From Clostridia bacterium (lineage in GTDB: Bacteria; Bacillota; DAOUPZ01): 64,000 nucleotides of DNA. The stretch spans positions 19,147 to 83,146 of the forward strand of contig DAOUPZ010000018.1 in assembly GCA_030625885.1 (NCBI GenBank). Direction: 5' to 3'. Shown here in pieces: positions 1-64,000 of this stretch (positions are counted from its first letter, which is position 1; every line of letters begins with the position of its first letter). A program made the translations under genes and the position numbers. Under the pieces are notes generated by a model. That model was given only the letters and a program-made list of their open reading frames with translations. It was not told the origin of the DNA and made no database searches.

Positions 1-654
1 CCGGCTCAAACCTTTCCCATGATGGTTAACAAATAATGCTTTTTCATCCCGATTACGAACTAACAACTGACGACCCTCTTCTATATATTGATTAACAAAC
101 TTAATCGCCATATCTCCCAGGGGAACAATTCTTTCCCGAGCTCCAGTGCCCCTGCATCGTAAAAATCCCATTTTTAAGTTAATATCTTCCTCACTGATAG
201 ATACTAATTCTGATACCCGGATACCCGTAGCATATAAGAGTTCCAACATCGCTCGATCTCGCAAACCTATAGCACCTGTTAAGTCAGGTTGACTCAATAA
301 TCTTTCCGTCTCCATAATCGTTAAGATCTGAGGTAACCGCTTTTCAGGTTTAGGCGTTTCTAAATGAGCAGTAGGATCTTTGATAAAATCATTTTCCCGC
401 ATAAGAAATTGATAAAAACATTTTACGACTGCCAAGTTGCGAGAAATGGTTGAAGTTGCTTTTCCTTTTTTCTGTAAATATAATAAAAAAGTAATAATGC
501 AGGCTTTATCAACTTTCTCCACATCTGTTATACTCTTTTCTTGGAGAAACACAAAAAAATTCTGTAAGTCACTCTCATATGCTATAATCGTATTTTGTGC
601 TAAACCTCTTTCCTTTTTTAAATATGTCACAAATTGTTCCAACCATTTTTTCAT
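1..654 (-). CDS. xerD: Tyrosine recombinase XerD-like, C-terminus cut off by left window edge
   Basis: Manual minus-strand translation from ATG at 654: MKKWLEQFVTYLKKERGLAQNTIIAYESDLQNFF...LRDRAMLELLYATGIRVSELVSI...HHGKGLSR; typical XerC/D N-terminal and core motifs. DUF4227-like gene upstream fits yqzK-xerD order. Confidence 0.88.
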   Translation of the reverse strand, partial: MKKWLEQFVTYLKKERGLAQNTIIAYESDLQNFFVFLQEKSITDVEKVDKACIITFLLYLQKKGKATSTISRNLAVVKCFYQFLMRENDFIKDPTAHLETPKPEKRLPQILTIMETERLLSQPDLTGAIGLRDRAMLELLYATGIRVSELVSISEEDINLKMGFLRCRGTGARERIVPLGDMAIKFVNQYIEEGRQLLVRNRDEKALFVNHHGKGLSR

Positions 655-786
655 CTTTACCCAACCTCACTTATCACTCATTAATATACCGCCAATTAGC
701 TTTTATTAAACATGAGTCCATAGTCTTCTTTATTTATTCCACATTTTAGCAACTGATTCCTGCACATTTATTTCTTTCTCTCTTTT

Positions 787-1014
787 TCATTCTTGAATTT
801 CACGGTAAGTCCTTTGAAATTCAAAAACAAATTTGTCCAAAAGAGTATCTTGAGGCATTTGATCTACTTTCATGACACGATTAGGCACTACTTTTCTCTC
901 TCCGGTAGCAACAGGCATCAAAGGCTTGGTAATCGTCAAAAACACAGGAATAATAATCGCAAGAATAACAACTAAAGCAATAAGTTGAAAAACCATTTTC
1001 AAACGTGGCTTCAT
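787..1014 (-). CDS. Small single-TM protein, YqzK/DUF4227-like
   Basis: MKPRLKMVFQLIALVVILAIIIPVFLTI... one TM segment, located just upstream of xerD as in Bacillus yqzK. Confidence 0.5.
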   Translation of the reverse strand: MKPRLKMVFQLIALVVILAIIIPVFLTITKPLMPVATGERKVVPNRVMKVDQMPQDTLLDKFVFEFQRTYREIQE

Positions 1015-1290
1015 ACTAATTTGAAATGAAACGGACAATAAAATCACCTCCCACTCTATGATTATGTTAATTTCATGCAGAGTAGAACTGATAGTATTGT
1101 GGTATAATGTTCTATATATGAAAAGATTTTAACGTACATATTATCACTGCTATTAGAAGCAGGTAGGACGCTCCCTCTGGTCGCTTGTAGCAGGTAGCTG
1201 TTCCCTACCTGCTCTACTTAGCGTTTGACAATAAATTCAAGGAATCAACACTTCAAATTCTTACAACAAAATCTGGGAGGCATATATAGC

Positions 1291-2550
1291 ATGCGTATTG
1301 CCGGAATCATTGCGGAATATAACCCTTTTCATAACGGGCACTACTATCATATTGAACGCACACGGGAAGAAACCGGAGCTGACGGCATTGTATGTGTCAT
1401 CAGCGGTCATTTTACCCAACGCGGTGAACCCGCACTCGTAGATAAATGGGCAAGAACAGAGATGGCACTACAAAGTGGTGCTGACGTTATTCTGGAGCTG
1501 CCAACCGTTTTTGCCACAGGCAGCGCACAATACTTTGCTAGAGGCGGCATAGCAACCCTGCAAGCGACAGGGGTTATCGATCATTTATCATTTGGCAGCG
1601 AAACACCCCAACTAGAGCTGCTCCAAAAAATTGCTTCCATCCTCTCGCAAGAACCCTCTCTATATAAAGAACACTTAATCGCTCATCTCAAAAACGGTTT
1701 GAGCTACCCCCATGCACGTATGCAGGCTTTATTGAATTACCTAAAAGCAATTGATCCCTCATCCATTGAAAGAATAGAATATATTCTAAAACAGCCAAAT
1801 AATATCCTGGCCATCGAATACCTTCAAGCGTTACAATATTGGAATTTTTCGATATCTCCACTCGCAATCGAGCGCCTAGGCACATCTTATCACGAAGAAC
1901 AGTTAAATGATCGTTCATCCCTCTCCAGTGCAACTGCCATTCGGAAACAGGTTCTGTCAGGAAATCATTTCTCACGTATTAAACCGTATATTCCTGAACA
2001 CGCTTTATCCATTTTAAACAGGGAAATTAAAAACGGAAAAGGTCCGGTTATGTGGGAAAATTTATCTCAAACGCTATTGGTTTTGCTGCGTCAGGCTACA
2101 CCTCAAACATTAGCACACTTCCCTGAGATGGAAATCGGACTTGAAAACCGTTTTCTCCAGGCTGCCTATCAATCAACAACTTTAACTCACTTATTAGAGC
2201 ACGTTAAGACGAAACGTTATACCTATACACGTCTCCAACGCATCTTATGCTATATCTTATTGGGATTGACAAAAGAAAAACAAGGGAGATTAATTGATGA
2301 TGGCCCTCAATATTTACGTATACTGGGGTTTTCTCAAACAGGCCAACAGATTCTTCAACAAATGAAACACCATGCCGCCTTGCCTCTGCTCACGACCATT
2401 GGCAAACATACCTTTTCCAAACAATCACAAACATTTATAGATATGCTGAAATTAGACTTATTGGCAAGCGATCTTTATACCTTAGCTTTCCCTGATGTAA
2501 CCAGACGAACAGGAAACTGTGATTATTACAAGCAAGTGATTAGAATATGA
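1291..2550 (+). CDS. tmcAL: tRNA(Met) cytidine acetate ligase TmcAL / YlbM-type nucleotidyltransferase
   Basis: MRIAGIIAEYNPFHNGHYYHIERTREETGADGIVCVISGHFTQRGEPALVDKW; HxGH-type nucleotidyltransferase motif; ylb synteny. Start moved to ATG 1291 after gggagg. Confidence 0.9.
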   Translation: MRIAGIIAEYNPFHNGHYYHIERTREETGADGIVCVISGHFTQRGEPALVDKWARTEMALQSGADVILELPTVFATGSAQYFARGGIATLQATGVIDHLSFGSETPQLELLQKIASILSQEPSLYKEHLIAHLKNGLSYPHARMQALLNYLKAIDPSSIERIEYILKQPNNILAIEYLQALQYWNFSISPLAIERLGTSYHEEQLNDRSSLSSATAIRKQVLSGNHFSRIKPYIPEHALSILNREIKNGKGPVMWENLSQTLLVLLRQATPQTLAHFPEMEIGLENRFLQAAYQSTTLTHLLEHVKTKRYTYTRLQRILCYILLGLTKEKQGRLIDDGPQYLRILGFSQTGQQILQQMKHHAALPLLTTIGKHTFSKQSQTFIDMLKLDLLASDLYTLAFPDVTRRTGNCDYYKQVIRI

Positions 2551-2573
2551 GAAAGACGGCTGAAGCCGTCTTT
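2551..2573 (+). terminator. Intrinsic terminator after tmcAL
   Basis: gaaagacggctgaagccgtctttc hairpin immediately after stop codon. Confidence 0.7.
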
Positions 2574-2733
2574 CAGTTGACAGTTGATAGTGGACAGTTG
2601 ACAGTTAAAAAAACAAAACCATAAAGAAATAAAAATAAATTCTACTTCGCTAGCGAACAATTTGTTGTAAGTTCTTTATATGTCATGCAATAAAGAACTT
2701 ACATTACAGGTTTGCAGGAAAAGCGAAGGAAAG

Positions 2734-2772
2734 ATGGGGACATTCTATGAGGCACGAGTGGTGTGTCCCCAT
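2734..2772 (+). repeat. GGGGACA hairpin repeat, copy 1
   Basis: atggggacattctatgaggcacgagtggtgtgtccccat. Confidence 0.9.
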
Positions 2773-2848
2773 GTTGCCAGAGCAATTCTAAATGTAAAAA
2801 CTTTAATGCAATTTATATAGTTTGCTGATACATTATTATTTGATAAGA

Positions 2849-2880
2849 AAAACACCAGATGAATATTCATCTGGTGTTTT
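2849..2880 (-). terminator. Perfect palindromic terminator after sepM
   Basis: aaaacaccagatgaat|attcatctggtgtttt, 32-bp perfect palindrome with A/T tails. Confidence 0.8.
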
Positions 2881-2885
2881 CCTTA

Positions 2886-3881
2886 TTAAGCAACATTGTC
2901 TAACGTATTCAAAAATTCCATCGCATCTTTAAAATTTTCCACGGGAATCAGCTTAATATCTTTAGCCCCTTGCTTAGCCTCCTCAAGGTTATTAACAGGA
3001 GCAAAGAAATATTCTGCACCTTCCCGCTCAGCAGCAATCACTTTTTGCTTAATACCGCCAATCTCACCCACATCTCCATTAATATCAATCGTTCCTGTTC
3101 CTGCAATACGATATTCTCGTGAAATATCCTCAGGTTTTAACTGATTATAAATCTCTAATGAAAACATGAGACCCGCTGAAGGCCCTGCAATATTTTCTGT
3201 ATCGAAATTAATGTCTACAGGAAGATGGTATTCAAGATCTTGCGTTACAACAAGTATCTTTACAACAGGCTTACCCGGTTTCTCAGGCACTTCTCCAGTC
3301 TTAACGTCCGTTTCAAAAATTTCTTCTCCCCGTTTTACCTTAAGATGTACCGTATCCCCCACCTTTCGATCTTGAACCGCATTGACCAACTCTTCGGAAA
3401 CAATGACTTCCTTCCCGTCTACCGCTTCAATCACATCTCCAGCTTCTAATTTTCCCTGGGCAGGACTATCCGGCAACACCTTATGAACCGTCACCTTTCC
3501 AGAAACATCTACTTTTTCCCCGGCTTCCTTCAAGGCAACAATACCGGATGAAAGTTGGCTTTCTTCCATCATGATTTTCATAATTTCTAAATATTCATCC
3601 ATATCTATATCCTGCGGCAACATTTGGGTTGCAGGGATGACATCGATATCAGGATTAAGCATTCCCCAAATAAGCTTTAAAGTACTGGCCCGCTGGGTAG
3701 AAACAGCAGTCAATAAAAAAGCCCCCTGATCATCGTCATCTCCATTCTCAACGGAAACAATTTGGCTCAAATCCGTAGCAACGCCTGGTTGAATGATGAA
3801 ATAATTAACTGGATAAAACACAAATAAACCTAATAAAACAAACAAAACAATAATCTTTAAAAACGATCTGATTTTTCTCAC
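2886..3881 (-). CDS. PDZ plus Lon-type serine protease, SepM/YlbL family
   Basis: N-terminal TM, PDZ-like segment (VHKVLPDSPAQGKLEAGDVIEAVDGKEV), Lon catalytic Ser (NIAGPSAGLMFSLEIY) and Lys (GGIKQKVIAAEREGAEYF). Confidence 0.9.
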   Translation of the reverse strand: MRKIRSFLKIIVLFVLLGLFVFYPVNYFIIQPGVATDLSQIVSVENGDDDDQGAFLLTAVSTQRASTLKLIWGMLNPDIDVIPATQMLPQDIDMDEYLEIMKIMMEESQLSSGIVALKEAGEKVDVSGKVTVHKVLPDSPAQGKLEAGDVIEAVDGKEVIVSEELVNAVQDRKVGDTVHLKVKRGEEIFETDVKTGEVPEKPGKPVVKILVVTQDLEYHLPVDINFDTENIAGPSAGLMFSLEIYNQLKPEDISREYRIAGTGTIDINGDVGEIGGIKQKVIAAEREGAEYFFAPVNNLEEAKQGAKDIKLIPVENFKDAMEFLNTLDNVA

Positions 3882-4739
3882 TTATTTCCCTTCCTTCTCC
3901 TTAATCACTCGCCATATATCAGGCAAAACAGCTTCCGCTGCCAGCATTCCACATGCTATACATTCTTCCCGCCTTTCAAATTTAGCCGTTGAAAATTCTC
4001 CTACTTGAGGTCGGATAAAAATATCTGCATCAGGAACATAGGCTTGTAAAGCATGATGATCTAAAATTTCAATAGACTGCATAATAATATCACACGCATT
4101 ATTCACTTCATTAAAATGAAAATCCGATCCCACGTCAACCCCAATAATCACATCCAACCCCAAATCGCGAGTTTCCCTTACCGGTACACGGCTGGTTACG
4201 CCCCCATCCACCAATGTTCTTCCCCCTAAAATAACAGGTTCAAAAATACCCGGTATAGAAATACTCGCACGAACAGCTTGAGCGATCTCCCCTTCTTGGA
4301 AAACAACCGCTTCTCCCCGTTCAATATCAGATGCAATGACTGCCAAAGGAATATTTGCTTGTGCAAATGTTTTCTCTTTCGTCAAAAGTCGTATAAACTG
4401 ATAGATTTTTTCTCCGTAAATAATACCTTTCCGAGAAAAAAAAACTCTCATGATTTCTTTCATTTTTTCTTTGGTCACAAAATCCCGTGGAGAAATGACC
4501 GGATCAATCAATGTCCTAATATCTAAATTATATACTAATTTTTCTAGTAGTTCTAAATCTATACCCGTCGCATAAAAAGCGCCTACTACAGCTCCGATAC
4601 TAGAACCCACTATATAATCAATAGGAATACCTTCCCGCTTTAAAACCTTTAATACACCAATATGTGCTAAACCCCGCCCCCCTCCAGACCCTAAGGCAAG
4701 TCCTACTTTTATCTTGTCTTCCTGCATATCACTCACCAT
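3882..4739 (-). CDS. Patatin-like phospholipase family protein (YlbK/RssA type)
   Basis: GSGGGRGLAHIGVL, GSSIGAVVGA (GxSxG), DGGVTSRVPV motifs. Confidence 0.9.
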   Translation of the reverse strand: MVSDMQEDKIKVGLALGSGGGRGLAHIGVLKVLKREGIPIDYIVGSSIGAVVGAFYATGIDLELLEKLVYNLDIRTLIDPVISPRDFVTKEKMKEIMRVFFSRKGIIYGEKIYQFIRLLTKEKTFAQANIPLAVIASDIERGEAVVFQEGEIAQAVRASISIPGIFEPVILGGRTLVDGGVTSRVPVRETRDLGLDVIIGVDVGSDFHFNEVNNACDIIMQSIEILDHHALQAYVPDADIFIRPQVGEFSTAKFERREECIACGMLAAEAVLPDIWRVIKEKEGK

Positions 4740-4991
4740 CTAGTTGTCAATCTCCCTTTACTGTACAATTTATTTTATAAATATGTCTTATCTTATTCTT
4801 ACAAAAACAAAATAGACCTGAAGCATATCTTCTCATGTCATCCCATATATATTATTGGAAAGATTTAAAAAATGCTGAAGGCTGAAAACTGATAGCCAAA
4901 AGCTGAAAACTAAAGATAATGACAAAAGTCTTTTGAATGTTTCTTTAGCCTTTAGCTTTATGCCTTAAGCCATTAATACCTGGAGGAAAAA

Positions 4992-6188
4992 ATGAACACA
5001 TCTTCTTACCGCTGCCACATCACAAATATAGCCTTTGCTTTTAGCAGCCTATTTATAGCTCTCTGTATGGTTTTTTCTCCGGAACATACTTTACTAGCCT
5101 CTAAGAATGGCATAAAAATTTGGTGGGAAACCGTTTTCCCTGCTTTGCTGCCCTTTTGTATCATGTCTGATATCCTGGTTGGACTAGGCGTTGTACAATT
5201 CGTAGGCGTTTTATTAGAGCCATTGATGCGTCCGCTATTCAACGTTCCGGGTACCGGTGGTTTTGTATTAGCTATGGGTTTTGCGAGCGGCTACCCAATT
5301 GGTGCTATTTTAACAGCACGCCTGCATGAACAGAATCTCTGTACACCTGCTGAAGGAGAGCGTCTTGTTACGTTCACAACAACATCTGACCCCATTTTCA
5401 TTGGTGGCGCAGTCGCACTAGGGATGTTTGGCAATGGTCACTTAGCGCTCCTACTAATGTTAGGCCACTATTTATCCAGCTTAATCGTTGGCATCATCTT
5501 TCGATTTTGGAAAAAAGGAGATGCCTCATCAAGTCCGCTTACATCATCTGATCCCATCATCTTAAAAGCCTTCAAGGCCTTATTTGCTGCAAGGAAAAAT
5601 GATAACCGACCCATAGGAAAAATAATGGGTGATGCTGTGCGCCAGGGATTACAAACCTTATTATTAGTTGGCGGATTTATTATTCTATTTTCTGTGCTAA
5701 TGGAAATGCTAACCCTAATCGGTTTCATTACAATGGTAACACACTTCCTGTCTAAGCTTACTGTCTATCTTCATGTAGACCCATTGTTATTAGATGGATT
5801 AGTCAAAGGCTTTTTTGAAATGACTAACGGTCAAAACGCTCTAAGTCAAACAAATGCCCCAATAGCCCAAAAAATGATCGCTGCCAGCCTCTTACTGGGA
5901 TGGGCTGGCTTATCGATTCAAGCACAAATTTTAAGTATTATTCAAGATGCAAATATCAAATCCAATGCTTTTGTTATTTCCAAAATGGTCTACGCCATAA
6001 TAGCCCCATTTATCACTTTTATTTTAATCAAAATTAATCCGCTTCTGCTTGATGTGTTTTCTCAACCATCCATTCCATCTCTTACGGGACTATTCTCTCT
6101 TGAAAAAATGTTATTAATCTTTATCATGACTCTAAGCTGTTTATTATTACTCAGTTTATTCTGCCATCTCTTAAAGAAAACGACCTGA
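4992..6188 (+). CDS. ylbJ: Sporulation integral membrane protein YlbJ
   Basis: Multi-TM nucleoside-transporter-like protein (GFASGYPIGAILTARLHEQ), ylbJ position next to ylbK/ylbL. Confidence 0.85.
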   Translation: MNTSSYRCHITNIAFAFSSLFIALCMVFSPEHTLLASKNGIKIWWETVFPALLPFCIMSDILVGLGVVQFVGVLLEPLMRPLFNVPGTGGFVLAMGFASGYPIGAILTARLHEQNLCTPAEGERLVTFTTTSDPIFIGGAVALGMFGNGHLALLLMLGHYLSSLIVGIIFRFWKKGDASSSPLTSSDPIILKAFKALFAARKNDNRPIGKIMGDAVRQGLQTLLLVGGFIILFSVLMEMLTLIGFITMVTHFLSKLTVYLHVDPLLLDGLVKGFFEMTNGQNALSQTNAPIAQKMIAASLLLGWAGLSIQAQILSIIQDANIKSNAFVISKMVYAIIAPFITFILIKINPLLLDVFSQPSIPSLTGLFSLEKMLLIFIMTLSCLLLLSLFCHLLKKTT

Positions 6189-6196
6189 AAAATTGC

Positions 6197-6664
6197 TTAG
6201 GCCTCTTGAGGCAACTCATTATTTCTTACTCTCAACTGTTGCTGTCCATTTTGCACGGTTGACAAAGCACGCCCTAATTGAAGTTCTAATTGGCTTAATA
6301 CAGTTGCAGCATATTCATCCGCCCCTTGACGAATATCCAAAGCAATACTCTGCGCTTCCTCAAGAATTAATTGGCTTTGTTCTTTGGCATACTGTACAAC
6401 CTCATTCTCTTCTGCCATTTCTTTCACCTGCTCCTGCGCCTCAAGTAAAATCCCATTAGCCTCTTCCCGTGCCTCTGCTAAAATTTCTTCCCTTTCTTTC
6501 ATCACCATTTTAGCTTCTCTCATTTCGTTTGGTAAATTGAGTCTGATTTCATCAATCGTATCCAATAATTTTTCCTTAGAAATGAGGGATTTGTCTGAAA
6601 AGGGTACATTAGAAGCTTTGTCTACCATTTCCTCCAATTCATTAAATAAAGTAACTAAACTCAT
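6197..6664 (-). CDS. Coiled-coil protein resembling ATP synthase B/H subunits
   Basis: MSLVTLFNELEEMVDKAS... long Glu/Ala-rich coiled coil (EEILAEAREEANGILLEAQEQVKEMAEE); adjacent to coaD. Confidence 0.55.
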   Translation of the reverse strand: MSLVTLFNELEEMVDKASNVPFSDKSLISKEKLLDTIDEIRLNLPNEMREAKMVMKEREEILAEAREEANGILLEAQEQVKEMAEENEVVQYAKEQSQLILEEAQSIALDIRQGADEYAATVLSQLELQLGRALSTVQNGQQQLRVRNNELPQEA

Positions 6665-6668
6665 CTTC

Positions 6669-7178
6669 TCATTCCTCCCGTCCATTTGATCCCAAATGAT
6701 ATTTTTCTATCGTCCTTCTGGCAATCGTTTCCGGTACAAAATCAATCAACTGTAAATTATTCTTACCAAACATGGCAATTTCTTTGACCATGCTGGAGCT
6801 TAAAAAAGAATACTTACTACTTGTCATCAAAAACATCATTTCCATCTCTGGCGCTAATTTAGAATTCGTTAATGCCATCTGAAATTCATATTCAAAATCG
6901 GACATTGCTCTCAGTCCTCTTATAATAACAGATGCGCCTTTTTCACGTGCATATTCAACGGTTAACCCACTAAAATAATCAATTTCTATGTTGGGAAGAT
7001 GCTGCGTAATCTCATACAGCATTTCGATCCGTTCATTAATTTTAAATAATGATTTCTTACGCGGGTTATCCAAAACCCCTACAATCAACTTATCAAAAAA
7101 ACGTGAACTACGCTCTATAATATCCAAATGACCATTGGTTGCCGGATCAAAACTACCTGGATAAATTGCAATTTTCAT
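6669..7178 (-). CDS. coaD: Phosphopantetheine adenylyltransferase
   Basis: [35 protein letters not shown]... and [34 protein letters not shown]. Confidence 0.97.
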
Positions 7179-7776
7179 TTTTTCCCTCCTCTAAACAACG
7201 ATTAGAAAAATCAATCCTATAAAAGGAAATCATCGTATCACCATACCTATTTTGTCTGGCTAAAAGCAAATGACCCATTCTTTCAGGGTATTTCTCTCGC
7301 CGATGGTGCTCTACTAGAACCATCCCATCTTCTTCTAATAGATTATTGTCGTTAATTTTTTGTAAAGTAGGTAAACTCATATCTTTTTCATAAGGGGGAT
7401 CAAGAAAAATAATGTCAAACTTGCGTCCCGCATTTTGGAATTTTCCTAAAGCAGAGATAACAGAATCCCTAATGACTTGTGCGTCATTTTCAAACCCTGT
7501 TAAAGCTAGATTATCCCGAATCACTTTAAGCGCTGCAGGATTATTTTCTACAAAAACACTTTCTTTACTCCCTCTACTTAAAGCTTCTATTCCCATGTTA
7601 CCAGTTCCTGCATAAAGATCCAAAAATAAACACCCGGGAATATATGGACCTAATATATTAAATATTGCCTCCTTCACTCGATCTGAAGTAGGCCTAGTCT
7701 TCAACCCTTTAAGGGCTTTTAGTCGTCGTCCTTTAGCCTGTCCACTAATAATACGCACTTCGTTGTTTACCTCCAT
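7153..7776 (-). CDS. rsmD: 16S rRNA (guanine(966)-N(2))-methyltransferase RsmD
   Basis: [16 protein letters not shown]-type start, [41 protein letters not shown]. Confidence 0.95.
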
Positions 7777-8232
7777 ATATATTAGCAGGTAGCTCGTTCC
7801 CTACGGTCACTTGTAGCAGGTAGCAGGTAGGCTTTATTTGATAGGCTCTGCTTTTTCCAATAAAGTTCTTTACTAACCATTAATAAATTATAAAAGCTTC
7901 CTCATAATCTACCACTTATATTTGAAAAGTAATTATTCACAAAACCTTCAAATCTCAACTAACCTTTACTGTAAAGGCTCAGACTTTCTAATTATATCCT
8001 ACCGCCTACCTGCTGGTTGCTACCTGCTTCTTTTATCTTTTCCTACCTGCTGTTCCTTTGTATTTCTTTCTTATTTTACCACATGATGGTTTTTTTATCA
8101 TCTTGAATAATCTTTTTAATATAGTTAACATTTACTATTTCCATTTTACATATTTTTGTTACATACACCTCATAATAATAGTGAATATTTTTGTCAATGT
8201 TTTTCTGTTTAATTGTAAAGGAGGACGTATTT

Positions 8233-8445
8233 ATGACACAGGAATTCATACCTGGATATGCTAAGGAAAACCCACAGGTTCTTGCTTCTGTCGCCTACAA
8301 AGTTCGATCTGATTATGGTCTTGATCCAGAACAATTAATGAGTGCCATATTGGAGGGAAAAAACACTCAAGAGATCGCTCAAGAATTGGGTGTCCCTGAA
8401 GAAACTGCCCGAGAAGCCATAAAGGTTTTGGGTTACCACTGGTAA
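8233..8445 (+). CDS. Small HTH-like protein, paralog 1 of 3
   Basis: RBS aaaggagga; MTQEFIPGYAKENPQVLAS...LDPEQLMSAILEGKNTQEIAQELGVPEETAREAIKVLGYHW. Confidence 0.75.
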   Translation: MTQEFIPGYAKENPQVLASVAYKVRSDYGLDPEQLMSAILEGKNTQEIAQELGVPEETAREAIKVLGYHW

Positions 8446-8461
8446 AAGGAGGTGAAATAAA

Positions 8462-8653
8462 TTGGCTAACAAAGATTTTGAATCTCAGTTAAGTCCTGAA
8501 GCTTGTGTTTTTGCAGAAACAATGTACGGTATCAATCGAAGACAATTATTCGATGCTGTTTTAAATGGTAAAAATAGTATGGAAATTGCTCAAGAACTTG
8601 GTATTCCTAAAGAAACGGCTCAACAAGCCATCAATATTTTGGGAAACAAGTAG
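8462..8653 (+). CDS. Small HTH-like protein, paralog 2 of 3 (TTG start)
   Basis: RBS aaaggaggtgaaataaa ttg; INRRQLFDAVLNGKNSMEIAQELGIPKETAQQAINILGNK, clearly related to the preceding ORF. Confidence 0.75.
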   Translation: MANKDFESQLSPEACVFAETMYGINRRQLFDAVLNGKNSMEIAQELGIPKETAQQAINILGNK

Positions 8654-8718
8654 TAAGAAAAAGGTAAGTAATCCCGCTTACTACTTACTTTATTAAACAG
8701 CAAAGGAGGTGAAACCTT

Positions 8719-8933
8719 TGGCACGTAAAACTAAAAAAATCTGTGATAAACACACCCCATTAAGTGAAAAACAAGCAAAAGCTTTAGAATCTAAACTAGG
8801 TATCGATACATCTATTTTCGCAGAAACGATGAGTGCTCAACACACAGACGAAGAAATGGCTGAGGCATTAGGCGTTGATGTTGCAACTGTAAAAAAAGCT
8901 TATGAAATTATTAAGCACAGAGAAAAATGCTAA
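8719..8933 (+). CDS. Small HTH-like protein, paralog 3 of 3 (TTG start)
   Basis: RBS aaaggaggtgaaacct ttg; LARKTKKICDKHTPLSEKQAKALESKLGIDTSIFAETMSAQHTDEEMAEALGVDVATVKKAYEIIKHREKC. Confidence 0.7.
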
Positions 8934-8945
8934 ATATCCCACCAT

Positions 8946-8983
8946 CAAAAAGAAATAGCAGGCTTTACTGCTATTTCTTTTTG
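8946..8983. terminator. Bidirectional intrinsic terminator
   Basis: caaaaagaaatagcag-gcttta-ctgctatttctttttg between convergent genes. Confidence 0.85.
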
Positions 8984-9723
8984 ATTCTATGTCTCGCAAT
9001 CTCAATCGCGTCCTTGTATGCACGCGCTTCCAATTCTCTATTCAAACGAGGGTATGAAGCTGTTATCTCTTTCTTTTGTTGTATTCTTTGTAAGATAAAG
9101 TCTACTAACCAAAAGTTAGTTGCTAAAAAAGCACCTTGCAGATTTGTGCCGATTGCTTTTTTATAACAAACCCCTTCTACCCCATCCCTGCCATTATTAC
9201 CTGCACCAATATGGATTTTACCTAATGATTTTACATTGTCTTCTAAGAAAATATGCCAGTTATGGTTTTCAAATCCCACCATCCAATGTTCTTCACCTGT
9301 CAACGCTTCTTTAATCAGTACGTCTCCCACAAACCGTTCCTGTTGTTCTTTAACTTGCATCGGAAATAAACCAATTCCCAAGTCTATTGCTTGCTCCCCT
9401 TTAACCATCATTTTCCCCAAAAAAGGCACACTTCCTCCACAACTCAATAATTCATGACCCGTTTCAACGGCTTCTATTAACGCATCCCCATTATACTTTT
9501 TCAGTTCTTTGATCATGATACTTTGTGCTTCCGGAGCTGCATCCCCTACAAAAATAAAATCATACCTGGATGGCGACAATCTCTTCCCCAAAGGAATACA
9601 TTCTACCGCTACATTATACCCACACCATTCACAGTTCTTTTCAATCACATAAATATTTCCCTGGCTGCCCCCGTTATTTAATACTTCAGGATATAAGTTG
9701 CAAATCACGACATCCATATTCAT
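8971..9723 (-). CDS. gatD: Lipid II isoglutaminyl synthase, GatD-like glutamine amidotransferase subunit
   Basis: MNMDVVICNLYPEVLNNGGSQGNI, nucleophile region LLSCGGSVPFLGK, GFENHNWHIFL, GNNGRDGVEGVCYKKAIG; follows murT. Expected catalytic His is Gln (see findings). Confidence 0.85.
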   Translation of the reverse strand: MNMDVVICNLYPEVLNNGGSQGNIYVIEKNCEWCGYNVAVECIPLGKRLSPSRYDFIFVGDAAPEAQSIMIKELKKYNGDALIEAVETGHELLSCGGSVPFLGKMMVKGEQAIDLGIGLFPMQVKEQQERFVGDVLIKEALTGEEHWMVGFENHNWHIFLEDNVKSLGKIHIGAGNNGRDGVEGVCYKKAIGTNLQGAFLATNFWLVDFILQRIQQKKEITASYPRLNRELEARAYKDAIEIARHRIKKK

Positions 9724-9727
9724 CCCC

Positions 9728-11119
9728 CTATCCTTTTTCCCAAATCGGCTCAACATAACCTTCTTTTTCTAAAGCTGATCGTACCTCAAACATCGCAGAA
9801 TAATTGGGAAAAACAAATAAGCGTTCATTATGATCGCATAATGACACGGAGAGATTAATTGCTTTCTTGCAATCTTTTTCAATATTAATCATATTATAAT
9901 CCACACCAGCATATTTCAAACGCAACGCCAGATCTGCAGCTCGATGCCCTGTTACGACCACAGATTTCAAAACGTGTCGCTCAATAAAGCCTTCAAAATC
10001 CACGTCCCATAACCAGGAGACATCCTGACCATCCGCAACCGTATCATGAATGGCAATACACAAATGAGCCGGTTCGTTATCATCCTGCCATACCCGTAAT
10101 GCTTCATTAAATCCCGCGGTGTTTTTTACAAGACTTAAATACAATTTTTTATCCTGTATCTTTATTTCCTCCATTCTGCCAAAAACAGTTGCGTATGCTT
10201 CAAGGGACTGCTTGATCGTCTTCAATGGTATTCCCCACGCTATACATGTTGCTGTTGCGGCTAGCGCATTATAGATATTATAGATACCCGGTACTTTCAA
10301 ATCAATTCGTGTAACATGATCAGGTGTTACTAATTCAAAAGAAGATCCTTTGATACCCTTCAACTTAATTTGACGCGCATAAACTTGAGGCAACAGGCGC
10401 TTATGATCACAATAAGGGCAATAATAATCCCCCAAAAAGCTGTAATAGTGCATCTTGTATTGGTAAAGATATTTACCACAATGCATACAATACAAACTAT
10501 TTCCTGTTTTCCTCCCTATTTCCGGCGCTTCAAGACCATAATAAATAACGTCCAGACCAATCTCTTCCCCCAGGCTTGCAGATAGAGGATCATCAGCGTT
10601 CAAAACCACCTTCGTATTGGGAGAAGCCTTATAAAAAGAATCTTTAATCATCCCAGCCGTTGCCGTTATTTCGCCATAGCGATCCAATTGATCGGGGAAA
10701 ATATTGGTCACAACCATCATACAAGGATTTGTTTCTTCTACAGCCTGAGGCATCGTTGCTTCATCTACTTCCAACACCAAAGACTGCGCCTTTGAATGGC
10801 CAAAGTTATCCATATTTTCAATTATAGTGGTTGCTAAACCATTTATGAGGTTAGCACCAGACTTATTATACGCACAATTTTTACCACTCCGGGCCATGCT
10901 TTTGGCAATCATATGTGTGGTCGTTGATTTTCCATTTGTCCCTGTTACTAGAGCAACCCCCTTGGAAAACGAAGGGGCATTAAACCATAAAAACCTTGGA
11001 GAAACACGGCGAATAATCATACCTGGGAAAGAACTTCCCACCCCTTTTCCGAGCAAGCGGCTCATACGCATTCCCATTTTGGCTAACCAAATAAAAGGAA
11101 TATCTCTATTCATCATTCT
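9728..11119 (-). CDS. murT: Lipid II isoglutaminyl synthase, MurT subunit
   Basis: VTGTNGKSTTTHMIAKSM Mur-ligase P-loop, NADDPLSASLGEE, four-Cys zinc ribbon CMHCGKYLY...YYCPYCDHKR. Confidence 0.93.
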   Translation of the reverse strand, partial: RMMNRDIPFIWLAKMGMRMSRLLGKGVGSSFPGMIIRRVSPRFLWFNAPSFSKGVALVTGTNGKSTTTHMIAKSMARSGKNCAYNKSGANLINGLATTIIENMDNFGHSKAQSLVLEVDEATMPQAVEETNPCMMVVTNIFPDQLDRYGEITATAGMIKDSFYKASPNTKVVLNADDPLSASLGEEIGLDVIYYGLEAPEIGRKTGNSLYCMHCGKYLYQYKMHYYSFLGDYYCPYCDHKRLLPQVYARQIKLKGIKGSSFELVTPDHVTRIDLKVPGIYNIYNALAATATCIAWGIPLKTIKQSLEAYATVFGRMEEIKIQDKKLYLSLVKNTAGFNEALRVWQDDNEPAHLCIAIHDTVADGQDVSWLWDVDFEGFIERHVLKSVVVTGHRAADLALRLKYAGVDYNMINIEKDCKKAINLSVSLCDHNERLFVFPNYSAMFEVRSALEKEGYVEPIWEKG

Positions 11120-11313
11120 CCTCCTTCCTTTTGGTTCTATTTCCCTTATCATATGCAACCAAAAGGATATTGGCAGGTTGGCCATCGGTTTAATAAAATT
11201 ATAAAATTTATTTTAATCATGACGTATATCTTTTAAGTTATTTTCCCATACTATAAGTGATGATTTAATCTTGCTCCCCCGTAAAAAGCTCTTTCTCCAA
11301 TTTCTCCTCTCCC

Positions 11314-11345
11314 AAAAACAGCGACCAATAGCGGTCGCTGTTTTT
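11314..11345. terminator. Intrinsic terminator
   Basis: aaaaacagcgacc-aatag-cggtcgctgttttt. Confidence 0.8.
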
Positions 11346-11465
11346 ATATATTCTTATTCTAATTTTTTCTTCATTCTTATTATTTATTCTTATTATTCGT
11401 TCTTATTATTCATTCTTATTATTCGTTCTTCGTTATTCGTTATTCGTTCCTCTTCATTTTTCTTT

Positions 11466-13526
11466 CTAATTACTACAAATATTCTTGTTACTAAATCGTT
11501 TCTCAATTTCCATTCTCAAATTTTGATACGCTGGTTGCGATAATGCGTTATCGGCTAAAATCTCAGCAGAAGCCTTTTGAGCCAATTCCATCAGCGCAAC
11601 ATCTCGCAAAATATTGGCTATTTTAAAATCTGGCAAGCCATGTTGTCGGACACCAAAAAACTCACCAGGCCCTCTTAATTTTAGATCTTCTTCTGCAATT
11701 CGAAAACCATCAGAGGTAGACTGCATAACTCCCATACGCTGTTTTCCTTCCTCTGTGGTTGGATCAGCAATCAAAATACAATAAGATTGATCACTTCCTC
11801 GACCCACGCGGCCTCGGAGTTGATGGAGTTGCGCCAATCCAAAACGATCGGCATCTTTTATAACCATGACAGAGGCATTCGGCACATTGACCCCCACTTC
11901 TATTACAGTAGTGGCTACTAAAATTTGAATGTTCCCCTCATAAAATTGATGCATGACGGATTCTTTTTCTTCGGATTTCATCTTCCCATAAAGTAAACCT
12001 AATGTCAGATGAGAAAAAATATTTTCTTTAAGATAGGTATAAAGATGAACAACCGACTCCACTTGTAATTGTTCTGACTCTTCCACAAGAGGACAAACAA
12101 TATAAACCTGTCGCCCCGCTGATACTTCTTTCTCTAAAAAACCATATACTCTTTTTTCCATCTCAGATGTAACCCAATACGTCTTAACCGATTTTCTACC
12201 GGGTGGTAATTCATCAATGATTGAAATGTCCAAATCTCCAAAAACGGTCAGCGCTAATGTTCGTGGAATAGGCGTTGCTGTCATCACTAAAACATCAGGC
12301 ATTCTTCCTTTTTGCTGGAAACTCGCACGCTGCTTAACACCAAATCGATGCTGTTCATCTGTAATAACCAAACTTAAATCAGCAAAAGTAACACCTTCTT
12401 GAATTAAAGCATGGGTTCCTACCACAACTTGAATCTCTCCGGTTGCAATTCCCTGCAGCGTATGTTTTTTTTGTACTGGCGTCAAACTTCCTGAAAGCAA
12501 GTCAATCTTTATCCCTAAAGGAGAAAATAATTCTGATAAATTTTGATAATGTTGCTTCGCCAGTATTTCAGTTGGCGCCATCATGGCCGCTTGGAAACCA
12601 CTTTCCACGGCTTTTAAAAGGGCTAAAACGGCAACCAACGTTTTACCTGCCCCCACATCGCCCTGAACCAGGCGTTGCATAGGATAGGAACATTCCATAT
12701 CTTTTTTTATACTCTCCCACACTTTTTGCTGGGCACCGGTCAACGTATAAGGCAATTGCTGCAACATTTGTTTTATCAATAAACCGTCCGATTGATGCTG
12801 GATCCCCTTTACGTCTTGCTTTCCTCTTTTTTTCTGCATTCCCACGCCCAGCTGCAATACCAATAGTTCCTCAAATATGAGCCGTCTCTGTGCTGCATCA
12901 AGCTGAATCTGGTTTTGGGGAAAATGCACTTCCTGAAGCGCCCTGGATAAAGAAGAAAGATGAAATCGCTCTAAAATCTTTTCAGGCATGAAATCCTCTA
13001 CCCTTGCCCCATACTTTTGCAAGCACTGATTCACTATTTTTCTAAACAAATTAGGCTGTAATCCTTCCGTCAAAGGATAGAAAGGTATAATTCGACCGGT
13101 TAAACCCGGTTTTGCTTTTTCTACAGCTTCAATCATTGGACTACTCATTTGAATACGGCCATATTTTCGTTCTGCTTTACCACTGACACGTACAAGTATT
13201 CCTTTTTGCCACTGTCGCTTAATATAAGGTTGATTAAACCACACACCATAAAGGGTTCCTGTCCCATCTGAAAATCCAATCTCCGTAATGGTCAAGCCTT
13301 TCCGAGGTCTTTTTTCAGAAATTCCAATCACATGAGCTTCTATTGTCTGTTTTTCCCCTGCTAAAGCGGCTTGAATGGGAACCACACAAGAAAAATCCTC
13401 ATAACGACGCGGAAAATAATACAACACATCTTCTACCGTAAAAATATTTAATTTATGCAACATTTTTGCCCGAGATGGTCCCACCCCAGGCACATATTGA
13501 ATACCGATATGGTCTAATTTATCCAT
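11466..13526 (-). CDS. recG: ATP-dependent DNA helicase RecG
   Basis: QRLVQGDVGAGKTLVAVLAL, VITDEQHRFGVKQR, VMTATPIPRTLALT, HQLRGRVGRG. Confidence 0.97.
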   Translation of the reverse strand: MDKLDHIGIQYVPGVGPSRAKMLHKLNIFTVEDVLYYFPRRYEDFSCVVPIQAALAGEKQTIEAHVIGISEKRPRKGLTITEIGFSDGTGTLYGVWFNQPYIKRQWQKGILVRVSGKAERKYGRIQMSSPMIEAVEKAKPGLTGRIIPFYPLTEGLQPNLFRKIVNQCLQKYGARVEDFMPEKILERFHLSSLSRALQEVHFPQNQIQLDAAQRRLIFEELLVLQLGVGMQKKRGKQDVKGIQHQSDGLLIKQMLQQLPYTLTGAQQKVWESIKKDMECSYPMQRLVQGDVGAGKTLVAVLALLKAVESGFQAAMMAPTEILAKQHYQNLSELFSPLGIKIDLLSGSLTPVQKKHTLQGIATGEIQVVVGTHALIQEGVTFADLSLVITDEQHRFGVKQRASFQQKGRMPDVLVMTATPIPRTLALTVFGDLDISIIDELPPGRKSVKTYWVTSEMEKRVYGFLEKEVSAGRQVYIVCPLVEESEQLQVESVVHLYTYLKENIFSHLTLGLLYGKMKSEEKESVMHQFYEGNIQILVATTVIEVGVNVPNASVMVIKDADRFGLAQLHQLRGRVGRGSDQSYCILIADPTTEEGKQRMGVMQSTSDGFRIAEEDLKLRGPGEFFGVRQHGLPDFKIANILRDVALMELAQKASAEILADNALSQPAYQNLRMEIEKRFSNKNICSN

Positions 13527-13546
13527 AATGATCACCCATCTATTAA

Positions 13547-14494
13547 TTATGCATTTTCGACTTCCTTCAATAGTTTTTTGAAAATAGCCTTGACCGGAAG
13601 AACTTCCTTGACCTTGTCAACACATTCTCCAGAAAAAACTAACGCTTTACCCGCTTCTCCAGATTTACAAGCATTCACCAGCGCATCCATAATACAAAAA
13701 CTATGTGAACATCGTTTTAAGCAATCATTACATGCACCTATTTTAGGTACTGTTCCACTCTCAATCAAATTATAAAAAGAATTCCGAATACCTTGTCCCG
13801 GTAAGCCTACAGGGCTTTTTACAAGAACAATATCTTCTTTTTGAGCCTTAATATATAACGCTTTAAACGCATCAGAAGCATTTGATTCCTCACTGGCCGC
13901 AAAGCGCGTTCCCATTTGAACACCATCTGCCCCTAAATTTATTACATCAGCAATATCTTGTCCATCCATAATACCACCTGCAGCAATAACAGGTAACTGA
14001 ATCGCTCGACAAACCTCAGGAAGTATATCCCTCAAAGAACGATCCGTGCCAAGATGCCCTCCTGCTTCTTTACCCTCAACAACAACAGCAGCAGCACCTA
14101 ATTTCTCTGCCAAAATAGCCAATTTTGCTGAAGACACAATCGGTACAATAGGTACCCCGCTCTCTTTACCCCAGGCAAACATATCTCGTGAAAAACCAGC
14201 ACCGGATACAACTAAATCAATACCTTCATTGATGGCTGCCTTCACAAGATCCGCAAATTCCTTTACAGCAAAAAGGACATTAACCCCAATGATACCTCTT
14301 GTCATTTCCCTTGCTTTACGAATTTCTTCTCTAAGCTCATCCACTTTCATTCCAGTACCTGCAATGATACCCACACCACCTTCATTGGCTACCGCTGCCG
14401 CTAATGGGGCTGTAGATATCCGTACAGCCATACCCCCTTGAATGATCGGAACTGGAACAACCAGATCACCAATTTTTAATTTTTTTAATTGCAT
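13547..14494 (-). CDS. NAD(P)H-dependent flavin oxidoreductase (nitronate monooxygenase / FabK-like)
   Basis: PIIQGGMAVRIS, VVEGKEAGGHLGTD, PVIAAGGIMDGQDIADVINLGADGVQMGTRF. Confidence 0.9.
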   Translation of the reverse strand: MQLKKLKIGDLVVPVPIIQGGMAVRISTAPLAAAVANEGGVGIIAGTGMKVDELREEIRKAREMTRGIIGVNVLFAVKEFADLVKAAINEGIDLVVSGAGFSRDMFAWGKESGVPIVPIVSSAKLAILAEKLGAAAVVVEGKEAGGHLGTDRSLRDILPEVCRAIQLPVIAAGGIMDGQDIADVINLGADGVQMGTRFAASEESNASDAFKALYIKAQKEDIVLVKSPVGLPGQGIRNSFYNLIESGTVPKIGACNDCLKRCSHSFCIMDALVNACKSGEAGKALVFSGECVDKVKEVLPVKAIFKKLLKEVENA

Positions 14495-14740
14495 TTTTCT
14501 CTCCCCTTATCTATATTAATTTAATATGATTTGCAATAAATTTTTTTATACTTTTAGCACTCATGTAATCTTTTTATCTTTTCCTTTAAGTTGATCACTA
14601 ATAACTGTTCGCTAAACTTTATCATTTATATTTGAGTTTAAACCATCTAATTTTTGATTGTAAATTTAATATTATATATTTGTTTCTGTCTATATAGTTC
14701 TATTCTGTTACATTTAATTATTTATATTTTAACATATTAA

Positions 14741-14769
14741 AAAAAGTAAGACAAAAAGTCTTACTTTTT
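14741..14769 (-). terminator. Intrinsic terminator after VanW paralog
   Basis: aaaaagtaagac-aaaaa-gtcttacttttt. Confidence 0.7.
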
Positions 14770-15657
14770 ATTTTTATTTGTTCCTATTCTCGTTTTTTCC
14801 GGCATAGCCTGATAGGAATCTCGCGAAATCAATTCTTCCTTTATGATCTGACCCTCATTTTTTATAATACGCACCGTTTTAACCATTTTATACCCTTTCA
14901 CGCCTGATGCCAACGTTTCTTTAACCCCGTTTGCCAACGCATCATCATAAAAATTTTCTTGGCCAAAAGGGATCTCTCCATTCTTATTAATTGCAATATC
15001 TATATCAAATAGCCTTTCCCATTGTTTGGCTTTTTCATCTTTGCTTACAAAACGGGTAATCACTTGATCTTGAACGATTTCTGATTCAATCGTAACTGGG
15101 AAATCAGCCGTGTTTTTAATCACTAAATCTTTCCCATCGTAGACAAATGCATCACGTCCCACTTCTACATAATCTCGAGATACTCGCTGAGGATGACGTT
15201 CAACAATTTCAAAATTTGCTAAGAAAGCGGCATTATATACACCTGTTGCTATTTGGCAAATACCATCTGCTATTCCATTCTCTAATATTTCATTACCTAA
15301 GTATTGCTTTGTTACCGGTTGCCATCCCTCTTTTTGAGTATACATTCCTACTTTTTTATTGAAGGAAAAAACCTCTCCTGTTCCAATAACATGCTGGTTA
15401 ATAACGTCAATTGTTTTTTGCAAATTATACATTCGGTTGGCGTCATGGTCAATAATTGGCGTAACAAATTCAGCGACCACGTACTTGATGGGCATTGGTC
15501 CTCCATTCGCTTGTGTTTCAATCGCTTTATGATCAAACCAGTCTCCCAATACACCTTCAGTCATCATATATCCTTTTTGAATGACCGTCATCACAATTCC
15601 TAAAAAAGCTAAAAGACAAATAATCTTTAGTCCTCGATTTTTAAAACTAATAACCAC
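14761..15657 (-). CDS. VanW family protein, paralog A
   Basis: EVFSFNKKVGMYTQKEGWQPVTKQYLGNEILENGIADGICQIATGVYNAAFLANFEIVERHPQ, VanW core. Confidence 0.88.
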   Translation of the reverse strand: MVISFKNRGLKIICLLAFLGIVMTVIQKGYMMTEGVLGDWFDHKAIETQANGGPMPIKYVVAEFVTPIIDHDANRMYNLQKTIDVINQHVIGTGEVFSFNKKVGMYTQKEGWQPVTKQYLGNEILENGIADGICQIATGVYNAAFLANFEIVERHPQRVSRDYVEVGRDAFVYDGKDLVIKNTADFPVTIESEIVQDQVITRFVSKDEKAKQWERLFDIDIAINKNGEIPFGQENFYDDALANGVKETLASGVKGYKMVKTVRIIKNEGQIIKEELISRDSYQAMPEKTRIGTNKNKK

Positions 15658-15832
15658 AGCTTTTTACCTCCTCTGATCAAAATTTATCCCTACCCTATTG
15701 ATATAACAAAGGGATGATTTTTAGAATAAATTTTGCAAAAAACACCAACTGAATATTTTTTACAGAGGATGATTATATCTCACAAACTCTAATATCACAT
15801 CTATGTTTTCTCAACATTAAGCTTATTAAAAC

Positions 15833-16732
15833 TTATTCTGCCTTTTTTGTGCCCTTAACAATCTCTTCTGGAAAAGGCAAATAACTATTCTGTGAAATAA
15901 GTTCTCGACGCTTAACTTCTCCATCCTTCTTAACAATCCGGAATAATTTCACATTTTTATATCCCTTAATCCCTTCATGAATAACCTTTTTTTCTCCTAC
16001 AGCAAGGGAAGTATCTTTTCTTACAACTTGACGATAAGGAATCTCACCCGTCTTATAAACTTCAAAATTAATTTCATGTTGTTTCTTCCATTCCCCTGCA
16101 CGCGAATCCTGAGTAACCAAACGAATGATAATCTGATCTTTAGTCATTTCACCCTTAATTGTAACCGGAAATTCATGCGTATTTTTAATCACTAAATCCT
16201 GACCGCCTGCTCTATAAATGGCTGCATCTCTTCCTGGATCGACATAAGTTAACGCAATAGCATGATTAAATCGCTTCAATATTTCAAAATCTGATAACAA
16301 TGCGGCATTATAAAGTGTGGTAACTGGCTGACAAATACCACCTGCCATACCATCTACAAGTTTTGAACCCATAACCAAAGATTTTTCTCCCATCTGCCAG
16401 CCTTCTTCAGCTGTCATAGATCCTATTGCATCTAAAACAGAAAAAGTACTGTCTGGTTCAATCACTTTATCCTTAAAGATACTCATCACTTTTTTCTGGT
16501 TAAAAATTCTTCCAGGACCACGATTTTCAATAGGCGTTGAAAACTCCGCCAACACATATTGCGACGGTTCAAATATTTCCTTCTGCTGATCGGGATTGCT
16601 ATCTTTATGAAACCAATTCAAAAAAACAGTCTCTGTCGTTTGATAACCATTTTGAATACCTGTTACAAAGAAAGTCATCAACACAACGACTATGACACAT
16701 CTTAGCCATTTACTTCGAAATGAAATAATCAC
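15833..16732 (-). CDS. VanW family protein, paralog B
   Basis: STFSVLDAIGSMTAEEGWQMGEKSLVMGSKLVDGMAGGICQPVTTLYNAALLSDFEILKRFNH; same architecture as paralog A. Confidence 0.88.
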   Translation of the reverse strand: MIISFRSKWLRCVIVVVLMTFFVTGIQNGYQTTETVFLNWFHKDSNPDQQKEIFEPSQYVLAEFSTPIENRGPGRIFNQKKVMSIFKDKVIEPDSTFSVLDAIGSMTAEEGWQMGEKSLVMGSKLVDGMAGGICQPVTTLYNAALLSDFEILKRFNHAIALTYVDPGRDAAIYRAGGQDLVIKNTHEFPVTIKGEMTKDQIIIRLVTQDSRAGEWKKQHEINFEVYKTGEIPYRQVVRKDTSLAVGEKKVIHEGIKGYKNVKLFRIVKKDGEVKRRELISQNSYLPFPEEIVKGTKKAE

Positions 16733-16854
16733 CTTTCTTCTACCTCCTTTTTAGGCTTATGAAATCCTCATTCCTATAAATACACATAAGAAGTAGAAGT
16801 TAGAAGTGATTTGTTTTTACTTTTACAAGGAAATAAATACCACGAACATCTTAT

Positions 16855-17253
16855 TTAGGCAGTTTCCTTATCTCCTGCATAGACAACAGCATCCATTTCA
16901 ACACCCACACCTTTGGGTAATGAAGCAACACCAACACAGGCACGAGCAGGCAAAAACACATCAAAAAACTTTGCATAGACTTCATTTACTTTCGGAAACG
17001 CCTCCATCTGCGTTAAATAAATATTAACTTTCGCTACATCTGTCAGCTTTAACCCTGCCGCCGTAACAATCGCTTGGAGGTTCTTTAAAACTTGCTCCGC
17101 TTGATGCTCAATATCCCCCAAAAGCAGTTCATTCGTAGTCGGATCAATAGGGATCTGACCTGAAACGTACAACCAATCACCAAATTTTACCCCCTGTGAG
17201 TACGGACCTACCGCTTGAGGCGCTTGATCCGTATGAATCATTTTTCCTTTCAT
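16855..17253 (-). CDS. ridA: RidA/YjgF family deaminase
   Basis: QAPQAVGPYSQGVKFGDWLYVSGQIPIDPTTNEL...VKVNIYLTQMEAFPKVNEVYAKFF. Confidence 0.95.
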   Translation of the reverse strand: MKGKMIHTDQAPQAVGPYSQGVKFGDWLYVSGQIPIDPTTNELLLGDIEHQAEQVLKNLQAIVTAAGLKLTDVAKVNIYLTQMEAFPKVNEVYAKFFDVFLPARACVGVASLPKGVGVEMDAVVYAGDKETA

Positions 17254-17267
17254 ATGCATTCGCTCCT

Positions 17268-18032
17268 TTACAAAAATTTTCTTACCAATTCCAAATCACT
17301 GATCTTGTCCACATCAATACCTACTTCCGGATAAGATGAAATGATTCCTTTTCCTTTAATACGCAGTAATCCATATACCCTTCTTTCCAAAGAGGCAATG
17401 GTCAAATTTCCACTTAAATAGCGCATTAGAATTCCTAATCCCAAAATGCGACTCATTTTAACAGGGTTTTTACGTAAAGCAATGGCTTTTTGGGCAAAAT
17501 CAGTACAGAATGATAAAACTTCAGGATTTACCAAAAATAAATTTCCCCCCGTAAAAATACCCTCCTTAAGCTTAACGTATGTCCGTCGTACACCAGGATA
17601 AGATGCTTCATTGACTTGTTTACTCACAATTGGATAATAAACATCTGCTTCTTCTGACATACAACGATCAATAAAGTCATTAACAGCAATTGTTGTCAAC
17701 AAGGGAATATCACAAGTCACAACAAGCACTTTCCCATTTGAACTAAGTACGTCTATCCCCAATCTTAGATTACTAAAGGCCGAATCCTTTTGCTCAATAA
17801 TTTCACAGGTATATTTAAACGTTTCTAATCCTTTCTGTAATAAATCTTTGGAACCTACCACAACCACACGTCCTATGTATTCCGATTGTTGCAAAGATTC
17901 CAAAATAAAGGCAATCATAGGTTTTCCGTTTATATCAATCAAGGCCTCCGGGATTATTTGCGATGAATCTTTGCAAAAAGGCTTGTTACTATCACCTGCT
18001 AACACAATCGCATCAAAGATCATCGCCCTCAC
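17268..18032 (-). CDS. MobA/GlmU-like nucleotidyltransferase
   Basis: DAIVLAGDSNKPFCK...DINGKPMIAFILESLQQSEYIGRVVVVG; NTP-transferase signature. Confidence 0.8.
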   Translation of the reverse strand: MRAMIFDAIVLAGDSNKPFCKDSSQIIPEALIDINGKPMIAFILESLQQSEYIGRVVVVGSKDLLQKGLETFKYTCEIIEQKDSAFSNLRLGIDVLSSNGKVLVVTCDIPLLTTIAVNDFIDRCMSEEADVYYPIVSKQVNEASYPGVRRTYVKLKEGIFTGGNLFLVNPEVLSFCTDFAQKAIALRKNPVKMSRILGLGILMRYLSGNLTIASLERRVYGLLRIKGKGIISSYPEVGIDVDKISDLELVRKFL

Positions 18033-18066
18033 ACCCTTCCCTATAATATACCTATTCTCTCTTATT

Positions 18067-18777
18067 TTAATGTTTATTATCCCCTTCCAGGATAATTGTC
18101 ATAATCGCATTTTCAGCTTTATCCATATGTTTTAAAGCTAACTGATGTGCCAGTTCCACGTTTCTCTCACACAAAGCTTCTACAATTTCCTTATGTTCTT
18201 CTAAAGCCTCTCTTGCTCGCCCGGGATAAGCCAGCGATGTCTTACGGTAGCGATGAATCTGCTCGTATAAATTATTGACAATTTGAACCAACCGCATATT
18301 ACGACTCGCTTTAAAAAGTACATCATGAAACCGGGTATCAATTTCAATAATTTGCTCTGTATCTCCAGATTCAATGCATTCAGCAATTTGGAAAAGACAG
18401 CGCTCTAACTCTTCTAGTTCTTCCTCATCAATTCTTTCTGCTGCGAGCTCTGCTGCCAATCCTTCTAGTGCCCCACGAATCTCAAACAATTCTGCAATAT
18501 CTTTTAACGAAAGTCCAGCAACAAAGGCTCCTTTTCGAGGTACCATAACAACAAAGCCTTCCAATTCTAATTTACGAATAGCTTCACGAACCGGCGTACG
18601 ACTTACACCCATCCGTTCCGCCAACTGAATCTCCATCAAGCGTTCCCCAGGCTTCAAATGTGCATTAATAATGGCTTCACGCAAAGACTCAAATACAATC
18701 TCCCTCAGCGGTTTATAACTATCTAATTTAATTGGAATAATAGGTGTCCCTTCATCCATATCATTTTCCTCCTTCAC
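18067..18777 (-). CDS. GntR/FadR-family transcriptional regulator
   Basis: LREAIINAHLKPGERLMEIQLAERMGVSRTPVREAIRKLELEGFV plus FCD-type C-terminal domain. Confidence 0.93.
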   Translation of the reverse strand: MKEENDMDEGTPIIPIKLDSYKPLREIVFESLREAIINAHLKPGERLMEIQLAERMGVSRTPVREAIRKLELEGFVVMVPRKGAFVAGLSLKDIAELFEIRGALEGLAAELAAERIDEEELEELERCLFQIAECIESGDTEQIIEIDTRFHDVLFKASRNMRLVQIVNNLYEQIHRYRKTSLAYPGRAREALEEHKEIVEALCERNVELAHQLALKHMDKAENAIMTIILEGDNKH

Positions 18778-18832
18778 TCATTTTTCAAAAAGCAGACAGG
18801 CTTTAATTTGATAGTTCCTGCTTTATCCTTCC

Positions 18833-18888
18833 ATGCAATAACGGGGACACACCGCTCGCACCTTACGGAATGTCCCCATTCTTGCATT
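18833..18888 (-). repeat. GGGGACA hairpin repeat, copy 2 (opposite orientation)
   Basis: atgcaataacggggacacaccgctcgcaccttacggaatgtccccattcttgcatt. Confidence 0.9.
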
Positions 18889-19020
18889 AGGGTTTTTATC
18901 ATTCCTCGTTCCTCTTTCAGCGAACGCAGAGAGCGATCTTCCCTCTATCCTTTAACCGTCAACTATCAACTATCAACTGTTCTTTTAAGTCTTTTCCTAC
19001 CTGCTGATTGCTACCTGCTC

Positions 19021-19878
19021 CTACATCGTATGCGCTACAAAAACCTCACTCATATCCTTCTTCAGCACTTCCGCTGCCTTCTGTGCCTCAGCTTCATTTT
19101 TCATCACCCCAAATACGGTTGGTCCACTACCTGACATCAACACCCCTTGGGCACCTAAACGCAATAATTCATCCTTTATTTCTTGAATTCGAGGGTAAAT
19201 CGCTTGAGTAACCTGTTCTAACACATTTGACAAATGCTGAAGAATAGCCCCGCGATCTTTTTTGGTAATGGCATCAAGCATTTGCTGCGTATGAGGATGT
19301 TTGACATCACTGACATTGTCGAGTTGTTGATACGCCCAGGCTGTTGACACAGAAAAATTAGGTTTAGCAAGCACCAACCATAATTGTGGAAGCGTTGGCA
19401 ATGGCATCAATTTTTCCCCAATACCTGTTGCCAACATCGTACCCCCATCCAAACAAAAAGATACATCTGCCCCTAACCTCACTGCCATTTTTAATAAATC
19501 CTGTTTTTCTAGGTTTAATTCCCATAGTGTGTTTAATCCCTTCAATGCAGCCGCCGCATCCGTACTCCCCCCTGCCAGCCCTGCACCAACCGGAATCTTT
19601 TTTTCAATATGGATCTCAATACCTTTACGAATACCATACGCCCGTTGCATCATACTAACTGCTTGATAGACTAAATTTGTTTCATCAGTAGGAACACTGG
19701 GATGATCACAAGTAACAATAATACCCTCTTCTCGCTGAGAAAATGATAGACGATCTGCCAAAGAAACAGATTGCATGACCATCTCCACTTCATGGTATCC
19801 ATCCGTACGTTTAGCAAGTACATCAAGCGTTAAATTGATTTTACCGGGTGCTAATATTTCTAAACACTTCATCCCCAT
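19021..19878 (-). CDS. ispE: 4-diphosphocytidyl-2-C-methyl-D-erythritol kinase
   Basis: APGKINLTLDVLAKRTDGYHEVEMVMQSV, KKIPVGAGLAGGSTDAAAAL, GVLMSGSGPTVFGV. Confidence 0.96.
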   Translation of the reverse strand: MGMKCLEILAPGKINLTLDVLAKRTDGYHEVEMVMQSVSLADRLSFSQREEGIIVTCDHPSVPTDETNLVYQAVSMMQRAYGIRKGIEIHIEKKIPVGAGLAGGSTDAAAALKGLNTLWELNLEKQDLLKMAVRLGADVSFCLDGGTMLATGIGEKLMPLPTLPQLWLVLAKPNFSVSTAWAYQQLDNVSDVKHPHTQQMLDAITKKDRGAILQHLSNVLEQVTQAIYPRIQEIKDELLRLGAQGVLMSGSGPTVFGVMKNEAEAQKAAEVLKKDMSEVFVAHTM

Positions 19879-20235
19879 TCCCCTTCTTTATGATATTATA
19901 TAAATTTTGCTATTTGGCTAGTCCATTTATTATCAATAACCTTAATTATACAACAAAATTCCCCTTTTGAAAAATATTTCCTCTTTCAGCGAACACAGAG
20001 AGCGATTTTCCCTCTATCCTTTAATCATTAATCTTTCCCTTTAAGCTGATAACTAATAACTGATAGCTGAAATGTCTTTAATCGTTATTCGTTCCTCGTT
20101 CAGCAACCAAAGAGAGCGATCATTCCACTATCTTTTAATTGTGAATTATTAATTGTTTCTTCCTTCTTTTATCACAATATGACATAAACGAATATAATAA
20201 ATCATCATTAGCCATGATTGGGAGGTGAACGCCTA

Positions 20236-20826
20236 ATGATCTATGGAAACCGTATCATGACACAAGGCGCTTTAGGAGAAGATATTAAACGCTTACAACA
20301 ACGTTTAAAAAATTTGAATGTGCCAATGGAAACAGTAGATGGCCATTTTGGTTCTCAAACCATTAGAGCTGTAAAATCTTTTCAATATCAAAATAGTCTT
20401 AAACCGGATGGAATCGTCGGACCACATACTTATAAAGCACTGGAACTTGCTGATTTTCCCCCCGTATTAATTGAACATTTATCTGTTTTAATCAACCTTT
20501 CTATGCGCTCGCTGTCGCTGCTAGAAAACGGAAAATTAATTCGTCAATATCCAGTCGCTATCGGAAAACCCGAAACCCCTAGCCCAGTTGGCCTCTTTGA
20601 GCTCATGGAGAAAATCTCAAATCCTGGAGGTGTACTCGGAACACGATGGATGGGCATCAATATTGATGCCTATGGTATACACGGCACGCCCAATCCGGAA
20701 TTAATTGGTCAAGCCGTATCCCATGGATGTATTCGCATGCATAACTGGAATGTAGAAGTTCTTTATCCACTTCTACCACTCGGTGCGAAGGTAGAGATCA
20801 AAAAACAATTGACAGTTGAAGGATAG
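20236..20826 (+). CDS. L,D-transpeptidase with N-terminal peptidoglycan-binding domain
   Basis: DIKRLQQRLKNLNV...GHFGSQTIRAVKSFQYQNSLKPDGIVGPHTYKAL; YkuD motif GIHGTPNPELIGQAVSHGCIRMHNW. Confidence 0.93.
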   Translation: MIYGNRIMTQGALGEDIKRLQQRLKNLNVPMETVDGHFGSQTIRAVKSFQYQNSLKPDGIVGPHTYKALELADFPPVLIEHLSVLINLSMRSLSLLENGKLIRQYPVAIGKPETPSPVGLFELMEKISNPGGVLGTRWMGINIDAYGIHGTPNPELIGQAVSHGCIRMHNWNVEVLYPLLPLGAKVEIKKQLTVEG

Positions 20827-21022
20827 AGGGAAGATCGCTCTCTGCGTTCGCTGAAAGAAGAACGAGCGCTCCTTTGGTCGCTGAACGAGGAAAGGGAAAG
20901 ATGAAAGGCGCAGGTGGCAAACAGCAGGTAGCAGGTAGGTTTTAACCATAAGAAATAAATGGCATACCTCGTTCCAAGACATGTCATTATGGTGTCAACG
21001 ATTAATAAGAAAATTTTGTCAC

Positions 21023-21072
21023 AAAAACACAGGTAACGCTCATAATATATTATGAGCGTTACCTGTGTTTTT
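21023..21072. terminator. 50-bp perfect palindrome, terminator-like
   Basis: aaaaacacaggtaacgctcataata|tattatgagcgttacctgtgttttt. Confidence 0.8.
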
Positions 21073-21155
21073 AATTTAAACCAATTTTTGTTCTTTATTC
21101 TTCTAATTTTCAATTCTAAAATTTCAATCTTCAATTTCATAGGAGGCGGTTTGTA

Positions 21156-21530
21156 GTGAATATTTTTGAAAAATTAGGTAGTGAATTGAATGAACTGGGT
21201 AAGAAATCTAAAGATATGATAGAAATCATGAATCTTAAAACTGAATATTCTCAACTAGAAAACGAAAAATATATCAAGTTAGCCAAATTAGGTTCCCTGG
21301 TATATCAAACGTACAACACAGATGATTTTGATCATCAAATTCTTATAAAATTCTGCAAAGAAATTAATGAGTTAGAAAAACAGATGAAAAAAATTAACAA
21401 AAACATTGCTAGAATGCAGTTACAAGAAATAATATGTCCTAATTGCGGTACCAGAATGGCTCCGGAATTTATCTTTTGCAGCAACTGTGGGCAAAAGTTA
21501 CATGGCGAAAATGAACAGGACAAAGAATAA
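21156..21530 (+). CDS. Coiled-coil protein with C-terminal zinc ribbon
   Basis: CPNCGTRMAPEFIFCSNCGQK after a helical region; RBS aggaggcgg. Start could also be GTG. Confidence 0.75.
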   Translation: MNIFEKLGSELNELGKKSKDMIEIMNLKTEYSQLENEKYIKLAKLGSLVYQTYNTDDFDHQILIKFCKEINELEKQMKKINKNIARMQLQEIICPNCGTRMAPEFIFCSNCGQKLHGENEQDKE

Positions 21531-21735
21531 TTTTTCAGCCTGATAAGTTAATTTTTCTATCAGCAAAGTTTATATCTGAACATAGTTGTCCTACCAACTA
21601 TAGGTAAGTGGTAAGTAGCAAGTAAGAAAAAATCCCACTTACTACTTACCACTTACCATTTCCCACTTGACAAATAATAGTCAACGCTATTTTTCTTATC
21701 TAAACTATAGTACTTGCACACATTTATTTATTAAT

Positions 21736-23286
21736 CTATTGCCCTCGTTTTCTGCAGGGGATAAATAATTGCTGTCCGGGGAAAATCAAGTCTGGATCAT
21801 CAATATCATTGGCATCCACAATATCAGCCACTGTGATACCATATTTAGCTGCAATATTCCACAATGAATCCCCCGTCTGAACAATATAGAACCGCATGCT
21901 GGGCCATTCTTCGCATTCATATTTATCGGGTTTTTTATCTTCTTCCGAAACCTCATCGTATTTTACATCCGTAACAACATACATTTTCGTGGTTTCTGTT
22001 ACACTCACAAATATTTGGCATTCTATTTTATAGGTAATCGTATTACCATCTTCTAATTCATGATCAACATCTAGAATATTGGTTTTAATAGATGCATTCA
22101 TACCTGCCTTTGCACATGGAACCTCTACGGTCTCCATAAATTCTTTCTTAGACGTCTTTTGACAAACCTCATCATCCTCATTAACATAATATATTTGCTG
22201 CAACAATACGCCGGAAACAATCACTTTATCATCTAGGACACTGGTATTTTGGTAGTTAATTTGAATTTCTTGGTCGACATCCATAATTTCTTTAGCATTT
22301 TCATACAGTGTAATATCCCCATCAAACATATAAGTTGTTTGTTGCTCACCGATCATATTTTCTACTTTTAATAACTCTTTCTCTACAGTAATTCCTTCTC
22401 CTTCAACATCTGTAACCACAGAAATCTGAAAACATTCTGTTACTTTTGTATAGACTTCTAGTACAACCGCAAGTTTGACCTGATCACCGTCCGCCTCGTA
22501 TTCCACATCCTCTACTTGCGTTTCTACCATTCCATTCATACCAGCACGAGCCCCTAATACTTTTACATATTTTACAAATGGTTCCTCAATGTCATAATGT
22601 TTCATCTCATCTTCTTCATTAACGTAGTATACATCCATATAAACTGTGCCCTTAACAATGACTTGATCGGTTAGTATTTCAACGCCTTCTTCTTCTATCA
22701 TCACTTCTACATCAACGTCTTTAACTGTTTTTACTGTTTCGGGGAAAGTGTACTCTTTCATGATTTCTGCTAAAGTTGTACTTTCACCAATTATGTTTTC
22801 TGCTTTCAACATATTGGTTTCTACTTGCGCATTAGGGCAATTGATATCTGTTACAACATTAACCTGCATCGCATCAAACACTTTTACGTTTAATTCTAGT
22901 AATTTCTTTTCTTCAACAATACGTCCATCAATCATAAAATCAACATCCACCACACGGGCAGCAACATGAACATCCATCCCCGGTTGGGCGCCGGGAACAT
23001 CTACATAATGCGTGAATTCAGTATCTACTTCCTGTTGCTTACAAACATCATCTTCATTCATCCAAGATATTTGCTGATATACCAAGCCTTTAACCATTAC
23101 CCGATCTTCAATCACTTCTGTTTCTTCTGACGAAACAATCACATCCATATTATAATCTCTAATGTTTTTCACAGGTTCTTCTAAAGACAGCGTTTTATTA
23201 ATTTCCATTTGTGAAACGACTTCCCCGACTATGCTTTTAACCCGCAGCGTCTTCTTCTCTACTTGAAGTTCATGCCCTTTATCCAT
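21736..23286 (-). CDS. DUF3794 (SPOCS) triple-repeat protein with C-terminal LysM
   Basis: Three homologous SPOCS-like segments and LysM: YIVQTGDSLWNIAAKYGITVADIVDANDIDDPDLIFPGQQLFIP. Confidence 0.9.
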   Translation of the reverse strand: MDKGHELQVEKKTLRVKSIVGEVVSQMEINKTLSLEEPVKNIRDYNMDVIVSSEETEVIEDRVMVKGLVYQQISWMNEDDVCKQQEVDTEFTHYVDVPGAQPGMDVHVAARVVDVDFMIDGRIVEEKKLLELNVKVFDAMQVNVVTDINCPNAQVETNMLKAENIIGESTTLAEIMKEYTFPETVKTVKDVDVEVMIEEEGVEILTDQVIVKGTVYMDVYYVNEEDEMKHYDIEEPFVKYVKVLGARAGMNGMVETQVEDVEYEADGDQVKLAVVLEVYTKVTECFQISVVTDVEGEGITVEKELLKVENMIGEQQTTYMFDGDITLYENAKEIMDVDQEIQINYQNTSVLDDKVIVSGVLLQQIYYVNEDDEVCQKTSKKEFMETVEVPCAKAGMNASIKTNILDVDHELEDGNTITYKIECQIFVSVTETTKMYVVTDVKYDEVSEEDKKPDKYECEEWPSMRFYIVQTGDSLWNIAAKYGITVADIVDANDIDDPDLIFPGQQLFIPCRKRGQ

Positions 23287-23418
23287 ATTTTTTTATTCCT
23301 CCCTTTAAATAATATAGGCTTGATATGCCTTATACTTCACGACAAAAATATTACGTAGGACAAAATTTTAACTAAAATATATATATGCAATAAATATTTA
23401 TTCTGAACTTAAACAAAA

Positions 23419-23449
23419 AAAAAACAGGAAGAAAATTCTTCCTGTTTTT
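23419..23449 (-). terminator. Intrinsic terminator after veg
   Basis: aaaaacaggaagaa-aa-ttcttcctgttttt. Confidence 0.8.
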
Positions 23450-23457
23450 AATAAAAG

Positions 23458-23742
23458 CTATGCTTCTTTTGATTGGGAACAGCTAAATTTCTTCTCTGCC
23501 CCCTGGGAACAGATCACCAATTCAACGGTTTTAGTTAAGATATCAGAATACGTAAATGAAATTCTTTTTTGCGATTGTTTTTCCGAGTTAAGTTTGATAA
23601 CAAAAAGATTGGGATACGTTTGTTCTAAAATCCCTTCTTTTTCGATAATCCGTTGGCGGCCGCTGTTCGCTTTTAACTTGATTTTTTCACCCACAAACTG
23701 ATTCAAATCACTTCTAATTAATGCTAAGCTATTTTTTGTCAC
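23458..23742 (-). CDS. veg: Veg family protein
   Basis: LALIRSDLNQFVGEKIKLKANSGRQRIIEKEGILEQTYPNLFVIKL...RISFTYSDILTKTVEL. Confidence 0.92.
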   Translation of the reverse strand: MTKNSLALIRSDLNQFVGEKIKLKANSGRQRIIEKEGILEQTYPNLFVIKLNSEKQSQKRISFTYSDILTKTVELVICSQGAEKKFSCSQSKEA

Positions 23743-23934
23743 GAAACATCACCCTACTATAGTATAACACACCCTATTTTATCTGTCAATCAAATTATTA
23801 TACTAAACACTTTTTTCAATGTCAAGAAAATTATTGGTCGTAATATTCCATCTCGCTTAATTTTTAACTGTTAATTTCATTATTATTCCTTAATACTCTC
23901 TTTTAGAAAAAAGAGCGTTCTCCCCTCTTTCTCC

Positions 23935-24213
23935 CTACCGAAACAATTGTTTCATTAATCCCCTGCTCTTCGCCTTCATATCTTCTGAATAATCTATAGT
24001 TGTAATCAATCCCTCAACACTTAAATGGCCATTATCTAAATCCAATTGTGTAATATGCAGATCCTCACCCGTTAAAAGCAATCCCCCCATACTGGTTTCC
24101 AGAATGATTTTTTCTTCATCAAAACTTTCCACTCGTTTTATGCCATCCAAATTGATGACTTCCCGATCGGTCATAACAAGTTCATGTTTTCCTAAGTCAC
24201 TCCTTCTATCCAT
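23935..24213 (-). CDS. yabP: Sporulation protein YabP
   Basis: KHELVMTDREVINLDGIKRVESFDEEKIILETSMGGLLLTGEDLHITQLDLDNGHLSVEG; adjacent to rqcP. Confidence 0.93.
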   Translation of the reverse strand: MDRRSDLGKHELVMTDREVINLDGIKRVESFDEEKIILETSMGGLLLTGEDLHITQLDLDNGHLSVEGLITTIDYSEDMKAKSRGLMKQLFR

Positions 24214-24293
24214 ACCATCCCCTCCTTTCTTCTCCACACTTACTATAATTACAACAATGTTGTTACTTTCATAATTATGCAATACGCATTGTT

Positions 24294-24557
24294 TTAGACC
24301 TTCATTTCCTTACTTTTTGCAATCACCCGATACATTTCCGCTGCTGCTTCTTTGCGGGCGGTTTGTGTCACTTGCAACACTTCTACTTTCAATGTGTTTG
24401 CCCCCATCGTAATAGTGATCATGTCACCTTCTTTGATGCTTGTACTGGCCTTGGCAATTCGATCGTTCACTAAAACTTTTCCCTTATCACAAACTTCGTT
24501 AGCAATCGTACGTCGCTTAATAATTCGAGATACTTTAAGAAATTTATCCAAACGCAT
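24294..24557 (-). CDS. rqcP: RNA-binding S4-domain protein RqcP/YabO
   Basis: MRLDKFLKVSRIIKRRTIANEVCDKGKVLVNDRIAKASTSIKEGDMITI; yabO position. Confidence 0.93.
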   Translation of the reverse strand: MRLDKFLKVSRIIKRRTIANEVCDKGKVLVNDRIAKASTSIKEGDMITITMGANTLKVEVLQVTQTARKEAAAEMYRVIAKSKEMKV

Positions 24558-24687
24558 AATGATATACCTCCTTTTATAATAAAAACCGCTTAATGCCATT
24601 TTTGCAGGTAGCTCGCTCTCTTCGATCGCTTGTAGCAGGTAGGAGGTAGGAAAAAATTAAAAAAGTAAAACTCCAGCATTCACCCAA

Positions 24688-24824
24688 CATCTCTTATCTC
24701 TTATCTCTTATCTCTTATCTCTTATCTTTTTATCTTTTTATCTTTTCCTACCTGCTACCTGCTACCTCCTACCTCCTACCTCCTACCTCCTACCTCCTAC
24801 CTCCTACCTCCTACCTCCTACCTG
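24688..24824. repeat. Composite heptanucleotide tandem array (TCTTATC)n then (CTACCTS)11
   Basis: Direct reading: TCTTATC units, a short 8-nt-spaced stretch, then 24748-24824 = 11 units of CTACCTG/CTACCTC including 8 consecutive CTACCTC. Confidence 0.95.
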
Positions 24825-24838
24825 CTGATTTTATCTTT

Positions 24839-24884
24839 ATTTAAAATAAAGCCAGACCTCTTAAGGCCTGGCTTTATTTTAAAT
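24839..24884 (-). terminator. Long near-perfect palindromic terminator after hup
   Basis: atttaaaataaagccagacct-ctta-aggcctggctttattttaaat, one non-Watson-Crick position. Confidence 0.85.
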
Positions 24885-24885
24885 C

Positions 24886-25182
24886 CTATTTCTCTGGAAA
24901 TGCGCTTTTAATTTTTTCTTTCAAGGTTTTCCCAGGTTTGAAAGCTGGAACATAAGAACCGGCAATTTGAATTTTTTCTTTGGTCTGAGGATTACGTCCT
25001 TCGCGTGGTTCTCTCCAACGATTCTCGAACGTACCAAATCCCATTAATTGAACCTTTTCGCTTTTATCATTTAACATAGCCTCTTCAATACTTGCCAGCA
25101 CCGCATTTACAGCTTTCTCACTATCTTTTTTACTCATTTCCGTTTTTTCTGCTACTTTCGCAACTAATTCAGTTTTAGTCAA
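24886..25182 (-). CDS. hup: HU-family DNA-binding protein
   Basis: MTKTELVAKVAEKTEMSKKDSEKAVNAVLASIEEAM...GFGTFENRWREPREGRNPQTKEKIQI. Confidence 0.97.
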   Translation of the reverse strand: MTKTELVAKVAEKTEMSKKDSEKAVNAVLASIEEAMLNDKSEKVQLMGFGTFENRWREPREGRNPQTKEKIQIAGSYVPAFKPGKTLKEKIKSAFPEK

Positions 25183-25276
25183 ATCATTCTCCTCCTTTTA
25201 ATCATGCTATCAAATAAAATATTTGATGAATTACTATTCGCTCTTATCTTACAATCTCCTGCCTAACCAAGAAAAT

Positions 25277-26065
25277 TTAAACGATATCACTATGGATTTC
25301 CTTCTTTTTTGCTTCATCCCACAGTTGATCCATTTCTGCTAAAGACATTTGGGATAACACTTTTCCCTGTTTCTTTGCCATTTCCTCAATATAATGAAAA
25401 CGGGAAACAAACTTATCACAAGTTCCCAGCAATGCCAATTCTGGCTGAACTTTATAAAATCGAGCAACATTGACTAAAGCAAATAACAAATCACCAAATT
25501 CATTTTCCGTTTCTCTTTTATTCCCCCCCTTAATTTCTGTTGAAAGTTCCATCACTTCTTCTTTTACCTTCTCCCATGCCCCTTGAACTTCAGTCCAATC
25601 AAAGCCCACTCGCGCAGCCTTTTTCTGTAACTTATACGCCTGCATCAGGGCAGGCAAACCCTTAGGAACACCATCTAAACCAGACACACGATCCTGCATA
25701 TTGGCCTCTGTCGCCTTAATGGCCTCCCAATTAACCAAAACTTCAGCAGAATCCTCTACTGTTACATCCCCGAAAACATGTGGATGACGTATGATCATTT
25801 TATGACAAATGGATTCAATCACATCATCCATTGTAAAATATCCGGATTCTTTAGCCATCTGAGCATGAAATACAACCTGTAGTAATAAGTCTCCCAATTC
25901 TTCTTTTAATTTATCCATATTTTTTTCATCAATCGTTTCTAAAACCTCATACGTTTCTTCGATTAAATAAGGTTTAATCGATTCGTGCGTCTGTTCACGA
26001 TCCCAAGGACACCCCTCTTTACTTCGCAACTTCTCCATTACGTCAAGTAATTGTTCTAAGCCCAT
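25277..26065 (-). CDS. mazG: Nucleoside triphosphate pyrophosphohydrolase MazG
   Basis: CPWDREQTHESIKPYLIEETYEVLETI, ELGDLLLQVVFHAQMA, ENEFGDLLFALVNVAR. Confidence 0.96.
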   Translation of the reverse strand: MGLEQLLDVMEKLRSKEGCPWDREQTHESIKPYLIEETYEVLETIDEKNMDKLKEELGDLLLQVVFHAQMAKESGYFTMDDVIESICHKMIIRHPHVFGDVTVEDSAEVLVNWEAIKATEANMQDRVSGLDGVPKGLPALMQAYKLQKKAARVGFDWTEVQGAWEKVKEEVMELSTEIKGGNKRETENEFGDLLFALVNVARFYKVQPELALLGTCDKFVSRFHYIEEMAKKQGKVLSQMSLAEMDQLWDEAKKKEIHSDIV

Positions 26066-26192
26066 ATATATACCTCCTATTTGCTAGTATGTGTATTTTT
26101 TAGTAACTTATGAGCATATTGGTTAAAAACATGAAAAAGGAAAATTCTAGATACGAGTTAAAAATTCCTCTAACAAGTTGTAATTTTATAAG

Positions 26193-26213
26193 AAAAACCC
26201 CTTTGGGGTTTTT
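26193..26213. terminator. Intrinsic terminator
   Basis: aaaaacccctttggggttttt. Confidence 0.75.
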
Positions 26214-26278
26214 CAGGGGAAAGGGTAAAGGGGAAAGTAAAAGAATTATAAAGATAAAAGATTAAGAAAAAATTTACA

Positions 26279-26426
26279 TTAGGTATGGTTATGCTGGAAG
26301 ACAGTTTGCGCGTTTGTGAAATAACCATCTTAATCATTTGTATAAATAACATGCTCATAGTAAAAAATATCAAGCACGTACAAACTTTTTTAGCTTCAAA
26401 GTGGCTGGAAGCATAACCATACCTAA
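26279..26426. repeat. 148-bp element bounded by 17-bp perfect inverted repeats
   Basis: Left arm ttaggtatggttatgct (26279-26295); right arm agcataaccatacctaa (26410-26426). Right arm plus flank recurs at 57572-57589. Confidence 0.7.
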
Positions 26427-26486
26427 GTACAACGCTCACAAAAAAGATATATTTCAAAAATAGGTTTACTGTTTTCATTAAAAAAG

Positions 26487-26514
26487 AAAAAGGGGTGTTT
26501 AAAACACCCTTTTT
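26487..26514 (-). terminator. Intrinsic terminator after ANTAR gene
   Basis: aaaaaggggtgttt-aaaacacccttttt. Confidence 0.8.
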
Positions 26515-26519
26515 CCTTA

Positions 26520-27098
26520 CTATAAGGTTTCTATAATATTTTTAGCAACATCTCTTATGCTCTTTCCATGATCCATACTCTGCTTTTGTATCTTTCGATG
26601 GGCTTCCATCTCTGAAAGTCCCAACTTTTTCATTAACAATCCTTTAGCCCTGTCAACCATTTTCCTAGTTTCTAGATCCTCTTTTAAATCTTCTACTTCT
26701 GCCTCTAATCTCTTAATCTGTTGTTTACTAGACAAAATAAGATCAATCGTCCGAATCAATACCGTCCGGTTAAACGGCTTATTAAGGCATACCACATCTA
26801 GATTGCCGCGAAAACTTTCTGCATACTCTGTTTGACTTTTATTCATAAGTAATATGACGGTACATAATTTATCATAAGCAAGCAGTTTAGCTACTTCTAA
26901 CCCAGTCGTATCAGGAAGTTCAAAATTAACAATTAGCAGATCTGGCCGTAACATCCGTACCTTTTGAATGGCTTGACTGCCGGAAGTGCAAACACTTAAT
27001 ACGTGAAAACCATTTTGGGCAAGGACTTGTTTCATCTGATTTGCAGCATCCATTTCATTAATCGCAATCATAACTTTCCGATTCATCCTTACCCTCAC
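26520..27098 (-). CDS. Response regulator with C-terminal ANTAR RNA-binding domain
   Basis: Receiver-like N-terminus (DLLIVNFELPDTTGLEVAKLL) and ANTAR (RAKGLLMKKLGLSEMEAHRKIQKQSMDHGKSIRDVAKNII); directly downstream of glnA. Confidence 0.93.
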   Translation of the reverse strand: MRVRMNRKVMIAINEMDAANQMKQVLAQNGFHVLSVCTSGSQAIQKVRMLRPDLLIVNFELPDTTGLEVAKLLAYDKLCTVILLMNKSQTEYAESFRGNLDVVCLNKPFNRTVLIRTIDLILSSKQQIKRLEAEVEDLKEDLETRKMVDRAKGLLMKKLGLSEMEAHRKIQKQSMDHGKSIRDVAKNIIETL

Positions 27099-27128
27099 TC
27101 CTATCTAAATACCTTCAATGACTTGTTT

Positions 27129-28460
27129 TTAATATTTTGCAAGGTACTGATTAATTTCCCATTCATAAACCTGTGTCCGATATTCATCCCACTCAATTAA
27201 TTTCGCTCCCGTATACCGTTCTAAAATATGACTACCCAGCGCATTCTTAACCAATTCATCTTTTTGCAATTCCTTGATCGCTTGGCAAAGGTTTTCCGGA
27301 AGACTCTCTATACCAGCTGCTTTTCGCATGTCTTCATCCATTTCAAAAATATTCTTTTCTACACTTGCCAATGGCTGAAGGTTATTTTTAATGCCATCCA
27401 GTCCTGCTGCCAGTGAAACCGCAAATGCCAAATAAGGATTGCAAGCAGGATCGGGGTTTCTCATCTCAACCCTCGTACTGGCACCACGTGCTGCCGGAAT
27501 ACGAATAAGAGGACTTCTATTTTTAGCAGACCACGCAATATATACCGGTGCTTCATAACCCGGTACAAGCCGCTTGTAAGAATTGACAACCGGGTTTGTA
27601 ATCGCTGTCATCCCTTTAATATGTTTCATAATGCCCGCAATATATTGATAGGCTGTTCCACTTAATCCCAGCTCATTATCAGGATCATAAAATGCATTTT
27701 TCCCATCCCTGCTAAGCGATTGATTGATATGCATCCCGGAACCACAAACACCGAAAATAGGCTTAGGCATAAAAGTAGCATGCAAACCATATTTTTGGGC
27801 AATGGTTTTTACAGCCAGTTTGAATGTCATGATGTTGTCTGCCGTTGTTAAAGCATCCCCATATTTAAAATCTATTTCGTGCTGTCCCGGTGCCACCTCA
27901 TGATGAGATGCTTCTATTTCAAATCCCATTGCTTCAAGCGTCAAACACATATCTCTTCGTGCATCTTCGCCAAGATCTACCGGTCCTAAATCAAAATATC
28001 CGGCATTGTCATGTGTAACGGTTGTCGGATATCCCTTCTCATCTTTATGGAACAAAAAGAATTCGCATTCCGGGCCCACATTAAATGTATATCCCATCTC
28101 CTCCGCTTCTTTAATGGTTTTTCTTAATACATAACGGGGATCTCCCTCAAACGGTGTTCCATCCGCATTATAAATATCGCATATGAGTCTCGCCACTCTT
28201 CCCGGGGCGGGCCGCCATGGATAAATGACAAACGTATCTGGATCTGGTCTGAGGTACATATCAGATTCTTCTATTCTGACAAACCCTTCTATTGATGACC
28301 CATCAAACATACATTCATTATCCAGTGCCTTCTCCAATTGACTGGCTGTAATGGATACGTTTTTTAGCATTCCAAAAATATCCGTAAATTGTAATCGGAT
28401 AAACCTGACATCATTCTCTTTTACCATCTTCTTAACATCTTCTGTTGTATACTTTGACAT
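27129..28460 (-). CDS. glnA: Glutamine synthetase type I
   Basis: [67 protein letters not shown]. Confidence 0.98.
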
Positions 28461-28487
28461 TCAAAAAACCCCTCTCTTTATATGATA

Positions 28488-28544
28488 TCAAAAAATAAAG
28501 CGTTCATTCCAGTTAGAGACACTTTCCCCTAACCGAAAGAACGC
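28488..28544 (-). promoter_or_regulatory. Leader terminator / candidate antitermination site of glnA
   Basis: Minus strand: GCGTTCtttcGGTTAG...CTAACtggaatGAACGC followed by TTTATTTTTT, between promoter and glnA ATG. Confidence 0.7.
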
Positions 28545-28600
28545 CATTGTTCTTATGACAGCCTATTAATTTAGGTTGCATCATTACTTGACTTTACAGT

Positions 28601-28628
28601 ATTATACCATAAATCCATCTAAATGCAA
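28601..28628 (-). promoter_or_regulatory. Sigma-A-type promoter of glnA
   Basis: Minus strand TTGCAT-N16-TATAAT upstream of the leader hairpins. Confidence 0.55.
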
Positions 28629-28660
28629 GCCAAGATTTTCAAGCATACTTTGGTGCCTTT

Positions 28661-30223
28661 TTATTTGTTGCCTTTTATTAATGAAATTAACTGCAAATCC
28701 TGCTTGCTAATGCCGCCTAAAATGAGCAAAACAACCCCATAGATCAACATACCTGCCATAACAGACCCCAGCGTGCTGAGGGTATTACTGGCTGACTGAG
28801 CAAACAACCAGCTATAACATTTGGTAACCCCAATTTGCATCCCTACTACGGCTATACCCGGTTTAATTAAAATATGGGTTAGCTGAGGGATTTTTCCCGT
28901 ATAGCGAATGACATACCACAAGTTTAATAAGGCCGCAATCGAAAAACCAATCGCCGTACCCATCGCCGCCCCTTTAATCCCGTATTCCGGCAGGGCTGTC
29001 AACCAATAACTAATGACAACATTGATGGCAACACCAATTAAAAGATTTTTAGCAGGTAATATGGTCTTTCCCAATCCGTTTAATATCCCCCCCGTTGTTT
29101 CCCCCAGGCAGGTAAATAAAACCGCAATGGACAAATAGCGCAAAGGAATGCCTGCTTCCCGCACCCCAAAAAGAAATTCGCAAATCTGGGGCGCTAACGT
29201 ATAAAGGCCGACAAATGATGGCAACCCCAAAAACAAAGTCAGTCGCAGCGCCTGCTGTACCCTGTCGCCAATGAGCGTTACATTATGTTTGGCCTGAGCT
29301 TCAGAGATAGCCGGTACCAGACTGGATGCAAGAGAAGTGGTAAAAATGGTTGGAAATTCAATGAGGACAAGCGCCATCCCCGTTAACTGCCCATAAAGCG
29401 CGGTAGACATCGCCACTGAAAAACCAGCAGCCTGCAGACGGCAAGGCACAATCACGGCATTAATTAAATGCATCATGGGCTTTGCTAAAAACCCCAATGT
29501 AATGGGGACGGACAATGTCACAATCCGCCGTGCCAAAGCTCCACGGCTGTCACTATTTTGACAGCGCTGCGGAATGGTCTGCAGCAGCTTTCCCTTATTT
29601 CGCCCGTAAATGATGATTAATACCACCAACCCCAGTACTGCACCCGTCGTAGCGCCAAAAGCAGCACCGGCAGCCGCTCTAGGCAGTCCAAGGGGCAGCA
29701 AAACCACGGCCAGCCCAACCATCGTTACCGCCCGCATCATTTGCTCTGTAACCTGAGAAACGGCTGTGGGCGTCATCACCTGTAACCCTTGAAAAAACCC
29801 GCGGAAAGCAGACATTACCGATACCAAAAAAACCGCCGGTGCAATGGCTAAAATAGAATAATAAGAACGCGGATCCCCCAATACATTTTCTGCTAAGTAC
29901 CGTGCCTTAAACCATAAAAGTAAACTAAATACAAAACCGCTGATACTCAAAATGGCCAGTGCCAGACGGAAGACCTTCTGAACCCCGTTGCGATCCCCCT
30001 CCGCCACTTTCTCTGCTACCAGCTTGGAAATAGCAACTGGAATACCCGCCGTAGACATGACCAGCATCAGTCCATAAACCGGATATGCCATTTCAAACAG
30101 CCCGATCCCTTCCGAGCCAATCAACCGTGTCAGCGGAATACGCGAAATCGCACCAATCACCCGGCTTAAAAGCCCGGCAATGGTTAATATCAATGCACCT
30201 TGAAAAAAGGATTGTCTGCTCAT
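28661..30223 (-). CDS. spoVB: Stage V sporulation protein B / MVF-family flippase-like protein
   Basis: MSRQSFFQGALILTIAGLLSRVIGAISRIPLTRLIGSEGIGLFEMAYPVYGLML; polytopic 520 aa, next to mazG. Confidence 0.92.
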   Translation of the reverse strand: MSRQSFFQGALILTIAGLLSRVIGAISRIPLTRLIGSEGIGLFEMAYPVYGLMLVMSTAGIPVAISKLVAEKVAEGDRNGVQKVFRLALAILSISGFVFSLLLWFKARYLAENVLGDPRSYYSILAIAPAVFLVSVMSAFRGFFQGLQVMTPTAVSQVTEQMMRAVTMVGLAVVLLPLGLPRAAAGAAFGATTGAVLGLVVLIIIYGRNKGKLLQTIPQRCQNSDSRGALARRIVTLSVPITLGFLAKPMMHLINAVIVPCRLQAAGFSVAMSTALYGQLTGMALVLIEFPTIFTTSLASSLVPAISEAQAKHNVTLIGDRVQQALRLTLFLGLPSFVGLYTLAPQICEFLFGVREAGIPLRYLSIAVLFTCLGETTGGILNGLGKTILPAKNLLIGVAINVVISYWLTALPEYGIKGAAMGTAIGFSIAALLNLWYVIRYTGKIPQLTHILIKPGIAVVGMQIGVTKCYSWLFAQSASNTLSTLGSVMAGMLIYGVVLLILGGISKQDLQLISLIKGNK

Positions 30224-30379
30224 CTCTTCACGCCTCCATTATTTCACTTTATCCTCCTATATTTACGCAATGAGAAGCGGTAATATGCATAATCCTTCAG
30301 TTATTAGCGATCAGCTTAAAGGGAAAATTAATAAGGCTCAAAGGTAAAGGCCAAAGGCTAAAATATCAAGCGCTAAGGC

Positions 30380-30435
30380 AAAAGATAATAAAAAATGAAG
30401 CACTTTAAAAAGCGCCTCATTTTTTATTATCTTTT
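30380..30435 (-). terminator. Long terminator of T4P cluster 1
   Basis: 27-nt arms aaaagataataaaaaatgaagcacttt / rc with two positions forming G.U on the minus-strand RNA. Confidence 0.8.
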
Positions 30436-30465
30436 GTATCTTTAAAACAAACCCAAATTTTTATA

Positions 30466-31182
30466 CTAAGGTTGAACTTCAATTTGCCCTTCAGACTCTT
30501 GCACTTCGGGCTGCATACTCACAAAGGGATTATCTCGCCCAAACTTCCAATTTTTTATATCATCCAAAAAAAGACGCCCCTCGGGTGTCGGCAAAGAATA
30601 AATATATAAAAGCAGTTCAACTTCAACCGTTCCTTTTGTCAATGATTGCACCCTTTCATCCGTTTCTGATTCCAATTCTTTTTCCATTCTATGAAACTTA
30701 AGATCTCCAATTGTTGTTACATTACTTTGATTTTCTAGATCATCAATCACCTCAACCACACGGCGATAATTTCCATCTAATTTTAAGTCAACCGGTAAAA
30801 CAAGAACCGTCTGCTGGTCAATAATATCTTGCGGCTCAAAAAAATTTAACAAGACTTCTTTCTGTGCTAACTTACGACTAAATTCAACTAAAAACAATCC
30901 ATCTTTCATATCCGTATTAAACTGACTGCGTGCCCTTTCTAATTCTTCCTGACATGTGATCAGTAATTCTTTTTCTTCTTTAATCATCATAGAAATATCT
31001 TTGCTTTGCGTTATTTCTTCTGATAGTTGCACAATTTGTTTCTTAACCTGCTGATTTTGTTTGAAATAAGGGATTGCCTTTTGAAAAACAAAAAGGGAAA
31101 ATAAAACAGCCAGAAAAAAAGACACCCCTATGATTCCATGCTTTTTATTTATTTTACCGCTTATTTTCTCCCACACCTTCAA
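30466..31182 (-). CDS. PilO-like T4P alignment protein (cluster 1)
   Basis: Single N-terminal TM then coiled coil, follows PilM/PilN-like genes. Confidence 0.7.
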   Translation of the reverse strand: MKVWEKISGKINKKHGIIGVSFFLAVLFSLFVFQKAIPYFKQNQQVKKQIVQLSEEITQSKDISMMIKEEKELLITCQEELERARSQFNTDMKDGLFLVEFSRKLAQKEVLLNFFEPQDIIDQQTVLVLPVDLKLDGNYRRVVEVIDDLENQSNVTTIGDLKFHRMEKELESETDERVQSLTKGTVEVELLLYIYSLPTPEGRLFLDDIKNWKFGRDNPFVSMQPEVQESEGQIEVQP

Positions 31183-31870
31183 TCCCTTCTTTCAAAACCG
31201 CTCTAATCATAAAATTAAACAGATCGGCCTCCTGTTCCCTATTGATATATTGCAAATTAACCTTTTCAAAAGAAGATTGGGTATTCAATTGATAAACAAA
31301 TCGACCAATATATTCAGCACTTGTACTCATACCACTAATCAATATCTGACCCGGACGCCGTAATACCTCTTCTTCTACATTTTCATCATTCTTTTCTACC
31401 ACATGGTTTTTTTCTTCCTGTCCATGCGTCAAATCAAACAGGCCCTGCACATCAAGTGTTTTTTCTTGAACTTCGTTGTCTTTTTCACTTTCATGATGAC
31501 TTTGTAATGAAATAAACCAAACATCATCTGATGGAACACAATCATCAATCACGGCCAGTACTTTTGGCCAACGCCAGCGACCTTCTGTGATAAACTGTAA
31601 TTTTTGTATTTCTAATTCCAGTTGCTCTCGCTGCAATTTTAATTCACTTAATTCTTCCTTTTCAATTTGAATGGCTTTATGCTCTGTTTTTAAATGAGTT
31701 AACTGAATCTGATCATTATCATGCTGTTCTTGTAAATAAATAAAAGAACTGATTCCAATTCCCAACAACATGCAGAACAGTAATGAAATTATAATCACAA
31801 ATTTTATTTTCTTTCTTCGCTTAATAATATTCTGTGGCAAAAAGTTGATGTCTTTTTTTTGGCGATCCAA
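31154..31870 (-). CDS. PilN-like T4P assembly protein (cluster 1)
   Basis: DINFLPQNIIKRRKKIKFVIIISLLFCM; PilN motif INxLP plus TM; between PilM and PilO. Confidence 0.78.
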   Translation of the reverse strand: MDRQKKDINFLPQNIIKRRKKIKFVIIISLLFCMLLGIGISSFIYLQEQHDNDQIQLTHLKTEHKAIQIEKEELSELKLQREQLELEIQKLQFITEGRWRWPKVLAVIDDCVPSDDVWFISLQSHHESEKDNEVQEKTLDVQGLFDLTHGQEEKNHVVEKNDENVEEEVLRRPGQILISGMSTSAEYIGRFVYQLNTQSSFEKVNLQYINREQEADLFNFMIRAVLKEGIEGVGENKR

Positions 31871-31887
31871 ATGTTAATCCCACCTTA

Positions 31888-32904
31888 CTATGCTTCCAAT
31901 GAATGACCTGGTAATCTATCAGAGTAATCGTTTCTCTGTACCTTGCGGGAAATTAAACACAAATTCTTCTCTCTTAGCATCAGCCCTATATTACTCGCAT
32001 AAACAGCAGCTTCATTAGCAATCGCCCTTCCCTTCCCTTTAAATTCCAGAGGGCCTAATACGGAAAGATCTGCAATTACGGGCACTGAAAATTCGCGTCC
32101 AAATATGTAATCAATGCCGGGCATTGACGCCATCTCTCCCACGATAATGATTTTATCAATTGTTTTCCCAAAATTTCGAGAAGAAAAATACTCTAAATAG
32201 CCTTGTACTTCTTTAGATAGCACTGTAAAATCACATGTTTCATTAATCATATCCACCTGACAAGGAACATCTGCATATAAGAACAACGTCTTTCCTTTAA
32301 ATATAGTAATCCGTGTCCCATCCTGATTGCTTTCCAAAACCAATGTATCCTGATATAAAAAATGGCTGAAGAGACGATGCATGATATTGGGCAAAACATC
32401 TATCGCCATGGGTTTAAGTCGAATTTCTTCCAAAAGTTCTATCATCTGTTCCAACAATTGATTTTTAACAGCTGCCAATAACAACAACCACTCTTCTTGT
32501 TCCTTTTCACTTCTTTTCTCCAATATATGATAATCATAGGTATATTCTTTCAAATCTACAGGCAAATAACGACTGACCTCCATTTTCATCATGCTGGCCA
32601 AATCTTTTTCATTCATAAAAGGCACGTTAACGTTACGTGTCAAAATACCACTTTGACCCATACCGACCACTACTTTTTTAGCTTTCATTTTATTCTTTTT
32701 TAAAAAGTCCTGTAAAACACGACCGTTCTTTTTTAATTGTTGCGGCTCCATTTTTTCTGCGAAAGAATACGGCAGTAACAAGGTACCATATGAATCTATT
32801 ACAAATTTCAAATCATGATGACGGGTATATCCTTGAACCATTCGTACACTCTGATCTCGAAAATCCATAAAAAGCGTGGGAAAAATATTCGCTTGTCGTT
32901 TCAT
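31888..32904 (-). CDS. PilM-like T4P assembly ATPase (cluster 1)
   Basis: MEVSRYLPVDLKEYTYDYHIL and IIIVGEMASMPGIDYIFGREFSVPV; FtsA/PilM-like. Confidence 0.75.
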   Translation of the reverse strand: MKRQANIFPTLFMDFRDQSVRMVQGYTRHHDLKFVIDSYGTLLLPYSFAEKMEPQQLKKNGRVLQDFLKKNKMKAKKVVVGMGQSGILTRNVNVPFMNEKDLASMMKMEVSRYLPVDLKEYTYDYHILEKRSEKEQEEWLLLLAAVKNQLLEQMIELLEEIRLKPMAIDVLPNIMHRLFSHFLYQDTLVLESNQDGTRITIFKGKTLFLYADVPCQVDMINETCDFTVLSKEVQGYLEYFSSRNFGKTIDKIIIVGEMASMPGIDYIFGREFSVPVIADLSVLGPLEFKGKGRAIANEAAVYASNIGLMLREKNLCLISRKVQRNDYSDRLPGHSLEA

Positions 32905-32982
32905 TTGACCACCCTATCCATCTTTTCTTCCGTAAATGTGTTTTTTCTCCAAAGTTCGTTCTTTTTCCTGCAAAAAAAAGAC

Positions 32983-34206
32983 TTATTTCCTTAAAACTGT
33001 AAAATCATAAAAATAATTAATGCCTTCCCAAACTTGCAAACCCGTATGCCTTTTCTCTGGATCTTTCGTATAGGATGGATCATGATCCAAAATAGGACTT
33101 TCCAAAATAGCCATCACCGGGTTGCCGCTGTTATCCTGATTGATACGAACCTTCTCATCCCATCCTTCCGGCTGTAAAAAGATATCGACTGCTCGCTCAT
33201 CCTGCCCCTCAATATTAACCGTTTGTACCGTAATGGTCAAAATGTCTTTATTTCCCCAAAATGAATAATTTTCCAGTTGAGATGGGATTTCAAAGGTATA
33301 AATAGCATCCTTCTCAACACCATCACTTCTAGGACAAATTGCAAAAGTCTCCCCCGGCATATATTTAAAAACATATCCAAAATCATTCTCATTATCATCT
33401 TGCTCTCTAGCAACATTTTCTGTATCTAAAAACACCCCGTAACCATTACTCACATGATTCTTTTTATCTAAAAGCTCTGCTATCACTTTTATTTCATAAT
33501 CTTGATATCCCAATATCGGCATAAAAAGCCGAAGATCGCCTTTGTCTTTGTTTTCCACATACGTACGGTTTCCATTGAATTTCCAATCTTGCTGCAAATT
33601 GTCTCCTGCCGCTGGGAAGATAATTTCCTCCTCCCAAAGCAAATTCCCCGTTTCAATCATTGGCGGTGTCACATTGACACTAGAACTTTCTCCCTTATAG
33701 GAATCCACACTGCCATCGGCATAATACCAAACCTTTACTTGATATTTATACAACGTATCCTGTATCGTCGCTTCAATATCAAAAGTAAGAAGATGAGGCT
33801 CATCCTGTGATACAGTCGGTTCTATTTCTCCAGACGGCTGCACTTCATAGGCAGCCTTAACCTGATGATCATCCTCTTCCAGCCCATATTGCAACCGAAT
33901 GCTTTTTTTCAAAAAAACCCACTTGGTATTCAAAAGGGGTAAAAATTCTGCGGTATCTGCATTTTGGGTGAGTGTCACCACGCCTTCTTCATCTGTTTCG
34001 CACAACCCGGCAATATAATTATGCCATTCTTTAATGATCAAATCTGCCCCGGATTCTGCCAGATAAAAAGCCTGGATTTCCTCTCCATAGTCATTCACCA
34101 GAGTTGTTTGTGACGTTGAAGTATAAATAACCATCGTTCCAATCACCATCAAAACAGACATCACAATGAGAACCAGTGCCAGAGCTACCCCTTTTTCATT
34201 ATTCAA
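32983..34206 (-). CDS. PilX-like minor pilus protein (cluster 1)
   Basis: MNNEKGVALALVLIVMSVLMVIGTMVIYTSTSQTTLVNDYGEEIQAFYLAESGADL; PilX-type N-terminus. Confidence 0.75.
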   Translation of the reverse strand: MNNEKGVALALVLIVMSVLMVIGTMVIYTSTSQTTLVNDYGEEIQAFYLAESGADLIIKEWHNYIAGLCETDEEGVVTLTQNADTAEFLPLLNTKWVFLKKSIRLQYGLEEDDHQVKAAYEVQPSGEIEPTVSQDEPHLLTFDIEATIQDTLYKYQVKVWYYADGSVDSYKGESSSVNVTPPMIETGNLLWEEEIIFPAAGDNLQQDWKFNGNRTYVENKDKGDLRLFMPILGYQDYEIKVIAELLDKKNHVSNGYGVFLDTENVAREQDDNENDFGYVFKYMPGETFAICPRSDGVEKDAIYTFEIPSQLENYSFWGNKDILTITVQTVNIEGQDERAVDIFLQPEGWDEKVRINQDNSGNPVMAILESPILDHDPSYTKDPEKRHTGLQVWEGINYFYDFTVLRK

Positions 34207-34229
34207 TTGATTAAACAGAGTACCCCCTC

Positions 34230-34745
34230 CTAACCTGGCTGGTAATGCCGCGCTAGCCTGATCTGCGTTATCAAAGTAAATGGACGTTCCTGTGAGTGAT
34301 TGAGATTAAGAACTTCAATATCAATCTTTAGAAGATGATCACTCTGAGTAAAATTCAGGGTTTGAATATCCGCCACAAAAGAATCACCCTGATGGTTTTT
34401 TAACACTCCGTTCTGATTGACCTCGTCCCAGTCTAAATAATATAAAGCCGCTCGGGGTCCCGTCATTTTGGCAAAATCAATTAGAACCTGACCGTCTTCC
34501 CCTTTGACTTCTGTTCCGGTCACTTCGATCGTTTCATAACGCTGCAAAAGTTCCGTCATCCGCTGCATAGCCATCCTGCATCTCAATTCAGCTATCATTT
34601 CATCATTATGCGCATTGAGAAAACGAAAATTAAAATTTAAAAACCCATAAACCGTTGAAATAAAGATACCCACCAAAGCAACGGCTAACATCAATTCCAC
34701 TAACGTAAAACCTTTACTATCCCGCCATATCCTTTTCATAGGCAC
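34230..34745 (-). CDS. Type IV prepilin-like protein (PilW-like, cluster 1)
   Basis: Prepilin signal RDSKGFTLVELMLAVALVGIFISTVYGF. Confidence 0.85.
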   Translation of the reverse strand: MPMKRIWRDSKGFTLVELMLAVALVGIFISTVYGFLNFNFRFLNAHNDEMIAELRCRMAMQRMTELLQRYETIEVTGTEVKGEDGQVLIDFAKMTGPRAALYYLDWDEVNQNGVLKNHQGDSFVADIQTLNFTQSDHLLKIDIEVLNLNHSQERPFTLITQIRLARHYQPG

Positions 34746-34779
34746 CTCACTTCACATAGTCACCTCAATAAATCAGCCG

Positions 34780-35160
34780 CTATGGCAGCCACACAACCAC
34801 TTCAAACCGGTTTGGATCCGCTTCATTGTACGGCATATCCTCCTCAGGAACAACAATCACTCGAAGCAGCGTCCCCCCATTAAAAGCTTCTTCACGACAC
34901 GTTAATGCATAGGGCTTTTGCATCATCCATTCGGTCCATGGGGCAACCTTTCCTGCTTTGATATGCTCCGTCGCCGTGCGAGCAACTTCCATCATACGAA
35001 TCTCTACAACCTGATCCGCAAAAATATGACTGCCTGTTTTAGTCAGCGTCGTGATAGAAACCAGTACAATGCCAAATAGACCAATTGCCAGCATGATCTC
35101 CACTAAAGTAAGTCCTTTCTGGTTACCTGCTTTTCGCTCCACTTTATACCTCCCGATCAT
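34780..35160 (-). CDS. Type IV prepilin-like protein (PilV-like, cluster 1)
   Basis: Prepilin signal NQKGLTLVEIMLAIGLFGIVLVSI. Confidence 0.85.
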   Translation of the reverse strand: MIGRYKVERKAGNQKGLTLVEIMLAIGLFGIVLVSITTLTKTGSHIFADQVVEIRMMEVARTATEHIKAGKVAPWTEWMMQKPYALTCREEAFNGGTLLRVIVVPEEDMPYNEADPNRFEVVVWLP

Positions 35161-36374
35161 TACTGTTTAAGATGGCGTACCATATCCATCATCGGTAGCA
35201 TTACCGAAATAATCACCACACTGATCACCAATCCAATCACAATCAACAGTGCAGGCTCTACTAACGCCAGGATTTTATCAAATCCAGCATTGGCTTCTCG
35301 CTCATAATAATCAGCCATTTCTGCCAGCAGCATTTCCAGTTCCCCGGTTTCTTCACCAATGGTCAGCATTTGCAAAAGCATGTTGTCAAAGTAACCTGTT
35401 TTTTGGATATGGTCTGATAGAGATCCCCCCCGAAGCAATCCGTTAATGCCTTCTTCAATCGCTTTTTCGGCCACTGCATTATTCATATTATTTTTGATAT
35501 AACGCAAACTTTCCACCAATGGCAGTCCACTTTTCATCAGCAAATAAAGATCATGGGCAAAATGCATCATCGTTACATCTTTTAAAGTTTTCCCTATAAC
35601 AGGCACACGAGACAACCCTTGATCCTTAACCCACCGACCTTTTACTGTCTTAAAATAACGCGAAAGAAACAGTAATATCCCACTGAATATAAATAAGATA
35701 ACAAAAAAATACTGACTCCCAAATTCCGCAATACCCATAACAACCCGTGTAATAAACGGCAATTCACCCCCACTGAGCGTAATCATATTGATCAGCTGGG
35801 GCAGTAAAAAATTAAAGAAGAAAGTCAGTATCCCAATCGCCATAACAACCATAATCGTGGGGTAAATAGAAGCGGATTTTATTTTTTGCCCAATCCGATG
35901 TTCCCGTTCATAATAATCCGCCATATTACGAAACATTTCTTCTATCCGTCCACTCGCTTCCCCTGTTGCTACCATACTGGACAAAAGCGGCGGCATCAAT
36001 GATCCGGTTTCATTCATGGCTTCTGAAATAGACTTTCCGGTCTGAACGGCTTGATAAATGCGGCCAACTTCCAAATTCGTGAGTTTGTCACGGGTCTGAT
36101 CCTGCATCATATCCAGCGCCTTAATTAAGTTAACCCCAGACTTCGTGACCACTGCCATCTGACGGCAAAAGTGGCTCACTGCACGACTCTTAAGCTTCTT
36201 TTCTAATGTGAAAGATTGTTTGGAAAAAAATTTACGTCGTCCTTTTTCTATAGCCACGGGTAATAAGTTTTCACTTTTAAGATACTGATACACCACCGTT
36301 TCGTTTTCACCCTCATAAGTTCCAGTGACCCTCTTTCCGCGACTGTCTATAGCTCGATATCTATAATGACCCAT
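35160..36374 (-). CDS. pilC: T4P/T2SS inner membrane platform protein PilC (cluster 1)
   Basis: Two GspF domains: AVVTKSGVNLIKALDMM...GEASGRIEEMFRNMADYYE; LLMKSGLPLVESLRYI...GEETGELEMLLAEMADYYE. Confidence 0.93.
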   Translation of the reverse strand: MGHYRYRAIDSRGKRVTGTYEGENETVVYQYLKSENLLPVAIEKGRRKFFSKQSFTLEKKLKSRAVSHFCRQMAVVTKSGVNLIKALDMMQDQTRDKLTNLEVGRIYQAVQTGKSISEAMNETGSLMPPLLSSMVATGEASGRIEEMFRNMADYYEREHRIGQKIKSASIYPTIMVVMAIGILTFFFNFLLPQLINMITLSGGELPFITRVVMGIAEFGSQYFFVILFIFSGILLFLSRYFKTVKGRWVKDQGLSRVPVIGKTLKDVTMMHFAHDLYLLMKSGLPLVESLRYIKNNMNNAVAEKAIEEGINGLLRGGSLSDHIQKTGYFDNMLLQMLTIGEETGELEMLLAEMADYYEREANAGFDKILALVEPALLIVIGLVISVVIISVMLPMMDMVRHLKQ

Positions 36375-36395
36375 CTACTTTCCTCCTGCAACCTG

Positions 36396-38081
36396 CTATG
36401 TCGTATAAGTCACTCGAAGCATTTCTTCTACGGTGGTGATCCCCTGCAACACTTTGTGACGTGCATCTTCCTGCAGCGTCATCATCCCCTGCTCTAGCAC
36501 CTGTGCTCGGAGCTGATCAAGCGACGCTCTATCATCAATGAGCTGACGCTGCTCCGAACTCACTTCCATAATCTCGTAAATGCCAATACGACCTTTATAT
36601 CCTGTCTGATTACAATATTCACAACCTGACCCTTTTCTTAACATAAGCGTTTCATCCAGCGGCATTTTTAAAATTCTTTTTTCCCGTTCATCCGCCTCAT
36701 AAGACTGACCACATTTAGGACATATCTTACGTACCAATCGCTGTCCTACAATCCCAACCAGCGAAGAAGAAATCATATACGGTTCAATTCCCATATCCAT
36801 AATACGCGTCACAGCTCCCGGTGCATCATTGGTATGCAAAGTGCTCAAAACCAGATGACCCGTTAAGGCCGCCCGCATCGAAATCTCAATGGTTTCGCTG
36901 TCTCTGATTTCACCCACCATGATCACATCGGGATCCTGCCGTAAAATAGAACGTAAACCCGTCGAAAACAAGAGACCCGCTTTCGCATTCACTGCCGTCT
37001 GATTAATCCCTTTCATATCTAGTTCAATGGGATCTTCCAGGGTAATAATATTCTTTTGATGGTCATTAATCTTGGACAGCATCGCATAGAGCGTGGTTGT
37101 TTTACCACTGCCTGTCGGCCCTGTCACGAGAATAATGCCATACGGTCTGGCTAATAACCGCTCAAAAACCTCTAACTGCATGGGGTTTAACCCTAATTTC
37201 TCCATACCAATCAAAAAACTGCCTCGATCCAGAATTCGCATCACAATTTTTTCCCCATGATTGGTCGGCATGGTGGAGATCCGCAAATCAATCTCCCGAT
37301 TGTCAACTTCAATCATCATCCGTCCATCCTGCGGCAAACGCTTCTCAGAAATATTTAAGTTCGCCATGACTTTAATCCGACTGACAATCGCCCCATGCGC
37401 CTTAAGCCCGGTCACCAGCGTTTTCTGCAAAATCCCATCTACACGAACCCGTACCCGCATTTCCGCTTCATACGGTTCAATGTGAATATCACTGGCTCCG
37501 CTTCGAACGGCATTCTCAATGGTCGATTGAACAAAACGCACAATCGGTGCTGCATTAATATCTAAATTAACATTGTCTATATTGCCCAAAAGTTCCGATT
37601 GAGATTGCATATAATCACCAATCGCTTGCGCTGCTTTCGCCTGAGAAAAGACAATATTAATCTGCTTCTCAATATCATCCGCATAAGACAAAAACGGCTG
37701 CACGGGCATCTTAACCATTAAGCCCACATCTTGAATAGCAATTGGATCCAGCGGATCCCACATTGCAAGGCAAAGGCGGCCCTGGTTAACCTCAAACGGG
37801 ATAACCTTATGCCGCCTCGCTAAGTTTTCCGGGATCAGCCGGGCTACTTTTGGATCTACTTTAAGATATTTGAGGTTAATACTTTTAATCCCCAGCTGAG
37901 TTTCTAATACTTTGGTCAACTGCTCTCGACTGATATACCCGTCTTCAATCAGAATATTTCCCAGCCGGCGACCCGATTGACGTTGTTTTTGCAGCGCCTC
38001 ATTCAATTGCCCCACTGTGATTAAACCATTCTGAACCAACATATCCCCCAAGCGAATTTTTGTTTGAATCACCCGTTCCAC
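36396..38081 (-). CDS. pilB: T4P assembly ATPase PilB (cluster 1)
   Basis: ILVTGPTGSGKTTTLYAML, LRQDPDVIMVGEIRD, TGHLVLSTLHTNDAPGAVTR, four-Cys CPKCGQ...CEYCNQTG. Confidence 0.96.
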   Translation of the reverse strand: MERVIQTKIRLGDMLVQNGLITVGQLNEALQKQRQSGRRLGNILIEDGYISREQLTKVLETQLGIKSINLKYLKVDPKVARLIPENLARRHKVIPFEVNQGRLCLAMWDPLDPIAIQDVGLMVKMPVQPFLSYADDIEKQINIVFSQAKAAQAIGDYMQSQSELLGNIDNVNLDINAAPIVRFVQSTIENAVRSGASDIHIEPYEAEMRVRVRVDGILQKTLVTGLKAHGAIVSRIKVMANLNISEKRLPQDGRMMIEVDNREIDLRISTMPTNHGEKIVMRILDRGSFLIGMEKLGLNPMQLEVFERLLARPYGIILVTGPTGSGKTTTLYAMLSKINDHQKNIITLEDPIELDMKGINQTAVNAKAGLLFSTGLRSILRQDPDVIMVGEIRDSETIEISMRAALTGHLVLSTLHTNDAPGAVTRIMDMGIEPYMISSSLVGIVGQRLVRKICPKCGQSYEADEREKRILKMPLDETLMLRKGSGCEYCNQTGYKGRIGIYEIMEVSSEQRQLIDDRASLDQLRAQVLEQGMMTLQEDARHKVLQGITTVEEMLRVTYTT

Positions 38082-38102
38082 CCACTTTTTATATCATTGG
38101 AA

Positions 38103-38642
38103 TTAGTCTACTGTTTTTATGTATTTTGAATCACATATGTCACCTTTAGCATCATAATAGAAGATATCACATTTCAGTTGACCACTATCTGCATAGGCCG
38201 CAAATGCCACTGCTCCTCTCATATTTTCAGCAATAGCGTGCCAATCTTCATATGCTGCTCCCCATGCATCCGTAGCATGAACAACCTCGTCATCTCCATC
38301 ATCATATATAACCGCAGAAGCATTTTCTGCATCAATATCTGTATGATCTGCCACACTGGTTACAACTGTTTCCTGATTGAAAGGATTCGTTATATTATCA
38401 CCCAATTTATTTGCTAATGCTGTTTCAAAGTCATCTACCTCTGAAGACGTATACTTACTAATTAACCCCGTTGCCGTCGCTTCTACGACCCGCATATTGG
38501 TATCAATCCCACTCTCCCGTGCCGTATCCTTCATAAAACCCATCTTTGGAATCAACACCACTGCCAATATCCCAATAATCGCAATAACCATCATCAATTC
38601 TACCAGCGTAAACCCTTTTTCGTGTCTCAATGCCTTAAACAT
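38103..38642 (-). CDS. Probable major type IV pilin (cluster 1)
   Basis: MFKALRHEKGFTLVELMMVIAIIGILAVVLIPKM; RBS gaggaggtagagata atg. Confidence 0.9.
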   Translation of the reverse strand: MFKALRHEKGFTLVELMMVIAIIGILAVVLIPKMGFMKDTARESGIDTNMRVVEATATGLISKYTSSEVDDFETALANKLGDNITNPFNQETVVTSVADHTDIDAENASAVIYDDGDDEVVHATDAWGAAYEDWHAIAENMRGAVAFAAYADSGQLKCDIFYYDAKGDICDSKYIKTVD

Positions 38643-38821
38643 TATCTCTACCTCCTCATTTGCATTCAATTATTTTTGTTTTTCCAGATTAGCAACTTTG
38701 CCCAATACCGCCCCCTTTCTCATCTATAAAATATTTATTTTAGGATTTTTTTCTGCAATATTCTATTGTTTTATTTAATATTTACCCACTTAACATCATT
38801 TTAAGCACATTGCGATCTCAT

Positions 38822-38869
38822 TTATTCCACCAGCGCAAACCCTTTCTCGTTGTTTATTTTCTTAAACAT
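38822..38869 (-). pseudogene. Truncated prepilin relic MFKKINNEKGFALVE*
   Basis: Minus-strand reading: ggaggcgcgacaaa ATG TTT AAG AAA ATA AAC AAC GAG AAA GGG TTT GCG CTG GTG GAA TAA; stops inside the prepilin hydrophobic start. Confidence 0.75.
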
Positions 38870-39299
38870 TTTGTCGCGCCTCCATCACAAAACACCTTAT
38901 TACAAAATATGTATACCCTTCCATTATGTATAATAACAGCAAATTTATTTCAATAATCAAACATTTTTATTAAAAAAATATGAAATTATATGTCATGCAA
39001 TAAAGAACTTACATTGTAGGTTTGCAGAGCCATTCTAAATGTAAAAACAAAACAGTCTGCTGCTTATCCTCCTATATTTACGTGATAAGCAGCAATAATA
39101 TGAAAATCTTTTATAATAAAAAAAATTAAGCAGGTAGCAACCAGCAGATCTTTTCCCTACCTGCTACAGCGAGCAACACAAGCGTGCTACCTGCTTTTAT
39201 TATGAAGAACTTAGAACCCAGAACTAATAATTTCCCACCAAAGTTCTCTATACTTTTTTACCCATTTGTGTTATATTTTTAATAAGAGGGGTAAATATT

Positions 39300-39376
39300 G
39301 TATTAGAAACGAAGATTCATACCTTAGTAACTGGACACCTGAGGGTATGAGGAGTGCGTGGTGTAACCGACTATTC
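39300..39376 (+). ncRNA. Cyclic di-GMP-II riboswitch aptamer (candidate)
   Basis: GAAACGAAGATTCATACCTTAGTAACTGGACACCTGAGGGTATGAGGAGTGCGTGGTGTAACCGAC matches remembered class II core elements GAAAC, AA(C/U)UGG(A/G)CAC and GU..UG(U/C)AACCGAC; TCATACCTTA/TGAGGGTATGA helix and ACACC/GGTGT pseudoknot can form. Confidence 0.8.
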
Positions 39377-48490: not shown

Positions 48491-49113
48491 GGTTGAGATC
48501 CCTCCGGTGCTACATAACAGGAAATTTCAAAATCGGTGAAATTGCTGCGTATTGTACGAACCATTTCCAAAGGTTCTTCACCCTCAATTTCCGGCTGCTG
48601 AATACCAATGATTTCTGACTGTTCTTCTCCAATCACTTCTATATAATCATAGACTACATTTTCAAAATCAGAGGATGTGTTTAATGCTATGTAAAATTCG
48701 TATACATCTAAACTCTTTGGCGCTGTTCCCATCAATGTCAGCATATGATCTTCAAACAATTCCATATCATATAATTCAACCCCCTCCGGGATTAGAGGTA
48801 ATAATGATTCAATTTCTCCGGCAAAGTGAAATTTTCTATCGTGCAGTTGTGCTAGAATAATCTGAGCCTTCAGCATCTCTTCATTACTTCGTTTCAGGGA
48901 ACGAATAACCTCTTTGGTTTCCTGAAGTAAAAGAAACTCTTTTTCGATACCCGCTATTTCCTGCCGCATATGACCCACATGCAAATTCATCCAATAATAC
49001 CCATAGCCCAACCCGCATGAAAAGCTCACCAGTAACAGCAAAACCACCCAATGACGCATCCGCCATTTAGGTTTCGGCCTAAACTCGGGGGGTAACAGGT
49101 TGATCTCTACCAT
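48487..49113 (-). CDS. PilN-like T4P protein (cluster 2)
   Basis: MVEINLLPPEFRPKPKWRMRHWVVLLLLVSF. Confidence 0.8.
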   Translation of the reverse strand: MVEINLLPPEFRPKPKWRMRHWVVLLLLVSFSCGLGYGYYWMNLHVGHMRQEIAGIEKEFLLLQETKEVIRSLKRSNEEMLKAQIILAQLHDRKFHFAGEIESLLPLIPEGVELYDMELFEDHMLTLMGTAPKSLDVYEFYIALNTSSDFENVVYDYIEVIGEEQSEIIGIQQPEIEGEEPLEMVRTIRSNFTDFEISCYVAPEGSQP

Positions 49114-50138
49114 CAATACTTCACCTGCCTTAACGCACATCCCAGAGCCGCAGCCATCATCGATGGAGACTTGTCCAGTATATCTTGATGGGATACCAAC
49201 GCCTTTTCCGGCAGAATAACATCCAGCGGATTAAGAATGGATACCGGAATCCCCAGCAAATCCTGTAAGGCTTCCGCAAAGCCTTTTAGAAGGGCACCGC
49301 CTCCCGTAAGGAAACAATTCTGTATTTTTTGATCGCGATACTGCAAACGAAAGTATTCAAAGGAACGATTGATTTTCCTGAGTAAATCTTCCCACATGAC
49401 ATCCATATCAGGATGATGGATGTCCATTCCCTGCTCAATTTTCATTTCTTCTGCTTCTTCCCAGGTCATAGTCAGTATTTCTTGAATCGTACGCGTAAAA
49501 TACCGCCCACCCAAAGGAATTGAGCGAGTCAGATACGGTATGTCGTTACGGGTAATAACCACATTCGTACTTCCCCCGCCCATATCAATCAGCGCGATAT
49601 TATCATCAATTGGATGAATCACTTGGAGCGTACGTAATAATGCCAGTCCTTCCACCTCAACAGCCAGCGGTTTTACGCCGCTCTCATTCAAAAGCAGCGC
49701 CCGATTTTGAGCGATGTCTTTATTAACGGCAACTAATAAGACCTCTACTCGATCCTCTTTTTCACTAATTATCCCCCAGTCCATCATCGCCTCATTTAAA
49801 GGAATCGGGATATGCTTTTCCGCCTCCCAGTATACGGCCTCCTGCATATCCTGTGTGTCCATAGAGGGCATTTCCAAAATCCGAACGATACAGTAATCGG
49901 AAGAAACCAGGGAAATGCCCCCTCCCACTTTGAGGCCGATCGCCTTAATGGATTCTGCGATTAAGCTGCAAATCACACCCAGCTCAATCATGCCGTCTTT
50001 AGTAACACTTTCTTGTGGGGTAGGAATAATCGTACCGTTAGCCTTATATAGTTTTTTTTCTTTTTTGACTTGAACGATTTTTATATAGCTGGTGCCAATA
50101 TCGATTCCCAGTACCCTATTGCTCCCAAATAGCCCCAC
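49113..50138 (-). CDS. pilM: PilM-like T4P assembly ATPase (cluster 2)
   Basis: VLGIDIGTSYIKIVQVKKEKKLYKANG, AVYWEAEKHIPIPLNEAMMDWGII, ALIDMGGGSTNVVI. Confidence 0.93.
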   Translation of the reverse strand: MGLFGSNRVLGIDIGTSYIKIVQVKKEKKLYKANGTIIPTPQESVTKDGMIELGVICSLIAESIKAIGLKVGGGISLVSSDYCIVRILEMPSMDTQDMQEAVYWEAEKHIPIPLNEAMMDWGIISEKEDRVEVLLVAVNKDIAQNRALLLNESGVKPLAVEVEGLALLRTLQVIHPIDDNIALIDMGGGSTNVVITRNDIPYLTRSIPLGGRYFTRTIQEILTMTWEEAEEMKIEQGMDIHHPDMDVMWEDLLRKINRSFEYFRLQYRDQKIQNCFLTGGGALLKGFAEALQDLLGIPVSILNPLDVILPEKALVSHQDILDKSPSMMAAALGCALRQVKY

Positions 50139-50164
50139 TCGTGCTCCCCCTATATGCCAACTTA

Positions 50165-50632
50165 TTATTCTAAATTATAACCGAGGTTTTCCCATTCCAA
50201 TATGGTTAATTTATCATCAGCTGTTTTATAACCTACCCTAACATTTATCTGATACTTTTCATTGTCATCTTCTAGCGCATAACCCATAATATCATAATAA
50301 TACATTCTCACTTCACCCGTATCAACATCTATATCTCTATGGGATTCATCTTCATTAATTACCCATCTACAAAAACCATTCTTTTCATTATCTACGTCTA
50401 AAACGGTACCTTTATGGTCGTTAATAATGTAAATAGCCCGTTCAACTGCTGCATTGGCCGAATAACAATCCTGCCGCTTCTGAGCAATGTGGTCTGCATT
50501 CTTTAAATCAACATAGGTATACGTCATAAACCCGCCGGCAAGGGTAAAAACCACTACCATCATCAAAATAACAAGATACAGCGTCATACCCTGCTGATCG
50601 CGATATACCATGTCTTTATTTAGATGGACCAT
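50165..50632 (-). CDS. PilX-like minor pilus protein (cluster 2)
   Basis: MVHLNKDMVYRDQQGMTLYLVILMMVVVFTLAGGFMTYTYVDLKNADHIAQKRQDCYSANAAVERA; start overlaps preceding gene by 17 nt. Confidence 0.65.
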   Translation of the reverse strand: MVHLNKDMVYRDQQGMTLYLVILMMVVVFTLAGGFMTYTYVDLKNADHIAQKRQDCYSANAAVERAIYIINDHKGTVLDVDNEKNGFCRWVINEDESHRDIDVDTGEVRMYYYDIMGYALEDDNEKYQINVRVGYKTADDKLTILEWENLGYNLE

Positions 50633-51707
50633 TATATATTTCTCCTTCAAGTGTTTCAATTGTATATGTAAATGTGTTCTTAATAATCGTACCATTACCA
50701 TTTACTTGCCTTTTACCCGAATATGTAAAGCGCTTAACACCTGTCATATATGGCTTTCCCTCATTACAATTCTGTCTGTTATCCCAATAATAAATGGTTT
50801 CCCCCACAAGCCAATAATGCATCTCTTTATTGCCAGTATGAATATGAAGTCGATCTCTATCTTCATGAATATGCTGTCCTGAAAAAATATCTGCTTCAAA
50901 ATCTTCCGCCGATCCAAACGGAAGCAGGTCTTCGTCAGAATCTTTTGGAGGACCATGGTATACCTCTCCCCCCACCATTACAACTGTATATTCAAAATTA
51001 TCAGGGTTTCCATATCCATTTCCATGCTTACTGCCTGTGGAATAAAATTCAGCAACATCTGTTAGAATAACCTGTGTATCGCCGTCATCATCATTACCAT
51101 TACCATTACCGTTTTCCCAACGATAAATTTTACCGCCTTCTAACCAATATTTGATAGTCGTACTTCCTCCGCCTCTGATATGAACGACCACTCCTGCAGA
51201 ATCATCGACATTCTGTCCGGTTTCAATCTCTAGATCTAACTGTTTCAATGAATCCGGTTTCTCACCTGGCAGCGGCGGCTCTTCTCCGCCTCCTGAACCA
51301 TTATTCAAAATATCTACTGCAGTACCCATACTGTATACCTTTGTACGTAAAAACTCAACATTTGTGTCCCGATCTATAATACTGACCTCAGTAAATGCGG
51401 GATTGGATGTATCAATCTCCACAATTGTTTCCCCATCAGAATACTTGTTCTTTATTTCCATAATTTCTTCTACACTGGATGCTTGTCGTATTTCTTCACT
51501 AATTCTCTGCAGATCATTACGCGCTTTCTGTCGGTCTTCTACCCTAGTCATCTGGGAACCCGCAATGTCCTTTACACTCTGACTCACAAAACCATAACTA
51601 GCCGCAAAAATCATTCCTATAATACCCACGACTACCATTAACTCAATCCCTGTAAAGCCTTTCTGCTTGTTGCTTCTTTTCATCATACTCACCTCCTTGC
51701 TTTCCAT
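50616..51707 (-). CDS. Prepilin-like protein (PilW-like) with internal repeat (cluster 2)
   Basis: NKQKGFTGIELMVVVGIIGMIFAASYGF prepilin signal; two similar ~90-aa C-terminal segments. Confidence 0.85.
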   Translation of the reverse strand: MESKEVSMMKRSNKQKGFTGIELMVVVGIIGMIFAASYGFVSQSVKDIAGSQMTRVEDRQKARNDLQRISEEIRQASSVEEIMEIKNKYSDGETIVEIDTSNPAFTEVSIIDRDTNVEFLRTKVYSMGTAVDILNNGSGGGEEPPLPGEKPDSLKQLDLEIETGQNVDDSAGVVVHIRGGGSTTIKYWLEGGKIYRWENGNGNGNDDDGDTQVILTDVAEFYSTGSKHGNGYGNPDNFEYTVVMVGGEVYHGPPKDSDEDLLPFGSAEDFEADIFSGQHIHEDRDRLHIHTGNKEMHYWLVGETIYYWDNRQNCNEGKPYMTGVKRFTYSGKRQVNGNGTIIKNTFTYTIETLEGEIYNGPSK

Positions 51708-52093
51708 GTCACCAACTCAATTTTATTTATCTCATCATCTTTCCGCCAAACGTTTACCTTTATTTCTCTTAAAGCCGCTCCCTCACCATTATTCATTATT
51801 TCAGATACAAAATATTTCCCATTATATAAATTGTTTAATGTTTCATCGCCAAATTCATTAACGCTTATCCCCGTTTCACCTGTTTCCGTTAACTCACCAT
51901 AATCTTTACTCCGCAATTCCTCCATTTTGGCCTGAGCCAGATATGAGGCCTGACTTTTTTGCGACGCCCTTATATTCGCTTTAATGCTCACCAGCCACAT
52001 TTGCGATACCCCTAAAACCACCACCGACATAATGGTCACGCTGATGACCAATTCGATCAATGTAAAACCTCTCTCACTCTGCCTGATCTTCAT
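51689..52093 (-). CDS. Prepilin-like protein (PilV-like, cluster 2)
   Basis: QSERGFTLIELVISVTIMSVVVLGVSQMW. Confidence 0.88.
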   Translation of the reverse strand: MKIRQSERGFTLIELVISVTIMSVVVLGVSQMWLVSIKANIRASQKSQASYLAQAKMEELRSKDYGELTETGETGISVNEFGDETLNNLYNGKYFVSEIMNNGEGAALREIKVNVWRKDDEINKIELVTWKARR

Positions 52094-52103
52094 AGAAATC
52101 GCC

Positions 52104-52847
52104 TCACATCCACAATCCCAGATACCAATTTAAAATCGGCTCTTTTGCCAAGATCACAATCAGCGCGCCTAAAACCATAAATGGACCAAAAGGGATATAA
52201 TCTTTACGCGATTTTATTTTGGTTACTATCAAAATAAGTCCCACCAATGCGCCAAAAATGAACGCAAAAAAGAAACTAAGCAAAACGTCCTGCCAACCTA
52301 AGAATACACCAAGCATCGCTGCCAATTTCACATCTCCGCCGCCCATGCCGCCGCGGCTGACCAACGCAATCACCAGAAACAGCCCCCCGCCAGCCACAAA
52401 CCCCAGCAGCGAGTTTTGCAAGGTTTGCATTCCCCCTACTATATTATATGCTAATCCTGTGATTATGCCAAGATATGTTATTTTATTTAATATTAAATGA
52501 TGATCCAAATCAATAAAAATAACTATAATTAGTAAGCTGGTAAACCATAGACTATTGATCAAATGCCACTGGCAGCCATACCGGATATACATCAAGGTAA
52601 ATAAAATGCCCGTCAATCCTTCCACAAAAGAATATCGCCAAGAAACTTTCGCCCCACAATATCGGCATTTCCCTCGCAAAAACAGATAACTAAAAACAGG
52701 TACCAAATCCAACGGACCTAACGTATGATTACAAGATGTACAATGAGACGCCGGAAAAGCAATAGACGCCTCCCGCGGCAAACGATAAATGCAGACATTT
52801 AAAAAACTGCCGATGATTAGGCCAAACATGAAAATGAATATGCCCAT
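52104..52847 (-). CDS. pilD: Prepilin peptidase/methylase PilD
   Basis: GSFLNVCIYRLPRE, CTSCNHTLGPLDLVPVFSYLFLRGKCRYCGAKVSWRYSFVE, FIDLDHHLI, GGGDVKLAAMLG. Confidence 0.96.
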   Translation of the reverse strand: MGIFIFMFGLIIGSFLNVCIYRLPREASIAFPASHCTSCNHTLGPLDLVPVFSYLFLRGKCRYCGAKVSWRYSFVEGLTGILFTLMYIRYGCQWHLINSLWFTSLLIIVIFIDLDHHLILNKITYLGIITGLAYNIVGGMQTLQNSLLGFVAGGGLFLVIALVSRGGMGGGDVKLAAMLGVFLGWQDVLLSFFFAFIFGALVGLILIVTKIKSRKDYIPFGPFMVLGALIVILAKEPILNWYLGLWM

Positions 52848-53078
52848 CGCAAATTCTCCTTTTTATAAGTTCTTGGTTCCCAGTTCTCGGGGAAAAAATA
52901 AAATCGTTAAAGCTCTTTTCCCTTAAGCCTTGAGTCTTAAGCCAATTTCTTTTTCTTCTCCCTATCTTTAATCGTTCCTCTTTTAGCGAACGTAGAGAGC
53001 GGTCTTCCCTCTATCTTTTCCTACCTACTACCTGCTACAGCGACCGAAGGGAGCGTCCTACTTACTGCAGCGAAGCTG

Positions 53079-54287
53079 CTAAACCATATTAATCATCTCA
53101 AACATCGGTAACATAACGGCGGAAACAATAAAACCTACAATGCCCCCCATGACAAGAATAAGTGCCGGCTCTAAAAAAGAAGCAAAACGATCTACCGCGT
53201 GATCGACTTCTTTTTCATAAAAATCAGCTGCTTTATCCAGGAGTTGATCAATCCGTCCCGTCTGTTCCCCTACTGCCATCATTTGTATGAGCATAGGCGG
53301 AAATAAATTCTGCTGCTGCAAAACCGCTGCCAAACTATCCCCTTCCTGGATCTGTTCCCTGGCATCCAATAAGTTCTCTCTTAATACCTCATTTCCTATA
53401 ACAGGTGCCACAATTTCTAAAGCCCCCAGAATAGGCATCCCATTACTCAAAAGTGTTCCTAAAGTACGGGCAAAACGCGCGGTCAAAACAGCAAGCACCA
53501 AACTCTTAATAACAGGAGTCTTCAAAGACAATCTCGCCCATAATACTTGACTGACCGATGATTGACTAAAGCGGTAACAAATAAAAATAAGCAATGCCGC
53601 GACGACAAAAACAACGAATCCATGCTCGCGCAGAATTTGACTGACGGCCAACAATGCCCTGGTACTAGGCGGTAATTCGATATTCACAGAAGCAAATATG
53701 GATACAAAGTTCGGTAGGACCACCACAAGCATAAAAAGGACCATCCCCGCTGCCGCTAAAACAAGTATAAAAGGATATACCATGGCAGATTTCACTTTTT
53801 CCCGCAGGTGATGTTCTTTCTCAAAGTGAAGGGCTAAACGGTTCAATGTCTGATCCAATATCCCCCCGGTTTCCCCTGCTTCCACCATATTGTTAAAGAT
53901 ATCAGGAAATATTTTCGACTGCTTCCTAACCGCCTGATGAAGCGTTTCCCCTTCCTCTACATCTTCCTTAACTTGCTCCAAGACACTCGCAAAACTTTTA
54001 TTGCTTGTTTGCTGCTGCAAGGTTGCCAAACAATCAATCAGCGGCAACCCACTTTCAAAAAGAACGGAAAATTGCCGGCAAAAGATGGCCAACTCCCGTA
54101 CTTTTACCGCACGAAACAAGTGTATTTGATCTTTCCAAGAAACAACAATCTCTTTTTCCTTTAAATAAGTGATATAAAGGCCTTTTTCCTGAAGCGCCTG
54201 AGCTGCCAAAGATTTGGATTTGGCAGTGATTGTTCCGTTTTTTTCCTGTCTGTCAGGCGTTATTCCCCTATATTCATACCCCGGCAA
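53079..54287 (-). CDS. pilC: T4P platform protein PilC (cluster 2)
   Basis: VLFESGLPLIDCLATLQQQ; VEAGETGGILDQTLNRLA; GEQTGRIDQLLDKAADFYEKEVD. Confidence 0.94.
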   Translation of the reverse strand: MPGYEYRGITPDRQEKNGTITAKSKSLAAQALQEKGLYITYLKEKEIVVSWKDQIHLFRAVKVRELAIFCRQFSVLFESGLPLIDCLATLQQQTSNKSFASVLEQVKEDVEEGETLHQAVRKQSKIFPDIFNNMVEAGETGGILDQTLNRLALHFEKEHHLREKVKSAMVYPFILVLAAAGMVLFMLVVVLPNFVSIFASVNIELPPSTRALLAVSQILREHGFVVFVVAALLIFICYRFSQSSVSQVLWARLSLKTPVIKSLVLAVLTARFARTLGTLLSNGMPILGALEIVAPVIGNEVLRENLLDAREQIQEGDSLAAVLQQQNLFPPMLIQMMAVGEQTGRIDQLLDKAADFYEKEVDHAVDRFASFLEPALILVMGGIVGFIVSAVMLPMFEMINMV

Positions 54288-54320
54288 CTGTCATTCACCT
54301 CTTTATTATCTTTATACCCT

Positions 54321-55373
54321 TTATTTTAATCGACTTAACATATCGGCACTAGAAACACGTTCCTGTACCTGCTGGTAACTAATGAAGCCTTTTCGGTAAA
54401 GCTCCATTAATGCCCCATCCATAGTCTGCATGCCGAATTTCCCCCCCATCTGGATACTGGAAAGAATCTGATGGGTTTTCCCTTCACGAATCATATTTTT
54501 AATAGCCGGTGTCGCAATCATAATTTCCAAAGCAGCCACACGGCCTTTATCATCATCCCGAGGAATTAATTGCTGGGCCACAACCCCCAGCAGCGTAGCG
54601 GCTAACTGAACACGTATTTGCTGCTGTTGATAAGGCGGAAAAACATCAATCATACGATCTACTGTCTGATCCGCACTATTGGTATGAAGCGTGGTGAGCA
54701 CCAGATGACCTGTTTCGGCAGCTGTAATGGCCGTACTAATGGTTTCTAGATCTCTCATTTCCCCTACCAGAATCACATCTGGATCCTGACGCAAAGCAGC
54801 TCGCAAGGCATTCCCAAACGATTGGGTGTCTTCTCCCACTTCCCGCTGATTCACAATACAACCCTGGTGTTTGTGAAGATATTCTACCGGATCTTCCAAA
54901 GTGATAATATGCCCTTTTCTAGTATGGTTGATATGGTTAACCATGGTTGCTAATGTTGTTGATTTACCACTTCCGGTCGGCCCGGTTACAACAATCAGTC
55001 CTTTATGCTTATCCGAAAGTTCCATCACCACAGGCGGCAGTCCTAATTCTTCAGGGGTAGGGATCTCATTTCGAACCACACGCAATACCAACCCATCGGC
55101 ACCTCTTTGCCGAAAAACATTGACACGAAATCGTCCTGTTCCCGCAATGCTATATGAAAAATCCACTTCTCCTTTTGCCATAAAACGCTCTTTCTGCCCT
55201 TGCGGAATAATCTCTTCCGTAACCGCCTGGGTATCTTTAGGTAACAAAATTTCCGACCCCAAAGCCGTTAATTCCCCGTCAATCCTAAGCATTGGTGGAA
55301 TGCCTACTGTTAAATGTAAATCCGAAGCCCCACGTTTAATCGCTTCTATCAAAGTTGCATTAATGTCCATCAT
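54321..55373 (-). CDS. pilT: T4P retraction ATPase PilT
   Basis: GASDLHLTVGIPPMLRIDGEL, VTGPTGSGKSTTLATMV, ALRQDPDVILVGEMRDLETISTAITAAETGHLVLTTLHTN. Confidence 0.97.
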   Translation of the reverse strand: MMDINATLIEAIKRGASDLHLTVGIPPMLRIDGELTALGSEILLPKDTQAVTEEIIPQGQKERFMAKGEVDFSYSIAGTGRFRVNVFRQRGADGLVLRVVRNEIPTPEELGLPPVVMELSDKHKGLIVVTGPTGSGKSTTLATMVNHINHTRKGHIITLEDPVEYLHKHQGCIVNQREVGEDTQSFGNALRAALRQDPDVILVGEMRDLETISTAITAAETGHLVLTTLHTNSADQTVDRMIDVFPPYQQQQIRVQLAATLLGVVAQQLIPRDDDKGRVAALEIMIATPAIKNMIREGKTHQILSSIQMGGKFGMQTMDGALMELYRKGFISYQQVQERVSSADMLSRLK

Positions 55374-55682
55374 TCATCACCTTTCCTAACGTATTAATGA
55401 GTTTCTAGCAGTTAGCAGTTAGGAGTTAGGAAAAGATAAAAGATTGGCTAAAGGCTTAAGGGTCAAAGCTAAAAAACAAATATTTAAAATTCTTTTACCT
55501 TAAGCCTTCAACCTATTTTAATCTTTTTTTCCGCGTCCCTATTGTAATTTAAATTTCTTTATTCTTTTCCTAAGAGCTAACTGCTAACTCCTATTCTTTC
55601 TCTTCCCTCTATCTTCCCCTACCTGCTACCTGCTGTTAGCTACCTGCTGTTAGCTACCTGCCAAAGACATCCAAAGGATGTC

Positions 55683-57374
55683 TTACTCCACCGCTGCAAT
55701 CTTTAACAGTTCCCGCAAAGTGGTTTCCCCCCTGAGCGTCTTCTCCAATCCATCAAGCCAAAGTGTACGCATCCCATCTGCCACAACAGCAGCTTGAATC
55801 TGATCTGCTGACTGACCTTCTAAAATCATTTCCCGATAAGATTGCCGCATTTCCAGTACTTCATGCACGGGTATCCGCCCTAAATAACCAGTATCATTAC
55901 ATAAGCTGCATCCTTTACCTCGATAGAGCATCTCTGTTTCCCCTTTATCTCCCATCAACTTCCGTTCCGCTTCACTAGGTACATATGATTCCTTGCAATA
56001 AGGGCAAATCCGTCGAACCAAACGTTGTGAGACAACACCTACAACCCCTGAAGTCACTAAAAAGTTATCAATTCCCATATCTATTAATCGGGTAATGGTT
56101 CCCAACGCATCATTCGTATGTAAAGTAGAAAAAACCAAATGCCCAGTCAAAGCCGCTCGAATCGCAATCTGAGCGGTTTCTAGGTCTCTAATCTCCCCTA
56201 CCATGATAATATTAGGATCTTGACGCAAAATCGCGCGTAATCCCATAGCAAAGGTCATCCCTGTTTTATAATTAACTTGAACCTGGTTAATGCCATCAAA
56301 ACGATATTCTACTGGATTTTCAACTGTCACAATATTCTTTTCCTGCGCGTCAAGGTTTTGTAAAATAGAGTAGAGTGTTGTTGTCTTCCCGCATCCAGTA
56401 GGACCGGTTACTAAAACCATCCCATAAGGCTTGATGATCATATGCTTAAAAAGTTCTAACGTGTCAGGCAAAAAACCAAGACCTTCCATATTCACCAACA
56501 TATTTTTTTTATCAAGAACTCGCAAAACAATTTTTTCCCCAAAAATGGTCGGTAAAACAGAAACCCGTAGATCAATCTCCCGTTCTTCATAAGGGATCGT
56601 AAACCGACCATCCTGAGGAAGCCGTTTTTCTGAAATATCTAGATCCGCCATAATCTTAATACGAGAAATTAGTCCCCCCTGAATGTTTTTAGAAGGTGTC
56701 ATCACTTCTTGCAATACCCCGTCGATCCGATAGCGAATACGCACCCGATTCTCCATGGGCTCGATATGAATATCACTGACACGATTTTTAAGCGCCTGTT
56801 CGATGATACTGTTAACCAAACGAATAATAGGTGCATCTTCTACTTCAATATCATCGGCCAGGGCTGCTGCCATCTCCATTTGCCCACGAACTTCCTGCTG
56901 TCCCTTTTCCATATCTGCTACAATACCCTGCAATTTATCGGCTACACCATAGTAGCGGCGAATAGCCAATTCAATATCTTCTTCTGTTGCGAGCACAGGT
57001 TCTACTTCCATTCCCGTCACCAGTTCTACATCATCAATAGCCAGTACATTCAACGGATCGGCCATCGCTAATTTAACCTTATCCGCATCTCTGGCAACAA
57101 TAAGTGCAACATGACGCTCGGCTAAATAACGGGGAATCGTTTGTACAACCTGACTATCCAGTTTAGTCACTTTTAAATCTATATATTCTATGTTCAATTG
57201 TCTTTCCAATGTTCTTAAAAAATCTTCTTCTTTCACATAGCCCATACTGACAAGTACTTGCCCCAAGCGTTCTTTAGTCACTTTTTGCAAGCGCAACGCC
57301 TCTTGTAACTGATTTTCGGTAATAAATCCTTCCTCTATAAATAAATCGCCTAAACGGGGGATTTTCCCTCTCAT
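55683..57374 (-). CDS. pilB: T4P assembly ATPase PilB (cluster 2)
   Basis: VLVTGPTGCGKTTTLYSIL, ILRQDPNIIMVGEIRDLETAQIAIRAALTGHLVFSTLHTNDA, CPYC...CSLCNDTG. Confidence 0.96.
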   Translation of the reverse strand: MRGKIPRLGDLFIEEGFITENQLQEALRLQKVTKERLGQVLVSMGYVKEEDFLRTLERQLNIEYIDLKVTKLDSQVVQTIPRYLAERHVALIVARDADKVKLAMADPLNVLAIDDVELVTGMEVEPVLATEEDIELAIRRYYGVADKLQGIVADMEKGQQEVRGQMEMAAALADDIEVEDAPIIRLVNSIIEQALKNRVSDIHIEPMENRVRIRYRIDGVLQEVMTPSKNIQGGLISRIKIMADLDISEKRLPQDGRFTIPYEEREIDLRVSVLPTIFGEKIVLRVLDKKNMLVNMEGLGFLPDTLELFKHMIIKPYGMVLVTGPTGCGKTTTLYSILQNLDAQEKNIVTVENPVEYRFDGINQVQVNYKTGMTFAMGLRAILRQDPNIIMVGEIRDLETAQIAIRAALTGHLVFSTLHTNDALGTITRLIDMGIDNFLVTSGVVGVVSQRLVRRICPYCKESYVPSEAERKLMGDKGETEMLYRGKGCSLCNDTGYLGRIPVHEVLEMRQSYREMILEGQSADQIQAAVVADGMRTLWLDGLEKTLRGETTLRELLKIAAVE

Positions 57375-57624
57375 TTTCAGTTCCCTCTTTCCAGATATTT
57401 TTACTTATATCCAGTAATTATTCTATTTTTTTTCTTTAAACCCTTTATACTAATAAAAATCTAATAAAATACAGGAAAGGACTATTTTGTATTTTATAAA
57501 GTACTTACCATCATTGCATATAATTCATAGCAAAGACATGATTCAATACCTTTCAGCATAAAGCAGTAAGAAACCATACCTAAGTACAAAACACACAAAA
57601 GAGCAGTACTTTCTCACTACAAAA

Positions 57625-57652
57625 TAAAAAACAAGCCGTAGTGGCTTGTTTT
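57625..57652 (-). terminator. Terminator after spoVT
   Basis: aaaaacaagcc-gtagt-ggcttgtttt. Confidence 0.8.
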
Positions 57653-57668
57653 AAATATAACTGATTGG

Positions 57669-58238
57669 CTATTGCTCCATTTGTTTAGCTAAGAAACCTG
57701 CTGCTGTTTCAGCTAGTTTTACTTCTAAATCATCCATCTCTACTTCAGAATCCTTAGAACACAGAATAACTGCACCAATAGGATCCCCTTCAGCAATGAT
57801 GGGTGCAACAACCTGTGCATGAAATCGAGAATCCTCATAACTTGTTTCAATGAGATATTCTTTACCGTACTCATGCTCTTCCGGATTATTCATTAGAATC
57901 GTTCTTCTTTCCTTCATAACACGTTCCAACAAGGGACCAATAGGACGGTCCACAAATTGCTTTTTAGGAGCACCCGCAACGGTTATAACCGTATCCCGAT
58001 CTGTAATTAAAGCAATATGCTTCGTTGCCTCAAATAGTGAATCAGCATATTCTTTAGCAAAATCACCTAATTCACCGATAGGAGAATATTTTTTCAAAAT
58101 AACTTCTCCACCCCGGTCCACAAATATTTCTAAAGGATCACCTTCGCGGATCCTTAACGTACGACGTATTTCTTTGGGGATGACGACACGACCTAAATCG
58201 TCAATCCGCCTTACTATACCGGTAGCTTTCACTTCCAT
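57669..58238 (-). CDS. spoVT: Stage V sporulation protein T (AbrB-type regulator)
   Basis: MEVKATGIVRRIDDLGRVVIPKEIRRTLRIREGDPLEIFVDRGGEVILKKYSPIGEL plus GAF-like C-terminus. Confidence 0.97.
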   Translation of the reverse strand: MEVKATGIVRRIDDLGRVVIPKEIRRTLRIREGDPLEIFVDRGGEVILKKYSPIGELGDFAKEYADSLFEATKHIALITDRDTVITVAGAPKKQFVDRPIGPLLERVMKERRTILMNNPEEHEYGKEYLIETSYEDSRFHAQVVAPIIAEGDPIGAVILCSKDSEVEMDDLEVKLAETAAGFLAKQMEQ

Positions 58239-58340
58239 CCCTCCTTTTCACAAATTTTAGAAGTAATTTCATAGATAGTATATAACTGTTTTAGCATTTT
58301 TATTCATTTTTGCCAAGCTCACATTAAAATAAATGTATTA

Positions 58341-64000: not shown

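Follow-up and report, generated by a model that had tools for sequence, protein, structure and literature searches.

Intergenic heptanucleotide repeats of a Clostridia bacterium as possible arms of small dispersed stem-loop elements

Why do many different intergenic repeats of one genome advance in steps of seven nucleotides? The question is raised by the locus at positions 24604 to 24830 of a 64,000-nt stretch of a Clostridia bacterium genome (contig DAOUPZ010000018.1; here, the window). According to the original prediction, superficially different repeats across the window all have a period of 7. Autocorrelation bore this out: 7 was the best period among 4 to 12 in 14 of 14 listed tracts, with lag-7 identity of 0.61 to 1.00, and TRF also called period 7 for most of them. 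The period was weak in four, gctgaaa (4870), tttcaat (21101), ttattcg (11390), and aaggcta (30335). The heptad tracts of the window outside the locus are as follows (window positions; evidence in parentheses).

2574 to 2606, plus strand: CAGTTGA array adjoining a terminator-like hairpin (recurrences, TRF, autocorrelation)
4870 to 4912, plus strand: degenerate GCTGAAA heptads (lag-7 identity, 0.64)
7813 to 7830, plus strand: GCAGGTA array (TRF, autocorrelation)
11390 to 11450, plus strand: TTATTCG heptads mixed with a period-13 pattern (TRF, autocorrelation)
18959 to 18978, plus strand: TCAACTA array (TRF, autocorrelation)
20040 to 20070, plus strand: CTGATAA (TAACTGA-type) heptads (autocorrelation)
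21101 to 21140, plus strand: degenerate TTTCAAT heptads (autocorrelation)
21637 to 21668, plus strand: TTACCAC heptads (TRF, autocorrelation)
30333 to 30362, plus strand: degenerate AAGGCTA heptads (TRF, autocorrelation)
39206 to 39226, plus strand: GAACTTA heptads, three copies (autocorrelation)
39469 to 39510, plus strand: array passing from GACAATT to CATAATT in a single register (unit families, autocorrelation)
40504 to 40535, plus strand: AATTTTC heptads (autocorrelation)
42596 to 42624, plus strand: arm GCAGGTA GCAAACA GCAGGTA GCAGGTA, its diverged unit still 7 nt (TRF, spacing table)
42692 to 42724, plus strand: perfect GTGAATT array, 4.7 copies (TRF)
55406 to 55431, plus strand: TAGCAGT arm facing the array at 55619 to 55661 (TRF, facing-cluster analysis, autocorrelation)
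55619 to 55661, minus strand: TACCTGC-type arm facing 55406 to 55431 (TRF)
63467 to 63483, plus strand: GCAGGTA array preceded by a terminator-like hairpin (TRF)

The window also contains a c-di-GMP-II riboswitch aptamer (39296 to 39381, plus strand; Rfam RF01786, 55.3 bits) upstream of the ORF at 39834 to 40262 and a period-18 tandem repeat of five copies (48395 to 48484) inside a coding region or at its edge. Because it encodes a SipL/SPOCS-domain protein with LysM (21736 to 23286), the host is probably of a spore-forming Bacillota lineage.

Exact 7-mer recurrences in the 10 kb of intergenic DNA in the window numbered 154 at lag 7, 116 at lag 14, 81 at lag 21, and 42 at lag 28, with 21 or fewer at any other lag; coding DNA, though five times longer, gave five at lag 7. 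We extended the count to an 812-kb sample (27% of the genome, 123 kb of it intergenic, with ORFs called by a simple longest-ORF rule). There, exact intergenic period-7 arrays with at least about 2.5 copies numbered 59, versus 0.4 expected from an order-3 Markov simulation, these counts being nonindependent where elements are copies of one another. Coding DNA held 6, and intergenic arrays at periods 5, 6, 8, and 9 numbered 7, 4, 5, and 0. With mismatches allowed, 64 intergenic arrays had period 7, and 0, 0, 4, and 0 had periods 5, 6, 8, and 9. No exact intergenic period-7 array was found in 346 kb (42 kb intergenic) from 20 relatives in the phylum. Heptanucleotide arrays exceed statistical expectation for this genome, as long simple sequence repeats do, and the period-7 excess over shuffled intergenic DNA on which the original prediction had staked itself is present in the 27% sample. 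The probability that chance or misassembly produced the arrays is vanishingly small: the genome is a draft of 39 contigs, but the observed and expected counts refute an artefact, backward-read control patterns match nowhere in this genome, and the arrays are short and lie within contigs.

Grouped by unit, the 64 arrays form 24 classes, the commonest being AATTATG, AACTGTC, AATTGAC, AATTCAC, and ACCTGCT. These families form a tight one-step network and are mutually closer than random heptads drawn from the same intergenic DNA (nearest-neighbor distance as small in 0 of 300 random sets), and some arrays change family within one register (e.g., GACAATT to CATAATT at 39469 to 39510). Judged from these sequences, point-mutation descent may account for much of the unit variety. 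"Superficially different" was in this respect an apt wording, although the variety itself appears to be largely a matter of such descent. The original prediction had further proposed a common heptamer generator rather than one repeat sequence. One 7-nt rule, 24 families, and an intergenic setting agree with that proposal, whereas the supposed unrelatedness of the units does not survive the comparison with random sets, nor are the tracts essentially unrelated products of one generator, many being copies of a dispersed, heptad-armed element. As a separate candidate, stop codons were considered as the common feature of the units and rejected: such a codon occurs on at least one strand in 23 of the 24 families (null, 71%; P = 0.002), the families being nonindependent, and directional enrichment occurs only at gene 3′ ends, as the ORF definition forces.

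The strongest structural regularity, missed by the original prediction, is the convergent pairing of arrays. Among GCAGGTA-type clusters no more than 600 bp apart, 37 faced each other, 5 stood back to back (median gap, 580), and 4 pointed in the same direction. A slightly wider search of the 812-kb sample identified 38 facing units of 54 to 287 bp, each bounded by two inward GCAGGTA-type arms, which by extrapolation from 27% would amount to about 145 per genome. The longest alignments between units span 214 to 277 bp at about 69 to 80% identity. Alignment borders lay at most 15 bp from the outer heptad edges at 437 starts and 510 ends and ran more than 15 bp past them at 52 and 123, respectively; homology between element copies tends to stop at the outer arm edges. 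The two arms of a single element can differ in length. The locus at 24604 to 24830 is one of the 38 and is composed of the following.

24604 to 24830, no strand assigned: whole element, two inward-facing heptad arms around an insert of other tandem repeats (sequence, facing-pair class, folding)
24604 to 24650, plus strand: left arm, consisting of GCAGGTA, a hairpin cassette, and then GCAGGTA GGAGGTA GG (sequence)
24614 to 24630, plus strand: 17-nt GTAG-tagged REP-like cassette CGCTCTCTTCGATCGCT within the left arm (spacing table, cassette list)
24689 to 24727, plus strand: perfect ATCTCTT heptad array, 5.6 copies (TRF)
24722 to 24746, plus strand: TTATCTTT array of period 8, departing from the 7-nt rule (TRF)
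24746 to 24825, minus strand: right arm of 11 heptads, TAGGAGG/TAGCAGG on the minus strand (CCTACCTC/G on the plus strand) (TRF with 97% matches, autocorrelation)
24841 to 24881, minus strand: ordinary intrinsic terminator of an HU-type gene (identified by Pfam), just beyond the element (sequence)

The element folds more stably than 200 of 200 shuffled versions (z = −6.4 as RNA and −7.4 as DNA), as is bound to happen with facing arms. It has the stable hairpin of an intrinsic terminator; inspection of the sequence revealed no U-tract directly past either arm end, reading outward.

The arms keep a strict register. GCAGGTA-like units are spaced by 7 (95 cases), 14 (48), or 21 nt (2), and the other spacings (23, 24, 30, 31, and 38) equal a multiple of 7 plus a cassette of 16 to 17 nt, with few exceptions. 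When the cassette at 24614 to 24630 is removed, the left arm of the named element stays in its 7-nt register (spacing 31 = 14 + 17). Even diverged middle units (GCAACCA, GCGAACA, and GCAAACA, for instance) are always 7 nt long. These features bear on the possibility that the arrays are plain independent microsatellites with separate slippage origins, a preferred 7-nt step (polymerase footprint), and no element. In most genomes, heptanucleotides are reported to outnumber all other long repeats, and a footprint mechanism has been proposed (PMC4679880); the units are many, and some window arrays are perfect and isolated (39479 to 39510 and 42692 to 42724). The facing pairs and common borders of the 38 elements count against this explanation as the whole story, and the one-step kinship of families, the fact that even strongly diverged middle units measure exactly 7 nt, and the purine-left polarity described below also speak against it, leaving it unlikely. 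Slippage alone does not account for the strong excess of period 7 over 5, 6, 8, and 9 or for that polarity where the paired heptads are unrelated.

Many arms contain a 16- to 17-nt imperfect hairpin, CGCTCCCTTCGGTCGCT and variants, after GTAG and two bases, and the first base of 35 of 35 cassette-bearing intervals of 30 to 31 nt is the G completing GTAG. A GTAG tag beside a short imperfect palindrome in high copy is the hallmark of GTAG REPs, and terminal inverted repeats bounding a short noncoding element are that of MITEs; the elements described here have both. Flank matches of the facing units were no longer than in random controls, giving no sign of target-site duplication. GTAG REPs and REPINs with RAYT transposases (PMC3733652, PMC3116915) share with our elements the tag, two bases, short stem-loop, inverted pairing, a Y1 transposase in the genome, and the lack of target-site duplication. 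They differ in that our tags are embedded in heptad arrays and our RAYT-like gene is flanked by another palindrome; Firmicutes do not appear among the GTAG REP hosts given in the passage of PMC3733652 used here. MITEs are likewise short dispersed elements with terminal inverted repeats, but here no target-site duplication was found and the terminal repeats are heptad arrays of variable length.

A Y1_Tnp family search returned two Y1 transposase genes in the genome. The RAYT-like one (stretch L236, 1372 to 2310; near 17541 of contig C10) has GGGGACAGTCCC / GGGATTGTCCC palindromes on both sides, and because they flank it so, the GGGGACA family may be its REP; the REP of the heptad arms does not flank it. 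The other (stretch L237) has neither heptads nor the 17-nt cassette nearby. The flanks of both genes rule out heptads or the cassette as the ends of Y1 transposase genes. It is very doubtful that a REP-type single-strand nuclease (RAYT) makes the heptads by acting repeatedly at the GTAG tag in GCAGGTAG arms: the cassettes match GTAG REP anatomy (PMC3733652), two Y1_Tnp genes are present, and target-site duplication is lacking, but the palindrome on either side of the RAYT-like gene is a different one and many heptad families here are without GTAG. Other repeats were seen nearby. REP-like palindromes GGGGACATTCCGTAAGG...CGGTGTGTCCCC lie at about 18833 to 18880, 42735 to 42780, and 46290 to 46325 of the window, with many copies in the sampled genome, often within heptad elements, and a separate 16-bp tandem array, AAAGATAGAATGATTA, of about nine copies stands beside a heptad element elsewhere (stretch L033, 7720 to 7860).

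To place the arrays more broadly, we examined other lineages. CTAMCTS ×4 matched at least 117 stretches from scattered phyla; Cyanobacteria, Bacteroidota, Clostridia, Selenomonadaceae, Synergistales, Desulfobacterota, Gammaproteobacteria, Treponema, Neisseriaceae, Planctomycetes, Sulfurovum, and Chloroflexi are among the matches listed. CTAMCTS ×3 matched 49 times in the present genome and not at all in 60 phylum relatives. AGTTAGG ×3 (two mismatches) reached 1,297 matches in a single genome; its backward-read control gave 0 in 18 of 20 genomes and 7 versus 1,297 in Calothrix. In one Sulfurovum genome (G072, reached via L157), the control matched 23 times and the pattern 0 times, and for this reason the genome seems to carry the mirror unit, a GGATTGA heptad family. 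Seven heptad-rich genomes (839 kb), chosen for one heptad pattern but with later stretches mostly fetched regardless of arrays (a few from G068 and G077 lie on contigs, in places near positions, of AGTTAGG ×3 matches), contained 145 period-7 arrays and 1, 6, 8, and 10 at periods 5, 6, 8, and 9. The exact GCAGGTA-family pattern had no match in viral contigs. Selenomonadaceae and Oscillospiraceae genomes had 81 to 289 AGTTAGG ×3 matches, so that "striking in a Firmicute" was too strong a description; a literature search returned no report of Firmicute heptads. Loss of Rho was tried as a predictor of heptad richness and showed no clear link (missing in 4 of 8 heptad-rich genomes versus 9 of 40 relatives).

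In the 839 kb from seven heptad-rich genomes, neighboring arrays less than 300 bp apart had the purine-rich array on the left and the pyrimidine-rich one on the right in 27 cases and the opposite order in 1 (two-sided binomial P ≈ 2 × 10^−7), 9 of the 27 being pairs of unrelated heptads; the other 11 neighbor pairs were of the same type or near neutral. In the present genome, 7 of 7 inverted pairs were purine-left and two unrelated neighbor pairs were opposite. Pattern-selected loci, read by eye, followed the same trend, with 2 exceptions in 41 inverted pairs, both far apart. Array-free intergenic DNA between tandem genes lacked this polarity. With respect to gene context, arrays in the present genome were depleted solely between divergent genes (0.18 per kb versus 0.68 between tandem genes), and the preference for convergent genes that the original prediction had suggested looking for did not emerge, array density being about equal between tandem and convergent genes. 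Elsewhere, 62 to 64% of arrays lay within 10 nt of a 3′ end, many beginning at the stop codon, in part because stop codons lie inside the arrays.

Where a pyrimidine arm follows a purine arm, both strands form a hairpin, and transcription of the second arm gives a weak pyrimidine-RNA:purine-DNA hybrid. For the polarity, selection of paired arms to terminate transcription in both directions or to act as insulators is a rival to be taken seriously, if not a probable one overall; bidirectional termination would account for both the polarity and the depletion between divergent genes. The 27-to-1 bias with its unrelated pairs, the arrays beginning at stop codons elsewhere, the strong folding of the named element, and the convergent GGGAATC pairs of Xanthomonas, few of them between divergent genes (PMC4692102), are consistent with it. 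Against it, the second arm of the named element has no U-tract, ordinary terminator hairpins already stand before several elements in this genome, Rho is not consistently missing from heptad-rich genomes, and the stop-codon starts are partly forced. Scarcity between divergent genes, where regulator sites are expected, also argues against arrays being binding sites of a protein with a 7-nt footprint (a cold-shock protein, S1, or a global regulator). Under selection for register, diverged units would be expected to stay 7 nt long, as they do; Bacillus subtilis CspB binds as one protein per heptamer (cited in PMC4679880), and Geobacter multicopy elements of four to five heptads are predicted to be regulatory (PMC2700814). 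Many unrelated unit sequences exist, however, so no single sequence-specific binder fits, and we regard this explanation as highly improbable. More tentatively, a general and so far undescribed cross-phylum rule may hold, namely, that intergenic heptad arrays form convergent purine-left/pyrimidine-right pairs whatever the heptad and that one shared process or selection repeatedly builds them; bidirectional termination or a REP-type single-strand nuclease at GTAG-like tags would be candidates for that process.

Known repeats resemble these arrays in part. Long heptanucleotide simple sequence repeats, in excess over other periods in scattered genomes (Mrazek et al. 2007, as reported in PMC4679880), are likewise 7-nt tandems with a patchy phylogenetic distribution, whereas here most arrays are paired arms of dispersed elements with fixed polarity. 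The Xanthomonas GGGAATC and Nostoc GGGGA(C/T)T repeats (Rehm 2015, PMC4692102) are intergenic heptads, and GGGAATC forms convergent plus/minus pairs as here (70 and 75 in two Xanthomonas genomes; few pairs in Nostoc); unlike here, each has one G-quadruplex-forming unit, and element borders are not described in the sections used. The TAACTGA repeats of Beggiatoaceae, Cyanobacteria, and Bacteroidetes (MacGregor 2015, PMC4679880), of the same type as the window tract at 20046 to 20070, are also intergenic and sporadic but consist of one unit, usually in direct orientation shortly before start codons, with only one inverted case in BOGUAY. The likeness to cyanobacterial STRR noted in the original prediction is real, in that both are intergenic 7-nt arrays; the present host is not a cyanobacterium, and none of the 24 families sampled has an STRR-like C/G-run unit (Nostoc GGGGATT, GGGGACT). 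Geobacter GGGACCG ×4 and MTYCTGA ×5 (PMC2700814) are dispersed multicopy elements of four to five tandem heptads, as here, but with different units and a predicted regulatory role.

Taken together, the periodicity, pairing, element borders, and register observed in this genome are best explained, with a probability that we put at about 0.5, by small, dispersed stem-loop elements between genes that carry GTAG-tagged REP-like hairpins and whose heptad arms are amplified by slippage and locked in register. Slipped loops of five or more bases largely evade mismatch repair. Most heptad tracts would be arms and inserts of such elements; their arms would gain and lose length by 7-nt slippage in DNA synthesis; copies would spread through recombination or REP-type single-strand transposition and persist at the least harmful sites, after one gene ends and before the next begins; unit families would derive largely from one another via point mutation; and similar arrays would have arisen or been acquired sporadically in many phyla. 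The intergenic-only period-7 excess, facing pairs, arm-edge borders, spacings, one-step families, and the GTAG-tagged cassette in arms together with two Y1 transposase genes argue for this reading, and the lack of target-site duplication above control and the GGGGACAGTCCC palindromes, not heptads or the 17-nt cassette, around the better Y1 gene argue against it.

Bacterial seven-base repeats are already known, and reports of their excess go back to 2007, with no cause generally accepted; their fixed facing arrangement, observed here in unrelated phyla, is little described. Polarity in unrelated heptads and a 7-nt register that survives unit divergence are constraints on any explanation and bring the question within reach of experiments on transcription, on polymerases, and on strain differences.
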